Program-made: the position numbers and the translations under genes | From: Leadbetterella sp. | GTDB lineage: Bacteria > Bacteroidota > Bacteroidia > Cytophagales > Spirosomataceae | Assembly: GCA_019638185.1 (NCBI GenBank) | Contig: JAHBUH010000009.1 | Span: 62,001-126,000 of the forward strand | Direction: 5' to 3' | DNA: 64,000 bases | Notes under the pieces: model-generated | The model's database searches: none | What the model saw: the letters and a program-made list of their open reading frames with translations, nothing else | What the model was told of the DNA's origin: nothing | In this document: in pieces, positions 1 through 64,000 of the stretch | Layout: each line of letters begins with the position of its first letter | Numbering within the stretch: the first letter of the stretch is position 1

Positions 1-2
1 CA

Positions 3-170
3 AGATTGGGGATAGTTGCTTCATTTTTAATAATGACGGCGGCCATTTTAGAGTTATTGGGTATTATAGAGCAAATTTCCATCTGGGGTATTTTACTTGC
101 CTTACCTATTGCGTTGTACGAAATGACACTTGCTGTAAGGTTAATCGTTAGAGGGCCATCGCCCGCATAG
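3..170 (+). CDS. DUF4386 family membrane protein, C-terminal fragment
   Basis: Open from the left edge in frame 3 to a TAG stop at 168-170; 55 residues are visible. They form two hydrophobic segments joined by a short loop (LLGIIEQ) and end in a tail beginning PIALYEMTLAVRLIV. The Y-E-M-(S/T)-L ending is typical of DUF4386 membrane proteins, whose function is unknown. The start lies outside the window. It converges on the HMG-CoA lyase gene with only 12 nt between the stops. Family assignment rests on the short C-terminal signature alone. Confidence 0.6.
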   Translation, partial: RLGIVASFLIMTAAILELLGIIEQISIWGILLALPIALYEMTLAVRLIVRGPSPA

Positions 171-182
171 CAGGGTTGAGGT

Positions 183-1028
183 CTATAGGGGTACCTTGAT
201 TAAATCCCGGAAACTCTCCTGAAGCCCGCTGATCTGCTCCAGGCTACCCCTCCCGAAATACATCAGCAGGTCTTCGGAAGCGATGTTTCCTACCAGCTCA
301 CTCTGCGCAAACGGGCAGCCGCCATAGCCCAGCAGCGCACCGTCAAACTTCCGGCAGCCGGCGGCATGGGCCGCCCGGATTTTTTCCAGACCCGCCATCC
401 TTTCCGAGTGGAAATGCGCACCTATCCGCAGATCCGGGAAAGCTGCACTGCAGGTCTCAAAAAGCTTTTGTATCCCGGCGGCATCGGCTTCACCGGTGGT
501 GTCCGCCAGGGAGAACTCCCGGATGCCGAGTGTGCTGATCTTTCCTATCCAGTCTACCACCAGCTGCTCACTCCAGGGATCGCCGTAGGGGTTACCGAAG
601 CCCATGGAGATATACACCTCCGTCTGGCGACCGGCGTCAGACACAGTGTCGTTTATCCGGCGGAGGCGCTCGTATGACTCTGTTATGCTGCTGTTGGCAT
701 TACGCCGCTGAAACTCTTCCGAAATAGAGAATGGGTAACCGAAAAAATCGATTTTGGCGTACCGGAGCCCGGTTTCCACACCCCGTTCATTCAGCACAAT
801 AGCCAGGAGCCCGGTGCCGTGGGTATCACTGATGGCCTCCAGCACCGCTTCCGTATCCGCCATCTGAGGCACTGCTCGCGGCGAAACAAAGCTCCCGAAG
901 TCGATCCGGTCAAACAGTCCGCTCTCCAGCAGCCGGTTGATATGGGCCGCCTTCTTCTCCGCCGGAATCAGGGCGTGAATTCCCTGGATGGCGTCCCGAG
1001 GACAGTCGGTGAGCAGCACTTCACGCAT
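183..1028 (-). CDS. Hydroxymethylglutaryl-CoA lyase
   Basis: Cleaves HMG-CoA to acetyl-CoA and acetoacetate, the last step of leucine breakdown. The 281-residue protein has the HMGL TIM-barrel marks: DCPRDAIQG near residue 8 (the D-x-x-R-D-x-x-Q active-site strand), SLADTTGEAD around residue 173, the metal-binding GAHFH around 203, and the glycine-rich cysteine loop YGGCPFA around 239 that carries the catalytic Cys. It is slightly shorter than the usual roughly 300 residues but no motif is missing. Its start overlaps the acyl-CoA dehydrogenase end by 8 nt, so the two are probably co-transcribed and translationally coupled. Confidence 0.93.
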   Translation of the reverse strand: MREVLLTDCPRDAIQGIHALIPAEKKAAHINRLLESGLFDRIDFGSFVSPRAVPQMADTEAVLEAISDTHGTGLLAIVLNERGVETGLRYAKIDFFGYPFSISEEFQRRNANSSITESYERLRRINDTVSDAGRQTEVYISMGFGNPYGDPWSEQLVVDWIGKISTLGIREFSLADTTGEADAAGIQKLFETCSAAFPDLRIGAHFHSERMAGLEKIRAAHAAGCRKFDGALLGYGGCPFAQSELVGNIASEDLLMYFGRGSLEQISGLQESFRDLIKVPL

Positions 1029-2166
1029 TTTTCTGAATATCTCTGGAGATCACGATCTTCTGAATCTCGGAAGTTCCTTCGCCGATGGTGCAGAGCTTGG
1101 AATCGCGGAAAAACTTCTCGGCGGGGTAATCCTTGGTATAGCCATAACCTCCATGAATCTGAACGCTGTCCGTAGCCACTTCCACGGCCGTTTCCGAGGC
1201 AAAAAGCTTAGCCATGGCCCCGGCCCGGGTCACATTCCCACCGTGATCTTTATAAAAAGCGGCCTGCCGGCAAAGCAGTTCCGCGGCCTCGATCTTGGTG
1301 GCCATTTCCGCCAGTTTAAAGCTGATGGCCTGGAAATCGAAGATCTTTTTTCCGAACTGCTCGCGCTCATGGGCGTAGCGGAGGGCGCATTCATAAGCTC
1401 CGCGGGCTATGCCCAGGGATAAGGCGGCAATGGAGATGCGTCCGCCATCCAGCAGTTTCAGCGCCTGTTTAAATCCCTCTCCTTCCTGACCGATCAACTG
1501 ATCCCGGTGCACCCGGCAGTTATCAAAAAACAGGCAGGCCGTTTCTGAAGCGCGCATACCCAGCTTATTTTCTTTTTTCCCGGCTGAAAAACCGGGCGTA
1601 TCTTTCTCAATAATGAAAGCCGACATCTCCTTACTTCCGGAGCTGTAACCCGACCGCGCTATCACCACCGCCACGTTAGAGCTGATGGCATGCGTAATAA
1701 AATTTTTGGAGCCGTTCAGGATATAATGATCGCCGTCTTTTTCGGCAAAAGTGGTCATCCCACCCGCATCCGAGCCCGAGCTGGTTTCTGTCAGCCCCCA
1801 GGCACCGATCCACTCGCCGGAGGCCAGCCGGGGAAGGTAAAAACGCTTCTGGTCTTCGTTAGCAAAACTATAAATATGATTTGTACACAGCGAATTATGC
1901 GCCGCCACCGACAGTCCAATAGACCCGCACACCTTGCTGATCTCGTCCAGGATGGTGATGTACTCCTGGTAAGAGAGTCCTGCACCGCCATACTCCTCCG
2001 GGATCACAATGCCCATAAAGCCGTGCTCCCCCAGTTTTTTGAACAATTCCACGGGAAAAACCTGGGCTTCATCCCACTCCATTACGTGCGGACGGATGTA
2101 GGTTTCTGCAAAGTCGCGGGCGCTCTGCCGGATCAGGCTCATATGGTCAGCGTCGGTGATAAACAT
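1021..2166 (-). CDS. Acyl-CoA dehydrogenase, short-chain/butyryl type
   Basis: FAD-dependent alpha,beta-dehydrogenation of a short acyl-CoA, passing electrons to ETF. The 381 residues cover the standard three-domain fold: helical N-terminus, middle beta domain (WGLTETSSGSDAGGM, around residues 123-137), and C-terminal helical domain with REQFGKKI and IHGGYGYTKDYP. The C-terminal IGEGTSEIQ carries the Glu that is the catalytic base in short- and medium-chain enzymes; isovaleryl-CoA dehydrogenases normally have Ala or Gly there. The neighbours suggest isovaleryl-CoA as substrate, but this residue points to a butyryl-type enzyme, so the substrate is left open. It precedes HMG-CoA lyase in one transcript and diverges from the carboxylase gene. 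Confidence 0.9.
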   Translation of the reverse strand: MFITDADHMSLIRQSARDFAETYIRPHVMEWDEAQVFPVELFKKLGEHGFMGIVIPEEYGGAGLSYQEYITILDEISKVCGSIGLSVAAHNSLCTNHIYSFANEDQKRFYLPRLASGEWIGAWGLTETSSGSDAGGMTTFAEKDGDHYILNGSKNFITHAISSNVAVVIARSGYSSGSKEMSAFIIEKDTPGFSAGKKENKLGMRASETACLFFDNCRVHRDQLIGQEGEGFKQALKLLDGGRISIAALSLGIARGAYECALRYAHEREQFGKKIFDFQAISFKLAEMATKIEAAELLCRQAAFYKDHGGNVTRAGAMAKLFASETAVEVATDSVQIHGGYGYTKDYPAEKFFRDSKLCTIGEGTSEIQKIVISRDIQKNA

Positions 2167-2320
2167 GGTTTGAAACAGTTGTTTTATTTGCTATACTAAT
2201 AATTTACATGCCAAATATCTTAAAAAAATTCCTATTTTGTTTAAAAAAAGTGATATTTTTAGGAACGAAAAGTTAAACAAAAAAATCCGTTTCCAAATAA
2301 TATTCTGAATTTTTTAATCA
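2167..2320. promoter_or_regulatory. Divergent promoter region, leucine catabolism genes
   Basis: AT-rich 154-bp gap between the divergent dehydrogenase and carboxylase genes. On the minus strand GATATTTG (complement of 2211-2218) is one base off the Bacteroidota -7 box TAnnTTTG, about 45 nt before the dehydrogenase ATG. On the plus strand CCTATTTTGTT near 2232-2242 is a poorer match. No clear operator palindrome is visible. Confidence 0.4.
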
Positions 2321-3928
2321 ATGAACGATTTAATTTCCATATTAAATACCCGGAAAGAATCCCTGCGGCTGGGCGGCGGTATAGACAAAATAAAAAAACA
2401 CAAGGCCAAAGGCAAGCTCACCGCCTGGGAAAGGATAGAATACCTCCTGGACAAAGACCGGGATTACCTGGAGGTAGGAATATTTGCCGGTGACGGAATG
2501 TACGAGGAGGAAGGCGGCTGCCCGAACGGCGGCGTGGTGGTGGTTATCGGCTACGTAAAAGACCGGATGTGCGTGATCGTCTCCAATGACGCCACCGTAA
2601 AAGCCGGGGCCTGGTTCCCTATCTCCGGGAAGAAAAACCTGCGCGCCCAGGAGATCGCCATGGAAAATCACCTGCCCATCATTTATCTGGTAGACTCAGC
2701 CGGGGTTTACCTGCCCATGCAGGACGAGATCTTCCCCGACAAAGAGCATTTTGGCCGGATCTTCCGCAATAACGCCCGGATGTCATCCATGGGCATCCCG
2801 CAGATTTCCGCCATTATGGGCAGCTGCGTGGCCGGCGGGGCTTACCTGCCCATCATGTCGGATTACGCGTTTATTGTGCAGGACTCCGGCTCGGTATTCC
2901 TGGCCGGCCCCTACCTGGTGAAATCCTCCATCGGTGAAAACGTGGACGCTGAAACCCTGGGCGGAGCCTCCACCCACTCCGTTATTTCCGGGGTGACCGA
3001 TAACCGCTTCCCCACCGATGAGGCCTGCCTGGACGCCGTGAAAGATGTGATGGATAAAATGGGGGGCTTCCCGCGGGCCGGCTTTAACCGCAAAGCTTCC
3101 CACCGGCCGGCCGTGGCACCGGAAAAAGCCGCTGAGCTCCTGCCGCAGGATCGCACCAGCCCCTATAACATGCACGCTATCCTGGAGACCCTCGTAGACG
3201 AAGGCAGTCTGGAAGAATACAAGGCGGAATACGGCAAAACCCTCATCTGCGCCACGGCGCGGATAGACGGCTGGGCCGTGGGTATCGTGGCTAACCAGCG
3301 GGAGATTGTGAAAGCGAAGAAACCCGGCGGAGGCTCCGAGCTCCAGATGGGTGGGGTGATCTACAGTGATTCCGCCGACAAGGCCGCCCGTTTTATCATG
3401 AACTGTAACCAGCAGCGCATCCCCCTGGTGTTCCTGCAGGACGTGACCGGTTTTATGGTGGGCAGTCGCTCGGAACAGGGCGGTATCATCAAAGACGGCG
3501 CCAAAATGGTCAATGCCATGGCTAACTCGGTGGTACCGAAATTCACCTTCATCCTGGGCAACAGCTACGGTGCCGGTAATTACGCCATGTGTGGGAAAGC
3601 CTATGACCCGCGCCTGATTTACGCCTGGCCTTCGGCCCAGATGGCAGTCATGAGCGGGGCCTCCGCCGGGAAAACCCTGCTGCAGATCCGTGAAGCCGCC
3701 CTGAAATCCAAAGGCGTACATCTGAGTGAAGAAGAGAAAGCTGCACTGCTCAGCGAGATAGACCGGAAATACAATGAACAGCTCAGCCCGTATTACGCGG
3801 CCGCCCGGCTGTGGGTAGATGGGATCATTGACCCCGCCGAAACCCGGAAGGTCATCAGCATGGGGATAGAAGCGGCGGATCACGCTCCGCTGACCGAGCG
3901 GTACAATGTGGGCGTCATCCAGACGTAG
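2321..3928 (+). CDS. Methylcrotonyl-CoA carboxylase beta subunit (carboxyltransferase)
   Basis: Transfers the carboxyl group from carboxybiotin to 3-methylcrotonyl-CoA, the step before HMG-CoA formation in leucine catabolism. The 535 residues match the usual length and hold both crotonase-fold halves: the N-terminal half has LPMQDEIFPDKEHFGRIF and the oxyanion-type GSCVAGGAYLPIMSD; the C-terminal half has QDVTGFMVG and GNSYGAGNYAMCG. The DEIFPDKEHFGR stretch resembles methylcrotonyl- rather than propionyl-CoA carboxylase. It stands alone on the plus strand, divergent from HMG-CoA lyase and the dehydrogenase. The biotin-carboxylase alpha subunit it needs is not in this window. Confidence 0.9.
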   Translation: MNDLISILNTRKESLRLGGGIDKIKKHKAKGKLTAWERIEYLLDKDRDYLEVGIFAGDGMYEEEGGCPNGGVVVVIGYVKDRMCVIVSNDATVKAGAWFPISGKKNLRAQEIAMENHLPIIYLVDSAGVYLPMQDEIFPDKEHFGRIFRNNARMSSMGIPQISAIMGSCVAGGAYLPIMSDYAFIVQDSGSVFLAGPYLVKSSIGENVDAETLGGASTHSVISGVTDNRFPTDEACLDAVKDVMDKMGGFPRAGFNRKASHRPAVAPEKAAELLPQDRTSPYNMHAILETLVDEGSLEEYKAEYGKTLICATARIDGWAVGIVANQREIVKAKKPGGGSELQMGGVIYSDSADKAARFIMNCNQQRIPLVFLQDVTGFMVGSRSEQGGIIKDGAKMVNAMANSVVPKFTFILGNSYGAGNYAMCGKAYDPRLIYAWPSAQMAVMSGASAGKTLLQIREAALKSKGVHLSEEEKAALLSEIDRKYNEQLSPYYAAARLWVDGIIDPAETRKVISMGIEAADHAPLTERYNVGVIQT

Positions 3929-4065
3929 TGATGGCTGTTGGGTCACTACCTGCGCGTCCCGACCTGCCATTCAGGCAACTCTCCCGGCCTGCGTAGCACG
4001 GCCTACCCGGCCCGGCCAGACGGAAACCACGTGACCCTCATTAAGTCGGGCCTGCATGGCCCGAC
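3925..4065. repeat. GC-rich palindromic intergenic segment
   Basis: Between the convergent carboxylase and muramidase genes. GTAGTGA (3925-3931, overlapping the carboxylase stop) pairs with TCACTAC (3943-3949). A perfect 8-bp hairpin GTCGGGCC/GGCCCGAC with loop TGCAT lies at 4045-4065. Near copies of CGACCTGC recur through the stretch. No T-tract follows, so these are not classic intrinsic terminators; they resemble REP-like palindromes. The plus-strand reading frame running through here has no recognisable protein and is treated as chance. Confidence 0.45.
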
Positions 4066-4094
4066 CTACACGGCGCGACCTGCATGGCTCAACA

Positions 4095-4658
4095 CTATTC
4101 CGCCAGAGCTACATGCAGAAACCGCTCCTCCCACTCTTCCGGCAGGGAGTAGTCGTTCACACTCAGGTCATTATCTTCCGTATTGATAAAGAAAGAGCGG
4201 GCCCGTTTTTCCCAGCCCGGGTATTTGTAGGCCAGCTTGCGGGAACGGTAATATAACACCCTGTACTTTACAAAAGAATTCACCAGTTCATCAGGATACG
4301 GGTAGGCATTGGCGGCCCGGATATCAGCCCGGGAGAGCTTCCCATCCTGTTCTACACCTAAGATAGCCTCAAATGCCCGGATATTGACCCCGTCTTTGCC
4401 TTCGCCGGCATTGATCAGGTGGTCTATTAATACCTCGGCGAGGTCCTGGCTTTTAAAGTGGTTTCCGTGATACTTATTCCAGTACTCCCGGCGGTAAATG
4501 TCTACGGCTTCCTGCCGCGTAAAATTTCTGTCGCCCCAAAGCGGCTTGTGGATTCCGTAACCTGCCCCTTCAAACTTCAGGAGCTTGGGCACATATTTTT
4601 CAAAGGAGGCCGCACTGGCGGAAAAAGACAAAAGAACTAAAACTAACCATTTTATCAT
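4095..4658 (-). CDS. Glycoside hydrolase 108-type N-acetylmuramidase, exported
   Basis: Predicted lysozyme-like enzyme cutting peptidoglycan glycan strands. The 187 residues open with a signal peptide (MIKWLVLVLLSFSASA). LLKFEGAGYG around residue 28 matches the catalytic Glu region of GH108 (EGGY in most members), and LIDHLINAGEG matches the family's central helix. The C-terminal half (ILGVEQDGKLSRADI, then VKYRVLYYRS) is the peptidoglycan-binding PG_binding_3-like part. The linker after the catalytic Glu is shorter than in phage members. No holin or phage gene is nearby, so it looks like a domesticated wall-remodelling enzyme (inference). Confidence 0.82.
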   Translation of the reverse strand: MIKWLVLVLLSFSASAASFEKYVPKLLKFEGAGYGIHKPLWGDRNFTRQEAVDIYRREYWNKYHGNHFKSQDLAEVLIDHLINAGEGKDGVNIRAFEAILGVEQDGKLSRADIRAANAYPYPDELVNSFVKYRVLYYRSRKLAYKYPGWEKRARSFFINTEDNDLSVNDYSLPEEWEERFLHVALAE

Positions 4659-4761
4659 TTTATTTTCTTTTGGTGGAAAAATGCTGCATGACTGCAGGTG
4701 GCCAACCGGCCGGAAATCGCTGATCCTGAGACGGATTCGGATCGATTTCGAAAAAGAAACG

Positions 4762-4769
4762 CAAAGATA
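4762..4769 (-). promoter_or_regulatory. -7 box TATCTTTG before the muramidase gene
   Basis: The complement of 4762-4769 reads TATCTTTG, an exact TAnnTTTG match about 100 nt before the muramidase ATG. No convincing -33 TTG at the expected spacing. The rest of the 242-bp gap (4659-4900) shows nothing I can name. Confidence 0.45.
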
Positions 4770-4900
4770 CCGCCTTTTTGTATATGATCCTAATAATATT
4801 CTTTATTCAAGCTCTTTATCGGGGAATTTTGGGAGTATTTAAGGAACAAATAGCCTCAAACCAGAATATAATTTTTCAAGACCTAAATTACCGGGGCGGA

Positions 4901-6265
4901 TTAACGAACCGTTTTGTCGATCAGGGAGAGTAGCGGCCCGGTCATAAACGTAGTGATCAGCGCCATAAACACCATCATAGCAAAAATCTCCGGGCTCAGT
5001 ACACCCAGGTCATACCCGATGTTCAGAACCACCAGCTCCATCAGCCCCCGGGTGTTCATCAGTACCCCTATGGAAAGGCTGGTTTTCCAGTCCTGGCCCA
5101 CAAACCGCGCTGCCAGTGCACTGCCCAGGAACTTGCCGGCCACCGCCACCAGTACAATAAGGAACAGGGTAACGTACATCTCCGGATCGGACAGCCCGGT
5201 GATATGCGTACGCAGGCCCGTGAAAGCAAAAAACAAAGGCAGAAACAATACCACGGTCAGGTCTTCCACCTTATTCACCAGCAACTGGCGGAAATCGTCA
5301 GGCATAATGATCCCGGCCAGGAAAGCCCCGAACAGGGCATGAATACCGATGACCTCGGTGGTGTAAGCCGACAACACCACGGTCAGGAAAATAACGGCTA
5401 TTTTGCGTTTGGTTACGCCTTTCCCCTTGTTTAAAAGCCACTTCTGCAGGAAAGGCCGCACTACCCGCATCATAATCACCACATAAATCACGGCCAGGCC
5501 TATGATATAAAGGGTGCTGGTCATGGATCCGGCCTTGGCAATGGCGATCACCGCCGCCAGGATACACCAGGCAGTAATATCATCTACGGCGGCACAGGTG
5601 ATGACCATAGTCCCCAGCCGGGTTTTATAAATGCCCTTTTCCTGCACGATCCGCGCCAGCACAGGAAAGGCCGTAATGCTCATGGCTACCCCCATAAAAA
5701 GGGCAAACGAGAGAAAATTAACGCCCTCCAGGGCAAAACGTTCATACAGGAAATACGAAAGCCCCACCCCCAGGGCAAACGGCACCAGGATACTGGCATG
5801 GCTGATTACCACCGCCTGATCCGTACTGTTTTTTAAAGCCCCCAGATCCAGTTCCAGCCCCACAATAAACATATAAAGCACCAGGCCTACCTGGCTCAGG
5901 AGTTGCACATTTTCAAGGGAAGAAGGCGGAAACAGCGCCGCAGACACATCCGGGAAATAGAGGCCAAAAAGCGAAGGTCCCAGCAGGATGCCGGCTATCA
6001 TCTCGCCTACTACCGACGGCTGCCCTATCTTTTTGCAGAGAAAACCAAACAGCTTGGCCACCAGCACAATCACCGCCATCTGGCTCAGCAGCACCGCCAA
6101 CGGATGATGCAGGTTAAACATCAGGATGTCCAAGAGGCTATCTTCTGCCTTCACATCCCGGATCAGCCGGCCCTGCTCCAATGATTTACCGGCATTCAGG
6201 ATCCCGTAAATGATCAGGGAGAAAAAGGCCGTTACCCCCGAGTAAAAAAGCAGGTTTTTCTTCAT
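4901..6265 (-). CDS. Cation:proton antiporter, CPA2/KefB-like
   Basis: A 454-residue inner-membrane protein with about 12 hydrophobic segments and the Na+/H+ exchanger fold. Visible marks are [12 protein letters not shown] near residue 86, [11 protein letters not shown] near 137, and the paired-aspartate region [12 protein letters not shown] near 222, where the DD usually serves in ion exchange. It ends with the membrane core; no RCK/TrkA-N domain is attached, unlike full KefB. It starts 6 nt after GlsB and is probably the last gene of that operon. Whether it moves Na+ or K+ cannot be told. Confidence 0.85.
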
Positions 6266-6271
6266 GGCCGG

Positions 6272-7231
6272 CTATCGCTTTTCCCGGGGATGGCCGTAGT
6301 GCCGGTCGCGTTCAAATGAGCTGATATGCCGCTCCTTTTTGCTGTCAAAAATATCGGCTATCGTGATCAGGATCCCGGTTTCCTCCACCTCGCCGAAATC
6401 TTCGTTCTGGGCGGTACCAAATGACTTCATGGTGGAAGAAAGCCCCATGTAGGTATTGATCAGGGGCGGGATATTCTCGCCCAGTGCGCGTACTTTTGAA
6501 TTCAGCACCTTATAGCCTTCTTTATAATCCAGGCCGTCAAAAATCCCTTCATACCTGCTTATATCCGTAAAATAGCCCAGCGGGTGAATAGGCCACACCA
6601 GCTTTTCCGGATCCGGGAAATAATGATTCATAAAATAGAGCAGCAGATCCCGCGCCTCTTTGGTATAATGCGGGTACATGGTCACCTTCCCGAAAAGATA
6701 TTTGATATCCGGGTTCAGCATTACAATGGCCCCCAGGCCGTCCCACAGGTTATCCAGTGAAAAAAGGCCTTTCCGGTTATCCTTTCCGGGCTGGAACTTA
6801 GGCTGCACAAATGACCTCCCCAGCTCTATGGTATACGGCAGGTAATCCTGTATGAATTTCTCCGAAAAATGGAAATAATGGGCCGTGGAGAGGTTATAAA
6901 TGCCCTCTTCGTTTGTGCTGACGTTTGCTCCCCGGATCAGCCGGTACCCCGCCACGATCTCCTCCTCCTCCGGATCCCAGGTGACCAGCTGGTCATAAGC
7001 ATCTTCACACGTATCATTCTCATCAATATCCACCGCCAGCCCTGTGCCGCCACCGGCTGACCGGAACGTCAGCTCCCGCAGCCGGCCGATCTCCTGTATG
7101 GTATTAGGCTGCCTGTGGTGATTAACGAGGTGAACTTCGATATTCCCGAAATTGGTATACCGTAAAAATGTATCTTTGTTTAATTCCTTTTTTAAGATAT
7201 TTCTATCTACCGGTTTTAATATTTCCTGCAT
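6272..7231 (-). CDS. glsB: GlsB/OlsB-like N-acyltransferase (aminolipid synthesis)
   Basis: A 319-residue GNAT-fold acyltransferase of the OlsB/hemolysin-like family. Known members attach a 3-hydroxy fatty acid to the amine of ornithine (OlsB) or glycine (Bacteroides GlsB). Recognisable parts are IGRLRELTFRSAGGGTG around residue 47, the GYRLIRG strand around 94, and IELGRSFVQPKFQ around 136. It lies 11 nt downstream of a GlsA-like O-acyltransferase, the pairing that makes glycine and related N-acyl amino-acid lipids in Bacteroides. Function is inferred from family and pairing; the amino acid used is not certain. Confidence 0.8.
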   Translation of the reverse strand: MQEILKPVDRNILKKELNKDTFLRYTNFGNIEVHLVNHHRQPNTIQEIGRLRELTFRSAGGGTGLAVDIDENDTCEDAYDQLVTWDPEEEEIVAGYRLIRGANVSTNEEGIYNLSTAHYFHFSEKFIQDYLPYTIELGRSFVQPKFQPGKDNRKGLFSLDNLWDGLGAIVMLNPDIKYLFGKVTMYPHYTKEARDLLLYFMNHYFPDPEKLVWPIHPLGYFTDISRYEGIFDGLDYKEGYKVLNSKVRALGENIPPLINTYMGLSSTMKSFGTAQNEDFGEVEETGILITIADIFDSKKERHISSFERDRHYGHPREKR

Positions 7232-7242
7232 AAATTTATTGA

Positions 7243-8064
7243 TTATGCCATCGCATAAACTCTCTCTTTTACGGTTTCAGCCCACTCCTGCTCGGTCTTC
7301 CCCTGGCTCAGCTCTTCGTAAGGAATAGGCTTCCCGATGTGAATGGTCACTTTTTTATTTCGCTGTGCAAACATTTCGTCGGCCAGGTAAAACATCTCCA
7401 GGTTAGCTCCTATGCCCACGTTTTTCCGAAATCTCGCTAAATTATAAAAAAAGTCTGAATTTCGGCCCTCTATAAAAACCGGAATTACATCTTTTTTATA
7501 TTTCTTCGCTTTGGTAATAAAGTTCTTTTTCCATTCCAGGTCTTTGATCACCCCGTTCTTCCGTTTCCGGGACACCAGCCCGGCCGGGAAAACCAGCAGC
7601 GCCTGGTCACTGGCATAGGCTTCATCAATCAGCCGGGAAGCTTCGCGGGCCTGTTTTCCGTGCTTATTCACCGGGATAAACAGCGGCCCCAGGTTTTTGA
7701 TATTCATCAGGATATCATTCACCAGGAACTTGATATCCTTCCGGTAGTGGCCCAGCGCATGCATAAACGCTATACCGTCCAGTCCGCCCAGCGGGTGATT
7801 AGACGCAAACACCACCCCACCCGTCAGCGGGATATTCTCCGCCCCCTTCAGCTCCACTTTTACCTTCAGCTCCTGCGTGATCAGGGCATCTACAAAATCC
7901 AGCCCGTCCAGGTGGCCTATGTTATGCATTACCTCGTTAATATCATCCTCATGCACGATCCGCTCAATATACCGCAGCACAAAACCCGGCAGCCACTTCA
8001 GCAGCCCGGGGTTCTTTCCGGCTATCACCTCCCGGATCACTATAAATTTCTTACTCTCACTCAT
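7243..8064 (-). CDS. glsA: GlsA-like 1-acylglycerol-phosphate-type O-acyltransferase
   Basis: A 273-residue PlsC-superfamily acyltransferase. The active-site box is SNHPLGGLDG near residue 89, with five rather than four residues between the His and the Asp (HX5D, a variation of the usual HX4D). VFPAGLVSRK near 158 corresponds to the glycerol-phosphate-binding FPEG block, here with Ala for Glu. In Bacteroides this enzyme adds the second, ester-linked acyl chain to the lyso-aminolipid made by GlsB, which follows here after 11 nt. The GH92 gene ends 11 nt upstream, so the four genes look like one operon. Confidence 0.8.
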   Translation of the reverse strand: MSESKKFIVIREVIAGKNPGLLKWLPGFVLRYIERIVHEDDINEVMHNIGHLDGLDFVDALITQELKVKVELKGAENIPLTGGVVFASNHPLGGLDGIAFMHALGHYRKDIKFLVNDILMNIKNLGPLFIPVNKHGKQAREASRLIDEAYASDQALLVFPAGLVSRKRKNGVIKDLEWKKNFITKAKKYKKDVIPVFIEGRNSDFFYNLARFRKNVGIGANLEMFYLADEMFAQRNKKVTIHIGKPIPYEELSQGKTEQEWAETVKERVYAMA

Positions 8065-8075
8065 TTTTTTAAGGT

Positions 8076-10304
8076 TCAGGGCATCCGGAAAGAGGGCGGT
8101 GCCGCTTCTTCACCGGCCGCCCATGATTTATTAGGGGTATCCCCCATGATCAGGGTCAGGGTACCCCCTTTTACCAGGTCACTGTGGGAAAACCAGCTCT
8201 TATCCCAGGGTTTTCCGTCCAGCAGCGCCCGCTGAATATACTTGTTCCGCTCCGAATAATTCTCTGCTTTTACTTTAAACCGCTTGCCGTTTTCCAGTTG
8301 GATCTCCGATTCCTCAAAGAAAGGCGAACCGATCACATAAACCGGCATACCCGGTGTGGCCGGGTAAAAGCCCAGCATGGAAAACACCACAAAAGACGAC
8401 ATCCCGCCGCCATCCTCATCCCCCGGTACACCCATGGCGTCGTTCCGGAACCACTGCCCCAGCAGCGAGTGGATCCGCTTCTGGGTCATCCAGGGCTGTC
8501 CCGCATAATTATAGAGGTAAGGAATATGCAAAGACGGTTCATTGGCCATGGAAAACTGGCCCACATTGCCGGTATGATCCGGCATCTGGTAATAAAAATG
8601 GTACTTGGGCTTACCCAGCGGCTCCCGAAAGGTCTGATCCAGGTTACGGATAAAGGCCTGCCGGCCACCCATCAGCCCGATCAGGTCAGCCACATTATGC
8701 GGCACGTCCCAGCGGTATACCCAGCCGTTATTCTCCCCGTAATATTCCCGGGCGCCGGGTCCGCCGGGCCAGCGGTAATCAAAAGGCTCAATAAACCGGC
8801 CCTCCTTATCTTTCGGGTGAAAAAAGCCGGTTTTCGGGTTATACACATTCCGGTAATTCAGCGCATTCTTCCCGAAAAGTGCAGCTTCCTCCTCTTTGCC
8901 CAGGTAAGCCGCCAGCCGGGCCAGGCACCATTCATCATAGGCCGTACCCAGGGTCACCGCTATGGGCTGCCGCTTTTCAAAACCGTTCACATCAGGCACC
9001 GTTTCCGCTTCTCCCTCCGCCAATGCCGGGATATACCCGTTTTTCTTATAAAAATCATCCAACCATCCTGCAGGGGCGCCTGACCACGGGATCAGGGTTT
9101 TTTCCCGGATGGCGCTCTTCGCGCTTTGGTAGCCTTTTTCAATGTCAAAATCAGTAAGCCCTTTGGCCACGGCATCGGCCAGCACCGCCACCCCGTGATT
9201 GGAATTCATACGCCGCGAGTCGCCCGTAACCTCCGGAAAAGTGGGAAACCACGGATTTTCCATCTGGTCCGACATCCGGATAAAAGACCGGATAATATGC
9301 TTCTGCACCCGGGGATCGATCAGCACCCGCAGCGGGTGGGCCGCCCGGTAACTGTCCCATATCCAGTCGTCCGTATAAAAAGGCTCAGAATCCGTATGCA
9401 CCTTGCCGTCAAAAGCGCTGAAATAGCGGTTCCCTTCCGAGATATTCACGGGCCGCTCAAAGCAGCGGTAAAGCGAGGTATAGAAAACCACCTTGTTATC
9501 GGCTTCTTTTCCGCTCACCTTCACCCGGCCCAGCGTTTCATTCCACAGGGCTTTGCCCTTTTCGGCCACCTGGTCCAGGTCATATGTGATGATCTCCCTT
9601 TTCAGGTTAGCCCTGGCCTGTTCAGCATCAATAAAAGATATGCCGTAACGGAACCGGACTTTTTTCTTTCCCTTACCAAAATCCAGCACTGCCGTGGCAT
9701 TTTTCCCTTCAGCCTGTTTCGCCGCATCGGCCCCCAGGATGCCGGCTTTCACAGGCGGTACATCCGTTTCCCCATAGATATACACCACGGTTTTATTGCG
9801 GAGCAGCTGGGTGGCGCTGATCGTATTTCCTTCTACGGATACTTTCCCGTTTCCCGTGCTCAAAGTCAGGAAATTGCTACCTTTTCCTTCTTTGAAATCC
9901 AGCTCATAAATAGCCGACTGGTGGGAAGGCGCAAAGCGCACCCGGGTAAGCTGACTGTCCAGAACTACTTCGTAATAGTAGGGCTTGATCACTTCATGGT
10001 CATACGTAAAACGGGTTACCGGCGCCAGTTGACCGGCATTTTCAGCCTGCACAGGACTGATCAGGAAGGCCGAGCTGCCCCGGTGGCTGGTGATCATCAG
10101 GGGCAGGCCCCGGAGCTCATCGCCGGTAAGATCACCTCTTTCCGGGTAGACCCGGAGCAGGCTGTTAGGCAGGTGTACGGTAGGGAAAGTAGGCACCAGC
10201 AGGTGGCTGATGTTTCCCATGTAGGGGTTCACATAATCTACGGGTGACTGTGCGTAAACGCCCATCCCGGATAAAACCAACAGAAAATAAAGTATTTTGC
10301 CCAT
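8076..10304 (-). CDS. GH92 alpha-mannosidase, exported
   Basis: Calcium-dependent exo-acting alpha-mannosidase acting on mannan or N-glycan mannose; GH92 members are mostly alpha-1,2 specific. The 742 residues start with a signal peptide (MGKILYFLLVLSGMGVYAQ). Marks: DYVNPYMG at the start of the mature protein, WIWDSYRAAHPL near 316, MANEPSLHIPYLYN near 595, and PGDEDGGGMSSFVVFSMLGFYP near 637, which carries the acidic base pair and the family ending IGSPFF. No SusCD pair is adjacent, so it is not part of a canonical mannan locus. It is the first gene of a tight block with glsA, glsB and the antiporter, an unusual pairing. Confidence 0.92.
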   Translation of the reverse strand: MGKILYFLLVLSGMGVYAQSPVDYVNPYMGNISHLLVPTFPTVHLPNSLLRVYPERGDLTGDELRGLPLMITSHRGSSAFLISPVQAENAGQLAPVTRFTYDHEVIKPYYYEVVLDSQLTRVRFAPSHQSAIYELDFKEGKGSNFLTLSTGNGKVSVEGNTISATQLLRNKTVVYIYGETDVPPVKAGILGADAAKQAEGKNATAVLDFGKGKKKVRFRYGISFIDAEQARANLKREIITYDLDQVAEKGKALWNETLGRVKVSGKEADNKVVFYTSLYRCFERPVNISEGNRYFSAFDGKVHTDSEPFYTDDWIWDSYRAAHPLRVLIDPRVQKHIIRSFIRMSDQMENPWFPTFPEVTGDSRRMNSNHGVAVLADAVAKGLTDFDIEKGYQSAKSAIREKTLIPWSGAPAGWLDDFYKKNGYIPALAEGEAETVPDVNGFEKRQPIAVTLGTAYDEWCLARLAAYLGKEEEAALFGKNALNYRNVYNPKTGFFHPKDKEGRFIEPFDYRWPGGPGAREYYGENNGWVYRWDVPHNVADLIGLMGGRQAFIRNLDQTFREPLGKPKYHFYYQMPDHTGNVGQFSMANEPSLHIPYLYNYAGQPWMTQKRIHSLLGQWFRNDAMGVPGDEDGGGMSSFVVFSMLGFYPATPGMPVYVIGSPFFEESEIQLENGKRFKVKAENYSERNKYIQRALLDGKPWDKSWFSHSDLVKGGTLTLIMGDTPNKSWAAGEEAAPPSFRMP

Positions 10305-10381
10305 AATACAGAAGTAGGTCCTGAAAAACCCAAAAAGTTACGGCAATTTTACGAAATTTTCCACCGAAATTTAAAGATACT

Positions 10382-10855
10382 TTAATTGAGTGGAGCTCCC
10401 ACCTCCAGGTCACAGGTATGCCAGGGCTGCCCGTGAGCCGGGTTAAACTTAGGCTTAGGGCCATTAAATACTACCGTGTTCAGCGGCCGGTTAATAATGG
10501 AAGTAGGTCCGGGATCAATAGGCGTAGGCCGCTCCGGCCCCATTTCCACGGGAGCAGGAAGAACACCCTGCGGGGGCAAAGGCGCCCCTACGGCTATCTC
10601 GCAAAGATGACCGGGTTCACCGTGCGGCGGATTCAACTTCACTCCGACAGGCGTTCCTGCGGCAGGCGTCCCTGCGGCTGGCACCTGCTGGGCGGGCGAA
10701 GTAGTATAAGTCACCGGAGCGGACGCTGCTCCGCTGGCGGTAGCCGCCTCTATGGCGCTGGGAGCCGGTGCCTGGGCCGTTTCTCCCTTCTCTTCTTCTT
10801 TATTACAGGCCACCAGTACTAGGGCCGCTAAAAATCCGTAAAGTACCTTCTGCAT
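10382..10855 (-). CDS. Small lipoprotein with duplicated NPxHGxPxHxC motif
   Basis: 157 residues. The N-terminus is a lipoprotein signal (GFLAALVLVAC, Cys near residue 17), followed by a charged stretch and a low-complexity Ala/Pro/Thr linker. Two copies of a motif follow: LNPPHGEPGHLCEIAVGAPL around residue 73 and a C-terminal copy with NPAHGQPWHTCDLEVGAPL. Each keeps Asn-Pro, His-Gly, Pro, His, Cys, an acidic residue and VGAPL. I recall this motif in unannotated Bacteroidota proteins but know no function. The conserved His and Cys could bind a metal or haem (inference). Confidence 0.72.
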   Translation of the reverse strand: MQKVLYGFLAALVLVACNKEEEKGETAQAPAPSAIEAATASGAASAPVTYTTSPAQQVPAAGTPAAGTPVGVKLNPPHGEPGHLCEIAVGAPLPPQGVLPAPVEMGPERPTPIDPGPTSIINRPLNTVVFNGPKPKFNPAHGQPWHTCDLEVGAPLN

Positions 10856-10913
10856 AATTTTTTCTTAAGATTTAAGCCATTAGCCAGCTAATTTCTAACC
10901 ACTAACTCCTGCA

Positions 10914-10921
10914 AATACAAC
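10914..10921 (-). promoter_or_regulatory. Possible -7 box before the small lipoprotein
   Basis: The complement of 10914-10921 reads TGTATTTG, one mismatch from TAnnTTTG, about 60 nt before the lipoprotein ATG. Weak evidence alone. Confidence 0.3.
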
Positions 10922-10957
10922 AACCAAAATCGTTCCAAAAACATTCACTCCCGATAT

Positions 10958-12850
10958 TTACCCCCGTTTTTTCAACCAGTAGTCCAGCGCCGCCGGGTTT
11001 TTCACCGCATCCATGCTCACCGCCTTTTCGGGAGGATAGCCCATCAGCAGGCGTTTCACAGGCAGCTCCAGCTTCTTCCCGCTCAGGGTATAGGGGATAT
11101 CCGGTACCTGGAAGATCTTATCCGGCACGTGCCGCGGGCTGCAGCTGTTTCTGAGCTTTTCGGTGATCGCCTTCTCGGTCTTCGGGGAAAGCGGCTCGTT
11201 TAACCGCACATACAGATGCATCTCTGACGATCCGTCCGGGTGATCCAGGCACACCACCAGGCTGTCCTGCACCAGTTTCTCAATAGCGTTATAAATCTCC
11301 GCCGTACCTATCCTCACCCCGCCGCGGTTCAGCGTGGCGTCTGACCGGCCGTATATGATGATACCGTCATGCTCCGTGATCCGGATCCAGTCGCCATGGT
11401 GCCACCGCCCCGGGTACTTCTCAAAATAGCTCTCCCGGTAGCGCTTATCTCCCTCATCGTTCCAGAAAAAGACAGGCATGGAAGGCATGGGGCGGTTAAT
11501 CACCAGCTCTCCCAGTTCATTTTTTACCGGCTCTCCTTTCTCGTTCAGCGCCTCTATCGCCGCCCCCAGGGCTATGCACTGAATCTCCCCGGCATACACG
11601 GGCAGCCAGGGACAGCCCGTCAGAAAGGCCGAACACACGTCAGTTCCTCCACTCAGCGAGATGATCTGTACATCCGGGAATTTAGACTGCAGCCACTCAA
11701 AGGTTTCCGGCGGCAGCGGCGAGCCCGTAGAGCCCAGGGTTTTAAAAGGGATATTCGGCAATACGGGGTTCCGCTTGGCACAGGCAATATAATACGCCGC
11801 CCCCGCTCCGAAATGATCGATCTTATGGTCAATGGCAAACTTCCAGCCCACGCTCAGCGCCGGATAAGAAAGCGAGCCATCATAAATGCAAAGGGTAGCC
11901 CCGGTCAGCAGCGCACCCACCGAATAATTCCACATCATCCAGCCGGTAGTGCTGTACCAGAAGAAGCGCTCGCCGGCCTGCACGTTCTGGTGAAGGGCCA
12001 GCGCCTTAAAATGTTCCAGCAGGTTCCCGCCCGTACCGTGCGTAATGGCCTTGGGCTTCCCGGTGGTGCCGGAAGAATACAGGATCCAGATGGGATGATC
12101 AAACGCCACCCGCTCAAACGCCAGCGGCTGGTTCTTTTTGGCCAGAGCCAGGATAGACCGCCACTTCAGGTCATTCACCACCACCACATCTTCTATAGAC
12201 GCTATCTTCTCCGCCAGCTCATTGATCAGCTGCTTCTTCCGGTACGCCTTCCCGTTATAATGATATACTTTATCAGCAAAAAGGATCTTCGGCGAGCTCT
12301 GCTGAAAGCGTTCCACCACACTCTCACTGCCAAAATCCGGTGAGCAGCACGTCCAGATAGCCCCCAGCGAATTTACCGCCAGGAAAATGGCCAGCGTCTC
12401 CGGCGTATTATTCAGCACTCCCGCCACGCGGTCACCCTTCTCCACTCCGCATTTAACCAGGTACTGCCTCAGCGCCGCTGTTTTTTCCCGCAGCTCCTTC
12501 CAGCTGACCTCCCTAACCGCCTGGTTCTCATCCTTATAAACCACGGCCGGCCGCTCATCCGTATAATTCCTGAAAATATGCTCGGAATAGCTCAGGGTAG
12601 CACCTTCAAACCACTTGGAACCGATGAAGCCATGCTCAGAAGGGCTCAGCACCTGAGAATACGGCGTATCTGACATCACCCGGAAATATAAAAAAATACT
12701 TTCCCAGAAGTCTTCCAGGTGCGTAACAGACCATTCCCGGAACTGTTCATAATCTTTTATGCTGATCCCGAAGCGCTCTTCCGTAAATTTTTTAAAAGCA
12801 GTCATTTCAGACTTTTCTATATAGTCTGCTGTGGGTGTCCAGAGTTTCAT
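10958..12850 (-). CDS. Acetoacetate-CoA ligase
   Basis: Activates acetoacetate to acetoacetyl-CoA with ATP. The 630 residues are close to the usual 650. It has the ANL-superfamily P-loop YSSGTTGKPKAI near residue 265, the family start WTPTADYIEKSEMTAF, SLSGGTDVCSAF near 397, and the hinge/A8 region YGRSDATLNRGGVRIGTAEIYN near 508, where acetoacetate ligases have the N-R-G-G-V-R form. The catalytic Lys region lies at YTLSGKKLELPVKRL near the C-terminus. Acetoacetate is a product of HMG-CoA lyase encoded 10 kb away, so the two probably work in one pathway (inference). TAACATTG upstream is one base off a -7 box. Confidence 0.93.
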   Translation of the reverse strand: MKLWTPTADYIEKSEMTAFKKFTEERFGISIKDYEQFREWSVTHLEDFWESIFLYFRVMSDTPYSQVLSPSEHGFIGSKWFEGATLSYSEHIFRNYTDERPAVVYKDENQAVREVSWKELREKTAALRQYLVKCGVEKGDRVAGVLNNTPETLAIFLAVNSLGAIWTCCSPDFGSESVVERFQQSSPKILFADKVYHYNGKAYRKKQLINELAEKIASIEDVVVVNDLKWRSILALAKKNQPLAFERVAFDHPIWILYSSGTTGKPKAITHGTGGNLLEHFKALALHQNVQAGERFFWYSTTGWMMWNYSVGALLTGATLCIYDGSLSYPALSVGWKFAIDHKIDHFGAGAAYYIACAKRNPVLPNIPFKTLGSTGSPLPPETFEWLQSKFPDVQIISLSGGTDVCSAFLTGCPWLPVYAGEIQCIALGAAIEALNEKGEPVKNELGELVINRPMPSMPVFFWNDEGDKRYRESYFEKYPGRWHHGDWIRITEHDGIIIYGRSDATLNRGGVRIGTAEIYNAIEKLVQDSLVVCLDHPDGSSEMHLYVRLNEPLSPKTEKAITEKLRNSCSPRHVPDKIFQVPDIPYTLSGKKLELPVKRLLMGYPPEKAVSMDAVKNPAALDYWLKKRG

Positions 12851-12942
12851 TTTTTTAGTATATTGAGTAGCTCTTAATTTGCAATGTTACGTAAAATTCC
12901 TGTTTTAGGGTCTGTATGCGTATAATACGGTTACCAGGTATT

Positions 12943-13641
12943 CTAAAACAACAAAATCCCCACCACTGCCCCCACCACCGGTGCCACCAGCGGTATCCAG
13001 GCATATTCCCAGTGACTATCACCTTTCCCTTTGATAGGAAGAAGAAAATGCGCCAGCCTCGGCGCCAGGTCCCGGGCGGGGTTAATGGCATAACCCGTGG
13101 TGCCGCCCAGGGCATTGCCGATCACAAATACCAGCATCCCTACCAGGAAGGGCCCCAGGCCTGAGCCTTCCATGGAATAAATGGACGAAGCCCCCACCAT
13201 CAGCACGAATGTGCCGCTCATCTCGGCGAAGAAGTTGGAGGGCGCATGCTTAATGGCCGGGCCGGTGGCAAATACCGCCAGTTTATCGCCCTGGTCTTCC
13301 GTGACGGCCCAATGCGGGTAATAAAAGAGGTAAGTGGCTACGGCCCCCAGGAAAGCCCCGCAGAACTGGGCCAGCACGAAGGAGGGCACAGATGACCAGT
13401 CGCCCGACTGCACCGCAAACCCTACCGTCAGCGCGGGGTTCAGATGGGGGGAGGGACTGCCGAATTTTTGCGCTACAAAAACGCCCGTCATCACCGCCAG
13501 GCCCCAGGCCGTGGTGATCACAATAAGACCGGAATTATTTCCTTTGGTTCCTTTCAGCAGCACATTGGCTACGACGGACTCGCCCAGAAAAATCAGGAAA
13601 AAGGTGCCCAGAAACTCACCCAGGAAAGGAGAAGGCTGCAT
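12943..13641 (-). CDS. Aquaporin/glycerol facilitator (MIP family)
   Basis: A 232-residue six-helix channel. Both half-helix NPA signatures are present: HLNPALTVGF near residue 68 and YAINPARDLAPR near 188. The Asp right after the second NPAR is typical of glycerol-conducting GlpF-type channels rather than strict water channels. It is divergent from purB with only 69 bp between the start codons. No glycerol kinase or dehydrogenase gene is next to it, so substrate is inferred from sequence only. Confidence 0.9.
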   Translation of the reverse strand: MQPSPFLGEFLGTFFLIFLGESVVANVLLKGTKGNNSGLIVITTAWGLAVMTGVFVAQKFGSPSPHLNPALTVGFAVQSGDWSSVPSFVLAQFCGAFLGAVATYLFYYPHWAVTEDQGDKLAVFATGPAIKHAPSNFFAEMSGTFVLMVGASSIYSMEGSGLGPFLVGMLVFVIGNALGGTTGYAINPARDLAPRLAHFLLPIKGKGDSHWEYAWIPLVAPVVGAVVGILLF

Positions 13642-13663
13642 AAAGGTAATCGTAATTTTAAGG

Positions 13664-13692
13664 TTGTATTATGGAGCAATTTAGTAATTTTG
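13664..13692 (+). promoter_or_regulatory. purB promoter (TTG ... TAATTTTG)
   Basis: TTG at 13664-13666 and TAATTTTG at 13685-13692, spaced 18 nt, match the Bacteroidota -33/-7 pattern. The -7 box lies 18 nt before the purB ATG at 13711, so the predicted transcript starts close to the gene. It also rules out the longer upstream reading of purB. Confidence 0.65.
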
Positions 13693-13710
13693 CATCTTAA
13701 TATCCAATTT

Positions 13711-15054
13711 ATGTCTTCAAAATCGTTAAAAGCCGTTTCTCCCGTAGACGGACGATACAGCAGCCAGTCGGCCGACCTCGCAGAATACTTCTCAGAATTC
13801 GGACTTATCAAATACCGTGTAAGGGTAGAGATCGAGTACTTTATTGCCCTCTGTGAACTGCCCCTGGAGCAGCTGAAAGACTTTGACAAAGCGCTATACC
13901 CGGCCCTCCGGAAGCTCTATACGGATTTTACAGAAGAAGACGCCACCGCCATCAAGGACATTGAAAAGACCACTAATCATGACGTCAAAGCCGTGGAATA
14001 CTTCATCAAAGCCCGCTTTGACGCCCTGGATATTACCCCGTTTTCAGAATTTATCCACTTTGGACTCACCTCCCAGGATATCAATAACACCGCTATTCCG
14101 CTCTCCATGAAGGAGGCTCATGAAAATGTAATGGCGGCCGCCTATACCGGGGTACTGGATAAACTGAACGACTTCGCCTCTGCGTGGGCCGATGTGCCCA
14201 TGCTGGCCAAAACCCACGGCCAGCCCGCTTCCCCTACCCGCCTGGGTAAGGAAATGAGGGTGTTTGCCGAGCGGCTGGAAAACCAGTTGGGCATGCTGGG
14301 ACAGGTGCGCTACGCCGCTAAATTCGGAGGGGCTACCGGTAATTTTAACGCCCATCATGTAGCCTACCCTAAAACCGACTGGGTAGTTTTCGGGAACCAT
14401 TTTGTGAACGAAACCCTGGGCCTGAGCCGGAGCCAGACCACCACGCAGATCGAACACTACGATTACCTGGCGGCCTATTTTGATAACCTGAAGCGGATTA
14501 ATACCGTTCTGCTGGATTTTGCCCGTGATGTATGGCAGTATGTTTCCATGAACTACTTCAAACAAAAGATCAAAGCCGGGGAAGTGGGCTCATCGGCCAT
14601 GCCGCATAAGGTAAACCCCATCGATTTTGAGAATGCGGAAGGTAACCTGGGTATCGCTAATGCCCTGTTTGAGCACTTTGCCGCCAAATTACCCGTTTCA
14701 CGCCTGCAGCGTGACCTCACCGACTCCACTGTGCTCAGAAACGTGGGCGTTCCGCTGGCCCACACGCTCATTGCCCTGAAATCACTCATCAAGGGGATGA
14801 ATAAGCTGGAACTGAACCCGGCGGCTCTTCAGCATGACCTGGAAGAGAACTGGGCTGTGGTGGCTGAAGCCATCCAGACCGTGCTGAGACGCGAAGGTTA
14901 CCCCAAACCCTACGAAGCCCTTAAAGACCTCACCCGCAAAAACGAAAAGATCACCGAAAGCTCCATCAAGGCCTTCATTGAAGACCTGAAGATTTCCGAA
15001 AAAACCAAATATGAGCTGAAGCAGATCACGCCGTTTAGTTATACGGGAGTGTGA
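13711..15054 (+). CDS. purB: Adenylosuccinate lyase
   Basis: Fumarate-releasing lyase acting at two steps of purine synthesis (SAICAR to AICAR, adenylosuccinate to AMP). The frame is open further upstream, but the ATG at 13711 gives MSSKSLKAVSPVDGRY, the normal start for this family, and a promoter ends just before it. The 447 residues include HFGLTSQDINNT near 114, the Thr-His pair AKTHGQPASPTRLGKE near 169, and the superfamily signature GSSAMPHKVNPIDFEN near 291. Its ending YELKQITPFSYTGV is the usual C-terminus. purA lies 33 kb away in the same window. Confidence 0.95.
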   Translation: MSSKSLKAVSPVDGRYSSQSADLAEYFSEFGLIKYRVRVEIEYFIALCELPLEQLKDFDKALYPALRKLYTDFTEEDATAIKDIEKTTNHDVKAVEYFIKARFDALDITPFSEFIHFGLTSQDINNTAIPLSMKEAHENVMAAAYTGVLDKLNDFASAWADVPMLAKTHGQPASPTRLGKEMRVFAERLENQLGMLGQVRYAAKFGGATGNFNAHHVAYPKTDWVVFGNHFVNETLGLSRSQTTTQIEHYDYLAAYFDNLKRINTVLLDFARDVWQYVSMNYFKQKIKAGEVGSSAMPHKVNPIDFENAEGNLGIANALFEHFAAKLPVSRLQRDLTDSTVLRNVGVPLAHTLIALKSLIKGMNKLELNPAALQHDLEENWAVVAEAIQTVLRREGYPKPYEALKDLTRKNEKITESSIKAFIEDLKISEKTKYELKQITPFSYTGV

Positions 15055-15088
15055 TTTAGCTATGAGCAGGGTGACACACTTTAGGCCG

Positions 15089-15155
15089 TTTTTTTACCAC
15101 ATAGATACATAATTAAATACGTCCAGTATGACTATGTATCTATGTGGTAAAAAAA
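15089..15155. repeat. Perfect 23-bp inverted repeat with 21-nt loop
   Basis: Left arm 15089-15111 and right arm 15133-15155 are exact reverse complements: seven T, then ACCACATAGATACATA, mirrored on the other side. It follows purB by 34 nt. On both strands the hairpin has U's on its 5' side and A's on its 3' side, so it lacks the 3' U-tract of an intrinsic terminator. It may be a short mobile inverted-repeat element, an mRNA 3'-end structure or a protein-binding site. The rest of the 218-bp gap holds nothing I recognise. Confidence 0.75.
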
Positions 15156-15272
15156 TCCATTCTCATTTATCGGTAATTTTCGACGGCTCATCGGAAATTC
15201 CGCCCGCATTTGCCGATTTTCCATTTATTTTAGGGAATCGAAAGGGATAATTTTGAAGAAAAAACAAATCAG

Positions 15273-15977
15273 ATGAAAAATAATCAAAATAAAACCTTCT
15301 TCTGGGCGCTGATCTTCATTGCCGGTGGCGGGATCTTCCTCATGCGGAATTTCGGGATGCTGGATTTTAATATCCCCGTTAAGCTCATCAGCTGGCGGCT
15401 TATCCCCCTGATCATCGGGATCAATGCCCTGCTCCGGAGAGACTATATTAACGGGATCATAGCCATAACCGTAGCGGTGGTCTTCTACATTCCTGATTTT
15501 CTGACCGCGGCGGAAAGAACCCAGTACTATAAGCTCTGGCCCCTCCTCCTGGTGGGCGTAGGCCTGACCATACTGGCTAAATATATGTTTCCCCGGCAGT
15601 TTGACACCTTCACGAACCGGGAACTGACGGAAGACCGGAACTATGTCAGTGAGAGTAACATCATGGCCGGCTCCTCCTCCAAATTTGTCACCAAAGACTT
15701 CACCGGCGGCAAAGTAAACTGTATCATGGGCGGCTCCGAGCTGAACCTCACCGAGGCTGACCTCCGGAATAATGCTAACCTGCGCGTCTTCATCATGATG
15801 GGCGGAATGGAAATGCGGATTCCTAAAGAATGGAACGTGAAACTGGATGTCCTGCCCATCATGGGCGGGGTGGAAGATAAGATCACCAAGTTCCCGGAAA
15901 ACGTAGTGGACAAAAACAAAGTGCTGATCATCAGTGGCTATGTGATCATGGGGGGTATTGAAATCAAAAGGGTCTGA
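15273..15977 (+). CDS. LiaF-like membrane protein
   Basis: 234 residues. About four hydrophobic segments in the first 105 residues form a LiaI/LiaF-type (DUF5668-like) membrane part with GGGIFLMRNFG near residue 18. The C-terminal half, from about 120, is the beta-rich LiaF_C-like domain with repeated glycine turns (IMGGSELNL, MMGGMEMRIP, IMGGVEDK, VIMGGIEIK). In Firmicutes LiaF restrains a cell-envelope-stress kinase. Here it comes 6 nt before a histidine kinase gene and its response regulator, so a similar modulating role is likely (inference). Confidence 0.8.
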   Translation: MKNNQNKTFFWALIFIAGGGIFLMRNFGMLDFNIPVKLISWRLIPLIIGINALLRRDYINGIIAITVAVVFYIPDFLTAAERTQYYKLWPLLLVGVGLTILAKYMFPRQFDTFTNRELTEDRNYVSESNIMAGSSSKFVTKDFTGGKVNCIMGGSELNLTEADLRNNANLRVFIMMGGMEMRIPKEWNVKLDVLPIMGGVEDKITKFPENVVDKNKVLIISGYVIMGGIEIKRV

Positions 15978-15983
15978 CCTGCC

Positions 15984-17042
15984 ATGAAACATCCTATACT
16001 GAGAGACAGAAACCGGATCCTGACCTACTTCTTCCTGTGGGTGATGGTTTCACTCTTTCAGTATATTTTTGTCTACCGCGGATTCCCCGGTCATTTTATC
16101 CGGGTACTCGCCGCCATCCTGATCCAGAACTTTCTGTTGGCCATCATGTATATCGGGGCATGGTTCGGACTGCGCTACATTAACCTGGAAACCCAGAAAA
16201 CCCTGCAGTTTGTGACAAACCACGTGATCTACCTGATTGTGATCACCCTGCTGTGGCTGAGTATGAGTAACTTCTTTGACCAGCTCCTGCTCCGCGGTAT
16301 CCTGCCGGATTACCGCCTCAGAACCGGGCCCCTTAAAAGCATGCTGGGGATCTTCTCTTACCTGCTGCTGATTTCTTACATTTACCTGGATGCCTATTAC
16401 ACCTCGTATATGGAAAAGATAGAAACGGAAAGAAAGTTGTACGAGATCCTGAAGGAGTCGGAGTTGAACCTGCTGAAATCGCAGATGAACCCGCATTTTA
16501 TCTTTAACAGCCTGAACTCCATCAGCTCGCTGACCATGCTGGATCCCGTACGGGCCCAGGAGATGATCATCCGGCTGTCTGACTTCCTGCGCTATACCGT
16601 CACCGCTTCCAAAGATCAGCTGGTGACCCTGGAAAAGGAGATCGATATGTGCCAGGCCTATCTTGACATTGAAAAGGTACGTTTCGGAAGCAAGATCCAC
16701 TTTACCTTCAGTGTGGATCCGGAATCCCTGCCCCTGAAGGTGCCGGGCATGATCCTGCAGACCCTCTTTGAAAATGCCATTAAGCACGGCGTCTATAACT
16801 CGCTGGGAAAAGAAAGCATTCATTTTGAGTCGCGCCTGGAAAAAGACCGGCTCATCCTGTGCATTGAAAACAGCTTTGACCCGGCTTCCCAGCCCAAAGT
16901 GGGTACCGGTACCGGCCTGAGAAATGTACGAAACCGCCTGGACCTGGTCTATGACCGCGCCGCGCTGCTCTCCACTGATGTGCAGGAGAACCGCTTTACG
17001 GCTACGCTGAATTTACCTTCCGTATCACCGGCGGAGGAATGA
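15984..17042 (+). CDS. LytS/YehU-type membrane histidine kinase
   Basis: 352 residues. Four hydrophobic segments cover about residues 12-150, followed by a coiled-coil-like stretch (METERKLYEILKESELNLLKSQ). The His_kinase domain carries the phospho-acceptor box QMNPHFIFNSLNSIS near 173, the N box LFENAIKHGVY near 266 and a glycine box GTGTGLRNVRNRL near 311. It follows the LiaF-like gene by 6 nt and precedes a LytTR regulator by 22 nt, making a sensor module. The signal is unknown. Confidence 0.9.
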   Translation: MKHPILRDRNRILTYFFLWVMVSLFQYIFVYRGFPGHFIRVLAAILIQNFLLAIMYIGAWFGLRYINLETQKTLQFVTNHVIYLIVITLLWLSMSNFFDQLLLRGILPDYRLRTGPLKSMLGIFSYLLLISYIYLDAYYTSYMEKIETERKLYEILKESELNLLKSQMNPHFIFNSLNSISSLTMLDPVRAQEMIIRLSDFLRYTVTASKDQLVTLEKEIDMCQAYLDIEKVRFGSKIHFTFSVDPESLPLKVPGMILQTLFENAIKHGVYNSLGKESIHFESRLEKDRLILCIENSFDPASQPKVGTGTGLRNVRNRLDLVYDRAALLSTDVQENRFTATLNLPSVSPAEE

Positions 17043-17064
17043 ACACCTTAAATTAAAAAGCATC

Positions 17065-17811
17065 ATGAAAATAAGAACCCTGCTGATCGATGACGAGGAA
17101 CTGGCCCGGGAGCTGGTAAAGAAGTTCCTGGAAGCGGAAACTGACCTGGAGATCATCGGCGAAGCCGCCGACGGCTTTGAAGGCATCAAACTCATCCAAA
17201 GCCTGAAACCTGACCTGGTCTTCCTCGATATCCAGATGCCCAGGCTCACCGGCCTGGAAATGCTGGATCTGCTGCAGGAGCCGCCGCTGATCGTATTCTC
17301 TACCGCCTACGACCAGTATGCCATTGACGCCTTTGAAAAAAATGCGATAGACTACCTCCTGAAGCCCTTTTCCCGTGAGCGCCTGCTGAAAACCCTGGAG
17401 AAAGTGAAGGAAAAATTCCAGGCCCACCAGGACTCCTCCCGCGAGATCAAGGCCCTCAGCGCCTCCTCCGGCCTGAAAGACAAGAACCAGCGGCGGATAG
17501 TGATCAAAAACGGCTCAAAAATAGAAATGATCCCCTACGAGGAGATTTATTACATTGAGTCTTACGGGGATTATGTGCGTATCCACGCGGCCCAGGGGAA
17601 ATTCCTCAAACAAAAAACCATGAAAGAGCTGGAAGATTCACTGGGGGCCGATTTCCTGCGGATCCACCGCTCCTTCCTGGTCAATACCCTCTGCATCCAG
17701 AAGCTGGAGCTCTATGAGAAAAACAGCTACCTCCTTCTATTACAGAACGGCGAAAAACTGGGGGTAAGTAAGAGCGGGTATAAGCTGCTGAAAGATACGC
17801 TGGGGTGGTAA
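17065..17811 (+). CDS. LytTR-family response regulator
   Basis: 248 residues. The receiver domain (1-118) has the acidic pair IDDEE, the phospho-acceptor Asp in LVFLDIQMPRL near residue 54, the conserved Ser/Thr in IVFSTAYDQYA and the Lys in YLLKPF. The LytTR DNA-binding domain (about 146-245) has EEIYYIESYGDYVRIH and FLRIHRSFLVN. It is the partner of the preceding kinase. Its targets are unknown; the gap before the LiaF-like gene shows no clear paired LytTR repeat. Confidence 0.92.
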   Translation: MKIRTLLIDDEELARELVKKFLEAETDLEIIGEAADGFEGIKLIQSLKPDLVFLDIQMPRLTGLEMLDLLQEPPLIVFSTAYDQYAIDAFEKNAIDYLLKPFSRERLLKTLEKVKEKFQAHQDSSREIKALSASSGLKDKNQRRIVIKNGSKIEMIPYEEIYYIESYGDYVRIHAAQGKFLKQKTMKELEDSLGADFLRIHRSFLVNTLCIQKLELYEKNSYLLLLQNGEKLGVSKSGYKLLKDTLGW

Positions 17812-17815
17812 TGCA

Positions 17816-20026
17816 CTACCCCCGCTTCAGCACCCTGCACATCTGGAGCGTATTCTCTGCCAGGCTCTTAATAGCCTTCACCTGGTCCAGGATCATGCGG
17901 CCTTCCTGGAGTTTTACACTGGTTTCATAACTCATCTGCGCCACACCTGACTCCAGTTCCAGCTCACGCAGCTGCGACAGCCCGTAATAGTACTTATCCA
18001 GGCTTTCCAGGGCAGTCAGCGGCTCATCTACCATAGGTTTTGCATCCGGCAGCCCTTCCATAAGGTCAGCGGCCACCTGCAGCTGATCCCGGATATAGCC
18101 CATCACCGCCCTGAAATCATTAGAGATTCCCGTGGTCTGATGGCCCTGAATGTAGGTGGAATAAGCCGCTATGCCTTTCACCAGGGAATGGCTGAGCAGC
18201 ACCACCGCATAGCTGTTACTGAGCTGACTTCGCTTTGATTTGGGATCATCTTTCATGCGCTGGAAAGCCTCGTACAGGTTACCGTTCTTCACAAAAGCCT
18301 CCTTCCGCACCAGCTTAAACTCCGTATCTACCGGCTCTTTGGTTTCATACAGGACATTCACGGCATCCAGGTAGCGCCGGTTAGCATCTATAGCTTTTTC
18401 AATGGCCGTAAAAATGCTTTCCTTCTCCCACACCGGGAAAATAAAATAGATGGTAAACAGCCCGATGGCCGAGCCGATAAACGTATAAAACACCCGGTAC
18501 ACCACCAGGTCAAAAGAGCGCCCCGTAAACGCCACATACAGCATCATAATGGCCAGGGTAATATACGTAGACGCCAGGAGATACCGGGTGGCCACGTAAG
18601 AAAAACCCAGGGTAAGGCTTACGCCGGCTATCCCCAGCAGCAGCGGCTTATAATCCGTCAGGTACAGGATAGCCAGGGTGATCACACCGCCCAGCAGAGT
18701 GCCGCCTATCCGGTTAAACGCCCGTGAGCGGGTCAGCCCGTAGTTAGGCCGGAGCACCACTATACATGTGGCAATGATCCAGGAGGTATTCTCGGCGCTG
18801 ATCACATCCTGGAGCAGGAAACAGATGGCAATGGCCACACACAGCCGTACCGAATGCCGGAAAATGGAAGATTCAAAGTTCAGGTTACTCAGCAGGATCT
18901 TAAAAGAATAATCCTGGGGAGTAATAAAGCGGGCATCGCCCTGAGCTCGTATTTTTTCCGTGAAAAAGAGGTTCTCGTAATGCTTGCTGATCACATTCAG
19001 GCGATTCAGCTGCTTGGTTTTCAGGTCTATGAGACTCCGCAGGATCAGCAGGCGCTCATGCGCCTCCCGTGACCGGCTTCTCAGCAGGGGTTTCAGGTTC
19101 TCTTCCGCTTCCAGCAGTTTGGTCTGCAGCTGAGGTTTAACGGCAAAATTCCGGTTCAGCCGCAGCAGCTCACCGAAACGATCCAGCTCTTCCACTATCA
19201 TCAGGGTAAACTCGCGGTAGGGCTTCACCAGGGGCTCGGTACCGTTAAAATGCTCCCGGGCCTGCTCCAGGTCGTGATGGGCGGCCAGCGCCATTTCATA
19301 CAGGTCAATGATCTCCTTAAAGATCAGGTACAGGCGCCGGGTTTTATTGGAGGAAAGCAGGCGCCCTTCCTTATTCAGCAGAGCCGACCGCAGCACCTCA
19401 TGGAACGTATTCAGCCGGCTTTCAATATGCAGGATATCCGATTCCAGGTCCTGGTTATCCCACACCTGCTGTTCCAGCTTCCGGTAGTACTCGGCCGTCA
19501 GTTCCACGCAATCGGCCAGCATACTCCGGATATGATGCCCCTGGTAGAAAAACTGGCTGATCCCTGACAGGATAATGTAGGTAACTCCCCCCGCCAGTAC
19601 CAGCTCCAGGCTTTCGGCATGCTTCAGGCCCATGGCATGGATCCCGTAGCTGGACACTATGGCAAACAACCCCCCAAACGAGATGCTCCCGCCCCGCAAG
19701 CCGTACACCGCCACCATGGAAGTGATGAAAACAAAAGTCAGCATCACCGAGAAGTGAAACCATTTCGGCGTATCAAACAGGGAGATCTGCACGGCCAGCA
19801 TCAGGAAACTCCAGGCAAAGCCTATCACAATACCGATGATGCGGTGCCGCTGACTTCCTTCAATATTCGGGAAATAAGCCAGCAAAGCCCCGATCGTCAG
19901 GGGAAAAACAGCCTTGTAATTATGTACATAATAGCCCCATAGCAGTGTCCCGCCCAGGATGAGGCATAGTACGGCCGATTTGAAAAAATCAAACGACAGG
20001 ATATGTTTATTGGCTCTGTGCAGCAC
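17816..20026 (-). CDS. FUSC family membrane protein (YccS/YhfK-like)
   Basis: About 736 residues with two blocks of hydrophobic segments (about residues 12-160 and 390-520), each followed by a large helical soluble region. This is the layout of FUSC/aromatic-acid-exporter-like proteins such as YccS and YhfK, whose substrates are mostly unknown. The frame continues to a TTG at 20047, but an exact -7 box covers 20045-20052, so transcription should begin below it. I therefore take the GTG at 20026 (MLHRANKHILSF). It ends 4 nt from the convergent response regulator stop. Confidence 0.82.
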   Translation of the reverse strand: MLHRANKHILSFDFFKSAVLCLILGGTLLWGYYVHNYKAVFPLTIGALLAYFPNIEGSQRHRIIGIVIGFAWSFLMLAVQISLFDTPKWFHFSVMLTFVFITSMVAVYGLRGGSISFGGLFAIVSSYGIHAMGLKHAESLELVLAGGVTYIILSGISQFFYQGHHIRSMLADCVELTAEYYRKLEQQVWDNQDLESDILHIESRLNTFHEVLRSALLNKEGRLLSSNKTRRLYLIFKEIIDLYEMALAAHHDLEQAREHFNGTEPLVKPYREFTLMIVEELDRFGELLRLNRNFAVKPQLQTKLLEAEENLKPLLRSRSREAHERLLILRSLIDLKTKQLNRLNVISKHYENLFFTEKIRAQGDARFITPQDYSFKILLSNLNFESSIFRHSVRLCVAIAICFLLQDVISAENTSWIIATCIVVLRPNYGLTRSRAFNRIGGTLLGGVITLAILYLTDYKPLLLGIAGVSLTLGFSYVATRYLLASTYITLAIMMLYVAFTGRSFDLVVYRVFYTFIGSAIGLFTIYFIFPVWEKESIFTAIEKAIDANRRYLDAVNVLYETKEPVDTEFKLVRKEAFVKNGNLYEAFQRMKDDPKSKRSQLSNSYAVVLLSHSLVKGIAAYSTYIQGHQTTGISNDFRAVMGYIRDQLQVAADLMEGLPDAKPMVDEPLTALESLDKYYYGLSQLRELELESGVAQMSYETSVKLQEGRMILDQVKAIKSLAENTLQMCRVLKRG

Positions 20027-20044
20027 AGCTGTAAAAATTCGCTG

Positions 20045-20052
20045 CAAAAATA
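20045..20052 (-). promoter_or_regulatory. -7 box TATTTTTG before the FUSC gene
   Basis: The complement of 20045-20052 is TATTTTTG (exact TAnnTTTG). Expected start of transcription is near 20038, which puts the TTG codon at 20047 outside the message and favours the GTG at 20026. Confidence 0.5.
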
Positions 20053-20102
20053 TTGTTATTTTACCGGCCGAAAGCTAATCCTGCCTTAAAAATAACTTAA
20101 TT

Positions 20103-22145
20103 CTACCGGCTGAACGCCGCTTTACCCTTTTCCAGGAAGGCCTTGAACTCCTCATGCGACGTATAGGCTACCGGTTCCGTCACCTTTTCCCCTTTCTCAT
20201 CCACAATGATGTAATACGGCTGGGCATTGCTGTTATACTTACTGATCTGGTAATCCAGGTTCTTGGCACCGATGGTCGCCTTCAGTTTATTATCAAACGC
20301 GGAGATGTAATGCCTCTCCTCCGGCAGTTCCTTCTTATCGTCTACATACAGCGACGCAATCACAAAATCTTCCTTCAGGCTTTGCAGCACATCTGGCTTT
20401 GACCATACATTTTCTTCCATCTTGCGGCAGTTGGCGCAGGCATAGCCGGTAAAATCAATCAGCACCGGCTTACCGGTTTCTTTGGAATGCACCAGGGCGT
20501 CATCCATTTCGTTAAAACCCCAGAGCCCGTGCGGCAGGGGCCGCATCACCTCCGGCTTGGGCGCCGCTGAAGCCACCGACTGCGTAGGCAGGGGAGGCAG
20601 GATTCCTGACAGCGCACTTAGGGGCTTATTAGTCACCCCGGGAACCATATAGGCCGCCATGCCAAAGAAAAGGACTGCAAACCCGATCCGCGCCGCACTG
20701 TAACGGGTAACCTTCTCATCCTTCGGCATACGCATAAAGCCCAGAATATACAGGCCGGTAATCACCGCCACCACAATCCAGATCACCAGGAAAACATTCC
20801 GGTGGATCAGGTTCCAGTGATAGGCCAGGTCTATATTACTAAGAAACTTCAGGGCCAGGGCAAACTCCAGGAAACCGAATACGGCCTTCAGTTCATTCAG
20901 CCAGCCGCCGGACTTAGGCAGACTCTTCAGGTACTGGGGAAACATGGCCAGGCCGCCAAACACCAGCGCAAACGGCAGGCCGAAGGCCAGCATACCATAC
21001 ACCGGTTTCAGCACCTCTCCGCCCGCAGCACCGATCAGCAGGGAGCCCACAAACGGCACCGTACAGCTGAACGACACCACCACCAGGGTCAGCGCCATAA
21101 AGAAAATCCCGATCAGGCCGCCTTTATCACCCAGCCGGTCTATCTTATTTACCGCCCCGTGCGGCAGCACGATCTCAAACGCCCCCAGCAGGGCAAACCC
21201 GAAGACTATAAAAAGAACAAAGAAAATAAGGTTAGGCAGCCAGTGCGTGCTCAATGCGTTCAGGAAAGAAGCCCCTAACGCCATGGTGATAAGCCCCATA
21301 ACGGCAAAAATCAGCATGATGCTGATTCCGTAAAAAATGGCTTTGAACTTACCGTCCTTCTGTTTGGTAAAATAACTTACCGTCATGGGCATGATAGGGT
21401 AAATACAGGGCATAAATATGGAGGCAAAACCCGCTCCGAAAGCCACCAGGAGAAATTTCCACATGCCCCCGTCCTTTTGTAACGGAAGAGACGTTCCGGC
21501 GGCCTGTGTTTCCGCAGCGGTATCGGTAACACCCGGAGCCGGAGAAGCCACGGTATCCTGCCCGCCCGGTTCCACTCCCGGTGTGCCCGCGGTGTCACCA
21601 CCAGCTGCCGGATGATCAGCGGAGGCCGGCTCATCACCCCCCGGTTTACCGTCCTGGCTGGCCTTCAGGGAAATATCAAAGTCGTCATTGCCGGGCACAC
21701 ACACACCGTCATCCTGGCAGGTCTGGTAATTCAGGCTTACTTTACCGCCGGGATTAGGGCCGGTAACCCGGGCTTTCTGGGTATACCTGGCTTCATTATA
21801 ATACACCAGCACATCAGCCTCCCATACTTCCTCATAAAACTTCTTGGCCGGCTTGGCGGGCTTGGGCTTCCCGGTCAGCTGCAGGTCTTTCAGGCCTTTG
21901 TAACTAAATTCCAGCACCATAGGGCCCGCATCCGGGTCTGATTCCGCTGCATAAACCTTCCAGCCCGGATCTATCTTCGCCGAAAAAATGATCTCTACTT
22001 CCTCTCCCACCTTAGCCGTAGAAGGTTTTACCGTAACGGTCCAGGTGGTGGGTTTCGCCAAACCGCCGGGGCCCGACTGTCCGAAAGTAACTAAAGAGGC
22101 GAAAAAAAGGAAAATGAAAAGTCTCATTGCTTTTATGGAGTACAT
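20103..22145 (-). CDS. dsbD: Thiol:disulfide interchange protein DsbD
   Basis: Passes reducing power from cytoplasmic thioredoxin across the inner membrane. 680 residues in the standard three parts: signal peptide (from the second Met, residue 7: MRLFIFLFFASLVTFGQ), periplasmic alpha domain with the redox pair in YQTCQDDGVC near 140, a Pro/Gly/Ala/Asp linker (about 165-215), a CcdA-like membrane core with cysteines in FMPCIYP and SFSCTVPFVG, and a C-terminal thioredoxin domain with the CANC site near 564. All six redox cysteines are present. The next gene downstream on the opposite side, FUSC, appears unrelated. Confidence 0.94.
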   Translation of the reverse strand: MYSIKAMRLFIFLFFASLVTFGQSGPGGLAKPTTWTVTVKPSTAKVGEEVEIIFSAKIDPGWKVYAAESDPDAGPMVLEFSYKGLKDLQLTGKPKPAKPAKKFYEEVWEADVLVYYNEARYTQKARVTGPNPGGKVSLNYQTCQDDGVCVPGNDDFDISLKASQDGKPGGDEPASADHPAAGGDTAGTPGVEPGGQDTVASPAPGVTDTAAETQAAGTSLPLQKDGGMWKFLLVAFGAGFASIFMPCIYPIMPMTVSYFTKQKDGKFKAIFYGISIMLIFAVMGLITMALGASFLNALSTHWLPNLIFFVLFIVFGFALLGAFEIVLPHGAVNKIDRLGDKGGLIGIFFMALTLVVVSFSCTVPFVGSLLIGAAGGEVLKPVYGMLAFGLPFALVFGGLAMFPQYLKSLPKSGGWLNELKAVFGFLEFALALKFLSNIDLAYHWNLIHRNVFLVIWIVVAVITGLYILGFMRMPKDEKVTRYSAARIGFAVLFFGMAAYMVPGVTNKPLSALSGILPPLPTQSVASAAPKPEVMRPLPHGLWGFNEMDDALVHSKETGKPVLIDFTGYACANCRKMEENVWSKPDVLQSLKEDFVIASLYVDDKKELPEERHYISAFDNKLKATIGAKNLDYQISKYNSNAQPYYIIVDEKGEKVTEPVAYTSHEEFKAFLEKGKAAFSR

Positions 22146-22181
22146 GATTTATATAACAGTGCTTCAGAAAAAAAGATTCGC

Positions 22182-23210
22182 TTAAAACTTAGGGCAGGCC
22201 AGGGCCTTTCGCCGCACTTTATGACGGGGCGTGCGCTCCATCTCCACCTGCGGCAGCTGGTAGGCAATAGACACCTCGTGTGAGCCTCCTGACCGCGCGC
22301 CCAGGCCCGAAATGGTCAGGTCATAACTATAGCCAAAAGAGAAGTTCTCATACCTTATACCGATGATCCCGGAAATGGCATCCTGGTTCGGAAAATTATT
22401 AAACACCTTGGTCAGCGGGATGCCTCTGTACTGCAGTCCCAGCGTAAACGGCGAATACGTCACATACCCGCCCACATCCAGCTGCGAGTACTTCCCCTGC
22501 TTCTTATACAAAAACGTGGGAGTAAGCGTAAATTCCCGCTCGGAGTAGCTGTCGGTAATGAGGTAGCTGAGGTCCACATTGTATCCGCCATGCACGATCA
22601 GCTGCCGGGGCAGGGCCGGAACCTCCCCTGCCGGCTCTTTAAAAAAGCTGAGCTTGGGCTCGGTAAGATGGTTCATGGAGATTCCCAGGTAATACTGCGG
22701 GTTAAAATACAGTACTCCGGCACCCACATCCAGGGTGTTAACCGACTGCCTGCGGGTGTGAGCAATGGGGTCACTTGTAGGCCTTGTCTGCCCGTTATCC
22801 AGCAGCTGATCACCGAAGATCAGGCCGCCGGGCTCCAGTCCACGGAAAGAATAGCCCCCGTTCAGGCCGAACCTCAGCCCGTTATTCCTGTTGATCTTTA
22901 ACTCATACGAATACAGGAGCCGAAACTCCGTATTGGTGAGGTTATATCCCTGCTTATCGCTCAGGAACATCAGGCCTATCCCGCTGTTAGCCCGGTCTAT
23001 ATAATGATCCAGGCTGAACGCTGTAGTAATAAAATTGGCATTCAGTGAAGGCCACTGGCTCCGGTAATTCATCATCACACGCGGCGCATAACCCGAACCC
23101 GTAAATGCAGGATTATGGTACATGGGAGCAGCATAAAACTGGGTAAACTGGGGATCCTGTCCCATTACCGACTGCACCACCAGCATTCCAAAAAATATAA
23201 ATCTCTTCAT
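22182..23210 (-). CDS. PorP/SprF family type IX secretion outer-membrane protein
   Basis: 342 residues with signal peptide (MKRFIFFGMLVVQSVMGQ) followed directly by DPQFTQFYAAPMYHNPAFTG, the family's typical N-terminus. The rest is a predicted outer-membrane beta barrel (alternating strands such as LYSYELKI, ISGIIGIRYENFSFGYSYD). PorP/SprF proteins tether or help export proteins with type B sorting domains. It diverges from exactly such a protein across a 264-bp gap. The C-terminal tail is short and basic and ends in ACPKF. Confidence 0.9.
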   Translation of the reverse strand: MKRFIFFGMLVVQSVMGQDPQFTQFYAAPMYHNPAFTGSGYAPRVMMNYRSQWPSLNANFITTAFSLDHYIDRANSGIGLMFLSDKQGYNLTNTEFRLLYSYELKINRNNGLRFGLNGGYSFRGLEPGGLIFGDQLLDNGQTRPTSDPIAHTRRQSVNTLDVGAGVLYFNPQYYLGISMNHLTEPKLSFFKEPAGEVPALPRQLIVHGGYNVDLSYLITDSYSEREFTLTPTFLYKKQGKYSQLDVGGYVTYSPFTLGLQYRGIPLTKVFNNFPNQDAISGIIGIRYENFSFGYSYDLTISGLGARSGGSHEVSIAYQLPQVEMERTPRHKVRRKALACPKF

Positions 23211-23474
23211 TAACCTTCCCGCAAAAACCTGTATATAGGACTTCTGTTTAACACAAAACGTTGCAACCCCTCATATTGGTATGACCGGGTACAGGATATA
23301 AAATTAGCAGGAGATACGGATATCTCCGCCATTTTATTTCCTCTTTATTTTAGATCCGTCTCCCGGCAAAGTTAATTCATCCCGTTAAAAAATCCGGAAA
23401 TCGTAACTTTCTAAGCATTTCCCTGTGTACATTTATACCATTTTCTGCGTTTAGATAAGTGTGAAGTGCCGGCT
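23211..23474. promoter_or_regulatory. Divergent control region, PorP/SprF and its secreted partner
   Basis: A 264-bp AT-rich gap. A 7-bp hairpin GGAGATA/TATCTCC lies at 23310-23327, followed by a T-rich stretch (23331-23351) that would act as a weak terminator on the plus strand. No exact TAnnTTTG is visible on either strand. Shared control of the two genes is a guess from layout. Confidence 0.3.
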
Positions 23475-26144
23475 ATGGGAAAACGTTTGATGATATTGGT
23501 GTGTTTGTTACTCTTCGGGATTTCCGTATCCGAAGCCCAGCTCTACGTAGGCAAAGCCTGCCTGGTAAACCCCAATGACCCCCTGCCTTCCACCGGTACC
23601 GGAACAAGCACCGGCGGCACGGCGGCCCCCTCTTCCTGTAATGAGAGAACCTATTTTTTTGAAGCCACTAACGCCCGGGTAGATAACTACAGATGGGATT
23701 TTGGGGATGGCACCGTCAGCGCCTTCCAACCCCGGAATCCTACCCACGCCTATACCACTCCCGGGACGTATACCGTAACGGTCACCGGAATATCCGGAAC
23801 CGTGGGAACCACCATAGTAGCCGGGCCCTACTCTAAGCAGGTGAAAGTAGGCTACTATCCTAACCAGCCTCTCTTTGACAAGAAAATCGAAAAAGACACC
23901 ACGATATGCAAGGGGAAGACCATTACGCTGGACCCATACAAGGGGAGAACGGCGCCCCCTAATGTGAGCTACAAATGGTTTCCCGGAGGAGAAATCTCTC
24001 AGGAAATCCAGGTCAGTGAAGCGGGCTGTTACTCCGTAGAAGTAATTGATAATGACACCAAATGCTCGCGTTCAGCTAAAATCAATGTAAAGCTCTGCTT
24101 TGAAGAATCCAGCTCAGGCGGAGGATCTGAAAGGTGGTATTTCGGAAACGGTTCCGGCCTGGAATTTACCCTCACCGGCGACGAGATCGTCCAGGACTCC
24201 CTGGCCGATGACGGCAGCCTGGATCCCCAGCCTGAAATTGAAAACCCTTCATTTGATCCCGGTAACCTCGCCGTAAATGAGATGCGGGCCGATGAAGCCG
24301 CCGCCATGGTGTTTGACAAGAACAATAACCTGGTTTTTTATACCGACGGCAAAAAGCTTTACTCCGGTGAAGGGGATGCCGAAATCCCGCTGGTGGGCGG
24401 CGGTACCTTTAACATCAGTAAAAATGTGGGCGCGCAGGGAGTGGCCCTGGTGCCCAAACCCGTCTGCAGCGCCTGTGACTTTGTTAACTATTACCTTTTT
24501 ACCGTAGATGAAACCACCGGCCTGCTCAGCTACTCGGTGATCGATATGCGGGAAAATAACCGGCTGGGGGCCGTAGTGGAAACCGATGTACCGGTGGCCG
24601 TCAGCATGAGCGGGAAGATCATTGCCGAGCGCAGCGGAGACGATCTCTCCTATTTCATCACCGCCTATAATAGTACCACGGGCAGCTTTGAGTCGGTCAC
24701 GGTAGACTCCATGGGCATCGTAAGCACTTCGCAAGCCATGCCCATCCTTCAGCCGGGAACCACCTCAGAAGGCTACGTAGCCATTTCAGCAGACGGTAAC
24801 CAGCTGGCACACGGCTTAGTGATTAACGGCCGTAACCAGGTACAGATCGTCACCCGGGATCCGGAGACCAACCAGCTCTCCGCTCCCCGCTTAATTGACC
24901 TCCAGGCCCAGGCCCCTCCCACTGTTTACGGCCTGGCCTTCAGCCCTAACGGAAATTATTTATACGTGACCCTCAAAGGGAACGGCAGTACCATAGAATC
25001 TAAACTTTTGCAGGTGGATATCGCTACAGGCGGAATAGTGGAGATCGGTTCCTCCATGCAGGAGTTCGGCGCGCTGGGCCTCGGCCCCAAATACGGCGCG
25101 GGCGCCAGGCAGATATACCTGACCATCAATAACAACAGCTCCATTCATTACCTCCAAAGCCCCGATGAGGCCGGAAGAAATGCCGTAGGCTTTACCCTGA
25201 ACTCCAGTAACCCGGGTACCTCAGTGGCCGGAACACCTAAGCTGGGCTTCCCCAATGTGGTAGCGGCCAAGCCCGAACAGGAAGGCCAGAGCCTGGGAGC
25301 CAACTACCAGGGCAACTGCCTCAATGCCCCCACCACCCTTACCGCCCAGCAAATCTGTGACCCCATGAAAAATGAATTTGAATGGGAGGTGGAAGGAAAA
25401 AAATACACCGGGGAAACCGCCGTACACTATTTTTCCAAAACCGGCTGGCACACGGTCAAGCTGACCATAAAAGTGTACCGCCAAACCCAGCTGGGAAGCG
25501 GCCTCGGGAATGCCACCGGCGGAGTTACCGGTAACCTGGGCAATGACCATTGTACTACAGAAACCTTTGAAGGAAAGATCTATATCAAGCCCTCACCCAT
25601 AGTAAAAGTGGCTGACCCGCTGTACGTATGCACCGAGCCTCCCTATAACGGGAAAACGGTTATCCCCGAAGTAAGCGGCGGAAACAGCTTCACCTATTTC
25701 TGGAGAGACGGTGGCGGAAACCCGCTGGGCCCGCCGCATCACGATCCTACGGAAGCGGCCCAGACCTTTTATACTGACCAGTCGTTTACCGTGGAAGTGA
25801 CTAACGACTACAACTGCATGACGCCCAAAACCTTTAGGCTGGAAAAGGGCTGCGAGCCTATCGTCTACGCTCCTAACACTTTCACTCCTAACGGCGACGG
25901 GGTTAACGAGACCTTCAAACTCCTCTATCATTTCATTGACCGCCCCAAACTGGAGATTTATAACCGCTGGGGCGAACAGGTCTTCCAAACCGATAACCTG
26001 GACCACGAATGGGACGGTCGCTTCAAACAGCAGCTTTTCGCTAACCAGCTCTACGCTTACCTGCTGCGGTATTACGCCCGCGACTTCCCCCAGCTCGGCG
26101 AGCAGCGGAAAACGGGCTCGGTGCTGATTCTGACGGGGAAGTAA
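23475..26144 (+). CDS. Large secreted PKD/beta-propeller protein with T9SS type B sorting domain
   Basis: 889 residues from the ATG at 23475 (a GTG three codons earlier is less likely). Signal peptide MGKRLMILVCLLLFGISVSEAQ; a PKD domain about 45-105 (NYRWDFGDGTVS, PTHAYTTPGTYTVTV); an SPRCEA-like adhesin segment with DTTICKGKTITLDP; a propeller-like middle (VAISADGNQLAHG, LAFSPNGNYLYVTL); a second PKD-like region near 635; and the C-terminal CHU_C/gliding-motility-associated domain NTFTPNGDGVNETF ... IYNRWGEQVFQ. That last domain directs secretion through the type IX system. It is divergent from PorP/SprF, its probable outer-membrane partner. Ligand unknown. Confidence 0.9.
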   Translation: MGKRLMILVCLLLFGISVSEAQLYVGKACLVNPNDPLPSTGTGTSTGGTAAPSSCNERTYFFEATNARVDNYRWDFGDGTVSAFQPRNPTHAYTTPGTYTVTVTGISGTVGTTIVAGPYSKQVKVGYYPNQPLFDKKIEKDTTICKGKTITLDPYKGRTAPPNVSYKWFPGGEISQEIQVSEAGCYSVEVIDNDTKCSRSAKINVKLCFEESSSGGGSERWYFGNGSGLEFTLTGDEIVQDSLADDGSLDPQPEIENPSFDPGNLAVNEMRADEAAAMVFDKNNNLVFYTDGKKLYSGEGDAEIPLVGGGTFNISKNVGAQGVALVPKPVCSACDFVNYYLFTVDETTGLLSYSVIDMRENNRLGAVVETDVPVAVSMSGKIIAERSGDDLSYFITAYNSTTGSFESVTVDSMGIVSTSQAMPILQPGTTSEGYVAISADGNQLAHGLVINGRNQVQIVTRDPETNQLSAPRLIDLQAQAPPTVYGLAFSPNGNYLYVTLKGNGSTIESKLLQVDIATGGIVEIGSSMQEFGALGLGPKYGAGARQIYLTINNNSSIHYLQSPDEAGRNAVGFTLNSSNPGTSVAGTPKLGFPNVVAAKPEQEGQSLGANYQGNCLNAPTTLTAQQICDPMKNEFEWEVEGKKYTGETAVHYFSKTGWHTVKLTIKVYRQTQLGSGLGNATGGVTGNLGNDHCTTETFEGKIYIKPSPIVKVADPLYVCTEPPYNGKTVIPEVSGGNSFTYFWRDGGGNPLGPPHHDPTEAAQTFYTDQSFTVEVTNDYNCMTPKTFRLEKGCEPIVYAPNTFTPNGDGVNETFKLLYHFIDRPKLEIYNRWGEQVFQTDNLDHEWDGRFKQQLFANQLYAYLLRYYARDFPQLGEQRKTGSVLILTGK

Positions 26145-26248
26145 TTTTTTTCCGGATAATCCGTGGTATCCATTCGTGAGAAAAACCCTGGACGCCGGCT
26201 TTGCTTTTCTTTTTAAAAACAGTATCTTGTCAAAAATCTGTTCTTACT

Positions 26249-27508
26249 ATGGCAAATACCACCTTTCCCACCCGGAATTCCACCTCATCCTACATTGAGC
26301 TGGAAGAAAAATACGGCGCTCATAATTACCATCCGCTCCCTGTGGTGCTGGAGAGAGGGGAAGGGGTTTTCCTGTGGGATGTGGAAGGAAAACGGTATTA
26401 CGACTTCCTCTCCGCTTACTCGGCGGTGAACCAGGGGCATTGCCATCCACGCATTATCCGGGCTCTGACAGACCAGGCGCAGAAACTTACACTCACCTCC
26501 CGGGCCTTTCACAGTGCGCCGCTGGGCGAGTTTGAAAAATACATTACGGAGCTCTTCGGGTACCAGAAGGTGCTGATGATGAATACCGGGGTGGAGGCCG
26601 TGGAAACCGCCTTGAAACTTTGCCGCAAATGGGGCTATGAGAAAAAGGGTATCCCGGAAGGGAAAGCCCGTGTGCTTTTTGCCCGGGAAAACTTTCACGG
26701 CCGGACCACCGGCATTATTTCGGCCTCCACCGATCCCGGCAGTACCACCGGCTTCGGGCCCTTCCTGCCAGGAGTGGAGACCATAGAATATGATAACGTG
26801 GAGGCGCTGGAAAATGCGCTCATCTCCGATCCCTTCATTGCGGGCTTTATCGTGGAGCCCATCCAGGGCGAGGCCGGCGTAAAAGTGCCCCGCGAGGGCT
26901 ACCTCTCCAAAGTGGCCCGCCTGTGCAAGGCCGCCCGGGTACTGTTTATTGCCGATGAGATCCAGACGGGCATTGCCCGCACGGGTAAAATGCTCTGTGT
27001 AGACCACGAAGAGCTGCGGCCGGACATCCTCATCCTCGGAAAAGCCCTTTCAGGCGGCGTGCTGCCCGTATCTGCCGTCCTGGCCGATGACGAGGTCATG
27101 CTGACCATCCGGCCGGGAGAGCACGGCTCCACTTACGGCGGAAATCCGCTGGCCTGTAAGGTAGCGCAGGAGGCCCTCCAGGTGGTGCTGGATGAAAACC
27201 TGGCGGAAAAAGCCGGGATTCTGGGGGAACTATTCCGTACTAAACTCAATGAGTACATTAACGAAAGCCGGATCGTGCGGCTGGTACGCGGAAAAGGCCT
27301 GCTCAATGCCATTGAGATCCATAGCGATGAAGAATCGCAGCTGGGCTGGGAGATCTGCGTGGCCCTCATGAAAAACGGGCTGCTGGCTAAGCCTACCCAC
27401 GGTAACAAGATTCGCTTTGCGCCTCCTTTGGTCATTTCAGAAGCACAGTTACTGGAGTGTATTGGCATTATTACCGATACTTTAAAGCAGTTTGAACCTA
27501 ATGACTAA
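26249..27508 (+). CDS. rocD: Ornithine--oxo-acid aminotransferase
   Basis: PLP-dependent transfer of the delta-amino group of ornithine to 2-oxoglutarate, giving glutamate semialdehyde. The ATG at 26249 gives 419 residues starting [20 protein letters not shown]; the frame upstream is open but non-conserved. Marks: [19 protein letters not shown] near residue 22, the PLP loop [11 protein letters not shown] near 110, [13 protein letters not shown], the Asp in [14 protein letters not shown] near 233, and the Schiff-base Lys in [16 protein letters not shown] near 262. TATCTTGT at about 26223 is a weak -7 match. Confidence 0.93.
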
Positions 27509-27543
27509 CCTTTTTTGTTGAAACATAAAAGCATTCTCATCCT

Positions 27544-27840
27544 TTGAACTCGTTTCTTAAAAAGATCAACAGCGATAAGCTGACCCTCGTAGATTTTTTC
27601 GCTACCTGGTGTGGCCCCTGCAAGGCCATGGCGCCTATGCTCACCGAGCTTAAGCAGAAAGTGGGCGACGACGCCTCCATCCTGAAGGTGGATGTGGATA
27701 TTAACCCGGCCATTGCCCAGCAATACAAGATCCAGGGCGTACCTACCCTGATATTATTTAAAAACGGCAAGCCGCTTTGGCGCCAGTCGGGCGTGGTGCC
27801 CGTTCACCAACTGGAGCAAATTATTGATCAATACAAATAA
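27544..27840 (+). CDS. Thioredoxin
   Basis: 98 residues with the active site [12 protein letters not shown] near residue 21 and the cis-Pro loop [10 protein letters not shown] near 68. The only in-frame start is TTG at 27544; an in-frame stop lies 18 nt upstream. It ends in TAATG, overlapping the start of the TlpA-like gene by 1 nt, so the pair is translationally coupled. Cytosolic, with no signal peptide. It follows rocD by 35 nt. Confidence 0.92.
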
Positions 27841-28364
27841 TGAAACGAATCCTTATACTCGCCCTCATGGCAGGCATGGCTTCCTGCATCAGTAAAAATG
27901 ATGAACAACAGGAGGAAAGTGCCGTGGTTACGGAAGCTCCGGCAGCCCAGCCTTCCGGAAGTGTGGCTTTTACGCGCCTGGACGGTCAGAACACTGACCT
28001 CTCCACCCTGGGCGGGAAAGTGGTGGTACTGAACTTCTGGGCCACCTGGTGCCCTCCCTGCATCAGGGAAATGCCCTCGCTTCAGGCCCTTTACAATAAA
28101 TATCAGGGGAACCCTAACGTGGAATTCCTGGTGGTAGAAGTAGATAACAAACCTGACCTGGCCAAAGCTTTTGTGGAAAAGCATAATTTCACCTTCCCCG
28201 TGTACAGTCCGGCCGGCATGATCCCGGAAGCCTTCCTGGGCCAGGCCATTCCTACTACCGTTATCCTCAATAAAAAAGGCGAGATCAGTTATCGCCACGA
28301 AGGCATGTCAGACTTCATGGCGGATGATTTTCTGGGCGAGTTCGAGGGAATCCTGAATCAGTAA
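27840..28364 (+). CDS. TlpA/ResA-like thioredoxin-fold lipoprotein
   Basis: 174 residues with a lipoprotein signal (ILALMAGMASC), a low-complexity linker (about 17-40), then a TlpA-type domain with the redox site WATWCPPCIREMPS near 67 and the cis-Pro region GQAIPTTVIL near 139. It probably reduces disulfides in the periplasm while membrane-anchored, as TlpA and ResA do. Translation is coupled to the cytosolic thioredoxin upstream. Confidence 0.9.
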   Translation: MKRILILALMAGMASCISKNDEQQEESAVVTEAPAAQPSGSVAFTRLDGQNTDLSTLGGKVVVLNFWATWCPPCIREMPSLQALYNKYQGNPNVEFLVVEVDNKPDLAKAFVEKHNFTFPVYSPAGMIPEAFLGQAIPTTVILNKKGEISYRHEGMSDFMADDFLGEFEGILNQ

Positions 28365-28393
28365 CCCGAACCCCGGATTTTTATCGGCAGCTC

Positions 28394-30064
28394 CTACCAG
28401 TAAACCGAGTACAGCGCCACCAGCATCAGCACAATGATCAGCGAGCCGGCTATAAAGCCCGGGTGCGCCCTGAACATCCGTTTATCCACTTCCAGTCCGT
28501 TAGGTACAATGCCCCGGCGGTTCTCTACCGTGCTGATGATGTACATGGCTATCACGCAGATCAGGAACACAAAGCCCATCCGGTCCAGGAACGGCATTTC
28601 AAATACCCCGGCGGCATTCGGAACGGCAAAGCCCATACCCTGCAGGAAGGAAAGATCCATGAACTGCGGCAGCACCTTGAAGAAAACCGACAGCAGGAAA
28701 CCACCCACCGTAGCAAACAGCGCGGCATTAGACGTGGTCTTCTTCCAGAAAAAGCCCAGGATGAACATGGCAAAAATACCCGGTGAAACAAACCCGGTGT
28801 ACTCCTGGATATACTGGAACCCGCCCTTCTTGTCAATACCCAGGTAAGGCGCTATCAGCACCGCCAGGAGCATGCATATCACCACCGTCATCTTACCCAC
28901 ATTCACAAGCGCTTTTTCAGAGGCATGGGGATTAATTTTCTTCTGGAAGATATCCAGCGTAAAAATGGTAGCGATACTGTTAGCCTTACCCGCCAGCGAG
29001 GCCACTATGGCCGCCGTTAAGGCCGCAAAAGACAGCCCCTTCAGCCCTGATGGCAATAGGTTCAGCAGCACCGGGTAGGCCCGGTCCGGGTTCAGCTCCC
29101 CGCCCTGAAGCATCTCGGTCTGGAAAAGTCCCTTCTGGTAAAGGAAAAACGCAGCTATGCCCGGCAGCACCACGATCACCGGCATCAGCATCTTTAAAAA
29201 TGCAGCAAAAAGGATACCGTTCCGCGCCGTAGGCAGATCCGCCCCCAGGGCCCGCTGCGTGATGTACTGGTTACAGCCCCAGTAATTCAGGTTCACGATC
29301 CACAAACCGCCCAGCAGCATGGTTAGCCCCGGGATATCCAGGTAATGCGGGTTATCGCGCTTAAAGATCATGTGAAAATGATCCGGTACCTCTTTAGTCA
29401 GTACGGAAAACCCGTTCATGGCGCCCTCCAGGCCGTGCTTATCGGCCACCAGGTCCAGCGCCAGGTACGTAGTGATCAGCCCGCCCAGGATCAGGAAAAA
29501 CACCTGGATCACATCTGTAAACCCGATCACCTTCATGCCGCCCAGCGTAATAAAAATAGCAAAAACGGCCAGGCCGTACATACACATCGTAATGTCCAGG
29601 CCCGAAATGCTGTTAATGGCCAGCGCTCCCAGGTACAGGATAGACGTCAGGTTCACCACCACATACAGCAGCAGCCAGAAAACAGCCATGATCATAGCCA
29701 CCGTACCGTTATACCGCTTATGCAGGAACTGCGGCATGGTAAAGATCTTATTCTTCAGGTAAACCGGGATAAAGAAAATAGCCACGATCAGCAGGGTAGA
29801 CGCAGCCATCCACTCGTACGCGGCTATAGCCAGCCCGAAATTAAATCCCGAGCCGCTCATGCCTATAAACTGCTCCGCGGAGATATTGGAAGCGATCAGT
29901 GACGCTCCGATGGCCCACCAGGTGAGCGACCCCTCCGCCAGGAAATAGTCTTTGGTGCTGCTGCTTTCTTTCTTTTTGCGGTTATAGATCCAAAGACCAT
30001 ATCCGGCCACAATCACAAAATATACTAAGAATACAATGTAATCTCGGGTGCTCAGGGAATTCAT
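28394..30064 (-). CDS. Sodium:solute symporter, probable xylose/sugar transporter
   Basis: A 556-residue SSS-family transporter with about 14 hydrophobic segments. Marks: WWAIGASLIASNISAEQFIGMSG near residue 49 (sugar- and Na+-binding first helices as in vSGLT), LNYWGCNQYITQRALGA near 258, and LAGKANSIATIFTLDI near 355 with the Na2-site serine/threonine pattern. It starts 15 nt after xylose isomerase and closes the xylB-xylA-transporter block, so xylose is the probable substrate (inference). Confidence 0.9.
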   Translation of the reverse strand: MNSLSTRDYIVFLVYFVIVAGYGLWIYNRKKKESSSTKDYFLAEGSLTWWAIGASLIASNISAEQFIGMSGSGFNFGLAIAAYEWMAASTLLIVAIFFIPVYLKNKIFTMPQFLHKRYNGTVAMIMAVFWLLLYVVVNLTSILYLGALAINSISGLDITMCMYGLAVFAIFITLGGMKVIGFTDVIQVFFLILGGLITTYLALDLVADKHGLEGAMNGFSVLTKEVPDHFHMIFKRDNPHYLDIPGLTMLLGGLWIVNLNYWGCNQYITQRALGADLPTARNGILFAAFLKMLMPVIVVLPGIAAFFLYQKGLFQTEMLQGGELNPDRAYPVLLNLLPSGLKGLSFAALTAAIVASLAGKANSIATIFTLDIFQKKINPHASEKALVNVGKMTVVICMLLAVLIAPYLGIDKKGGFQYIQEYTGFVSPGIFAMFILGFFWKKTTSNAALFATVGGFLLSVFFKVLPQFMDLSFLQGMGFAVPNAAGVFEMPFLDRMGFVFLICVIAMYIISTVENRRGIVPNGLEVDKRMFRAHPGFIAGSLIIVLMLVALYSVYW

Positions 30065-30079
30065 CCAGGTTGAATTTAT

Positions 30080-31411
30080 TTAAAAAATGTATCGGTTTAC
30101 TATGTTCTCCAAATACTCCTGCCTGCCGCTTATCAGCCGGGGTTCCCCGTTAGAAACGGCATAGTGGCGGAGGTCTTCCAGTGCCAGCTTACCCTCTTCA
30201 AACTCCTTCCCTTTTCCGGAGTCAAACGAGGCATACCTCTCCTTTCTTAATTTTGCAAAATCCGAACTTTGCAAAATTTCATCCGCCACCAGCAGTGATT
30301 TTGCAAATATATCCATTCCTCCGATATGTGCATAAAAAAGATCCTCCGGATCCGTAGAATTTCTCCGGATTTTGGCGTCAAAGTTAATCCCTCCGCCCTG
30401 GAAACCGCCGGCCTCCAGGATGATCAGCATGGATTCTGTCAGCTCATTGATATTATTCGGGAACTGGTCCGTATCCCAGCCGTTCTGGTAATCGCCCCGG
30501 TTAGCATCCATAGACCCCAGCATTCCCGTATCAGCTGCCACCTGCAGCTCATGCTGGAACGTGTGCCCGGCCAGCGTGGCGTGGTTTACTTCCAGGTTCA
30601 GCTTGAAATCATCCAGCAGGTCATACTGCCTTAAAAAGCCGATCACCGTTTCGGCATCGTAATCGTATTGGTGTTTCGACGGCTCGCAGGGCTTGGGTTC
30701 AATAAAAAACGTACCTTTAAAGCCGTTTCTGCGGGCATAATCCCGTGCCGTATGCAGGAACCGGGCAAAATGCTCCTTTTCCCGCTTCATGTCGGTATTC
30801 AGCAGGGTCATGTACCCTTCTCTTCCGCCCCAGAAAACGTAATTCTCCCCGCCCAGCGCTATGGTGGCGTCCAGGGCCGCCTTCACCTGCGCAGCCCCGT
30901 GCGTCAGCACGTGGAAATCCGGGTTAGTGATGGCACCGTTCATGTAGCGGCGGTGCGAGAAAAGGTTAGCCGTGCCCCAGAGAAGCTTTACGCCTGACTC
31001 CCGCTGTTTCTGCAGGGCGTATTCGGTCAGCACAGCCAGCCGGCGTTCGTTCTCCGTGATATCCGGCCCGTAATCTACCATATCCACGTCATGAAAGCAG
31101 TAATACGGCAGGTTCATTTTGGTGATGAACTCAAATGCCGCATCCATTTTGTCTTTAGCCCGCTCCACCGGGTCACTCTTCACATCCCATGGAAAGAGGT
31201 GAGTGGGTTCACCAAACGGGTCAGCCCCGCTCCCGTTAAACGAATGCCAGTACGCACAGGCAAACTTTAGGTACTCTTTCATGGTCTTGCCCTGTATCAG
31301 CCTGTTCTCATCGTAATACCGGAACGCCAGCGGGTTATCGGTATCTTTTCCTTCGTATCGGATCTCTCCTATGCCTTTGAAATACTCCTTTTCTCCTTTA
31401 ACGATTGCCAT
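30080..31411 (-). CDS. xylA: Xylose isomerase
   Basis: Interconverts D-xylose and D-xylulose with two divalent metal ions. 443 residues, class II length. Marks: the catalytic His region YYCFHDVDM near 101, [11 protein letters not shown] near 139, VFWGGREGY near 186, metal ligands in [17 protein letters not shown] near 231 and [17 protein letters not shown] near 270, and GSMDANRGD near 295. Its start overlaps xylulokinase by 14 nt. Confidence 0.96.
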
Positions 31412-32891
31412 GTTCTTCTAATTTAACATTTAAAATTTCTTTCCACTCTTCGTATAGTTCGTTATAGTGCCCGGTGGCTTCCGGTGCTACGGTACGGATT
31501 TCCTTCAGGCCGGAGAATGCTTCTGCCGCCGTTTTAAAATACCCGGTTCCCAGGCCCGCACCTAAGGCCGCCCCCACACTGCCGTCGTGATCATACAGCT
31601 CCACCGGCACGCCGGTAGCCCCCACAAAATCCCGCTGGAAAACTTCGCTCAGGAACAGGTTAGAATACCCCGCTTTAATCACAGCAGGATGATAGCCGTT
31701 CTCCCGCATGATATCCAGGCCGTAGCGGAACGAGAAGGCGATGCCCTCATGAATGGCTTTCAGGATATGGGCGGCCGAATGCCGGTTCAGGTCTATGTTC
31801 TCAATATGCGCACCGAGGGTCCGGTTATGAAGGATCCGCTCCGCCCCGTTTCCGAAAGGCAGCACCCGCAGGCCTTCCGCCCCCAGGTCAGCTTGGCCCG
31901 CCAGGCGGTTCAGCTCCGGATAGCTGAGCCCGCCGGCCAGGAGTTTCCTGGCCCAGCTGTACAGGATACCCGTGCCGTTAATGCAGAGCAGGATGCCCGT
32001 ACGAATGCGTTCAGGCAGGTAATTAACATGGGCAAACGTATTCACGCGCGAGGCAGGGTCATACACCAGCTTATCACTCACCCCGTAGATCACCCCGGAT
32101 GTACCCGCTGTAGCGGCCACCTCACCGGGTTCCAGCACATTCAGGGATAGCGCATTATTCGGCTGATCGCCGGCTTTGTAGCTGATGACCACTCCCGGCG
32201 CCAGCCCCAGCTCCCGGGCCACCTCCGGGGTAACCTCACCGTGCACGGAAAACACCGGCTGTATTTCCGGGAAAAGATCCGGGGAAAAACCGAAATGATC
32301 CAGTATACTTTCCGAGAGGGTGTTGAATTTGAAATCCCAGAAAACTCCTTCTGACAGCGCACTGATGCTGGTGGTCATGCTCCCTGACAGCTTATACGCT
32401 ATAAAATCACCGGGCAGCATTACCTTATGGATCTTTTCATACAGGTGGGGTTCATTCTCTTTGACCCAGGCCAGCTTGGAGGCCGTGAAGTTCCCGGGTG
32501 AATTGAGGTGGTGCTCCAGGGAAAACGCATGGCCCAGGGCATCAAAGGCCCGCTCACCGGTCTGCACCGCCCGGCTGTCGCACCAGATAATGGAATTCCG
32601 TAACGCCTTCCCCTCCGCATCTAAAATCACCAATCCGTGCATCTGGTAAGCTATACCGATGGCGCTGATCTCCGCGGGGTTATACTTCCCGGAGGTATGT
32701 GACTTCCGGATCGCATTTTTAGTGTTTTCCCACCAGGTGCCGGGGTCCTGTTCGGCCCAGCCGGGCCGGGGAGCCAGGATCTCCGCTTCGGTTTCGGGGT
32801 ATTGAGCAGTGCTGACTACTTTTTGGGTAGCTGCCTCCACCACAGACACCTTCACTGATGAGGTACCTAAGTCTATGCCTAATAGAAACAT
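31398..32891 (-). CDS. xylB: Xylulokinase
   Basis: Phosphorylates D-xylulose to xylulose 5-phosphate, which enters the pentose phosphate pathway. 497-residue FGGY kinase: N-terminal [14 protein letters not shown], the catalytic-base region [11 protein letters not shown] near 123, the second FGGY signature around [18 protein letters not shown] near 413 and the C-terminal [16 protein letters not shown]. First gene of the xylose operon; a LacI-type operator lies 32 bp before its ATG. Confidence 0.95.
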
Positions 32892-32917
32892 ATATTTAAG
32901 AGCAAGGTTGAATCTGC

Positions 32918-32939
32918 ATTACGCAATCGATTGCATAAA
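32918..32939 (-). promoter_or_regulatory. LacI-family operator before xylB
   Basis: Contains the perfect palindrome GCAATCGATTGC at 32923-32934. Read on the minus strand it is ATGCAATCGATTGCGTAA. A central CG palindrome of this kind is standard for LacI-family repressors. It matches the site before the lacI-family gene at 38396-38413 at 16 of 18 positions. A near -7 box TATTTTTA (complement 32936-32943) overlaps its upstream edge, so a bound repressor would cover the transcription start. Confidence 0.82.
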
Positions 32940-32998
32940 AATAGCACCGAAAATTCTCTACTCCAAAAGGTTACGGATTTTTTTTAGATAATAACTGC

Positions 32999-33865
32999 TT
33001 ATTCCCTTTGAAGATAGTGAAGTAATTCCCTGGGCCGGTCGGTCTGAATCATATTGGCGCCCTGGTCTATAAACCATTTGTACGCATCAGGGTCTTCCAG
33101 CACTTCGTCATCGCTGTGTCCCGCAGCCAGGCGGGGCCAGATAGAATTGATCCAGATCTTCTTACCCGCCTTTCTTATAAATGAAAAATCGTAAAGGGCG
33201 CTTTCATTTTCCCCGAGAATTAACTCAAAGCCATATACGCCGGCATATTGGGCCAGGTACTCTTCAATCACCTGCCTTGCGCCGGCTTTGGTAATGTCTA
33301 CTACCGGCATAAACACCATCTTTCCCTTGAGATGGCCGTACCTGCCGTTAAATTCCGGAAAGCTCACACTTCCTTTGAACAGCACCTGGTCTGTCATTTT
33401 CAGACTGTCTGCCAGGTGATATATCGCATCAAAGTACTTATAGGCCCGGTCTACATTCACCAGCACTTTTCCCCGGCTGACCTCAAAAGCCTCCTTCAGG
33501 GTAGGGATCTTCATCCGGGTGGGAACCCCCAGGCCGTCTCTCAGGTAAAACGCCTGGAGTTCAGCATAGGTAAAGCGGCCCGGGGCACCTTTGCCGGTGG
33601 TGGCCCGGTCCAGCGTATTGTCATGCAGTAGAATCAATACACTGTCCCGGGTCATGGCCACGTCCAGCTCCACCATGTGCACTCCCTTTTCAATGGCCTT
33701 CCGGATGGCCCAAAGCGAGTTTTCAGGGGCCTCCCGCCAGTTGGCACGGTGGGCAATTACCATTACCCGCTCATCCGGGAAATCCTTTAGCGTAAGGTTT
33801 TGGGCAAAGGCCAGTCCCGGAATCACCAGGCACCCGAAAAATAGTATCCGTTTCATCCTGATCAT
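32999..33865 (-). CDS. Glycerophosphodiester phosphodiesterase family protein, exported
   Basis: 288 residues; signal peptide from MKRILFFGCLVIPGLAFAQ (second Met, residue 4, is the likelier start). GDPD TIM-barrel marks: IAHRANWREAPENS near residue 37 (catalytic His-Arg and Glu/Asn), VELDVAMTRDS near 66 (metal-binding Glu and Asp), and LLHDNTLDRATTG near 80 (second catalytic His). It follows the TonB-dependent receptor in a TAATG overlap, so it is translated from the same message and probably acts on what that receptor imports, or prepares it. Substrate unproven. Confidence 0.88.
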   Translation of the reverse strand: MIRMKRILFFGCLVIPGLAFAQNLTLKDFPDERVMVIAHRANWREAPENSLWAIRKAIEKGVHMVELDVAMTRDSVLILLHDNTLDRATTGKGAPGRFTYAELQAFYLRDGLGVPTRMKIPTLKEAFEVSRGKVLVNVDRAYKYFDAIYHLADSLKMTDQVLFKGSVSFPEFNGRYGHLKGKMVFMPVVDITKAGARQVIEEYLAQYAGVYGFELILGENESALYDFSFIRKAGKKIWINSIWPRLAAGHSDDEVLEDPDAYKWFIDQGANMIQTDRPRELLHYLQRE

Positions 33866-36861
33866 TATAGTTTAAACCGTAAACCTGCCTGGTAAGACCT
33901 CCCGTAAACGGCCACCTGGTCCATGTATTTTTTCTCCCAGATATACTCATAGGGCTCTGAATTAAATGCATTCAGCATATTGAAGGTCAGGTTCAGCTGT
34001 CGGGTTATCGCATACGAAACCGAGATATCTGTCTGATGATACGCATCCCTGTATTTCAGCCCGTCGGCCGGCACCGGCTTTTCCCTGAGAAACCTGCTCC
34101 GGTAATTATTGGCGATCCGGAACTCAAACCCGCCCTTATCATAGTACAGGGTTACGTTAGCCGAGTGCCTCGAATTATTCGGCATCTCGTAGGTTTCGGT
34201 TTCCCCGGTACCCAGATCCAGCACCTCCCTGAAAGAGCTTTTTGATAAGGTATAATTCGTAATCACCCCGAAACCGTTAAGGAGTCCCGGGAAAAATGAA
34301 AAGGGCTGCTGGTAATTAAACTCTATTCCGTCTATCCGGGCGCTGTTTCCGTTCACCGGCTCTGAAAGCCGGTAAGTCTGCCCGTTCATTTGCACATCAG
34401 ACGTCTGGTTCACAATAAACGAAGCAATGTCTTTCCTGAAAAAACTGATGCCTAACAGTGTGGCTGCCCGTGGATACCACTCTATGCTCAGGTCATACTG
34501 GTGGGCCCGGAAGGGTTGGAGGTGGGGGTTTTTCTGAACAATGGTCAGTTCTACGTCATTTACCTGGCGGAAGGCCGCCAGATCACCTAAGGCAGGCCGG
34601 GTCAGCACTTTCGCATAAGCCGCCCTTATAAATAAATTCTCCACGGGAGCATACCGGACATTCATGCTGGGCAGCACATCGGTATAGTCCGACTTCACCG
34701 TAAGCGGCGTAAGATCCCCGGCCTGGTTTCTTTCAAAACCCTCCGAAATTAAATTCGTTCTCACCAGCCGGACTCCGGCATTCCCTGTCACCTTTCCTTT
34801 AGAGAAAGTGCCCATTAAATACCCGGCTGAAACGTTCTCCGCAACATGGTAGGCCGCGTTCACTTCTTCAGCCCCCTCCAGCATAATCTTGCTGCCGTAT
34901 AGCTCATACGTCTTATCCCAGTCATGCACTAAAAAGCTGTTCGGTCCTTTTGCCTCTTTCACGTTATCCAGGAAACCCTCCAGTAAACGCGATACCGGTT
35001 CAAAGGGTTGGTTAATATTATTGATTCTCCGGTAGAACTGCTCTCTCGACTTGGTCCGGTTTTGCTGCTTAATGCCGGCATCCAGGGTGAAAAACCCGCC
35101 CAGTTTCCTGTTCACATTCATTTGCCCGGCCAGGATTTTATCTTCATTATCCCAAAAATACCGGCGTACCTCCGTCATCGTGTATTTGGAAGCGTCTGTC
35201 AGGCCGGCCGACGTGCCCAGGTCAAACCATTTGTAATTTTCCCGGATATCATAAGAAACATTACTCCGGGTATTGGCGTATGCCCTGTATTGTTCGGAAT
35301 CCTTGTTGGTCACGGAATACTGGCCCAGCACCTTAATTTTCCACGGGCCCAAAGCCAGGTTTCCGGCAGCTCCCAGCTGCAGAATATCGGTGAGGTTAAT
35401 GCTTTGCTGGTTTTCAAGCGTAGCCGTTACATTGTTATACAAGCCGTACAGCAGGTAGTTCCCGTCTGCTTCTATCTCGGCAGCCTTGTTGGTCTGGATA
35501 TTGAATATCGGCGTATATCTTGATGACGTCTGGTTATTCTTAATGTAGTTTCCGCTCAGCAACATATCGAAATTACGGGTAACCCTGAATTGGGTAGCCA
35601 GGTTAAAAGCGGTTCGCTCCACCACCTGGCCCTCACTCACATAACGCGGGTACGGCACCCGCACATTGAGATGGTCCATTACCTTGTCGCCGTTTGTATC
35701 ATAGGAATAAGACGTGTACCGCACCACATCGTAGCTTTCTGAGGTATTGTAAAACTTATTATACGAAACCCCTCCCAGCAGCCCTATTTTGTTATTCCAG
35801 TTTTTCCCCAGGGTCAGCGTGGCCTTGGGCGTTACTCCTTTCAGATCCTGGGACTGTGTATTGTACTGCCCCTCCAATGAGGCAATCAGCGTAGGCTTCT
35901 TTAATTTAAAAGGGGTTAGCTTAACCAGGTTGACCGTGCCGCCCACCCCGCCTTCATCCAGGTTGGCAGAGGGGGATTTGTGTACTTCCACCTTAGCATA
36001 TAATTCCGCCGGCAACGTGTTAAAATTGAACGTCCTGCCATCACTGGAATTAGGCGCACTCTGCCCGTCAACGGTCACGTTAGTGTACTCCGGAGGCAAG
36101 CCTCTCACACTCACTTCGTTTCCTACTCCCCCGGCGTAATCTCTCCGGATCTGTATCCCGGAAATGCGCTGAAGGGCTTCGGCCATATTGGATTGCGGGA
36201 ATTTGGCAATATCCTCTGCCACAATCACATCCACCAGGTTAATGGCATCTTTTTTTTCATCTACGGCCCGGGCCACACTCTGCTTAAAACCGGTAACCAC
36301 AAATTCCCTCAACTCGGAAATTTTCTCCTGTAGCTCTACCGTAATTTCAGCGCCGGTTACCGGTACCTCCCGGCTTTCATAACCAAATGACGAAACCACC
36401 AGGATAACGCTGGCCTTATCGTCTACCGTCAGCTGGAAATTTCCCCCGGCATCGGTGTACGTTTCCTGCTGGGTATTTTTTACTTTTACCCGGGCGCCGT
36501 CAATTGCCTTTCCCTGCCGGTCCTGCACTTTTCCCTTAACCGGCTTATCGGTCTTCGGCTCAGAATACCGTACGCTTACCACATTATTTTTAATATGAAA
36601 TTCCAGGGCATACGCCTCGCTTAAATAGTTAAGAGCCTCTTTCAGCGATTTGTAGTTGATCTTCGTTTCATCTACTTTCAGGTTTTCCAGGTCGGTATTG
36701 GAATAAAAGAAGCGGGTGTTGGTGGATTTCTCCAGTTTATGAAAAACTTCGATTACCGGCACATGCGTCTCCCGGGTTTGCTTGTCATTATGCCCGTAGC
36801 TAAAGCCCGGAAAACATAATACCCAATAGAGTATTATTAAAATGAATACATTTTTTTTCAT
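33865..36861 (-). CDS. TonB-dependent receptor with STN signalling domain
   Basis: 998 residues. Signal peptide (about 1-23); secretin/TonB short N-terminal (STN) domain about 35-100 (VFHKLEKSTNTRFFYS), which in FecA-type systems contacts the anti-sigma factor; carboxypeptidase-regulatory-like beta domain about 112-185; plug about 195-315 with IAKFPQSNMAEALQRISGIQ and VSVRGLPPEYTNVTVDG; then the 22-strand barrel ending in YQAGLRFKL. The plug resembles the TonB-Xanth-Caul type (TIGR01782) rather than SusC, and no SusD gene follows. FecR and ECF sigma genes lie just upstream. Cargo unknown. Confidence 0.9.
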   Translation of the reverse strand: MKKNVFILIILYWVLCFPGFSYGHNDKQTRETHVPVIEVFHKLEKSTNTRFFYSNTDLENLKVDETKINYKSLKEALNYLSEAYALEFHIKNNVVSVRYSEPKTDKPVKGKVQDRQGKAIDGARVKVKNTQQETYTDAGGNFQLTVDDKASVILVVSSFGYESREVPVTGAEITVELQEKISELREFVVTGFKQSVARAVDEKKDAINLVDVIVAEDIAKFPQSNMAEALQRISGIQIRRDYAGGVGNEVSVRGLPPEYTNVTVDGQSAPNSSDGRTFNFNTLPAELYAKVEVHKSPSANLDEGGVGGTVNLVKLTPFKLKKPTLIASLEGQYNTQSQDLKGVTPKATLTLGKNWNNKIGLLGGVSYNKFYNTSESYDVVRYTSYSYDTNGDKVMDHLNVRVPYPRYVSEGQVVERTAFNLATQFRVTRNFDMLLSGNYIKNNQTSSRYTPIFNIQTNKAAEIEADGNYLLYGLYNNVTATLENQQSINLTDILQLGAAGNLALGPWKIKVLGQYSVTNKDSEQYRAYANTRSNVSYDIRENYKWFDLGTSAGLTDASKYTMTEVRRYFWDNEDKILAGQMNVNRKLGGFFTLDAGIKQQNRTKSREQFYRRINNINQPFEPVSRLLEGFLDNVKEAKGPNSFLVHDWDKTYELYGSKIMLEGAEEVNAAYHVAENVSAGYLMGTFSKGKVTGNAGVRLVRTNLISEGFERNQAGDLTPLTVKSDYTDVLPSMNVRYAPVENLFIRAAYAKVLTRPALGDLAAFRQVNDVELTIVQKNPHLQPFRAHQYDLSIEWYPRAATLLGISFFRKDIASFIVNQTSDVQMNGQTYRLSEPVNGNSARIDGIEFNYQQPFSFFPGLLNGFGVITNYTLSKSSFREVLDLGTGETETYEMPNNSRHSANVTLYYDKGGFEFRIANNYRSRFLREKPVPADGLKYRDAYHQTDISVSYAITRQLNLTFNMLNAFNSEPYEYIWEKKYMDQVAVYGRSYQAGLRFKL

Positions 36862-36911
36862 AATTTTACATGATTTTAGTTAAGGTCTACTCGCTTTAAT
36901 TGATAATCACC

Positions 36912-36939
36912 AGCATCGATAACCCCCATTATCGGTGCT
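36912..36939 (+). other. Stem-loop with T-tract between fecR-like and TonB receptor genes
   Basis: AGCATCGATAA (36912-36922) pairs with TTATCGGTGCT (36929-36939), 10 of 11 Watson-Crick plus one G-T. On the plus strand a run of T's (36939-36945) follows, giving an intrinsic-terminator shape, yet all genes here are on the minus strand. It may stop antisense transcription, or on the sense message act as a processing or stability hairpin about 50 nt before the receptor start. Confidence 0.5.
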
Positions 36940-36943
36940 TTTT

Positions 36944-37762
36944 TTATTTTAATTCTATCTCTCTTTCATTGATTTTTACAGGTTTAAGGTTAAACGGATA
37001 GCTGATTATAGTAAGAACATCATTTAATGATCCATGGAATGACCCGCTGATTTTACGGGTCTTATACGCACTGGGGTAGTCAATTTTTACCCGGTAGGTT
37101 TCTTCCAGCTTTTGAATGGCATAATCATAATTCTCATTATCAAATGTAAAATTGTTGATGGCTTCAGGAGCGTCAAAGAGGTAGCTGCGCTCATTTTCAT
37201 CCTTCACCCATATTTCCTGTGGCGCCAGGGTAACCCGCTCTCCGGCGTGGGCTATTTCCACCTTCCCTTCAAAGAGCTCCACTTTTTTTTCCCCGGACAT
37301 CTGATCTAAAAAGAAGCGGGTTCCCAAAACCTGAACTTCAAAAGATTTGGCGTTAACAACAAAAGGTTTGTTCGGGTCTTTGGCGATATCAAAATAGGCC
37401 CGGCCTTCAAAAGTTACCTGCCGGTGGCTCCCTCCGAATCCTTCAGCAAGTGTCAGCACGCTCCCGGCTTCCAGCTTCACCTCACTACCGTCTGGCAGGC
37501 GGTAAGTTTCAGGAGCCTTACTTGCCGTAAAATGAACGGTGCCCGTTTGCGGAAGCACGTCTTTCGAAGTATACAGGTAAAACATCAGCCCCATAAGCGG
37601 AATCAGCAGTATAGCTGCCGCTACCCGCCCATACGTGCTGCGGGCCCGTCTCCTCTCCGCCGCTTTCACCTGGATGGCCGCCCAGACTCTCCGGTCCGTT
37701 TCCCGGTCAAGAATCTGCCGCTCTTCAGCTACTTTTTTCCAATTTTTATCAAAATGCTCCAT
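36944..37762 (-). CDS. FecR-family anti-sigma factor
   Basis: 272 residues: cytoplasmic N-terminus (about 1-42) expected to bind the sigma factor, one membrane helix (about 43-65, AAAILLIPLMGLMFYLY), then the periplasmic FecR domain with PETYRLPDGSEVKLEAGSVL near 85 and RAYFDIAKDPNKPFVV near 126. The C-terminal DUF4974-like region ends KPVKINEREIELK. It lies between the ECF sigma and TonB receptor genes, the usual order for cell-surface signalling. Confidence 0.92.
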   Translation of the reverse strand: MEHFDKNWKKVAEERQILDRETDRRVWAAIQVKAAERRRARSTYGRVAAAILLIPLMGLMFYLYTSKDVLPQTGTVHFTASKAPETYRLPDGSEVKLEAGSVLTLAEGFGGSHRQVTFEGRAYFDIAKDPNKPFVVNAKSFEVQVLGTRFFLDQMSGEKKVELFEGKVEIAHAGERVTLAPQEIWVKDENERSYLFDAPEAINNFTFDNENYDYAIQKLEETYRVKIDYPSAYKTRKISGSFHGSLNDVLTIISYPFNLKPVKINEREIELK

Positions 37763-37838
37763 AGTGCCGCTATGTTAAATACAAATACGCGCCGGAGGCC
37801 GGTTCGTCCACCCCCCTCCCGGCACATTTTTTAAAAAA

Positions 37839-38303
37839 TTACCTGAAATTATTTTTAATAAACCGGATGGCCTTATTGATTTGTTTTTCAACGGCCGTTT
37901 TTGAAATGCCATTCTCGGAAGCTATCTGTGCATAGCTTTGCTCTCCGGTTTTGTTTTTCAGCAGGATATCTTTACGCCGCTCCGGCAACTGACCTACCAG
38001 GTGCTCCAGGCGGATAAGTTCTTCCTCCCGGGATTCTTCTTCGGCCTCCTCTTCCACATCCCCGGTAAATTCTGAAAAGCTGAGTTTGTTTCTTCTGTAA
38101 AAGTTAGCAATCTCCTGTTTAGAGGTCTTAAACAGGATAGCCTCCGGGTGGGGAGAATGTTTAATTTTTTCAAAATGTTTCCAGGCATGGATAAAGATCT
38201 CCTGCACCACATCTTCCGCCTCTTCGTCTCTCTTAATATACTTCTTCACGAAGTAGTAGACTCTTCCCTTATATTCATCGTATAGTACCTTGAACTCTTC
38301 CAT
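37839..38303 (-). CDS. ECF-type RNA polymerase sigma factor
   Basis: 154 residues with sigma region 2 (about 5-70; YFVKKYIKRDEEAEDVVQEI) and region 4 (about 95-150; LPERRKDILLKNKTGEQSYA, then the helix-turn-helix IASENGISKTAVEKQI). It begins the FecR/TonB-receptor/phosphodiesterase block. It is divergent from the LacI-family gene, and the operator in that gap lies about 95 nt before its ATG, so the LacI protein might also touch its expression (inference). Confidence 0.92.
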   Translation of the reverse strand: MEEFKVLYDEYKGRVYYFVKKYIKRDEEAEDVVQEIFIHAWKHFEKIKHSPHPEAILFKTSKQEIANFYRRNKLSFSEFTGDVEEEAEEESREEELIRLEHLVGQLPERRKDILLKNKTGEQSYAQIASENGISKTAVEKQINKAIRFIKNNFR

Positions 38304-38395
38304 ACTCCAGGAAATCTAAAGTTTCGCCCACACGGTATTTCCCGCCGTTTCCGGTAATCATCTGTTTAATCAGGACAAGAGCGAAAAAATTGCTT

Positions 38396-38413
38396 ATGCA
38401 ATCGGTTGTGTAA
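38396..38413 (+). promoter_or_regulatory. LacI-family operator before the lacI-family gene
   Basis: ATGCAATCGGTTGTGTAA, 16 of 18 bases identical to the xylB operator. It covers TTG at 38406-38408, which is spaced 21 nt from the -7 box TACTTTTG at 38430-38437. A repressor bound here would block the -33 contact, so autoregulation is the simplest reading. Confidence 0.8.
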
Positions 38414-38429
38414 AATTAAAGGAAACAAC

Positions 38430-38437
38430 TACTTTTG
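38430..38437 (+). promoter_or_regulatory. -7 box TACTTTTG of the lacI-family gene
   Basis: Exact TAnnTTTG, 33 nt before the TTG start codon at 38471, with TTG at 38406-38408 as the -33 partner inside the operator. Confidence 0.6.
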
Positions 38438-38470
38438 TTATCTATTGTATGAATATTTTTATATTATCTT

Positions 38471-39511
38471 TTGAAAAAGAAAGTTACCATTTACGATATA
38501 GCCCGGGAGCTGAACATCACCGTATCCACTGTTTCCAGGGCGCTGAATGACTCCAGGAGCATCAGCACCGAGACCAAAGACCAGGTCAGGGAAATGGCCC
38601 GGAAGATGAATTACAGTCCCAATAAGCTGGCCGCCTCCCTGAAATCAGGTAAAACGTTTACCATCGGGGTGATTGTTCCCAGCGCCCGGGTACAGTTTTT
38701 TGCAGCCGTGATTCACAGCATAGAACTGAATTTAAAAGCAGCCGGTTACGGTATCCTGCTCTACCAGACCAATGAAAGCCTGGAAAACGAAAAACAGGGG
38801 GTACAGACCCTGCTGGAAGCCCAGGTCGACGGCATCTTTGCATCGCTCTCACTGGAGACCTCAGAAGATATCAGCCATTGGGAAGCTGTGATTAAACAGG
38901 GGAAAGCCCTCGTTCTTTTTGACCGTACCCTGGAAAATTTCAATGTGCCCTCGGTTACCCTGAACGACTTCAAAGCCGGCTACCTGGCCGCCGAGCACCT
39001 GTTGAAAAAAAATTTCAGAAACATTACGTTTATTGCTCCTCCCCAGAAAATCAGTATTTTTAAACAAAGGGTAGAGGGCTACCTGGCGGCATTGCGGGAC
39101 TACGGTGCTCCTGTTCATGAAAACACGGTCAGATACGGCACATTATCCATAGAAGGCGGTAAAGCCGAAATCCGTAACATGATGGGGGTCTCTCCTTTAC
39201 CCGATGCCGTTATCGCCGGCGATGACTTCACGGCGCTCGGGGTGATCCGGCAGTTGAAAGAAGAAGGCCTGCCTGCTGACCGGGTGGCGGTGATGGGTTT
39301 TGCGAACGAAGTCTTCTCCGGGTTTATTACCCCTTCCCTGACCACCGTAGAGCAGCAGCCGCATAAAATGGGGGCTGAATGTGCGCGTATCTTCCTTTCC
39401 ATGGTGAAAAAGAAAAATCCCTATGAAAACCCGGAGAAAGTGGTGTTGGAGCCTATATTGGTGGAGCGGGAGAGCACGGAGGGAGAAGCACGCCCACCTG
39501 AACGCCCCTAA
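38471..39511 (+). CDS. LacI-family regulator, probable xylose-operon repressor
   Basis: 346 residues. N-terminal helix-turn-helix (3-48: VTIYDIARELNITVSTVSRALN) and hinge MNYSPNKLAASLKSG, then the periplasmic-binding-protein-like sensor domain (about 60-335; ending PHKMGAECARIFLSMV). Translation starts at TTG; the ATG at 38449 is out of frame. Matching operators precede this gene and xylB, 5.6 kb away on the other strand, which points to control of xylose use. The effector is probably xylose or a pentose derivative (inference). Confidence 0.9.
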   Translation: MKKKVTIYDIARELNITVSTVSRALNDSRSISTETKDQVREMARKMNYSPNKLAASLKSGKTFTIGVIVPSARVQFFAAVIHSIELNLKAAGYGILLYQTNESLENEKQGVQTLLEAQVDGIFASLSLETSEDISHWEAVIKQGKALVLFDRTLENFNVPSVTLNDFKAGYLAAEHLLKKNFRNITFIAPPQKISIFKQRVEGYLAALRDYGAPVHENTVRYGTLSIEGGKAEIRNMMGVSPLPDAVIAGDDFTALGVIRQLKEEGLPADRVAVMGFANEVFSGFITPSLTTVEQQPHKMGAECARIFLSMVKKKNPYENPEKVVLEPILVERESTEGEARPPERP

Positions 39512-39520
39512 AACAAAGAA

Positions 39521-39542
39521 GGGGCGCAGAATCCTGCGCCCC
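39521..39542 (-). terminator. Intrinsic terminator for the SOD gene
   Basis: Perfect 9-bp GC stem GGGGCGCAG/CTGCGCCCC with a 4-nt loop. On the minus strand it is followed by TTCTTTGTTTT, the U-rich tail expected for the SOD message ending at 39629. On the plus strand no T-tract follows, though it may still fold at the 3' end of the lacI-family message. Confidence 0.8.
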
Positions 39543-39628
39543 CACCTCTAAAACTATCTAAAATGCGCTAAGCTCTTCCCCCGGGACTCCTCCACTCACT
39601 ATCCATCACCCGGTCCCGGATGATAAAC

Positions 39629-40240
39629 TTATTTCGCTGCCGCAAAACGTTTTGCTACCGCATCCCAGCTCACTACATTCCAGAAGGCATCCACGTAATC
39701 AGGACGCTTATTCTGGTACTTCAGGTAATAAGCGTGTTCCCACACATCCAGGCCCAGGACAGGCGTTCCTTTCACCTCCGCAATATCCATCAGGGGGTTA
39801 TCCTGGTTAGGTGTGGAAGTGATGCCTACGGATCCGTCCGCTTTAACGATCAGCCAGGCCCAGCCTGAACCGAAACGCGAAGTAGCGGCGGCTTTGAACT
39901 GGGTTTTGAACTCGTCCACAGAACCGAAAGCGGCTTCAATAGCAGCCTTCAGATCACCGGAAAGCTCTCCGCCTTTCCCGGCCGGAGCCAGGATATTCCA
40001 GAACATGTCGTGGTTATAATGTCCGCCACCGTTATTTCTCACGGCCGGCGATGCCTTACTGACGTTTGCCAGGATCTCTTCGATACTCTGCTTATCTAAA
40101 TCTGTGCCGGCAATAGCCGCATTCAGATTGGTAACGTACGCATTGTGATGACGATCATGGTGGATCTCCATGGTCAGAGCGTCAAAAAAAGGCTCCAATG
40201 CATTATTTGCATAAGGGAGCGGTGCTAATGTAAAGGCCAT
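39629..40240 (-). CDS. sodA: Superoxide dismutase, Mn type
   Basis: Converts superoxide to oxygen and peroxide. 203 residues. Metal ligands: His in MEIHHDRHH near 26, His in [10 protein letters not shown] near 76, and Asp/His in [19 protein letters not shown] near 164. Gly where Fe enzymes place an outer-sphere Gln (GGGHYNH), together with Gln in PNQDNPLM near 147, is the Mn-type arrangement, though cambialistic activity cannot be excluded. No signal peptide, so cytosolic. Confidence 0.94.
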
Positions 40241-40326
40241 AATCTGTTTATTTTATTGAAAATTGATCTAATATAATAAAAACAAGCCCGCCTCTAAATC
40301 CGTTCCCCTCTACCCGTGCAGAAAGG

Positions 40327-40788
40327 TCAGGTCCGGAGTTTCCTGAAAAATGACTTCATCAGCCTTTCCGATTCTTCTCCGAGGATGCCGGTGATCACCT
40401 GGGTTTTAGGATGCAATACGCCGGGAGTCCACAGCGAGAATCCCCTCTTTTTATCGGCAGCACCATAAACCACCGTACTGATCTGTGACCAGGCCAAGGC
40501 CCCGGCACACATCACGCAGGGTTCTAAAGTAACGTACAAAGTACAATCTTTGAGATATTTTCCTCCTAAAAAATTAGAAGCAGCAGTAAGCGCCAGGATC
40601 TCGGCATGCGCTGTAACATCCGTTAATTTTTCGGTCTGGTTAAAGCCTTTGCCAATGATCTTTTTCCCTTCCGCCACTATAACGGCCCCTACCGGTATCT
40701 CATCATTCTGAAATGCCTCTTCTGCCAGGAGGAGTGCCTTGTGCATGAAATATTCATGCGAGAATACCGGGTACGTACCTTTTGCCAA
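40327..40788 (-). CDS. tadA: tRNA-specific adenosine deaminase
   Basis: Deaminates A34 of the tRNA-Arg anticodon to inosine. Zinc site: HAEILAL and PCVMCAGALAW. The start is uncertain. The first ATG (40746) would cut off FSHEYF, which is conserved in this family, so a TTG is more likely: 40788 (no overlap with the ROK gene; 153 residues) or 40809 (overlaps the ROK stop by 10 nt). I took 40788. It is probably co-transcribed with the ROK gene. Confidence 0.88.
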   Translation of the reverse strand: MAKGTYPVFSHEYFMHKALLLAEEAFQNDEIPVGAVIVAEGKKIIGKGFNQTEKLTDVTAHAEILALTAASNFLGGKYLKDCTLYVTLEPCVMCAGALAWSQISTVVYGAADKKRGFSLWTPGVLHPKTQVITGILGEESERLMKSFFRKLRT

Positions 40789-40799
40789 AGCTCCGGAAC

Positions 40800-41708
40800 T
40801 TAGAAGCAAAGGCTGGCTGCACCCAGCAGGCCGGCGTCATTGGCAAGGGTGGCGCGGCGGATATCCAGTGTCCGGATATAATAAGGCGTCAGCCAGTAGT
40901 TCAGCTGACGGTTAAGGGCCGGCAGGATATATTCAAAAGAGGCGGAAAGGCCGCCACCGATCAGCACCGTAGTGATGTCCAGGATACGGATCATACTCAC
41001 CAGGCCATCGCCCAGCAGTGAACCTACCTTATCAAAAATCTTCAGGGCCAGCTCATCGCCTTCCGATGCGGCAGCTACCAGGCCCGTAGTGGAAATAGTA
41101 CCGTCAGCCGGGAGCTTGGTTTCTCCTACAAACGCCGCCCGCATCCGGTTAGCCATATCCAGGAGCTCATTCTTCCCGATGTTTCTTTCCAGCACCTTAC
41201 CGTTTTCTGACGGCATGTGTCCGGGCTCCATGGCATTTCCGCCACCGCCCTTAAATACTTTCTTATCAATAATGGCAGCACCACCCACACCCGTACCGAG
41301 GGTCACAAAAATATAATCTTCCGGCAGTTTCTCTTCCCCGAAATAATACTCGCCCAGGGCCGCAGCATTGGCGTCATTTTCCAGGAAAAAATCCTGGTCC
41401 GGGAATCTCTCTTTCAAAACCGGGATAATGTGAATACCGTTGGTTTCCGGAATAGCCGTGATCTCCACCAGGGTGTTACGATCGCGGGTGATCAGGCCGG
41501 GGACCCCGATACCGATCTTCTTTACTTCCGGGTTTTCTTTCAACTGAAGAACGATAGCATCGCCCAGGCGCTCCACAAACCTCCCTGAGGCTCTCCATGA
41601 ACTGGTCTCATGACTATAAAAGTTCTTAATGTTACCGGTTTCGGAATCTACGATCCCCATTTTTACATTTGTCCCGCCAATATCGATGCCAAGGTATTCT
41701 GTTGCCAT
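40800..41708 (-). CDS. ROK-family sugar kinase, probable glucokinase
   Basis: 302 residues. ATP-binding start LGIDIGGTNVKMGIVD; central LENDANAAALGEY near 113 with the catalytic Asp region; FVTLGTGVGGAAI near 134; and a GHMPSEN stretch near 163. The Cys-rich zinc loop of many ROK proteins (CxCGxxGC) is missing; the equivalent stretch has no cysteine. No helix-turn-helix, so an enzyme rather than a repressor. Substrate not proven. Confidence 0.87.
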   Translation of the reverse strand: MATEYLGIDIGGTNVKMGIVDSETGNIKNFYSHETSSWRASGRFVERLGDAIVLQLKENPEVKKIGIGVPGLITRDRNTLVEITAIPETNGIHIIPVLKERFPDQDFFLENDANAAALGEYYFGEEKLPEDYIFVTLGTGVGGAAIIDKKVFKGGGGNAMEPGHMPSENGKVLERNIGKNELLDMANRMRAAFVGETKLPADGTISTTGLVAAASEGDELALKIFDKVGSLLGDGLVSMIRILDITTVLIGGGLSASFEYILPALNRQLNYWLTPYYIRTLDIRRATLANDAGLLGAASLCF

Positions 41709-41731
41709 TTTTTATTAATTACAGTAGAACA

Positions 41732-41739
41732 CAAATATA
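41732..41739 (-). promoter_or_regulatory. -7 box TATATTTG before the ROK kinase
   Basis: Complement of 41732-41739 is an exact TAnnTTTG, 24 nt before the ROK ATG, in an AT-rich 43-bp gap after engB. No -33 element is clear. Confidence 0.5.
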
Positions 41740-41751
41740 TATTAAAATAAT

Positions 41752-42354
41752 TTAAAAACTACTGAATACAATCTCTTCAATTAATCCAAGCATCTCAATT
41801 TTTCCACTTTTCTTTTCGGATGACGTCACAAAATACTCCGGAAGGATATCCCAATCCTGGCTAAGTGCCTCTCTGAAAGCATTTATGTTCCGTTGGCCCT
41901 CCTGCATTTTTACTTTATCTTCCTTCGTAAAAATTATTTTAAGCGCTATCCCGTTTTCCCCCAGCTTACGGATAAACTCCAGGTCACTTTTCTGCGGGCT
42001 CACCCTTACATCCACCAAAACAAATACATACAGCAGGTTTTCACGCTCCAGGAGGTAATCCCAGGTCATTTTCTCCCATTTCGCTTTTTCAGAAAGCGGC
42101 ACCTTGGCATACCCGTATCCGGGCAGGTCCACCAGGTACCAGGCATTATCCACCAGGTAGTGATTGATCAGCTGGGTCTTTCCCGGCGTGGAAGAGGTTT
42201 TGGCCAGGTTTTTCACCCCGGTCAGCATATTGATCAGCGAGGATTTTCCCACATTGGATCGGCCGATAAAGGCAATTTCCGGTAGCTTATCCTGGGGGCA
42301 CTGTTCTATTTTAGCCGAACTTTTACTGAATACGGCATTCTTGATCTGGTACAT
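41752..42354 (-). CDS. engB: Ribosome biogenesis GTPase EngB/YsxC
   Basis: 200 residues with the GTPase motifs in order: GRSNVGKSSLIN (G1) near 31, a Thr in TSSTPGKTQ (G2), DLPGYGYAKV (G3) near 75, and FTKEDK (G4) near 141. Helps assemble the 50S subunit. 11 nt after the Fur-family gene, so part of the gldB-fur-engB transcript. Confidence 0.95.
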   Translation of the reverse strand: MYQIKNAVFSKSSAKIEQCPQDKLPEIAFIGRSNVGKSSLINMLTGVKNLAKTSSTPGKTQLINHYLVDNAWYLVDLPGYGYAKVPLSEKAKWEKMTWDYLLERENLLYVFVLVDVRVSPQKSDLEFIRKLGENGIALKIIFTKEDKVKMQEGQRNINAFREALSQDWDILPEYFVTSSEKKSGKIEMLGLIEEIVFSSF

Positions 42355-42365
42355 ACAAATTCGGT

Positions 42366-42773
42366 TTATTTACAATTAGGACACACGCCCTGAACCAGGA
42401 TATTCACTTCTTGCTTCAGGTAACCCGCCGGCAGGCTGATCTCGGGAATGAAGTTTTTCTCCAGGCAGGTGGTCTGCAGGCAGACCGAACATTTAAAATG
42501 AAGGTGATCGTGATGGTGATGCCCGGGATGGCACTGCTCTTTGCATAGGGCATACTTGATCCCGCCTTTGTCGTCCAGGATCTTATGAATGATGCCTTTT
42601 TCCACAAAGGTCTTCAGGGTGCGGTAGACCGTCACCCGGTCAATGTTCTCGCCCAGTTCCCCCTCAATATCACTTTGCGAAATAGCCGCCGTCTTTTCCT
42701 GGAAACGCTCCAGGATCACCTGGCGGGTTTCGGTAACCCGCAGCCCCGTGTTTTTTAAAATATCATTACTCAT
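42366..42773 (-). CDS. Fur-family metal-dependent regulator
   Basis: 135 residues. Winged helix with GLRVTETRQVILERF near residue 9 and DRVTVYRTLKTFVEKG near 44; His-rich metal region CHPGHHHHDHLHFKC near 80; structural zinc pairs CSVC and CPNC. The His cluster suggests zinc or iron sensing, possibly Zur-like, but the metal cannot be told. It is between gldB (17 nt upstream) and engB, an unexpected operon partner for a regulator. Confidence 0.88.
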   Translation of the reverse strand: MSNDILKNTGLRVTETRQVILERFQEKTAAISQSDIEGELGENIDRVTVYRTLKTFVEKGIIHKILDDKGGIKYALCKEQCHPGHHHHDHLHFKCSVCLQTTCLEKNFIPEISLPAGYLKQEVNILVQGVCPNCK

Positions 42774-42790
42774 GACCTGTATTTTTACGG

Positions 42791-43759
42791 TTACTTATCT
42801 TTTTCACCCCGGTACTTTGACCCCCGCAGAATAGCACCGGCATCCTCGTTCTGCATTAATTCCTGCAAGGTCACTTTGGGATTCTTCATCCGGTACAGCT
42901 CCACTACTCTCCACCCCAGCCACTGACCTATACGGCCCGGGCAGTCCGGACCGATCTCCCCCACATAAGGCCGTTCACTGAAATACTTGGCATTCACAGC
43001 CGGGTTCTCGCTGTTCAGCAGCTCGCGATCTATGATGTGCGCCCAGATCACATCCTGGTGCTCATAGGCATTCTGCATCTCCCGGTTTGTATAGCCTATA
43101 ATCAGGGAATCCTCCACGTGGGGCAGCACGGCACGGCTGAATTCCAGCGACTTCCCGAAAAAGACCATATCTGCCGTGAAAGAATCCGTTTTAAAATCTA
43201 CTTTGTTAAACTGATTCGATAAAAAACGGATCACGTTCGGCACCACATACTCCGGGGCAAAACGCCTTAGCATATAGTCCGGCTGATCCGGCCTGTAAAG
43301 CGCTTTCGGCCCGATGAATGACTCCAGAGAGATCACCACCAGGGAGTCAGACACCACCATGTCATTCCGCAGCCCGCTGAACCCCGCCACGATGCGCGGC
43401 GGTGTAAAACCGGGATACAGTTTCCGGATTTCATCAAACGCCCGGGCAAAACTCTGCTCCATGAGCTTCAGGTCGCCAAACGTTTCATCTGCCTGCTGGT
43501 AAAGCTTCCGGGCATCCGCGTGCTGCACCATGTGCCAGACATCGCCCGTAAGCGCCGTATCCGCCGGAGATGCCCCAAACAGCAGGTCGCTCACCACCCG
43601 GTTCTCTTCCAGCAGCTGCTTAAGCTCCGCTTCCGACTTCACCGCCATCAGCTTCCGGTCAAACCGCTCTATGGTCACCACACTATCCGGGGTATCTGAA
43701 CCTTTGCCGCACCCGAACAGCACAGCGGTAAGCAGGAACAACAGCACTCTTTTTAACAT
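42791..43759 (-). CDS. gldB: GldB-like gliding motility lipoprotein
   Basis: 322 residues from the Met at 43759, which gives a clean lipoprotein signal (MLKRVLLFLLTAVLFGC). A longer frame to 43801 would begin at or before the predicted transcription start. Body marks include IERFDRKLMAV near 28, FTPPRIVAGFSGLRNDMV and a C-terminal CPGRIGQWLGWRVVELY. GldB is needed for gliding and type IX secretion in Flavobacterium; in non-gliding relatives it may serve secretion or an unknown role. Confidence 0.85.
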   Translation of the reverse strand: MLKRVLLFLLTAVLFGCGKGSDTPDSVVTIERFDRKLMAVKSEAELKQLLEENRVVSDLLFGASPADTALTGDVWHMVQHADARKLYQQADETFGDLKLMEQSFARAFDEIRKLYPGFTPPRIVAGFSGLRNDMVVSDSLVVISLESFIGPKALYRPDQPDYMLRRFAPEYVVPNVIRFLSNQFNKVDFKTDSFTADMVFFGKSLEFSRAVLPHVEDSLIIGYTNREMQNAYEHQDVIWAHIIDRELLNSENPAVNAKYFSERPYVGEIGPDCPGRIGQWLGWRVVELYRMKNPKVTLQELMQNEDAGAILRGSKYRGEKDK

Positions 43760-43798
43760 CTCAACTAAAATTAAGGGATAATACCTCATTATAAAACG

Positions 43799-43806
43799 CA
43801 AATTTA
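43799..43806 (-). promoter_or_regulatory. -7 box TAAATTTG before gldB
   Basis: Complement of 43799-43806 is an exact TAnnTTTG, 40 nt before the chosen gldB ATG. It supports the shorter start. Confidence 0.5.
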
Positions 43807-43828
43807 CGGATTTAATGCCAAAATCTCC

Positions 43829-45124
43829 CTAAACCTCGTTTAAGCGCTTGCCTTCCAGGGATGAAAACCGCTCGTGCTTCGGCTCACCGATCACCTGTTT
43901 CCCGTAAATGCTGGTATGCCCTGATACTAAATACGAGACCACGCAGGCCAGGGCCACATACACCCCGCACTCCCCACCGAATAGCTCTATCGCCATCAGG
44001 GTGCAGGCTATGGGCGTATTGGTAGCGCCGGCAAATACCGCCACAAAGCCCATTCCCGCCAAAAGCCCTACCGGAAGCGGGATAAAATACGCCAGGGCGT
44101 TTCCTAACGTGGCACCGATAAAAAACAGGGGGGTCACCTCTCCGCCTTTAAAACCCGCCGATAAGGTGATAATGGTGAAAACCATCTTCAAGGCAAAATC
44201 ATAAGCCGGCAGGGGCTGCCCGAAAGAGCTGACAATAGTGGGAATGCCCAGGCCAATGTACTGCGTGGTTCCCAGCGCCCACACACCGGCCACCACCAGG
44301 ACCCCGCCGGCTACCGGGCGCAGGGGCGGATAAGCGATCCTGGCCTTAAAAATCCGGCCGGCCCAATGGATCACTTTGCTGAACGTGGCAGCACATATCC
44401 CGAAAAATACGCCGGCCATAATAGCGTAGACCATATTCAGGAAAGAAATGTCCGGGATAAAGGGAATATCATAATGCGTGTGCTGCGCCCCCCACAGCTT
44501 AGTCACCTGGTCCGCAATAAGCGCGGTCATCAGGGCCGGTAAAAGGGCATTGTACCGGATACGCCCGATCAGGGAAAACTCCAGGCCAAACAGGGCACCG
44601 GCCAGCGGCGTGCCAAAGACCGATCCAAAACCGCCGGCAATGGCCGAGATGATCAGCACCTTCCGGTCCGCCGCTGAAAGCCGGAAGGGCCTGGAGAACT
44701 GGTCGGCAATGGCCCCGGCCATCTGCAAAGCCGTGCCTTCCCGGCCGGCCGAACCGCCAAAAAAATGGGTGGCGATGGTGCCTATGTACACAAACGGCGC
44801 CATGCGGAACGGGATCACCTTTTTAGGCTCATGAATGGTATCAATCAGGAGATTATTACCGGCCTCCGCCTCCTGGCCGAAATAATAATACATCAGCCCG
44901 ATGAGAAATCCCCCCACCGGCAGCAGGCCGATCAGCCACAAATGACTCTCCCGGAAGTCAGTAGCCCGGTCCAGCGAAATAAGAAACCCGGCTGATGCAC
45001 TGCCGATACACGCGCCCGTAAACAGCGAGATCAGCACCCATTTAAGGATATACAGAAAGGCCGGATACTTTCGGAAGAATCGTTGAACGAAGAGGCTTGC
45101 TTTTTTGCCGTATGACTTTTGCAC
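43829..45124 (-). CDS. CLC-F type fluoride/proton antiporter
   Basis: 431-residue CLC-family membrane protein. GREGTALQMAG near residue 128 is the CLC gate-region motif. The usual GSGIP serine motif is replaced by GNNLLIDTIHEP near 91, and FKGGEVTPLFFIGA near 316 has the Glu-x-Thr typical of the fluoride-exporting CLC-F branch rather than chloride CLCs. No CBS domains. Start is GTG at 45124; no in-frame ATG is available nearby. A fluoride riboswitch lies in its leader, which supports the substrate independently. Confidence 0.9.
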   Translation of the reverse strand: MQKSYGKKASLFVQRFFRKYPAFLYILKWVLISLFTGACIGSASAGFLISLDRATDFRESHLWLIGLLPVGGFLIGLMYYYFGQEAEAGNNLLIDTIHEPKKVIPFRMAPFVYIGTIATHFFGGSAGREGTALQMAGAIADQFSRPFRLSAADRKVLIISAIAGGFGSVFGTPLAGALFGLEFSLIGRIRYNALLPALMTALIADQVTKLWGAQHTHYDIPFIPDISFLNMVYAIMAGVFFGICAATFSKVIHWAGRIFKARIAYPPLRPVAGGVLVVAGVWALGTTQYIGLGIPTIVSSFGQPLPAYDFALKMVFTIITLSAGFKGGEVTPLFFIGATLGNALAYFIPLPVGLLAGMGFVAVFAGATNTPIACTLMAIELFGGECGVYVALACVVSYLVSGHTSIYGKQVIGEPKHERFSSLEGKRLNEV

Positions 45125-45130
45125 AGAATA

Positions 45131-45165
45131 CCTGATTAAATACTTGAAACATTTAATTAATCAGG
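45131..45165 (-). promoter_or_regulatory. Competing hairpin at the clcF start (riboswitch expression platform)
   Basis: On the minus strand CCTGATTAA (complement 45157-45165) pairs exactly with TTAATCAGG (complement 45131-45139), ending 6 nt before the GTG start. Its first two C's (45164-45165) are also used in the riboswitch pseudoknot, so the two structures exclude each other. This fits fluoride-dependent opening of the translation start region (inference). Confidence 0.6.
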
Positions 45166-45218
45166 CGTCATCAGCTTTCGTGAAGCGGTTGGGTAAGGAA
45201 GAACACCATTTCCTTTCT
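45162..45218 (-). ncRNA. Fluoride (crcB-type) riboswitch
   Basis: Read 5'-3' on the minus strand: P1 AAGGAA/TTCCTT (complement 45210-45215 and 45195-45200) closes the loop ATGGTGTTC. The conserved joining AACCGCT follows, then P3 GCTT/AAGC, then GCTGATGACGCC. Loop GGTGTT (45207-45202) pairs fully with GACGCC (45169-45164), forming the pseudoknot. This agrees with the fluoride aptamer consensus (GATGGcgTTC ... AACCGCT ... AGCTGATGACgCC) almost base for base. It sits in the leader of a CLC-F gene. Confidence 0.92.
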
Positions 45219-45219
45219 G

Positions 45220-45227
45220 CAAAGATA
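45220..45227 (-). promoter_or_regulatory. -7 box TATCTTTG before the riboswitch
   Basis: Complement of 45220-45227 is an exact TAnnTTTG. Transcription would start about 45213-45216, right at the 5' side of riboswitch P1. Confidence 0.6.
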
Positions 45228-45307
45228 AATGGCTTTTTACAGTTTTTTTTTGTATCTTACAAATTATATTTCAAACTTACGTGCTGTAGTTAATCCGCGA
45301 TACGAAA

Positions 45308-47566
45308 ATGAGTGTGGAAACAGAAAAAGTGACTACGGAATACTATTCCGAGCCGGAAAAGAAAGAAATTGCCAAGCGCTACCGGAAGATCCTGAAGGCG
45401 GCCCGGGCATTGATTAAGGAGGGAGATGCCAAAATGATCCGGAAGGCGCTTTCGGTCAGCATGGACGCCCATAAGGAAATGCGGCGTAAATCCGGTGAAC
45501 CCTACATTTACCACCCTCTGGAAGTGGCCCTCATCTGCGTGGAAGAGATCGGGCTGGGGCCTACGTCTATTGTATGTGCTCTGCTGCATGACGTGGTGGA
45601 AGACACCAGCATCACCCTGAAAGACATCGAAAAAGATTTCGGCCCCAAGGTAGCCCAGATCATTGACGGCCTCACCAAGATCGGCGAGAGCTTTGAGCAG
45701 ACCCAGTCGGCACAGGCGGAAAACTTCCGGAAAATGCTGTTGACGCTGTCGCAGGACGTGCGCGTCATCCTCATCAAGCTGGCTGACCGCCTTCATAACA
45801 TGCGTACCCTGGACAGTATGGCCAGGAACTCCCAGCTTAAGATCTCTAACGAGACCATCTACATCTATGCGCCCCTGGCCCACCGCCTCGGGCTCTACCA
45901 GATTAAGTCGGAGCTGGAAGACCTCTATCTCAAATACACCCACCCCGAGGAGTTCAAAGACATCACCTCTAAGCTGAATTCCAGCAAGACCTCACGGAAA
46001 AGGCTGATTGATAACTTCATGAAGCCCATCAAAAAAAGGCTGGAAGAAGCCAGCCTCGAATTTTACATCAAAGGCAGGCCCAAGCACATCTACTCCATCT
46101 GGAAAAAACTGCAGAACACGAACATCCCTTTTGAAGGAATATATGACCTCTTCGCCATCCGGATCATCCTGAAAGGTATTCCCGTAGGCGAAAAAGAAAA
46201 AGAAAAAGCCTCCTGCTGGCAGGCTTATTCCATTGTTACGGACGAGTACCGCCCTAACCCTGACCGCCTCAAAGACTGGATCTCCACCCCGCGGTCTAAC
46301 GGCTATGAGTCACTGCATACCACCGTGATGAGCAATGCCGGCGTATGGGTGGAAGTGCAGATCCGCACCGAACGCATGGATGAAATAGCCGAGAAAGGAT
46401 ATGCTGCCCACTGGAAATACAAGGGGAACAGCACCTCACTTGACAAGCCCCTGGACCGGTGGATCGACCAGGTGCGGGATACCCTGGAAAGCGGCGACTC
46501 CTCCGCCATTGAGTTCATTGAAGATTTCCAGAGCAACCTCTTTAACGAGGAAATCTTCATCTTTACTCCCAAAGGAGACCTGAAAGTGCTCCGGAAAGGG
46601 GCTACCGTGCTGGATTTCGCTTTTGACATCCACACCGAGATCGGTAAAAGATGTACCGCCGGTAAAGTAAACGGTACCCTGATGCCCATCAGCCACGTGC
46701 TCCAGAGCGGTGACCAGGTGGAGATCCTTACCACTAAAAACCAGAAGCCCTCGGAAGACTGGCTGCGTTTTGTGGTTACCTCCAAGGCCAAAGCCCGTAT
46801 CAAAGACGTCCTGAAGGAATCGAACAAGGGCTACATCAGTGAAGGCAAGGAGATCATAGCCCGCAAGCTGAAAAACCTGGGCATGGAGAATAACCTGGAG
46901 ACGATTAACCAGCTCCGGGCTTACTTCAATAAAAAAGACTATAACGACCTCTTCTATGCTTTCGGCAAAGGCCATAACCTGCCTGACGAAATCAGTAAAT
47001 TCAAGAAAGAGAAAGAAGCCCAGGCTAACCGACAGAAAAAAATAGAGCTGGATGAAAAAGCCTTTAAAGACGCCAAGTCCTTTGAACGGGAGTTTAAAAA
47101 GGTGCAGGGGAATGATACACTGCTGATCGGTGACGACATGCAGCAGATCGACTTCACCCTGGCACGGTGCTGTAATCCCATCCCCGGCGATGACGTTTTC
47201 GGCTTCCTGACCATTAATGAAGGCATCAAGATCCACCGGAACAGCTGCCCCAATGCCCACCAGCTGCTATCTAATTACGGTAACCGCGTCATCAAAGCCC
47301 GCTGGGCCAGCCAGATCGAAAAATCCTACCTGGTTACCATTAAGTTAAACGGTATTGACCGCGTGGGCCTCATCCAGGATATTTCAAAAGTTATCTCTAA
47401 TGAACTTCATATTAACATGCGGGGCATTTCCGTTGAAACTTTTGATGGTATATTTGAGGGAAAAATCAAAGTATACGTTTTTGACACCAAACATCTGGAT
47501 GAGCTGCTGCACCGCCTGGAAGGCATAGAAGGCGTAAGTAATGTCTCAAGGGATGAAACCGTATGA
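45308..47566 (+). CDS. RelA/SpoT (p)ppGpp synthetase/hydrolase
   Basis: 752-residue long RSH enzyme of the stringent response. HD hydrolase domain about 45-200 with an intact HDVVEDT site near 98 and PYIYHPLEVA near 65; synthetase domain about 240-360 (YDLFAIRIILKG, SNGYESLHTTVM, YAAHWKYKG); TGS about 410-470 (IFTPKGDLKVLRKGATVLDFAF); C-terminal zinc-finger-like LARCCNPIPGD near 620; ACT about 675-745. Both catalytic domains look functional. Shares its 183-bp upstream gap with the divergent riboswitch/clcF leader. Confidence 0.95.
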   Translation: MSVETEKVTTEYYSEPEKKEIAKRYRKILKAARALIKEGDAKMIRKALSVSMDAHKEMRRKSGEPYIYHPLEVALICVEEIGLGPTSIVCALLHDVVEDTSITLKDIEKDFGPKVAQIIDGLTKIGESFEQTQSAQAENFRKMLLTLSQDVRVILIKLADRLHNMRTLDSMARNSQLKISNETIYIYAPLAHRLGLYQIKSELEDLYLKYTHPEEFKDITSKLNSSKTSRKRLIDNFMKPIKKRLEEASLEFYIKGRPKHIYSIWKKLQNTNIPFEGIYDLFAIRIILKGIPVGEKEKEKASCWQAYSIVTDEYRPNPDRLKDWISTPRSNGYESLHTTVMSNAGVWVEVQIRTERMDEIAEKGYAAHWKYKGNSTSLDKPLDRWIDQVRDTLESGDSSAIEFIEDFQSNLFNEEIFIFTPKGDLKVLRKGATVLDFAFDIHTEIGKRCTAGKVNGTLMPISHVLQSGDQVEILTTKNQKPSEDWLRFVVTSKAKARIKDVLKESNKGYISEGKEIIARKLKNLGMENNLETINQLRAYFNKKDYNDLFYAFGKGHNLPDEISKFKKEKEAQANRQKKIELDEKAFKDAKSFEREFKKVQGNDTLLIGDDMQQIDFTLARCCNPIPGDDVFGFLTINEGIKIHRNSCPNAHQLLSNYGNRVIKARWASQIEKSYLVTIKLNGIDRVGLIQDISKVISNELHINMRGISVETFDGIFEGKIKVYVFDTKHLDELLHRLEGIEGVSNVSRDETV

Positions 47567-48075
47567 CCGGAATGAACAAAATCATTATTCTGCTTCTACT
47601 TTTCACCGGCAGCCTGGCCGCCCAGGATACAGCAGACACCCTCACCGTAAAAAGAGGGATCTTTATATCCGGCGTATACCGCAAGGGCGTGCGGCTCAAT
47701 AATACCATGCTTTTAGACCTTTACGCAAAAAACAAAGCTTACGATGCCGAAAAGCAATTGAAGCATTCCCGCTTCATGCTGCCCACCGGTGCGGCGGTCT
47801 CTGTGGCGGGTTTTGCCGTCAGCATTCATGCCCTGGCCGGTAAAAAACACAGCGTCTACGTGGATAATGTGGAATATACCTACTACAAAAGGCCCATCAT
47901 GAACCTCCTGGGCGGCATAGGGATGATCGCCGCAGGCGTGTGCCTCATGGAATTCGGAAACGATAAAAAAATATATTCCGTAGATCTGTATAACAAGAAA
48001 AAAAAGTACGATGTCCTCACCCCTTCCATAGGGCTGAATCAGCAGGGCCACCTGGGGCTTAAATGGTCTTTCTGA
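47563..48075 (+). CDS. Unknown exported/membrane protein coupled to RelA/SpoT
   Basis: 170 residues, no family recognised. Signal peptide or first helix [18 protein letters not shown] (from the second Met at 47572), a short polar region, then two hydrophobic segments (about 68-85 [21 protein letters not shown] and 112-130 [20 protein letters not shown]) and a Lys/Tyr-rich tail ending GLKWSF, possibly a beta strand. The ATG at 47563 overlaps the RelA/SpoT stop by 4 nt, so translation is probably coupled. Confidence 0.75.
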
Positions 48076-48150
48076 GCCCTTTAAGCTTCCTTTTCATCTC
48101 ATCATTCTGCTGCAGCCGGATATTTATATCCATTCTAAGTACTTAATTAT

Positions 48151-48158
48151 TAATTTTG
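48151..48158 (+). promoter_or_regulatory. -7 box TAATTTTG before the Fur-family gene
   Basis: Exact TAnnTTTG, 23 nt before the ATG at 48182. A 6-bp hairpin GGATAT/ATATCC precedes it at about 48118-48131. Confidence 0.55.
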
Positions 48159-48181
48159 TAAGACCATCTATTAAAAAAACT

Positions 48182-48649
48182 ATGATCGCTGAAAAAAGTA
48201 ATGTTCAAGCGGTAAAACAAATTTTTACGGCATACCTGGAAAACAAACAGCTGCGGAAAACCCCCGAACGCTATGCTATTCTCGAAGAGATCTATGGCAG
48301 AGACGATCATTTTGACGTGGAAGACCTCTATATTTCCATGAAAAACAAAAAATACCAGGTGAGCCGGGCCACGGTATATAACACACTGGACCTGCTGGTG
48401 GAATGCGACCTGGTGACCAAACACCAGTTCGGAAAGAACCTGGCCCAATACGAAAAATCATACGGATTTAAGCAACATGACCACTTAATTTGCCTAGATT
48501 GCAACAAAGTTTTGGAATTTTGTGATCCGAGAGTCCAATCCATTCAGAATATGGTGGGCGATCACCTGAATTTCAATGTCTTACACCACTCTCTGATTTT
48601 TTACGGCTCCTGCCGTAATTCAGATTGTGAAAACAAAATTGGCAAATAA
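48182..48649 (+). CDS. fur: Fur-family regulator (Fur/PerR-like)
   Basis: 155 residues: winged helix ([24 protein letters not shown] near 24, [19 protein letters not shown] near 56) and dimer/metal domain with [18 protein letters not shown] near 97 and CRNSDC near the end. More Fur- than Zur-like, with the standard HDH metal region and two CxxC-type pairs, the second spaced C-x4-C. Sits 22 nt before purA; it may share its transcript. Second Fur-family gene in this window. Confidence 0.87.
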
Positions 48650-48671
48650 TTAATAAAAACGGATTTTAAAA

Positions 48672-49952
48672 ATGGTAGATATTCTGCTAGGCCTTCAATG
48701 GGGAGACGAAGGTAAAGGGAAGATTGTGGACGTTCTGGCACCTCAGTACAAAGTAGTAGCCCGTTTTCAGGGCGGACCTAACGCCGGGCACACCCTGGAA
48801 TTCGAAGGAAAAAAGCATGTTTTACACCAGATACCTTCAGGTATTTTCCGGCCGGACAGCATAAACATTATCGGGAACGGTGTGGTGCTGGACCCCATCA
48901 TCTTTAAAAAAGAGATCGATGCCCTGGCTCCTTATAACATAGACTTCAGCAAAACGCTGTTTATCTCTAAAAAAACAGCCCTCATCATTCCTAGCCACCG
49001 CCTGCTGGACGCCGCTTCTGAAAAGGCCAAGGCCGAAGCCAAGATCGGCTCTACCCTGAAAGGCATCGGGCCTACCTATGCCGACAAGATCTCCCGGCAG
49101 GGACTGCGGCTGGGCGATATCCTCTCGCCTTCCTTTAAAGATAAATACCAGAAGCTGGTGGAAGCGCACAGGAGAATGCTGGACTTCTACCAGTTTGAAT
49201 ACGACCTGGCCGAAGCCGAGCAGGAATTTTTCCGCGCCCTGGAATTCATCAAGGGCTTTAACCTGGTGGAGAGCGAATACCTCATCAATAAAAACCTGGC
49301 AGAACCCGGTACCCGTGTACTGGCAGAAGGCGCCCAGGGCTCCCTCCTGGACGTGGACTTCGGCTCCTATCCTTTTGTGACCAGTTCCAATACCACCGCG
49401 GCGGGCGTTTGCTCCGGCCTGGGGGTATCTCCTTCTAAGATCAGCGAAGTATACGGGATATTCAAAGCCTACTGTACCCGGGTGGGTTCAGGCCCTTTCC
49501 CCACCGAGCTGCTGGATGATACCGGCGAAAGAATGCGCCAGGAAGGCCGGGAATTCGGAAGCACCACCGGCCGGCCCCGGAGATGCGGCTGGGTAGACCT
49601 GCCCACTTTAAAATACTCCATCATGCTGAACGGGGTGACCCAGCTGGTCATGATGAAAGTAGACGTGCTCAGCATCTTCGATGAGATCAAAATATGTACC
49701 CATTACGAGCTGCCAGACGGCACCATCACCGATGAGCTGCCTTATGACATGACCGATACCCCCTTAAAACCGGTGTATGTGACCCTTCCGGGCTGGAAGC
49801 AGTCGCTGGACGGCATCACTGACTTCCAGAACATGCCGGAAGCCCTGAAAGCCTACACCGCTTACCTGGAAAAAGCGCTCCAGACCCCGGTTACCTTTGT
49901 CTCTACCGGTCCCGACCGGAGCGCCACCCTGTCCCGGAAACCGGAATTATGA
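48672..49952 (+). CDS. purA: Adenylosuccinate synthase
   Basis: GTP-dependent ligation of IMP and aspartate, first step toward AMP. 426 residues: GLQWGDEGKGKIVD at the N-terminus (catalytic Asp and P-loop), GPNAGHTLEFEGKK near 38 (catalytic His), IGSTLKGIGPTYADK near 120, STTGRPRRCGWVDL near 297 and the base-recognition end of the protein, VSTGPDRSATL. Its product feeds purB, also in this window. Confidence 0.96.
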   Translation: MVDILLGLQWGDEGKGKIVDVLAPQYKVVARFQGGPNAGHTLEFEGKKHVLHQIPSGIFRPDSINIIGNGVVLDPIIFKKEIDALAPYNIDFSKTLFISKKTALIIPSHRLLDAASEKAKAEAKIGSTLKGIGPTYADKISRQGLRLGDILSPSFKDKYQKLVEAHRRMLDFYQFEYDLAEAEQEFFRALEFIKGFNLVESEYLINKNLAEPGTRVLAEGAQGSLLDVDFGSYPFVTSSNTTAAGVCSGLGVSPSKISEVYGIFKAYCTRVGSGPFPTELLDDTGERMRQEGREFGSTTGRPRRCGWVDLPTLKYSIMLNGVTQLVMMKVDVLSIFDEIKICTHYELPDGTITDELPYDMTDTPLKPVYVTLPGWKQSLDGITDFQNMPEALKAYTAYLEKALQTPVTFVSTGPDRSATLSRKPEL

Positions 49953-50416
49953 ACAAAGCCTTAGCTTCTTTTATATTTACGGGTGAAACCCTCTTTAACA
50001 GGCAGGACACACCTGTGATAGAAGAAGCTAAGCCTTCTTCTCCCCCTCCTCCGTCTAAAAAAATCCCGGCGAAAAGCACGCTGGTACTGGTAGATTTTCT
50101 GCCGGAGGCCGACCGTGACTTCCTGACAAAGATCATGGCCTCCGTAGGAGTAGCCCTGCCGGATATGGAGATCCTGGAACAGCAGCGCTTTCCGGAATAC
50201 GATCTGCCCGCCCTTCCGCCCGGAATGCGCATCCTGGCTTTCGGTGACTTTTCGCAGGTTCTTCAGTTGACTGAAAAACCACCAAAATACCGGCCTGCAG
50301 CACACGCAGGCAGCAAAATTCTCCTGGCGGATACCCTCAGCGTCATTGGCCAGAACCTGACTAATGAGAAAAGAAACCTCTGGAACGCCCTTAAAGAAAT
50401 CTACGGCCTGAGCTGA
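49949..50416 (+). CDS. Unknown protein, possible DNA polymerase III psi-like fold
   Basis: 155 residues, no firm family. Overlaps the purA stop by 4 nt. A Pro-rich linker (about 28-42) separates a short N-terminus from a globular part that begins STLVLVDFLPEADRDFLTK, has MRILAFGDFSQVL near 94, and ends LLADTLSVIGQNL, EKRNLWNALKEIYGL. Order and spacing of these elements recall HolD (psi) of the polymerase III clamp loader, which has a uracil-glycosylase-like fold and a similar ending in LW. This is pattern matching by eye, not a proven homology. Confidence 0.6.
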   Translation: MNKALASFIFTGETLFNRQDTPVIEEAKPSSPPPPSKKIPAKSTLVLVDFLPEADRDFLTKIMASVGVALPDMEILEQQRFPEYDLPALPPGMRILAFGDFSQVLQLTEKPPKYRPAAHAGSKILLADTLSVIGQNLTNEKRNLWNALKEIYGLS

Positions 50417-50445
50417 TTATCTTTTTTATTCCCGTTACATATTGC

Positions 50446-50453
50446 TAATTTTG
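50446..50453 (+). promoter_or_regulatory. -7 box TAATTTTG before the SPOR lipoprotein
   Basis: Exact TAnnTTTG, 25 nt before the ATG at 50479; the following GCATCTTCC resembles the purB start region. No clear -33. Confidence 0.55.
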
Positions 50454-50478
50454 CATCTTCCGTTATAATGGAGATTAT

Positions 50479-51012
50479 ATGTTAAGGAATTTTTTATTTA
50501 TACTAATAGTCCTTTCTGCGGCTGCCTGCGCGCGCAGGGCCACTCCCTCGGGAAGCGGCTCCTCCGGGCAGATGGCAAACTATTCGGAAGATATAAGCCG
50601 CCTTCTTCCCAAATATGACACCGCAGAAAAAACCAGCGCTGACAGTAAGGAAAGCACGGGTGCTGAACCTGTGAATACGGCTTTTTCAGACGACAATGAA
50701 AAAGTAAATGCGGCGCTCGACAAGATCATTGAACAAAACAAGACCTACAATAACGGCCAGGGATTCCGGATACAGGTGTTTTCAGGAAATTCAAGATCCG
50801 ATTTTGAAAATGCCAAAAGCTATCTCCTGAGAAACTTCCCCCAGCTGGAGATTTACGAGTCATACAGCCAGCCCACCTACCGGATCCGCGTAGGAGACTT
50901 CCTCTACTACCAGGATGCCGACAAATACAACGGCTCCCTCCGGCAGAGGTTTGGGACAACACGCATAGTGAGTGAAAAAATAAACATAAAAAAGGCACTG
51001 AATTCGAAGTGA
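50479..51012 (+). CDS. SPOR-domain lipoprotein
   Basis: 177 residues. Lipoprotein signal (LIVLSAAAC, Cys near residue 15), a low-complexity acidic/Ser linker to about residue 85, then a SPOR domain (about 92-165: [35 protein letters not shown]). SPOR domains bind denuded peptidoglycan at division sites. Overlaps the gmd start by 4 nt. Confidence 0.85.
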
Positions 51013-52109
51013 AAAAAGCATTAATCACCGGGGTAACCGGACAGGACGGGGCTTACCTTGCCGAATTTCTTCTCCAGAAAGGATACGAAGTACACGGCAT
51101 TAAAAGAAGGGCTTCCTTATTTAATACCGACAGGATAGATCACCTGTACAAAGACCAGCACGAGTCTAACGTGAACTTCAAGCTTCACTACGGTGATCTG
51201 AGTGATTCCACAAACATCATCCGGATCATACAGGAAGTGCAGCCTGACGAGATCTATAACCTGGGGGCCATGTCGCACGTAAAAGTGAGCTTTGACGAGC
51301 CCGAATACACCGCCCAGGTAGACGGTATCGGAACCCTGCGGATCCTGGAAGCCGTGCGCCTGCTGGGCCTTACTGAAAAGACCCGCATCTACCAGGCCTC
51401 CACTTCCGAGCTCTACGGCCTGGTACAGGAAGTGCCGCAATCGGAAACCACCCCCTTCTACCCGCGTTCTCCTTACGCCGTGGCCAAGCTGTACGGCTAC
51501 TGGATCACCGTTAACTACCGCGAAGCCTATAACATGTACGCCTGTAACGGCATCCTGTTTAACCACGAATCTCCCCTGCGCGGTGAGACTTTCGTGACCC
51601 GGAAGATCACCCGCGCCGTGGCGCAGATCGCCCTGGGACAGGAAGACTGCCTTTACCTGGGGAACCTGAATGCTCAGCGCGACTGGGGGCATGCCCGTGA
51701 CTACATCGAGGCCATGTGGCTCATCCTGCAGCAGGAGCAGGCCGAAGACTACGTGATCGCCACCGGCATTACCACTACCGTACGTGACTTCGTCAGGATG
51801 TCTTTCGAAAAAGTGGGAGTAAGCCTGGAATTCCGTGGAGAAGAAGAAAACGAGGAGGCCTTCGTGGTTTCCTGCGCTAACCCGGACTACCAGTTAGCCG
51901 TAGGTAAAAAAGTGCTGGCCGTGGATCCGGTGTACTACCGGCCCACCGAGGTGGAACTGCTCATCGGCGATCCCACCAAGGCCAAAACCCAGCTGAACTG
52001 GCAGCCGAAATACGACCTGAACGGCCTGATAGATGAAATGATAACGGCGGATCTCCGGTATTTCAATGACCGGCCCGTGTATAACAAAGCCGGTCTCAAA
52101 GTAGACTAA
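51009..52109 (+). CDS. gmd: GDP-mannose 4,6-dehydratase
   Basis: Makes GDP-4-keto-6-deoxymannose for fucose- or rhamnose-type surface sugars. 366 residues: NADP fold [13 protein letters not shown] at the N-terminus, GDLSDSTNI near 63, [17 protein letters not shown] near 129, catalytic [10 protein letters not shown] near 157, [16 protein letters not shown] near 184. Starts with GTG at 51009, overlapping the SPOR gene. No GDP-fucose synthase follows, so the next enzyme must be elsewhere. Confidence 0.95.
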
Positions 52110-52126
52110 AAAAATACAGAACCAAT

Positions 52127-52699
52127 ATGATTTATCCCATCATAGGATACGGGGCCTCTGTTTTACGAAAAAAATGCGTGGACATCGCCCAGGGAGAACT
52201 GGACGTAAAGCAGGTCTCTGACAATATGTTTGAAACCATGCATGCCGCCTCCGGCGTAGGCCTGGCCGGCCCGCAGGTAAACCTGCCCTACCGGATCTTT
52301 GTGGTAGACGGCGAAGTCATTAACAGCGGTGCCGAAACCGAAGAAGACATTGACCCGGACCTGGTAGGCTTCAAAAAAACCTTCATCAATGCCCGCATCC
52401 TGGAAGAAACCGGGGAGCCCTGGGCCTACGAAGAAGGCTGCCTGAGCATTCCCGGTGTACGGGCAGATGTGTACCGTAAGCCCGTGATCACCATCACTTA
52501 CCGCGATACCGACTGGGTAGAGCACACGGAGACCTTCAAGGGCATGGCAGCGCGCATCATTCAGCATGAATACGATCACATAGAGGGTGTCCTCTTCACC
52601 GATCACCTCGCTGCACTCAAAAAGCAAATGCTGAAAAAGAGGCTGGGAATGATCCAGAAGGGCATCGTGGATGCCGACTACAAAATGAAATTTCTCTGA
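52127..52699 (+). CDS. def: Peptide deformylase
   Basis: Removes the N-formyl group from new proteins. 190 residues with the three family motifs: GVGLAGPQV near 43, EGCLSIPG near 104 and QHEYDHIEGVLF near 145 (Fe/Zn ligands Cys, His, His). Type 1 with a short acidic insertion (AETEEDIDPD) near 68. Followed by the nitrilase gene after 1 nt. Confidence 0.96.
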   Translation: MIYPIIGYGASVLRKKCVDIAQGELDVKQVSDNMFETMHAASGVGLAGPQVNLPYRIFVVDGEVINSGAETEEDIDPDLVGFKKTFINARILEETGEPWAYEEGCLSIPGVRADVYRKPVITITYRDTDWVEHTETFKGMAARIIQHEYDHIEGVLFTDHLAALKKQMLKKRLGMIQKGIVDADYKMKFL

Positions 52700-52700
52700 A

Positions 52701-53477
52701 ATGAACATCGCTCTCCTCCAGGAAGACCTGGTTTGGGAAAACCCTCCCGCTAACCACCGCCTGGCGGAGAGCTACTTTTCAGCCGGCTCAGCTCCGGCTG
52801 ACCTCATTGTGCTCCCGGAAATGTTTTCTTCCGGCTTCACCCGTGACTTCACGGAAAAGGAACCTTACCCTTCGCTTTCCTGGATGAAAGCCCTGGCCCG
52901 GGACCGGCACTGCGCCGTTTACGGAAGTGTGGCCGTCACAGACGGCGCCGCAGCCTATAACCGCGGCTTCTGGGTAAACCCTGATGGCTCCTCTGAGCAT
53001 TACGATAAACGCCACCTCTTCACCTACGGCAAAGAGCACCTGGCCTTTCAGCCCGGAAACACCCTCCTTAAAACTCATATTGATAACTGGACCTTCCGCC
53101 CGCTGATCTGCTACGACCTCCGTTTCCCGGTATGGAGCCGGAACACCAGGCCACATTACGATGTTCTGATCTACATCGCCTCCTGGCCAGCCGTCCGGAG
53201 AGAAGCCTGGAAAGCCCTGCTGAAAGCCCGCGCCATTGAAAACCAGTGTTACGTGATCGGCGTAAACCGTGTAGGCATCGACGGCTACGGCCTGGAATAC
53301 TCCGGTGACTCCTGCTTCATTGATTTCAAAGGAGACCTCCTGCTGGACGCCGGTGATCAGAAAGGCCGCTTTGACATCACTCTTTCTTACCACGAACTAC
53401 AGGATTTCCGACAGAAATTTCCTTTTTTGGAGGATGCGGATGAATGGGAGATGGATACTTCCCGGATGCCCGGTTAG
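52701..53477 (+). CDS. Nitrilase-family amidase, omega-amidase/YafV-like
   Basis: 258 residues with the nitrilase triad: Glu in LPEMFSSGFT near 38, Lys in YDKRHLFTYGKEH near 101 and Cys in RPLICYDLRFP near 135. The closest pattern is the omega-amidase (2-oxoglutaramate/2-oxosuccinamate hydrolysing, Nit2/YafV) group, which repairs transamination by-products. Starts 1 nt after def; the last gene before the AT-rich island. Confidence 0.88.
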   Translation: MNIALLQEDLVWENPPANHRLAESYFSAGSAPADLIVLPEMFSSGFTRDFTEKEPYPSLSWMKALARDRHCAVYGSVAVTDGAAAYNRGFWVNPDGSSEHYDKRHLFTYGKEHLAFQPGNTLLKTHIDNWTFRPLICYDLRFPVWSRNTRPHYDVLIYIASWPAVRREAWKALLKARAIENQCYVIGVNRVGIDGYGLEYSGDSCFIDFKGDLLLDAGDQKGRFDITLSYHELQDFRQKFPFLEDADEWEMDTSRMPG

Positions 53478-53856
53478 CTTCCCCTTGCAATTCTCCTCAA
53501 AAATCCCTAAACTTGTATATCATTTTATTGCATAATACTATATAGTCTTCCCTTCACTGATTTAGTAACTTTACAAAATACGGGCTCTATAAAGAAACTT
53601 ACTAGCACTCTGAACAATTAAAAAATTAAATCCAGTTTTCTGTCAATACTTTCTACAGGTTCTTCAGCTCGTTTTGCTCTATAATGTGATTATCCTGATT
53701 TTATTTTTTAAATCAATTTTAAATATAGTTTAATCTATATAGTTGGTTAAACATATTATTAAGAATTTTTAAAAAAATCATAATTATTGAAACTAATTTG
53801 TCAAGTATTATGTATTAAATAATTGAATAATATTAAATAGATACTCCTTTGTTATC
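53478..53856. other. AT-rich gap before the AbiE island
   Basis: 379 bp, sharply richer in A/T than the flanks from about 53,510 onward. No reading frame, tRNA or long repeat is visible. It marks the left junction of a probably transferred segment. TCTATATAGTT and CTATATAGTC hint at weak AT palindromes. No exact TAnnTTTG lies close to the antitoxin start; CTCCTTTG at 53844 is a partial match. Confidence 0.6.
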
Positions 53857-54585
53857 ATGACACTAACAGCTCAAATAAAAGACACAATAACTAGAATAGC
53901 TGAAGGGAAAACTTTTAGATATTCTGATCTTCCTATTGACAAAGAGGAGTTTGTTAGTGCTGCAAAAGTACTGGAACGTTTACAGAAAGATAGTTCCATC
54001 AAAAAGTTAACTAAAGGGGTATTCTATAAGCCAAAAAAAACTTTGTTTGGAGAGTTAAAACCCGATTACACTGAGCAATTGAATTTGGTTCTATTTGATG
54101 GAGATAAACGAATTGGTTACGAAACGGGCTTAGGACTTTACAACCGACTAGGTTTAACTACTCAAGTTGCATTTCGTACTAAAGTAGCTACTACGGTCCG
54201 GAAAAATAGTATTGATAGAGAGCTTATAAAAGTAGATTTTGTAAAAAGTTATAATTTAATAACAGAAGAAAACTATCAGTTATTGGGTCTCTTAGATGCT
54301 CTTAAAGACATTAAAGATATTCCAGATACTACCATAAGTAACTCAATAATAATTCTTAAAAATATAATTAAGGATTTATCCGAAAAAGAGCTAGTGCAAA
54401 TGGTTGATTGTTCTTTGACTTACCCTCCCAGAGTCAGAGCTTTACTAGGTGCTATTTTGGAAGAAATTAACACCACACAATTATTCTTAGATAGAATAAA
54501 AGCCAGTTTAAATCCTTTCACAAAAATATTTATTAGTATTTCCAAAGACTCTTGCCCAACTATTAAAAACTGGAATATCCAATGA
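53857..54585 (+). CDS. AbiEi-like type IV antitoxin (DUF6088)
   Basis: 242 residues. N-terminal winged-helix part (about 1-70: GKTFRYSDLPIDKEEFVSAA, KKLTKGVFYKPKKT) as in AbiEi/DUF6088 antitoxins, which both repress their operon and counter the toxin without binding it directly. C-terminal helical part ends SLNPFTKIFISIS. AT-rich codons (ATA, TTA, AAA) unlike the neighbouring genes. Its stop overlaps the toxin ATG by 4 nt. Confidence 0.85.
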   Translation: MTLTAQIKDTITRIAEGKTFRYSDLPIDKEEFVSAAKVLERLQKDSSIKKLTKGVFYKPKKTLFGELKPDYTEQLNLVLFDGDKRIGYETGLGLYNRLGLTTQVAFRTKVATTVRKNSIDRELIKVDFVKSYNLITEENYQLLGLLDALKDIKDIPDTTISNSIIILKNIIKDLSEKELVQMVDCSLTYPPRVRALLGAILEEINTTQLFLDRIKASLNPFTKIFISISKDSCPTIKNWNIQ

Positions 54586-55544
54586 AGCTACATCTAACTG
54601 AGAATACTTTTAGAGATGCTGTTAACTATACAGCAGAAAAGTTAAATATAACCCCTGAATACGTTGAGAAAGACTATTGGGTTACGTTTGCTCTATATAC
54701 GATTTTTAATGATGAAATAGGAAAAGATGTAGTCTTTAAAGGTGGAACATCATTGGCGAAATGTTACAAATGGATAGAACGTTTTTCTGAAGATATAGAC
54801 CTGGTAATTCTACGAAGAGAGGGAGATTCTGATAAGCGGTTAAAGTCCAAACTAAAAAGCATTAGTAGTTTAGTAGAAAACACCTTGCCTGAAATAAATG
54901 TGGAAGGAATAACCAGGGAAAAGGGAATGATTCGTAAAACAGCTCATTCGTATCAAAAAGGTTTTACAAATAATTACGGCCAAGTAAGAGATGTAATTGT
55001 TTTAGAGTCTACCTGGTTAGGTAATTCCGAGCCTTACACCACAGGGAAGGTAAATTCTTTGATTGCAGAAAACCTGCTTGCAAATCAACAGGATAATTTC
55101 ATTTCTGAGTTTGAATTACAATCTTTTGATGTGCAAGTTTTAGAACCTTCAAGAACACTCTGTGAAAAAATCATGAGCCTTGTAAGGTTTTCTTATGATG
55201 CACAGCCTATTGAAGCTCTTCGAAACAAAATACGGCATACCTATGATTTGTATTGCCTTCTACAACAACCAGAAATTATAAACTTTTTTGAATCTCCCAA
55301 TTTCGATGTTTTACTGAAGAGAGTAATTGAAGAAGATAAAGAAAGCTTCAAAAACAACAGTGATTGGCTACAATTTCATCCAGCAGAAGCTTTGATTTTC
55401 TGTGATACTGAGAATATATGGAATGAACTTAAAGGAACTTACAATAGTATTTTTAAGAACCTGGTTTTTGGGAAGTTACCTAAGGAAGAGGAGATAAAAC
55501 AAGTATTGATAAAGCTTGAAAAAAGGTTGGAGAGTGTAACCTAA
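54582..55544 (+). CDS. AbiEii-like nucleotidyltransferase toxin
   Basis: 320 residues with the DNA polymerase-beta-like nucleotidyltransferase core: VVFKGGTSLAKCYKWIERFSED near 48 and DIDLVIL near 70 supply the GG-S and D-x-D active-site residues. AbiEii toxins add nucleotides to tRNA 3' ends or otherwise block growth, giving phage defence by abortive infection. All key residues look intact. Same AT-rich composition as its antitoxin. Confidence 0.88.
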   Translation: MKLHLTENTFRDAVNYTAEKLNITPEYVEKDYWVTFALYTIFNDEIGKDVVFKGGTSLAKCYKWIERFSEDIDLVILRREGDSDKRLKSKLKSISSLVENTLPEINVEGITREKGMIRKTAHSYQKGFTNNYGQVRDVIVLESTWLGNSEPYTTGKVNSLIAENLLANQQDNFISEFELQSFDVQVLEPSRTLCEKIMSLVRFSYDAQPIEALRNKIRHTYDLYCLLQQPEIINFFESPNFDVLLKRVIEEDKESFKNNSDWLQFHPAEALIFCDTENIWNELKGTYNSIFKNLVFGKLPKEEEIKQVLIKLEKRLESVT

Positions 55545-55655
55545 ACTGTGTCACAGGATAAATCGAGAGAATCACCTCTCAAAAGTTTATCCTGGATAAT
55601 CCTGTATTTCTCAAATTCTTTTTCGGTCAGGTAATTCTGCGGGAGTTGTGTTTTT
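55541..55655 (-). pseudogene. Possible gene remnant (RhuM-like C-terminal piece)
   Basis: Minus-strand frame reading QLPQNYLTEKEFEKYRIIQD then KLLRGDSLDLSCDTV to a TAG stop at 55541-55543. It has no start; an upstream ATG-AGT-ATG run is in another frame. The EFEKYRIIQD stretch resembles the end of RhuM virulence-family proteins. Too short to be sure. Confidence 0.25.
55554..55594. repeat. Composite hairpin after the AbiEii gene
   Basis: CAGGATAAA (55554-55562) pairs with TTTATCCTG (55586-55594), and inside it GAGAG (55565-55569) pairs with CTCTC (55576-55580). It starts 10 nt after the toxin stop. No T-tract follows, so either a rho-independent-like weak terminator or a mRNA 3' structure. 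Confidence 0.5.
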
Positions 55656-55694
55656 CATTTTACCCATACTCATCCTGGTTTGTGCGACAGATAT

Positions 55695-55823
55695 TTACTT
55701 CTTCACCTTATTCAGCCGGTGATACAGATATACCGCCCCATAAACAATAACGCCAAAGAAACCAATCTTTACAAGGATCAGAATAGCAATAAGAGCAATT
55801 TCTGTTAAACCAAGGCTTCCCAT
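55695..55823 (-). CDS. 42-residue single-helix membrane peptide
   Basis: ATG at 55823 to TAA at 55695. MGSLGLTEIALIAILILVKI then GFFGVIVYGAVYLYHRLNKV and KK: an acidic-to-hydrophobic helix pair or one long helix, then a basic tail (RLNKVKK), the layout of a small inner-membrane protein. It is flanked by the AbiE island and the RDD gene. No family recognised, but the composition is not random and the 3' end is clean. No other gene is seen in this 367-bp gap. Confidence 0.6.
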   Translation of the reverse strand: MGSLGLTEIALIAILILVKIGFFGVIVYGAVYLYHRLNKVKK

Positions 55824-55911
55824 AGCATATAAAGTTTACTCACTGTAAATCTTGTGCAAGATAACCTTTTTCATAATCCGCTAATTTTCTGTGATTAAAA
55901 TAAATTAGCAC

Positions 55912-56673
55912 TCACTTCAGCGATAAATAATTATAATCATTCAGCAGCTTTCTCAGGAATGTCGCATCAGGCTCCTCGGAACGGATCTCCAGCAGTTCTT
56001 TTATCCGCCGGGAAAGCTTATCCAGGAGTTCCTCGTCATAATTCTTCTCTGATTTCTCCAGCACATTTTTCACCAACGTCATGTCCTTGTCCGAAAACCG
56101 GATCACCTCCGGGTAGGTTACCACATAGTTCTGGGTACGGTCCATGTAGGAATAAATGGTATCTTCCACGGTAGAATACGCATCACGCGTGTTCACCACA
56201 AAGGTATCCGCAGCCATGTCTCCGTATCGCTGCCGGAAAGGCGAGCGCTCTATCCTGGCTATGCCCACCAGGGGCCCGAAAGCCGTGAAAACAATGGTCC
56301 ATGAGTTCACAAAGACCAGCAGTACCGTGCTGTAGGCGTCCACAAAAAGGAACATCCACCGCACCAGGCACTGGGCCGGAGAAGGGGGGGTACCGTCACT
56401 GCTCACCACCTTTACCCGCAGCAGCATCTTGCCGGGTGTCTGCCCGCGGAACAGCCATTCCATCAGGAACGTATATAAACAAACCGGGAGGAACAGGAAA
56501 AACCCCGGCAACAGATCTCCTGCCCAGCGCAAGGAGTCTGTATACAGCATCAGCATAATATACGATCCTTTAAACAGCCAGTCTGTCATAAACGCAAAAT
56601 ACCTTCTCCAGGTGCTGGCCAGGTGAATGCTCAGCTCCACATTCAGGAAAGTAGGGATCTTTAAGATTTCCAT
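55912..56673 (-). CDS. RDD family membrane protein
   Basis: 253 residues from the ATG at 56673 (MEILKIPTFLNVELSIHLAS); the open frame upstream runs into the divergent promoter. Three or four hydrophobic segments in residues 25-130 form the RDD domain, with RYFAFMTDWLFKG (Arg, Asp) near 23 and RGQTPGKMLLRVKVVSSDG near 75. The cytoplasmic C-terminus (about 165-253) is charged and helical. Divergent from the SpoIIM/MoxR operon, with which RDD genes are often linked in Bacteroidota. Confidence 0.87.
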   Translation of the reverse strand: MEILKIPTFLNVELSIHLASTWRRYFAFMTDWLFKGSYIMLMLYTDSLRWAGDLLPGFFLFLPVCLYTFLMEWLFRGQTPGKMLLRVKVVSSDGTPPSPAQCLVRWMFLFVDAYSTVLLVFVNSWTIVFTAFGPLVGIARIERSPFRQRYGDMAADTFVVNTRDAYSTVEDTIYSYMDRTQNYVVTYPEVIRFSDKDMTLVKNVLEKSEKNYDEELLDKLSRRIKELLEIRSEEPDATFLRKLLNDYNYLSLK

Positions 56674-56710
56674 AACATTATGCAATGCTACAAAACTAAA
56701 GGTATTTTTA

Positions 56711-56718
56711 TATCTTTG
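56711..56718 (+). promoter_or_regulatory. -7 box TATCTTTG of the SpoIIM/MoxR operon
   Basis: Exact TAnnTTTG ending only 10 nt before the ATG at 56729, so the message would have almost no leader. This fixes the SpoIIM start at 56729 rather than further upstream. Confidence 0.6.
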
Positions 56719-56728
56719 GAAAAGTCTT

Positions 56729-57718
56729 ATGAGAGAAAGCACATTTATAGACCGGAACCGATCCAAATGGAAAGAAATGGAGGATTTTGAAAAAACAGAT
56801 CCCGATGAAACCGCGTCTGACTTTGTGGAGATCATCAGCGACCTTTCCTACGCCCAGACCCGGTACCCCCATAGCAAGATAAACAGCTACCTGAACCACC
56901 TGGCCGTAACCGCCTACCGGGCAGTTTACCGCAATAAAAAGCCTCAGCCTCTCCTTGAATTCTGGAAAACCACCTTCCCGCTGATCCTGGGAGAAAACCG
57001 GAGAATCCTCTGGCTGGCCTCCGCTTTCTTCCTGGCCTTTTGTACCCTGGGAGCAGTTTGCGCCGATTTCGAACCTGAATTTGTGGAGTCAGTCATGGGC
57101 CGGGAATACATCGCCATGACAGAAGAAAACATTGCCAAAGGCGAACCTTTTGGCGTTTATGCTAAGGAAGAGCCCTTTAAAATGTTTCTCAGCATCCTGG
57201 CCAATAACCTCTTTGTAGGCCTGCTGGTCTTCATATCGGGCATATTCATGGGGATAGGCTCTGTTTACCATACCTTTAAAAATGCCATTATGGTAGGCAG
57301 TTTCTTTCATATTTTCTTCCGGGCACATCTGGGCCTGAACGCCCTGGTGGTGATAGGCCTGCACGGCACGCTGGAGCTCATGAGCCTGGTGCTGGAATGC
57401 ATGGCAGGCATGATCCTGGGGCTGAGCGCTCTCTTTCCCGGTACCCTGACCCGCCGGCAGGCCTTCCGCAAGGGGCTGAACCAGGCCGCCCTCATTTACA
57501 TCGGCACCATCCCCTTCACGCTCATCGCCGCCTTTATTGAAAGCTATGTCACCCGCTATGGAAGTGACGGCCTGCGCTCAGATAATCCCATGCTGACTCT
57601 CCTGCTCCTCCTGGTCTTCCTACTCAGCTGGGTGATCCTCATCTGGTACTTTTTTATCTATAGCCGCCGGGTGGCCCGCAGGAACCCTAACCCCGAATAC
57701 CGGAATAAGCCATGGTAA
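56729..57718 (+). CDS. SpoIIM/DUF95-like membrane protein
   Basis: 329 residues starting MRESTFIDRNRSKWKEMEDF; the upstream frame is not conserved. About five to six membrane segments after residue 95; the SpoIIM (DUF95) marks are FLSILANNLFVGLLVFISGIF near 153 and IGLHGTLELMSLVLECMAGM near 210. In spore formers SpoIIM helps engulfment; in Bacteroidota the role is unknown. First gene of a block with DUF4129, DUF4350, MoxR and DUF58 genes, overlapping the next by 7 nt. Confidence 0.88.
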   Translation: MRESTFIDRNRSKWKEMEDFEKTDPDETASDFVEIISDLSYAQTRYPHSKINSYLNHLAVTAYRAVYRNKKPQPLLEFWKTTFPLILGENRRILWLASAFFLAFCTLGAVCADFEPEFVESVMGREYIAMTEENIAKGEPFGVYAKEEPFKMFLSILANNLFVGLLVFISGIFMGIGSVYHTFKNAIMVGSFFHIFFRAHLGLNALVVIGLHGTLELMSLVLECMAGMILGLSALFPGTLTRRQAFRKGLNQAALIYIGTIPFTLIAAFIESYVTRYGSDGLRSDNPMLTLLLLLVFLLSWVILIWYFFIYSRRVARRNPNPEYRNKPW

Positions 57719-58359
57719 GAAAGATTTTTCTCCTGCTGCTGATGCTGGCCGGGCCGGCTTCTTCGGGTCAGACCCTGGGCGAGGACGCCGGGGAGCTTAA
57801 AAACCGCCGCGATCTCTGGTATGCCGACAGCAGCTTTCACCAATCGGGCAGCCACGAAACCGGCGAAATCCGTACAGCCAAAAAGAGAACCACAGACCAG
57901 GATCTCCTGAAAAAAATAATAAGCTCGCTGAGCTACGTGACCGGCGCCCTGATCCTGGCTGCCCTGATCTTTGCTTTCTATAATTTCACAAAGACCGGGA
58001 AAACTAAAAAAGAAAAGACGCCGAAAACCGAAGAAGATAACATTGAAACCGTGGAAGGCCTCTACCAGGCAGACTTCAGCGCCCGGATAACCGCGGCTGA
58101 AAGCAGCGGCAACTTCCGGCTGGCCCTGCGATACTATTACCTCCGGCTCCTCCAGGAATTTTCCCGGCAAAGCCTCATCCGCTACGAAAAAAATAAAACC
58201 AATAAGCAATACGCCGAAGAGGTCAAAAATCACAAATGGGGTACTGATTTCAGGCTGGCCACCCATTACTATAACTTTGTCTGGTACGGAGAACGCCCCC
58301 TGGACGGAGATGCCTATCAAAGCCTCATCACCCACTTTAAAAAAATGCTTCCCTCATGA
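57712..58359 (+). CDS. DUF4129-domain membrane protein
   Basis: 215 residues. Signal peptide or first helix (MVRKIFLLLLMLAGPASSGQ), a polar region, a membrane helix about 76-95 (VTGALILAALIFAFYNF), and a C-terminal DUF4129 domain (LALRYYYLRLLQEFS, TNKQYAEEV, TDFRLATHYYNFVWYGE). DUF4129 proteins commonly travel with MoxR and DUF58 genes. Overlaps both neighbours. Confidence 0.85.
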   Translation: MVRKIFLLLLMLAGPASSGQTLGEDAGELKNRRDLWYADSSFHQSGSHETGEIRTAKKRTTDQDLLKKIISSLSYVTGALILAALIFAFYNFTKTGKTKKEKTPKTEEDNIETVEGLYQADFSARITAAESSGNFRLALRYYYLRLLQEFSRQSLIRYEKNKTNKQYAEEVKNHKWGTDFRLATHYYNFVWYGERPLDGDAYQSLITHFKKMLPS

Positions 58360-59543
58360 AGAAGTGGATAGTGGCCGTAGTGGGAATCCTGCTGGCGCTG
58401 GGGATCTTCATCAGTAGCCGGATGCAGCGTCAGAAAGATTTTGACAGGACCGTCAGCTACAGCATGCGGAGCTTCCGACCCTACGACACCCGCTTTTTCT
58501 TTCTTACCCTCAAAAATCATACAAATCTCCGCAGAAGCGCCCATCCGCCCGGGGGAAAAAAATTCTCCGGCACCGGTAAAACCTATGTGGTATGCAGTCC
58601 TTACTTCCTGCCCGACAGGAAAGAAAAAAGAGATATCCTCCGGTTTGTGGAGCGCGGAAATCACCTCCTGCTAAGCAGCTTTGAAATTACCCCCCACTTT
58701 CTGAAAACACTGGGAATCCGGTCGCGCCTCTTCAAAAAACCGGAGCAGGCCAATGACGACTCCCTGAAAATTACCTGGAAAACAGGCCCAACCTGGGTTT
58801 ATCCCGGCTCGGCAGCCGCTCCGGAGCTTATCCCGTCAGCAACCGGAACGGAGACCCTGGCATCCGATGCCCGCGGTTTCCCTTCGCTCCTGCGCATCCC
58901 CTACGGTGACGGCACTATCTGGATACAGGCCCAGCCTATGGCCCTTTCCAATTACTTCCTGCTGCATAAAAATAATCATACCTACCTGGAATCCCTGATG
59001 AAAGAACTGAGGGTGACCAGCACCTCCGTGATCTGGGACGACTATTACCTCAGCCTGAGAAGTGAGGCCGACCGCCAGGCCCGTAACGGGTCTGTTCCGC
59101 CTGAAGGCAAAAGCTTCTTCCTGGAAATGGTCAGGAAGCACCCGCCCCTGCAGTGGGCCGTCTTTACCTTCCTGGCCGGTGCACTGCTCTTCATTCTGAA
59201 CTATGCACGCCGGCTCCGGCAGCCCATAGACCGGCTTCCCGAGATGAAAAATAATTCCCTGGAATTCACAAAGGCCATTGCCGGCCTCTACCGGCACCGG
59301 AAAGACAATGCGGTCATTGCGCAGAAGATCCGGGCTCAGCTTCAGGATCACCTCTATAATACACACCGGATTCCGGCACGTGAGCTGACCCTGGAAAACG
59401 CTGACACCATCAGCCGGAAAACCGGCAAGCCCCTGCCCGAGGTTATCCAGCTGATAGAGACTCTCAACCAAGTGCAGGAAAAAGTTTCTGACCGGGCATT
59501 GACCGAATTTTACAGACTTGTTTATAAATTTATATACAAATGA
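58356..59543 (+). CDS. DUF4350-domain membrane protein
   Basis: 395 residues. N-terminal helix (WIVAVVGILLALGIFISS), an extracytoplasmic domain with YDTRFFFLTLKN near 42 and FVERGNHLLLSSFE near 94 (the DUF4350 fold, a GATase-like domain without a visible catalytic Cys), a second helix about 262-282 (LQWAVFTFLAGALLFILNYAR), and a cytoplasmic helical tail. Overlaps neighbours by 4 nt at each side. Function unknown. Confidence 0.82.
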   Translation: MKKWIVAVVGILLALGIFISSRMQRQKDFDRTVSYSMRSFRPYDTRFFFLTLKNHTNLRRSAHPPGGKKFSGTGKTYVVCSPYFLPDRKEKRDILRFVERGNHLLLSSFEITPHFLKTLGIRSRLFKKPEQANDDSLKITWKTGPTWVYPGSAAAPELIPSATGTETLASDARGFPSLLRIPYGDGTIWIQAQPMALSNYFLLHKNNHTYLESLMKELRVTSTSVIWDDYYLSLRSEADRQARNGSVPPEGKSFFLEMVRKHPPLQWAVFTFLAGALLFILNYARRLRQPIDRLPEMKNNSLEFTKAIAGLYRHRKDNAVIAQKIRAQLQDHLYNTHRIPARELTLENADTISRKTGKPLPEVIQLIETLNQVQEKVSDRALTEFYRLVYKFIYK

Positions 59544-60517
59544 CAGAACCGATATTCAATAACCGGCTGGAGCTCACGGAGCTGAACGAAGCCGTAGGCC
59601 GGATCAAAGCCGAAGTAGGAAAAGTGATAGTGGGGCAGGAGCGGAACCTGGAACTCATGCTGGTTTGCCTGCTCTGCCACGGGCATGCCCTGCTGGAAGG
59701 CGTACCCGGCGTGGCCAAAACCCTGACCGCCAAACTCCTTTCCAGGACCGTTAACGGCTCTTTTAAACGCCTCCAGTTTACCCCTGACCTTATGCCCTCG
59801 GATATCCTGGGCACCTCGGTCTTTAACCCCAAAACCCTGGAATTTGAATACAAAGCCGGCCCCGTTTTCTGCAACCTCATCCTCATTGATGAGATAAACC
59901 GGGCCCCGGCTAAAACCCAGGCAGCCCTTTTCGAGCTCATGGAAGAACGCCAGGTCACCATTGACGGCCATACCTATTACCTGCCGGACCCCTTCGTGGT
60001 CATTGCCACCCAAAACCCCGTGGAGCAGGAAGGCACCTACCGCCTGCCTGAGGCCCAGCTGGACCGCTTCCTGATGAAAATACAGGTAGGATACCCCGGC
60101 CGGGAAGAAGAGCTGGACCTGCTGCGGCGGTTTAACGCTAACCTCCAGGCCGACCTCTCCGGTACCGTAGAGCCTGTCATCTCTACTGAAAGGCTGGCCC
60201 GCCTGCGGGCGCTGGTCCACCAGGTGCTGCTGGAAGATCACCTCCTGAAGTTCATAGCTGACCTCATTCATGCTACCCGGAATCACCAGATGATAGAGCT
60301 GGGCGCCTCACCACGCGCCTCCCTGGCCCTCATGAACGCGGCCAAGGCCATGGCGGCCGTTTCCGGGCGCGACTTTGTGATTCCGGAAGACATCAAAACC
60401 GTGGTCATGCCCGTACTCTGCCACCGGATAGTACTCACCCCCGAAGCAGAAATGGAAGGGATCACCGAAGAAGAAGTGCTGAACGGCCTGTTTTCAGGCA
60501 TTGAAGTCCCCCGGTAA
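59540..60517 (+). CDS. MoxR-family AAA+ ATPase
   Basis: 325 residues. Walker A GVPGVAKTLTAK near 54, Walker B LILIDEINRAPAKTQ near 113, the MoxR motif TQNPVEQEGTYRLPEAQLDRF near 156 (sensor 1), and an arginine finger and sensor-2 region near GASPRASLALMNAAKA. MoxR ATPases act as chaperones that help insert cofactors or mature complexes, often with von Willebrand or DUF58 partners as here. Overlaps both neighbours. Confidence 0.95.
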   Translation: MTEPIFNNRLELTELNEAVGRIKAEVGKVIVGQERNLELMLVCLLCHGHALLEGVPGVAKTLTAKLLSRTVNGSFKRLQFTPDLMPSDILGTSVFNPKTLEFEYKAGPVFCNLILIDEINRAPAKTQAALFELMEERQVTIDGHTYYLPDPFVVIATQNPVEQEGTYRLPEAQLDRFLMKIQVGYPGREEELDLLRRFNANLQADLSGTVEPVISTERLARLRALVHQVLLEDHLLKFIADLIHATRNHQMIELGASPRASLALMNAAKAMAAVSGRDFVIPEDIKTVVMPVLCHRIVLTPEAEMEGITEEEVLNGLFSGIEVPR

Positions 60518-61836
60518 TGCTGAAGCGGCTCTACCTTACCCATACCACTTTCTACCTGCTGGGGCTGGCGGCTATGCTCTTTGTTTTCGGGCTTCTGTCT
60601 TCATTGGCCTACCGCCTGGGGTTTGCGGTACTGATCACCGTAATGATCCTTATCATACGCGATATTTTTCTCCTGTTTATCCTGGGATCACCCGTTGAGT
60701 TTACCCGCAAAGTACCCAAAAGACTCAGCCATGGCGATCCCAATCCTATAGCCGTTAGCTTTCAGAACCGGAGCGCCCAACAGCTCCGGGTGAAGCTGGT
60801 GGAAAACCTGCCGTACCAGTTACAGATCTTTGACTTTGAGAAAAATTACCGTCTGTCCCCCGGCGAAGTGCTGAATACCACCTACAGCATCATCCCCGTC
60901 TTACGCGGGGAATACACCTGGGGCTCTGCCGTGCTGCTGATCCGGCCCCGGTACGGTGGCCTCCTGGCCCGGAAAGAAGAATTTTACCAGGAGCAAAACG
61001 CCACCTGTTACCCTTCCTTCCTGCAGTTCTCCGATCTTCAGCTCAGGACACCTGCGGAAAATGCGGCACAAAACGATGTGCGTAGGATCGGGCAGAGCCT
61101 GGAATTTGAACAGATCAAAGAATACGCGCCTGGTGATGACTACCGCCACATGAACTGGAAAGCCACCGCCCGGCGCGGGCAGCTCATGCTGAACCGCTAC
61201 CAGGATGAGCGCAGCCAGGACATCTACTGCGCCATAGACATGGGCAGAACCATGAAAATGCCCTTTCATGGCCGTACGCTCCTGGATTACGCCATTAACG
61301 CCGCACTGGCCCTGACCAAAACGGTCATTGCCACCCACGACAAGGCCGGGGTACTGGCTTTTGCCCATCAGAAAAGTGAATTCCTCCCGCCGGCAAAAGA
61401 CTGGCGGCAGTTCGGTAAAATAAACGAGTTCCTCTACAAGCTGGAAACCGGGTTCCTGGAGTCTGATTTTGAATACCTTTATAAATTTATCCGGGCTAAC
61501 ATCCGGCGCCGGAGCCTGGTGATCCTCTTTACAAATTTTGATTCCGAAAACGCTTTAAAGCGAAACTTTCGTTATATAAAAGATATAGCCCGGCATCACC
61601 TGCTGGTGGTAGTGTTCTTTGAAGATTCCCAGGCACGCGAACTGGCAGAAACCGAAGCGCCGGATACCGCCGCCATCTATGAAAGGGCGGTAAGTTTCGA
61701 TAAAGTTCACAAAAGCCGCCTGATGGCGCGTGAATTGCGAAAAGCGGGTATCCGTACTGTACTTTGCCCGCCTGAAAAACTGGGGGTACAGGTGATCAAC
61801 GAATACCTCGGGATCAAAAAACAACAGATTCTATGA
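60517..61836 (+). CDS. DUF58-domain protein
   Basis: 439 residues. Two membrane helices at about 10-50, a beta domain, and the DUF58 signature GDDYRHMNWKATARRGQLML near 205, followed by a von Willebrand A-like fold (CAIDMGRTM near 240, with Asp-x-x as a degenerate MIDAS). Usual partner of MoxR. Shares a TAATG with it and overlaps the next gene by 4 nt. Confidence 0.92.
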   Translation: MLKRLYLTHTTFYLLGLAAMLFVFGLLSSLAYRLGFAVLITVMILIIRDIFLLFILGSPVEFTRKVPKRLSHGDPNPIAVSFQNRSAQQLRVKLVENLPYQLQIFDFEKNYRLSPGEVLNTTYSIIPVLRGEYTWGSAVLLIRPRYGGLLARKEEFYQEQNATCYPSFLQFSDLQLRTPAENAAQNDVRRIGQSLEFEQIKEYAPGDDYRHMNWKATARRGQLMLNRYQDERSQDIYCAIDMGRTMKMPFHGRTLLDYAINAALALTKTVIATHDKAGVLAFAHQKSEFLPPAKDWRQFGKINEFLYKLETGFLESDFEYLYKFIRANIRRRSLVILFTNFDSENALKRNFRYIKDIARHHLLVVVFFEDSQARELAETEAPDTAAIYERAVSFDKVHKSRLMARELRKAGIRTVLCPPEKLGVQVINEYLGIKKQQIL

Positions 61837-62720
61837 GTAAATTTGTACAAAAACAGATCAATATGATAATAAAAACCCTTGCTTTCCTCCTTATCACTAC
61901 CTTAACTTTCGCGCAAACGCCCATCGGTATCGACTCCCTCATGAAGGCGTATAACATTAAAACCCGTACCCAGCTGACCTGTGACGCTAACGGTCAGAAC
62001 TGCAAACCCCAGGTCATTTCCCATTATAACAGCGCCGGCTGCCTGACCCTTAAAGAGACGTTTGCGGCCGACACCCTCGCCGAAACTAACCGCTACGAAT
62101 ACAATGACGCCCACCTGGCCCATACGGTGTACACCACTTATGGCAGCGGGAACGAGTTCCTGAACATCAAATACATCTATGATGCCGCTAATCACCTCAT
62201 CAGCTTCCAGGCCTGTTACTCCGGCGGAAGATGCGAACCCTTTGAAAAATACCGGTACCGGCCTGACGGCAAGCTGCTCTCCCGGACCCGCTTCCGCGAA
62301 GGCAAATACTTTTATGAATACCAGCACAAATACAATAAACTGGGCAATAACACCGAGGTTCTCATCCTCTCCAATGACTCTGACTCCGGGGAAAGGGAGC
62401 TGAAAACCTATGACAGTAAAAACCGTCATATCCGCTCCAAATGGGTAGACTACCGGGGCGAGGAGATCGATAACGCCGAATATACCTACGATGATGCCGG
62501 CCGGCTGCTGAAAAATGAATGGATTGGCGGGCTGAGCACCCAAAAACTATACGAGTACGACAGCCTCGGTAATAACACCCGGTACACCTCCATTGACTAT
62601 AATGGCCAGGTAGATGACCTCCGCATCATGACCTATGACGGCACCCTCATCACCACCCGCATCCAATACGAGGGAAACAAAGTAATAAACTACTGGAAAT
62701 TTGAATATGAGAAATGGTAG
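61833..62720 (+). CDS. YD-repeat-like exported protein
   Basis: 295 residues; the ATG at 61833 overlaps DUF58 by 4 nt, though the Met at 61863 (MIIKTLAFLLITTLTFAQ) gives the better signal peptide. The body has tandem beta-hairpin repeats of about 20-25 residues built on Y-x-Y-(N/D)-x-x-x-x-L (YEYNDAHLAHTV, YIYDAANHLISF, YTYDDAGRLLKN, YEYDSLGNNTRY), as in YD/RHS repeat proteins but without an RHS core or toxin tip. Role unknown. It converges on the RNase gene, 4 nt apart. Confidence 0.78.
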   Translation: MSKFVQKQINMIIKTLAFLLITTLTFAQTPIGIDSLMKAYNIKTRTQLTCDANGQNCKPQVISHYNSAGCLTLKETFAADTLAETNRYEYNDAHLAHTVYTTYGSGNEFLNIKYIYDAANHLISFQACYSGGRCEPFEKYRYRPDGKLLSRTRFREGKYFYEYQHKYNKLGNNTEVLILSNDSDSGERELKTYDSKNRHIRSKWVDYRGEEIDNAEYTYDDAGRLLKNEWIGGLSTQKLYEYDSLGNNTRYTSIDYNGQVDDLRIMTYDGTLITTRIQYEGNKVINYWKFEYEKW

Positions 62721-62724
62721 GGGA

Positions 62725-64000
62725 TCAGCTGTGCAGCTCAAACTCCTCTCCGCTCTTGTCCAGGAAATGATATTCCATTAAGCCCAGGGTAGAATCTTTC
62801 ACCAGGTTCACCCATTTTTTATACTTAAAGAACCACCGCATCTGCCGCGAGATCAGGCCTTCCTTATAGTACGCATACACAAAAGGATGCACCATAATGG
62901 TCACCTTGGCTTCATTCTGCTTCAGGAGCAGGTGCTCCAGGTGGTTTTCGATCTGGTCAGTCACCGAGATACTGGCCTGGATGGTACCGGTACCGCCGCA
63001 GGTAGGGCAGGTCTCCCGGGTATCTACGTTCATCTCCGGTCTTACCCGCTGACGCGTGATTTGCGAAAGGCCAAATTTGGAGATCGGCAGGATGGTGTAC
63101 TTGGAGCGGTCGCCCTTCATCTCATCCCGGAGAACCTCGTGCACGGTCTTCTTGTTCTCCACCTTCTTCATGTCGATGAAGTCTACCACCACGATTCCCC
63201 CCATATCACGCAGCCTGAGCTGGCGGGCTATTTCGGCAGCTGCCTCTTTATTTACATTCAGGGCCGTAGCCTCCTGGTTAGGCTCTGAGCTGGCCTTATT
63301 GCCACTGTTCACGTCAATCACGTGCAGGGCTTCAGTATGCTCAATCACCAGGTAACCGCCGCCGGGCAGGGTAACCGTTCTTCCGAACAGCGACTTCAGC
63401 TGCTTCTCAATACCGTAATGTTCAAACACCTTGTTCTTGCCCTGGTGCAGCTTCAGGATCTTCTCCTTCTGCGGGGCAATGGAATGAAGCAGGCTCTTGA
63501 TCTTATCATACGACTCCCGCGTATCCACCACAATGGAGTCAAAATCATCATTCAGCATATCCCGGAGGATAGATGCCGCCCGGTCCATTTCAGACACCAC
63601 ACGGTCACGCGGCATGGCATTTCTCAATGCCCGTACGCCGTTTTCCCACTTTTCAATGCAATGCTCGAGATCGCGCCGCAAATCTTCCACATCCATATTC
63701 TCTGCCACCGTACGTACAATCACACCAAAATTCTCGGGCTTCACCGATGACATCAGCTTATGCAGGCGCTGACGCTCCTGCTTACTGGTGATCTTCTTGG
63801 AAATATTAATGGAATTGCTGAACGGCACCAGTACAATGTACCGGCCGGCAATAGAAATGTCACACGAAAGCCGGGGGCCTTTGGAGGAAATGGGTTCCTT
63901 TACCACCTGGGCCAGGATAGGCATATTCTTGCTCAGCACATCACTGATCTTGCCCTGCTTTTCTATGAGGGGTTCCATCTTGAAACCCTTCAGCCGGGGA
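62725..64000 (-). CDS. rng: Ribonuclease E/G, N-terminus beyond the window
   Basis: The frame stays open to the right edge (it reads PRLKGFK before the first in-window Met), so the S1 domain and roughly the first 100 residues are missing. Visible: the RNase E/G catalytic core with GPRLSCDISIAGRYIVLVPF, the metal-binding acidic part HVIDVNSG near 218 of the in-window frame and VVDFIDMKK near 262, and the zinc-link CPTCGGTG near 328. Cleaves single-stranded RNA in rRNA maturation and mRNA decay. Confidence 0.94.
   Translation of the reverse strand, partial: PRLKGFKMEPLIEKQGKISDVLSKNMPILAQVVKEPISSKGPRLSCDISIAGRYIVLVPFSNSINISKKITSKQERQRLHKLMSSVKPENFGVIVRTVAENMDVEDLRRDLEHCIEKWENGVRALRNAMPRDRVVSEMDRAASILRDMLNDDFDSIVVDTRESYDKIKSLLHSIAPQKEKILKLHQGKNKVFEHYGIEKQLKSLFGRTVTLPGGGYLVIEHTEALHVIDVNSGNKASSEPNQEATALNVNKEAAAEIARQLRLRDMGGIVVVDFIDMKKVENKKTVHEVLRDEMKGDRSKYTILPISKFGLSQITRQRVRPEMNVDTRETCPTCGGTGTIQASISVTDQIENHLEHLLLKQNEAKVTIMVHPFVYAYYKEGLISRQMRWFFKYKKWVNLVKDSTLGLMEYHFLDKSGEEFELHS

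Follow-up and report, generated by a model that had tools for sequence, protein, structure and literature searches.

A fluoride riboswitch on a CLC-F gene of Leadbetterella sp. and a conserved hairpin beside the start codon that may control translation

In the fluoride (crcB) riboswitches of B. cereus and T. petrophila, one strand of the pseudoknot switches partner and becomes part of a terminator base (PMC11077080, PMC13273304). The latter, a survey, reports 323 of 1901 fluoride riboswitches as functional transcription switches, with translational fluoride riboswitches of Pseudomonas syringae and Burkholderia pseudomallei serving as controls; words beginning with "bacteroid" were absent from its main text. 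Among the open-access matches listed, no title or abstract start dealt with the expression platform of fluoride riboswitches in Bacteroidota. For TPP riboswitches of Bacteroides, control of transcription or of translation is claimed in a 2019 preprint, as cited in PMC7366714. Two further papers report that ribosomes of Bacteroidia do not recognise Shine-Dalgarno sequences (PMC9976891) and that F. johnsoniae adjusts initiation through structure near the start codon and adenines at positions -3 and -6 (PMC6847099).

The locus compared here with these systems lies in a 64,000-nucleotide stretch of a Leadbetterella sp. contig (referred to as the window). RF01734 was the sole Rfam match above cut-off in the window, covering 45222-45155 of the minus strand and model positions 1-64 of 64, and the search of the 4.22 Mb genome (95% complete) yielded no other fluoride aptamer. 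Its score was 50.0 bits against a gathering score of 34 (E 7.3e-11), and a chance match is no serious alternative. The aptamer precedes a fluoride-resistance gene of the same orientation. The preliminary description had claimed a fluoride aptamer at this place and proposed a covariance-model search with RF01734; this search gave a significant match with all six pseudoknot pairs intact, and the -7 box, P1, the loop and pseudoknot, AACCGCT, P3 and the core were each found on the minus strand where they had been placed. Its further claim that the whole gene-control unit was readable held for the aptamer and promoter box and missed the expression platform: the earlier annotation ended at 45162, and the functional unit continues to the start codon GTG at 45124-45122. 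The features are as follows.

45220..45227, minus strand: -7 promoter box TATCTTTG, directly before the aptamer
45155..45222, minus strand: fluoride riboswitch aptamer, RF01734 (50.0 bits, E 7.3e-11, cut-off 34)
45215-45210 with 45200-45195, minus strand: P1, AAGGAA with TTCCTT (6 bp)
45202..45207, minus strand: pseudoknot 5' strand GGTGTT, pairing with GACGCC
45190-45184, minus strand: conserved joining region AACCGCT
45186-45183 with 45177-45174, minus strand: P3, GCTT with AAGC
45175-45168, minus strand: core GCTGATGA
45164..45169, minus strand: pseudoknot 3' strand GACGCC, whose last two bases double as the hairpin base
45157..45165, minus strand: 5' arm of the expression platform, CCTGATTAA (also given as CCUGAUUAA), 9 bp stem with covariation in relatives
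45131..45139, minus strand: 3' arm of the expression platform, TTAATCAGG (also given as UUAAUCAGG), ending 6 nt before the start codon
43829..45124, minus strand: gene for a CLC-F type fluoride/proton antiporter, GTG start, 431 aa (6d0j 214.6 bits against 1kpl 44.2; Pfam Voltage_CLC 241.8 bits)
45107..45116, minus strand: stretch early in the coding sequence that would pair with the aptamer core in the predicted fold without fluoride (window-specific)

The GGTGTT/GACGCC pseudoknot of the window contained six pairs, two of them G-U. The pairing of these strands reached 0.982 in 91 of 92 relatives (defined below) against a permutation maximum of 0.929, indicating that they covary. Judged from its sequence, the fluoride riboswitch before the CLC-F gene is intact and an ordinary member of the known class, presumably binding fluoride. 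The motif TAnnTTTG, which we take to be the -7 consensus of Bacteroidota, was present at most 40 nt before P1 in 77 of the 92 relatives and in 5 of 368 control windows. No -33 box of the Bacteroidota type was seen upstream of TATCTTTG at the spacing searched, assumed here to be the usual one in this phylum; the nearest upstream TTTG (45263-45260) ended 32 nt before the -7 box.

A search of solved structures gave 214.6 bits for the CLC-F antiporter 6d0j, aligned with residues 28-410 of the window protein, and 44.2 bits for 1kpl, the best-scoring CLC of another kind; the protein is thus nearer to CLC-F than to chloride CLC, in agreement with the CLC-F gene claimed in the preliminary description. 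GGEVTPLF and the GRE motif, which we regard as the family-defining residues of CLC-F, were common to both proteins in the alignment. None of the NCBIfam models reached its cut-off with the window protein, and the nearest, ClcB and ClcA, stayed far below theirs. The protein therefore resembles 6d0j over residues 28-410 but has diverged in sequence, and fluoride transport is predicted. Since no match to CrcB/Fluc was found in the genome (a 95% complete assembly), this CLC-F is probably its main fluoride exporter, as far as an incomplete assembly tells. The next gene, gldB (start ATG 43789), had its own TAAATTTG box at 43806-43799 (minus strand), 9 nt before the ATG, and need not depend on the fluoride-controlled transcript.

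The aptamer and its gene are textbook material, and the useful part is the expression platform. Downstream of the aptamer, the two arms formed a 9 bp stem that none of 300 shuffles of the downstream sequence equalled. The 5' arm begins with the two bases that end the pseudoknot strand GACGCC, and the full hairpin and the full pseudoknot are therefore mutually exclusive; the seven A-U-rich pairs of the hairpin can persist with the pseudoknot formed. When folded without the pseudoknot, the leader had a minimum energy of -24.6 kcal/mol, in a predicted structure where the hairpin helix continues into the aptamer core and, on the opposite side, into codons 3-6. The stability of the whole leader (107 nt) was not unusual relative to shuffles (z -1.23); the 63 nt from the core onwards were unusually stable (z -2.84), and 1 of 100 coding shuffles was as stable as the early coding stretch. 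A helix between the core and the first codons was rejected as a general property, since shuffling of the early coding sequence gave a mean z of -0.33, negative in only 32 of 60 relatives; this helix is a feature of the window only. The word GTCA occurred within the first 16 nt of 26 of the 60 genes, which are related to each other; at seven later positions no more than 3 of 60 had it, and at the early position 1 of 50 window ORFs (uncurated). An ATG lay between the hairpin arms in 32 of 60 relatives (shuffled expectation 0.58) and was open and in frame in 5; an upstream ORF from the loop ATG of the window (45152-45150) was discarded.

Among 200 genomes of the family, 42 had an RF01734 match (38 above cut-off), as had 55 of 395 genomes of the class (40 above cut-off). 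Together with loci from named genomes, 110 aptamers exceeded the cut-off, and removal of 18 that were more than 90% alike left the 92 relatives; sub-cut-off matches, 5 from the family (L060-L064) and 15 from the class, were left out. In an ungapped stem test, which was devised after the outcome of a duplex-energy test was known, the hairpin was significant at p<=0.05 in 66 of the 92 and at p<=0.01 in 49, and did not reach p<=0.05 in 26. The mean stem was 6.9 bp, compared with 4.4 bp when arms were swapped between species. The free duplex-energy test (45 of 92 at p<=0.05) had been replaced since it often picked gapped arms or wrong starts, including an out-of-frame ATG for the window. In a stricter test of covariation, the 3' arm was set solely by RGG before the start codon and pairs 4-8 were scored in the 58 of 92 relatives that were usable (34 having no usable anchor or ORF). 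The proportion of paired cells was 0.883, against a mean of 0.594 and a maximum of 0.717 in permutations that preserve column make-up, not relatedness (reached by 0 of 2000). When each distinct arm was counted once (23 rows), the corresponding values were 0.765, 0.506 and 0.678 (0 of 2000). Pair 5 alone occurred as A-U (26), U-A (14), C-G (11) and G-C (3). Sixty relatives combined a significant hairpin with a clear start; the distance from the 3' arm to the start codon was 5-11 nt for 42 of them and between -1 and 2 nt for 15. Three starts at -1 nt (GTG overlapping the stem) were probably miscalled.

Several loci had an arrangement of their own. In one genus of the class (L117, L121, L122, L126, L129 and L132), the aptamer preceded short genes, of which the two tested were both CrcB (Pfam), and the complement of the CCUAC end of the aptamer lay inside the coding sequence, mostly not significant individually. 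Two Chryseobacterium genomes (L075/L076 and L084/L088) each carried two units of aptamer and CLC-F, with identical proteins in one genome and different ones in the other. A single contig (C35 of G577) carried two fluoride aptamers (L104 and L123) in the same orientation, separated by about 1.8 kb.

Beyond the aptamer, the hairpin, the bases that they share, the covariation, the hairpin's place beside the start codon and the absence of terminator-like sites, all of which were observed here, we infer fluoride binding, the transcription start, translation as the controlled step and a block that is structural, not of the Shine-Dalgarno type. This fluoride riboswitch probably turns on CLC-F translation through an exchange between hairpin and pseudoknot beside the start codon. 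Transcription would start just before P1. In the absence of fluoride, the 3' strand of the pseudoknot would yield to the hairpin ending 6 nt before the GUG, with a helix that in the species of the window may reach into codons 3-6, and ribosome binding would be hindered. If fluoride is bound, the pseudoknot would be locked, so that the hairpin base and the extended helix could not form, the antiporter would be made, and fluoride would be expelled. Since Bacteroidia ribosomes ignore Shine-Dalgarno sequences, the hairpin should act via local structure. The distances of the arm from the start, the tuning of initiation by start-codon structure and the origin of the AGG in the 3' arm as a complement of the aptamer's CCU led us to read the switch as translational and structural. 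Modelled accessibility was less favorable: when the aptamer was set aside, the mean unpaired probability at -9 to -1 changed from 0.43 to 0.53 in the 60 relatives and stayed at 0.55 in the window, where +1 to +9 went from 0.87 to 0.64, the start region being not more open, and +10 to +18 opened from 0.12 to 0.52. These changes, as modelled, are small and count against a translational switch, as do the seven hairpin pairs that can coexist with the pseudoknot, the 26 of 92 relatives in which the hairpin stayed above p<=0.05 and the unremarkable stability of the whole leader. The start codon of the window lay in a bulge between helices in the predicted fluoride-free fold, and the block would therefore have to be steric.

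Transcription attenuation, in which the hairpin would terminate transcription without fluoride as in the crcB riboswitches of B. cereus and T. petrophila, is unlikely here. In its favor, the known terminator type rests on the same exchange of a pseudoknot strand into a downstream hairpin (PMC11077080), and T is fairly frequent in the 8 nt that follow the 3' arm (3.9 of 8 positions on average in 60 relatives, 5 of 8 for the window). The search of 45000-45400, however, gave no terminator-like site, no terminator-like U-run followed the hairpin, the tail TATTCTGT is interrupted, and the stem is mostly A-U. Furthermore, a start codon -1 to 2 nt past the stem, as in 15 of the 60 relatives, leaves no room for a terminator tail before the gene. 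Still less probable is a translational switch that masks a true Shine-Dalgarno sequence, namely the AGG of the 3' arm. This AGG was located 5-9 nt before the start in 39 of the 58 relatives with a usable anchor and in the window, compared with 2 of 50 uncurated window ORFs, but its spacing was 0-2 nt in 13 of the 58, and the CCU of the aptamer already dictates AGG as its complement. In addition, Bacteroidia ribosomes are described as blind to such sequences, and a weak AGGA left a reporter virtually unaffected (PMC9976891). The eight genus siblings that keep CLC-F without a detectable aptamer indicate that the sensor can be lost, but a mere remnant before a gene without fluoride control is highly improbable, since the core, pseudoknot, promoter box and hairpin were all intact in the window.

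Named genomes supplied 29 close CLC-F relatives (Weeksellaceae, Flavobacteriaceae, Sphingobacteriaceae, Emticicia, a Chitinophagaceae MAG and others), and the aptamer accompanied 27 of them; the two outside this count were Arcicella aurantiaca (L080) and L093 (data without the upstream region). No aptamer match was obtained in nine genus siblings, eight of which carried a CLC-F gene with 55-70% identity to the window protein, nor within 1 kb around the CLC-F start in these eight with permissive filters. The window protein was 76% identical to that of Elizabethkingia and at most 70% to those of the siblings. In the closest sibling by SpoT (G073; 93%), spoT and gldB are divergent neighbors whose ORFs are 156 nt apart, and the same gap of the window contains the aptamer and CLC-F. 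Neither CLC-F nor the aptamer was found in the G073 genome, which carries a CrcB/Fluc gene in another place (L137, L138); one type of fluoride exporter is thus exchanged for another within the genus. In the other eight siblings, spoT and gldB were on different contigs. Because the unit lies between two genes that are adjacent in the closest sibling, it was probably acquired, which is the simplest reading; its loss in G073 is possible. In a 45-row tree, the window was placed inside a group of 26 aptamer-bearing rows (support 95/93), and the seven aptamer-free rows formed one group (96/84), fitting a single loss there. A tree holding the window together with six siblings was not rejected (p-AU 0.129; siblings G047 and G101, with CLC-F identities of 55 and 56%, were excluded from the test). 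A transfer of the CLC-F unit is likely, and common descent with the siblings stays compatible with this value. In a 102-row tree (111 CLC proteins minus 4 identical and 5 short rows), explaining the aptamer label took 8 changes, of which well-supported branches impose at least 4. For the fluoride riboswitches of Bacteroidota as a group, the chances are about even that a conserved, covarying hairpin some 0 to 11 nt from the start takes the pseudoknot strand, that control is translational by structural exclusion of the ribosome without a Shine-Dalgarno sequence, and that the cassette of aptamer and CLC-F moves between families.

A switch of this class would provide a clean, inducible test of the way in which mRNA structure alone gates initiation in Bacteroidia, with dozens of natural variants, and may be of use as a fluoride-inducible expression part for Bacteroidota. 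P. syringae and B. pseudomallei use Shine-Dalgarno sequences. Their switches and that of the window are alike in control without termination, and differ in that masking of a Shine-Dalgarno sequence is unlikely in the window. The terminator-type crcB riboswitches of B. cereus and T. petrophila share P1, P3, the conserved core, the six-pair pseudoknot and the strand exchange with the window, which differs in having no terminator-like site and a mostly A-U hairpin beside the start codon. The TPP riboswitches of Bacteroides belong to the same phylum and have, in the cited passage, a proposed control of translation, with another ligand and aptamer. The platform described here is conserved and apparently independent of Shine-Dalgarno sequences, and its hairpin beside the start codon suggests how a riboswitch can control translation where ribosomes ignore such sequences.
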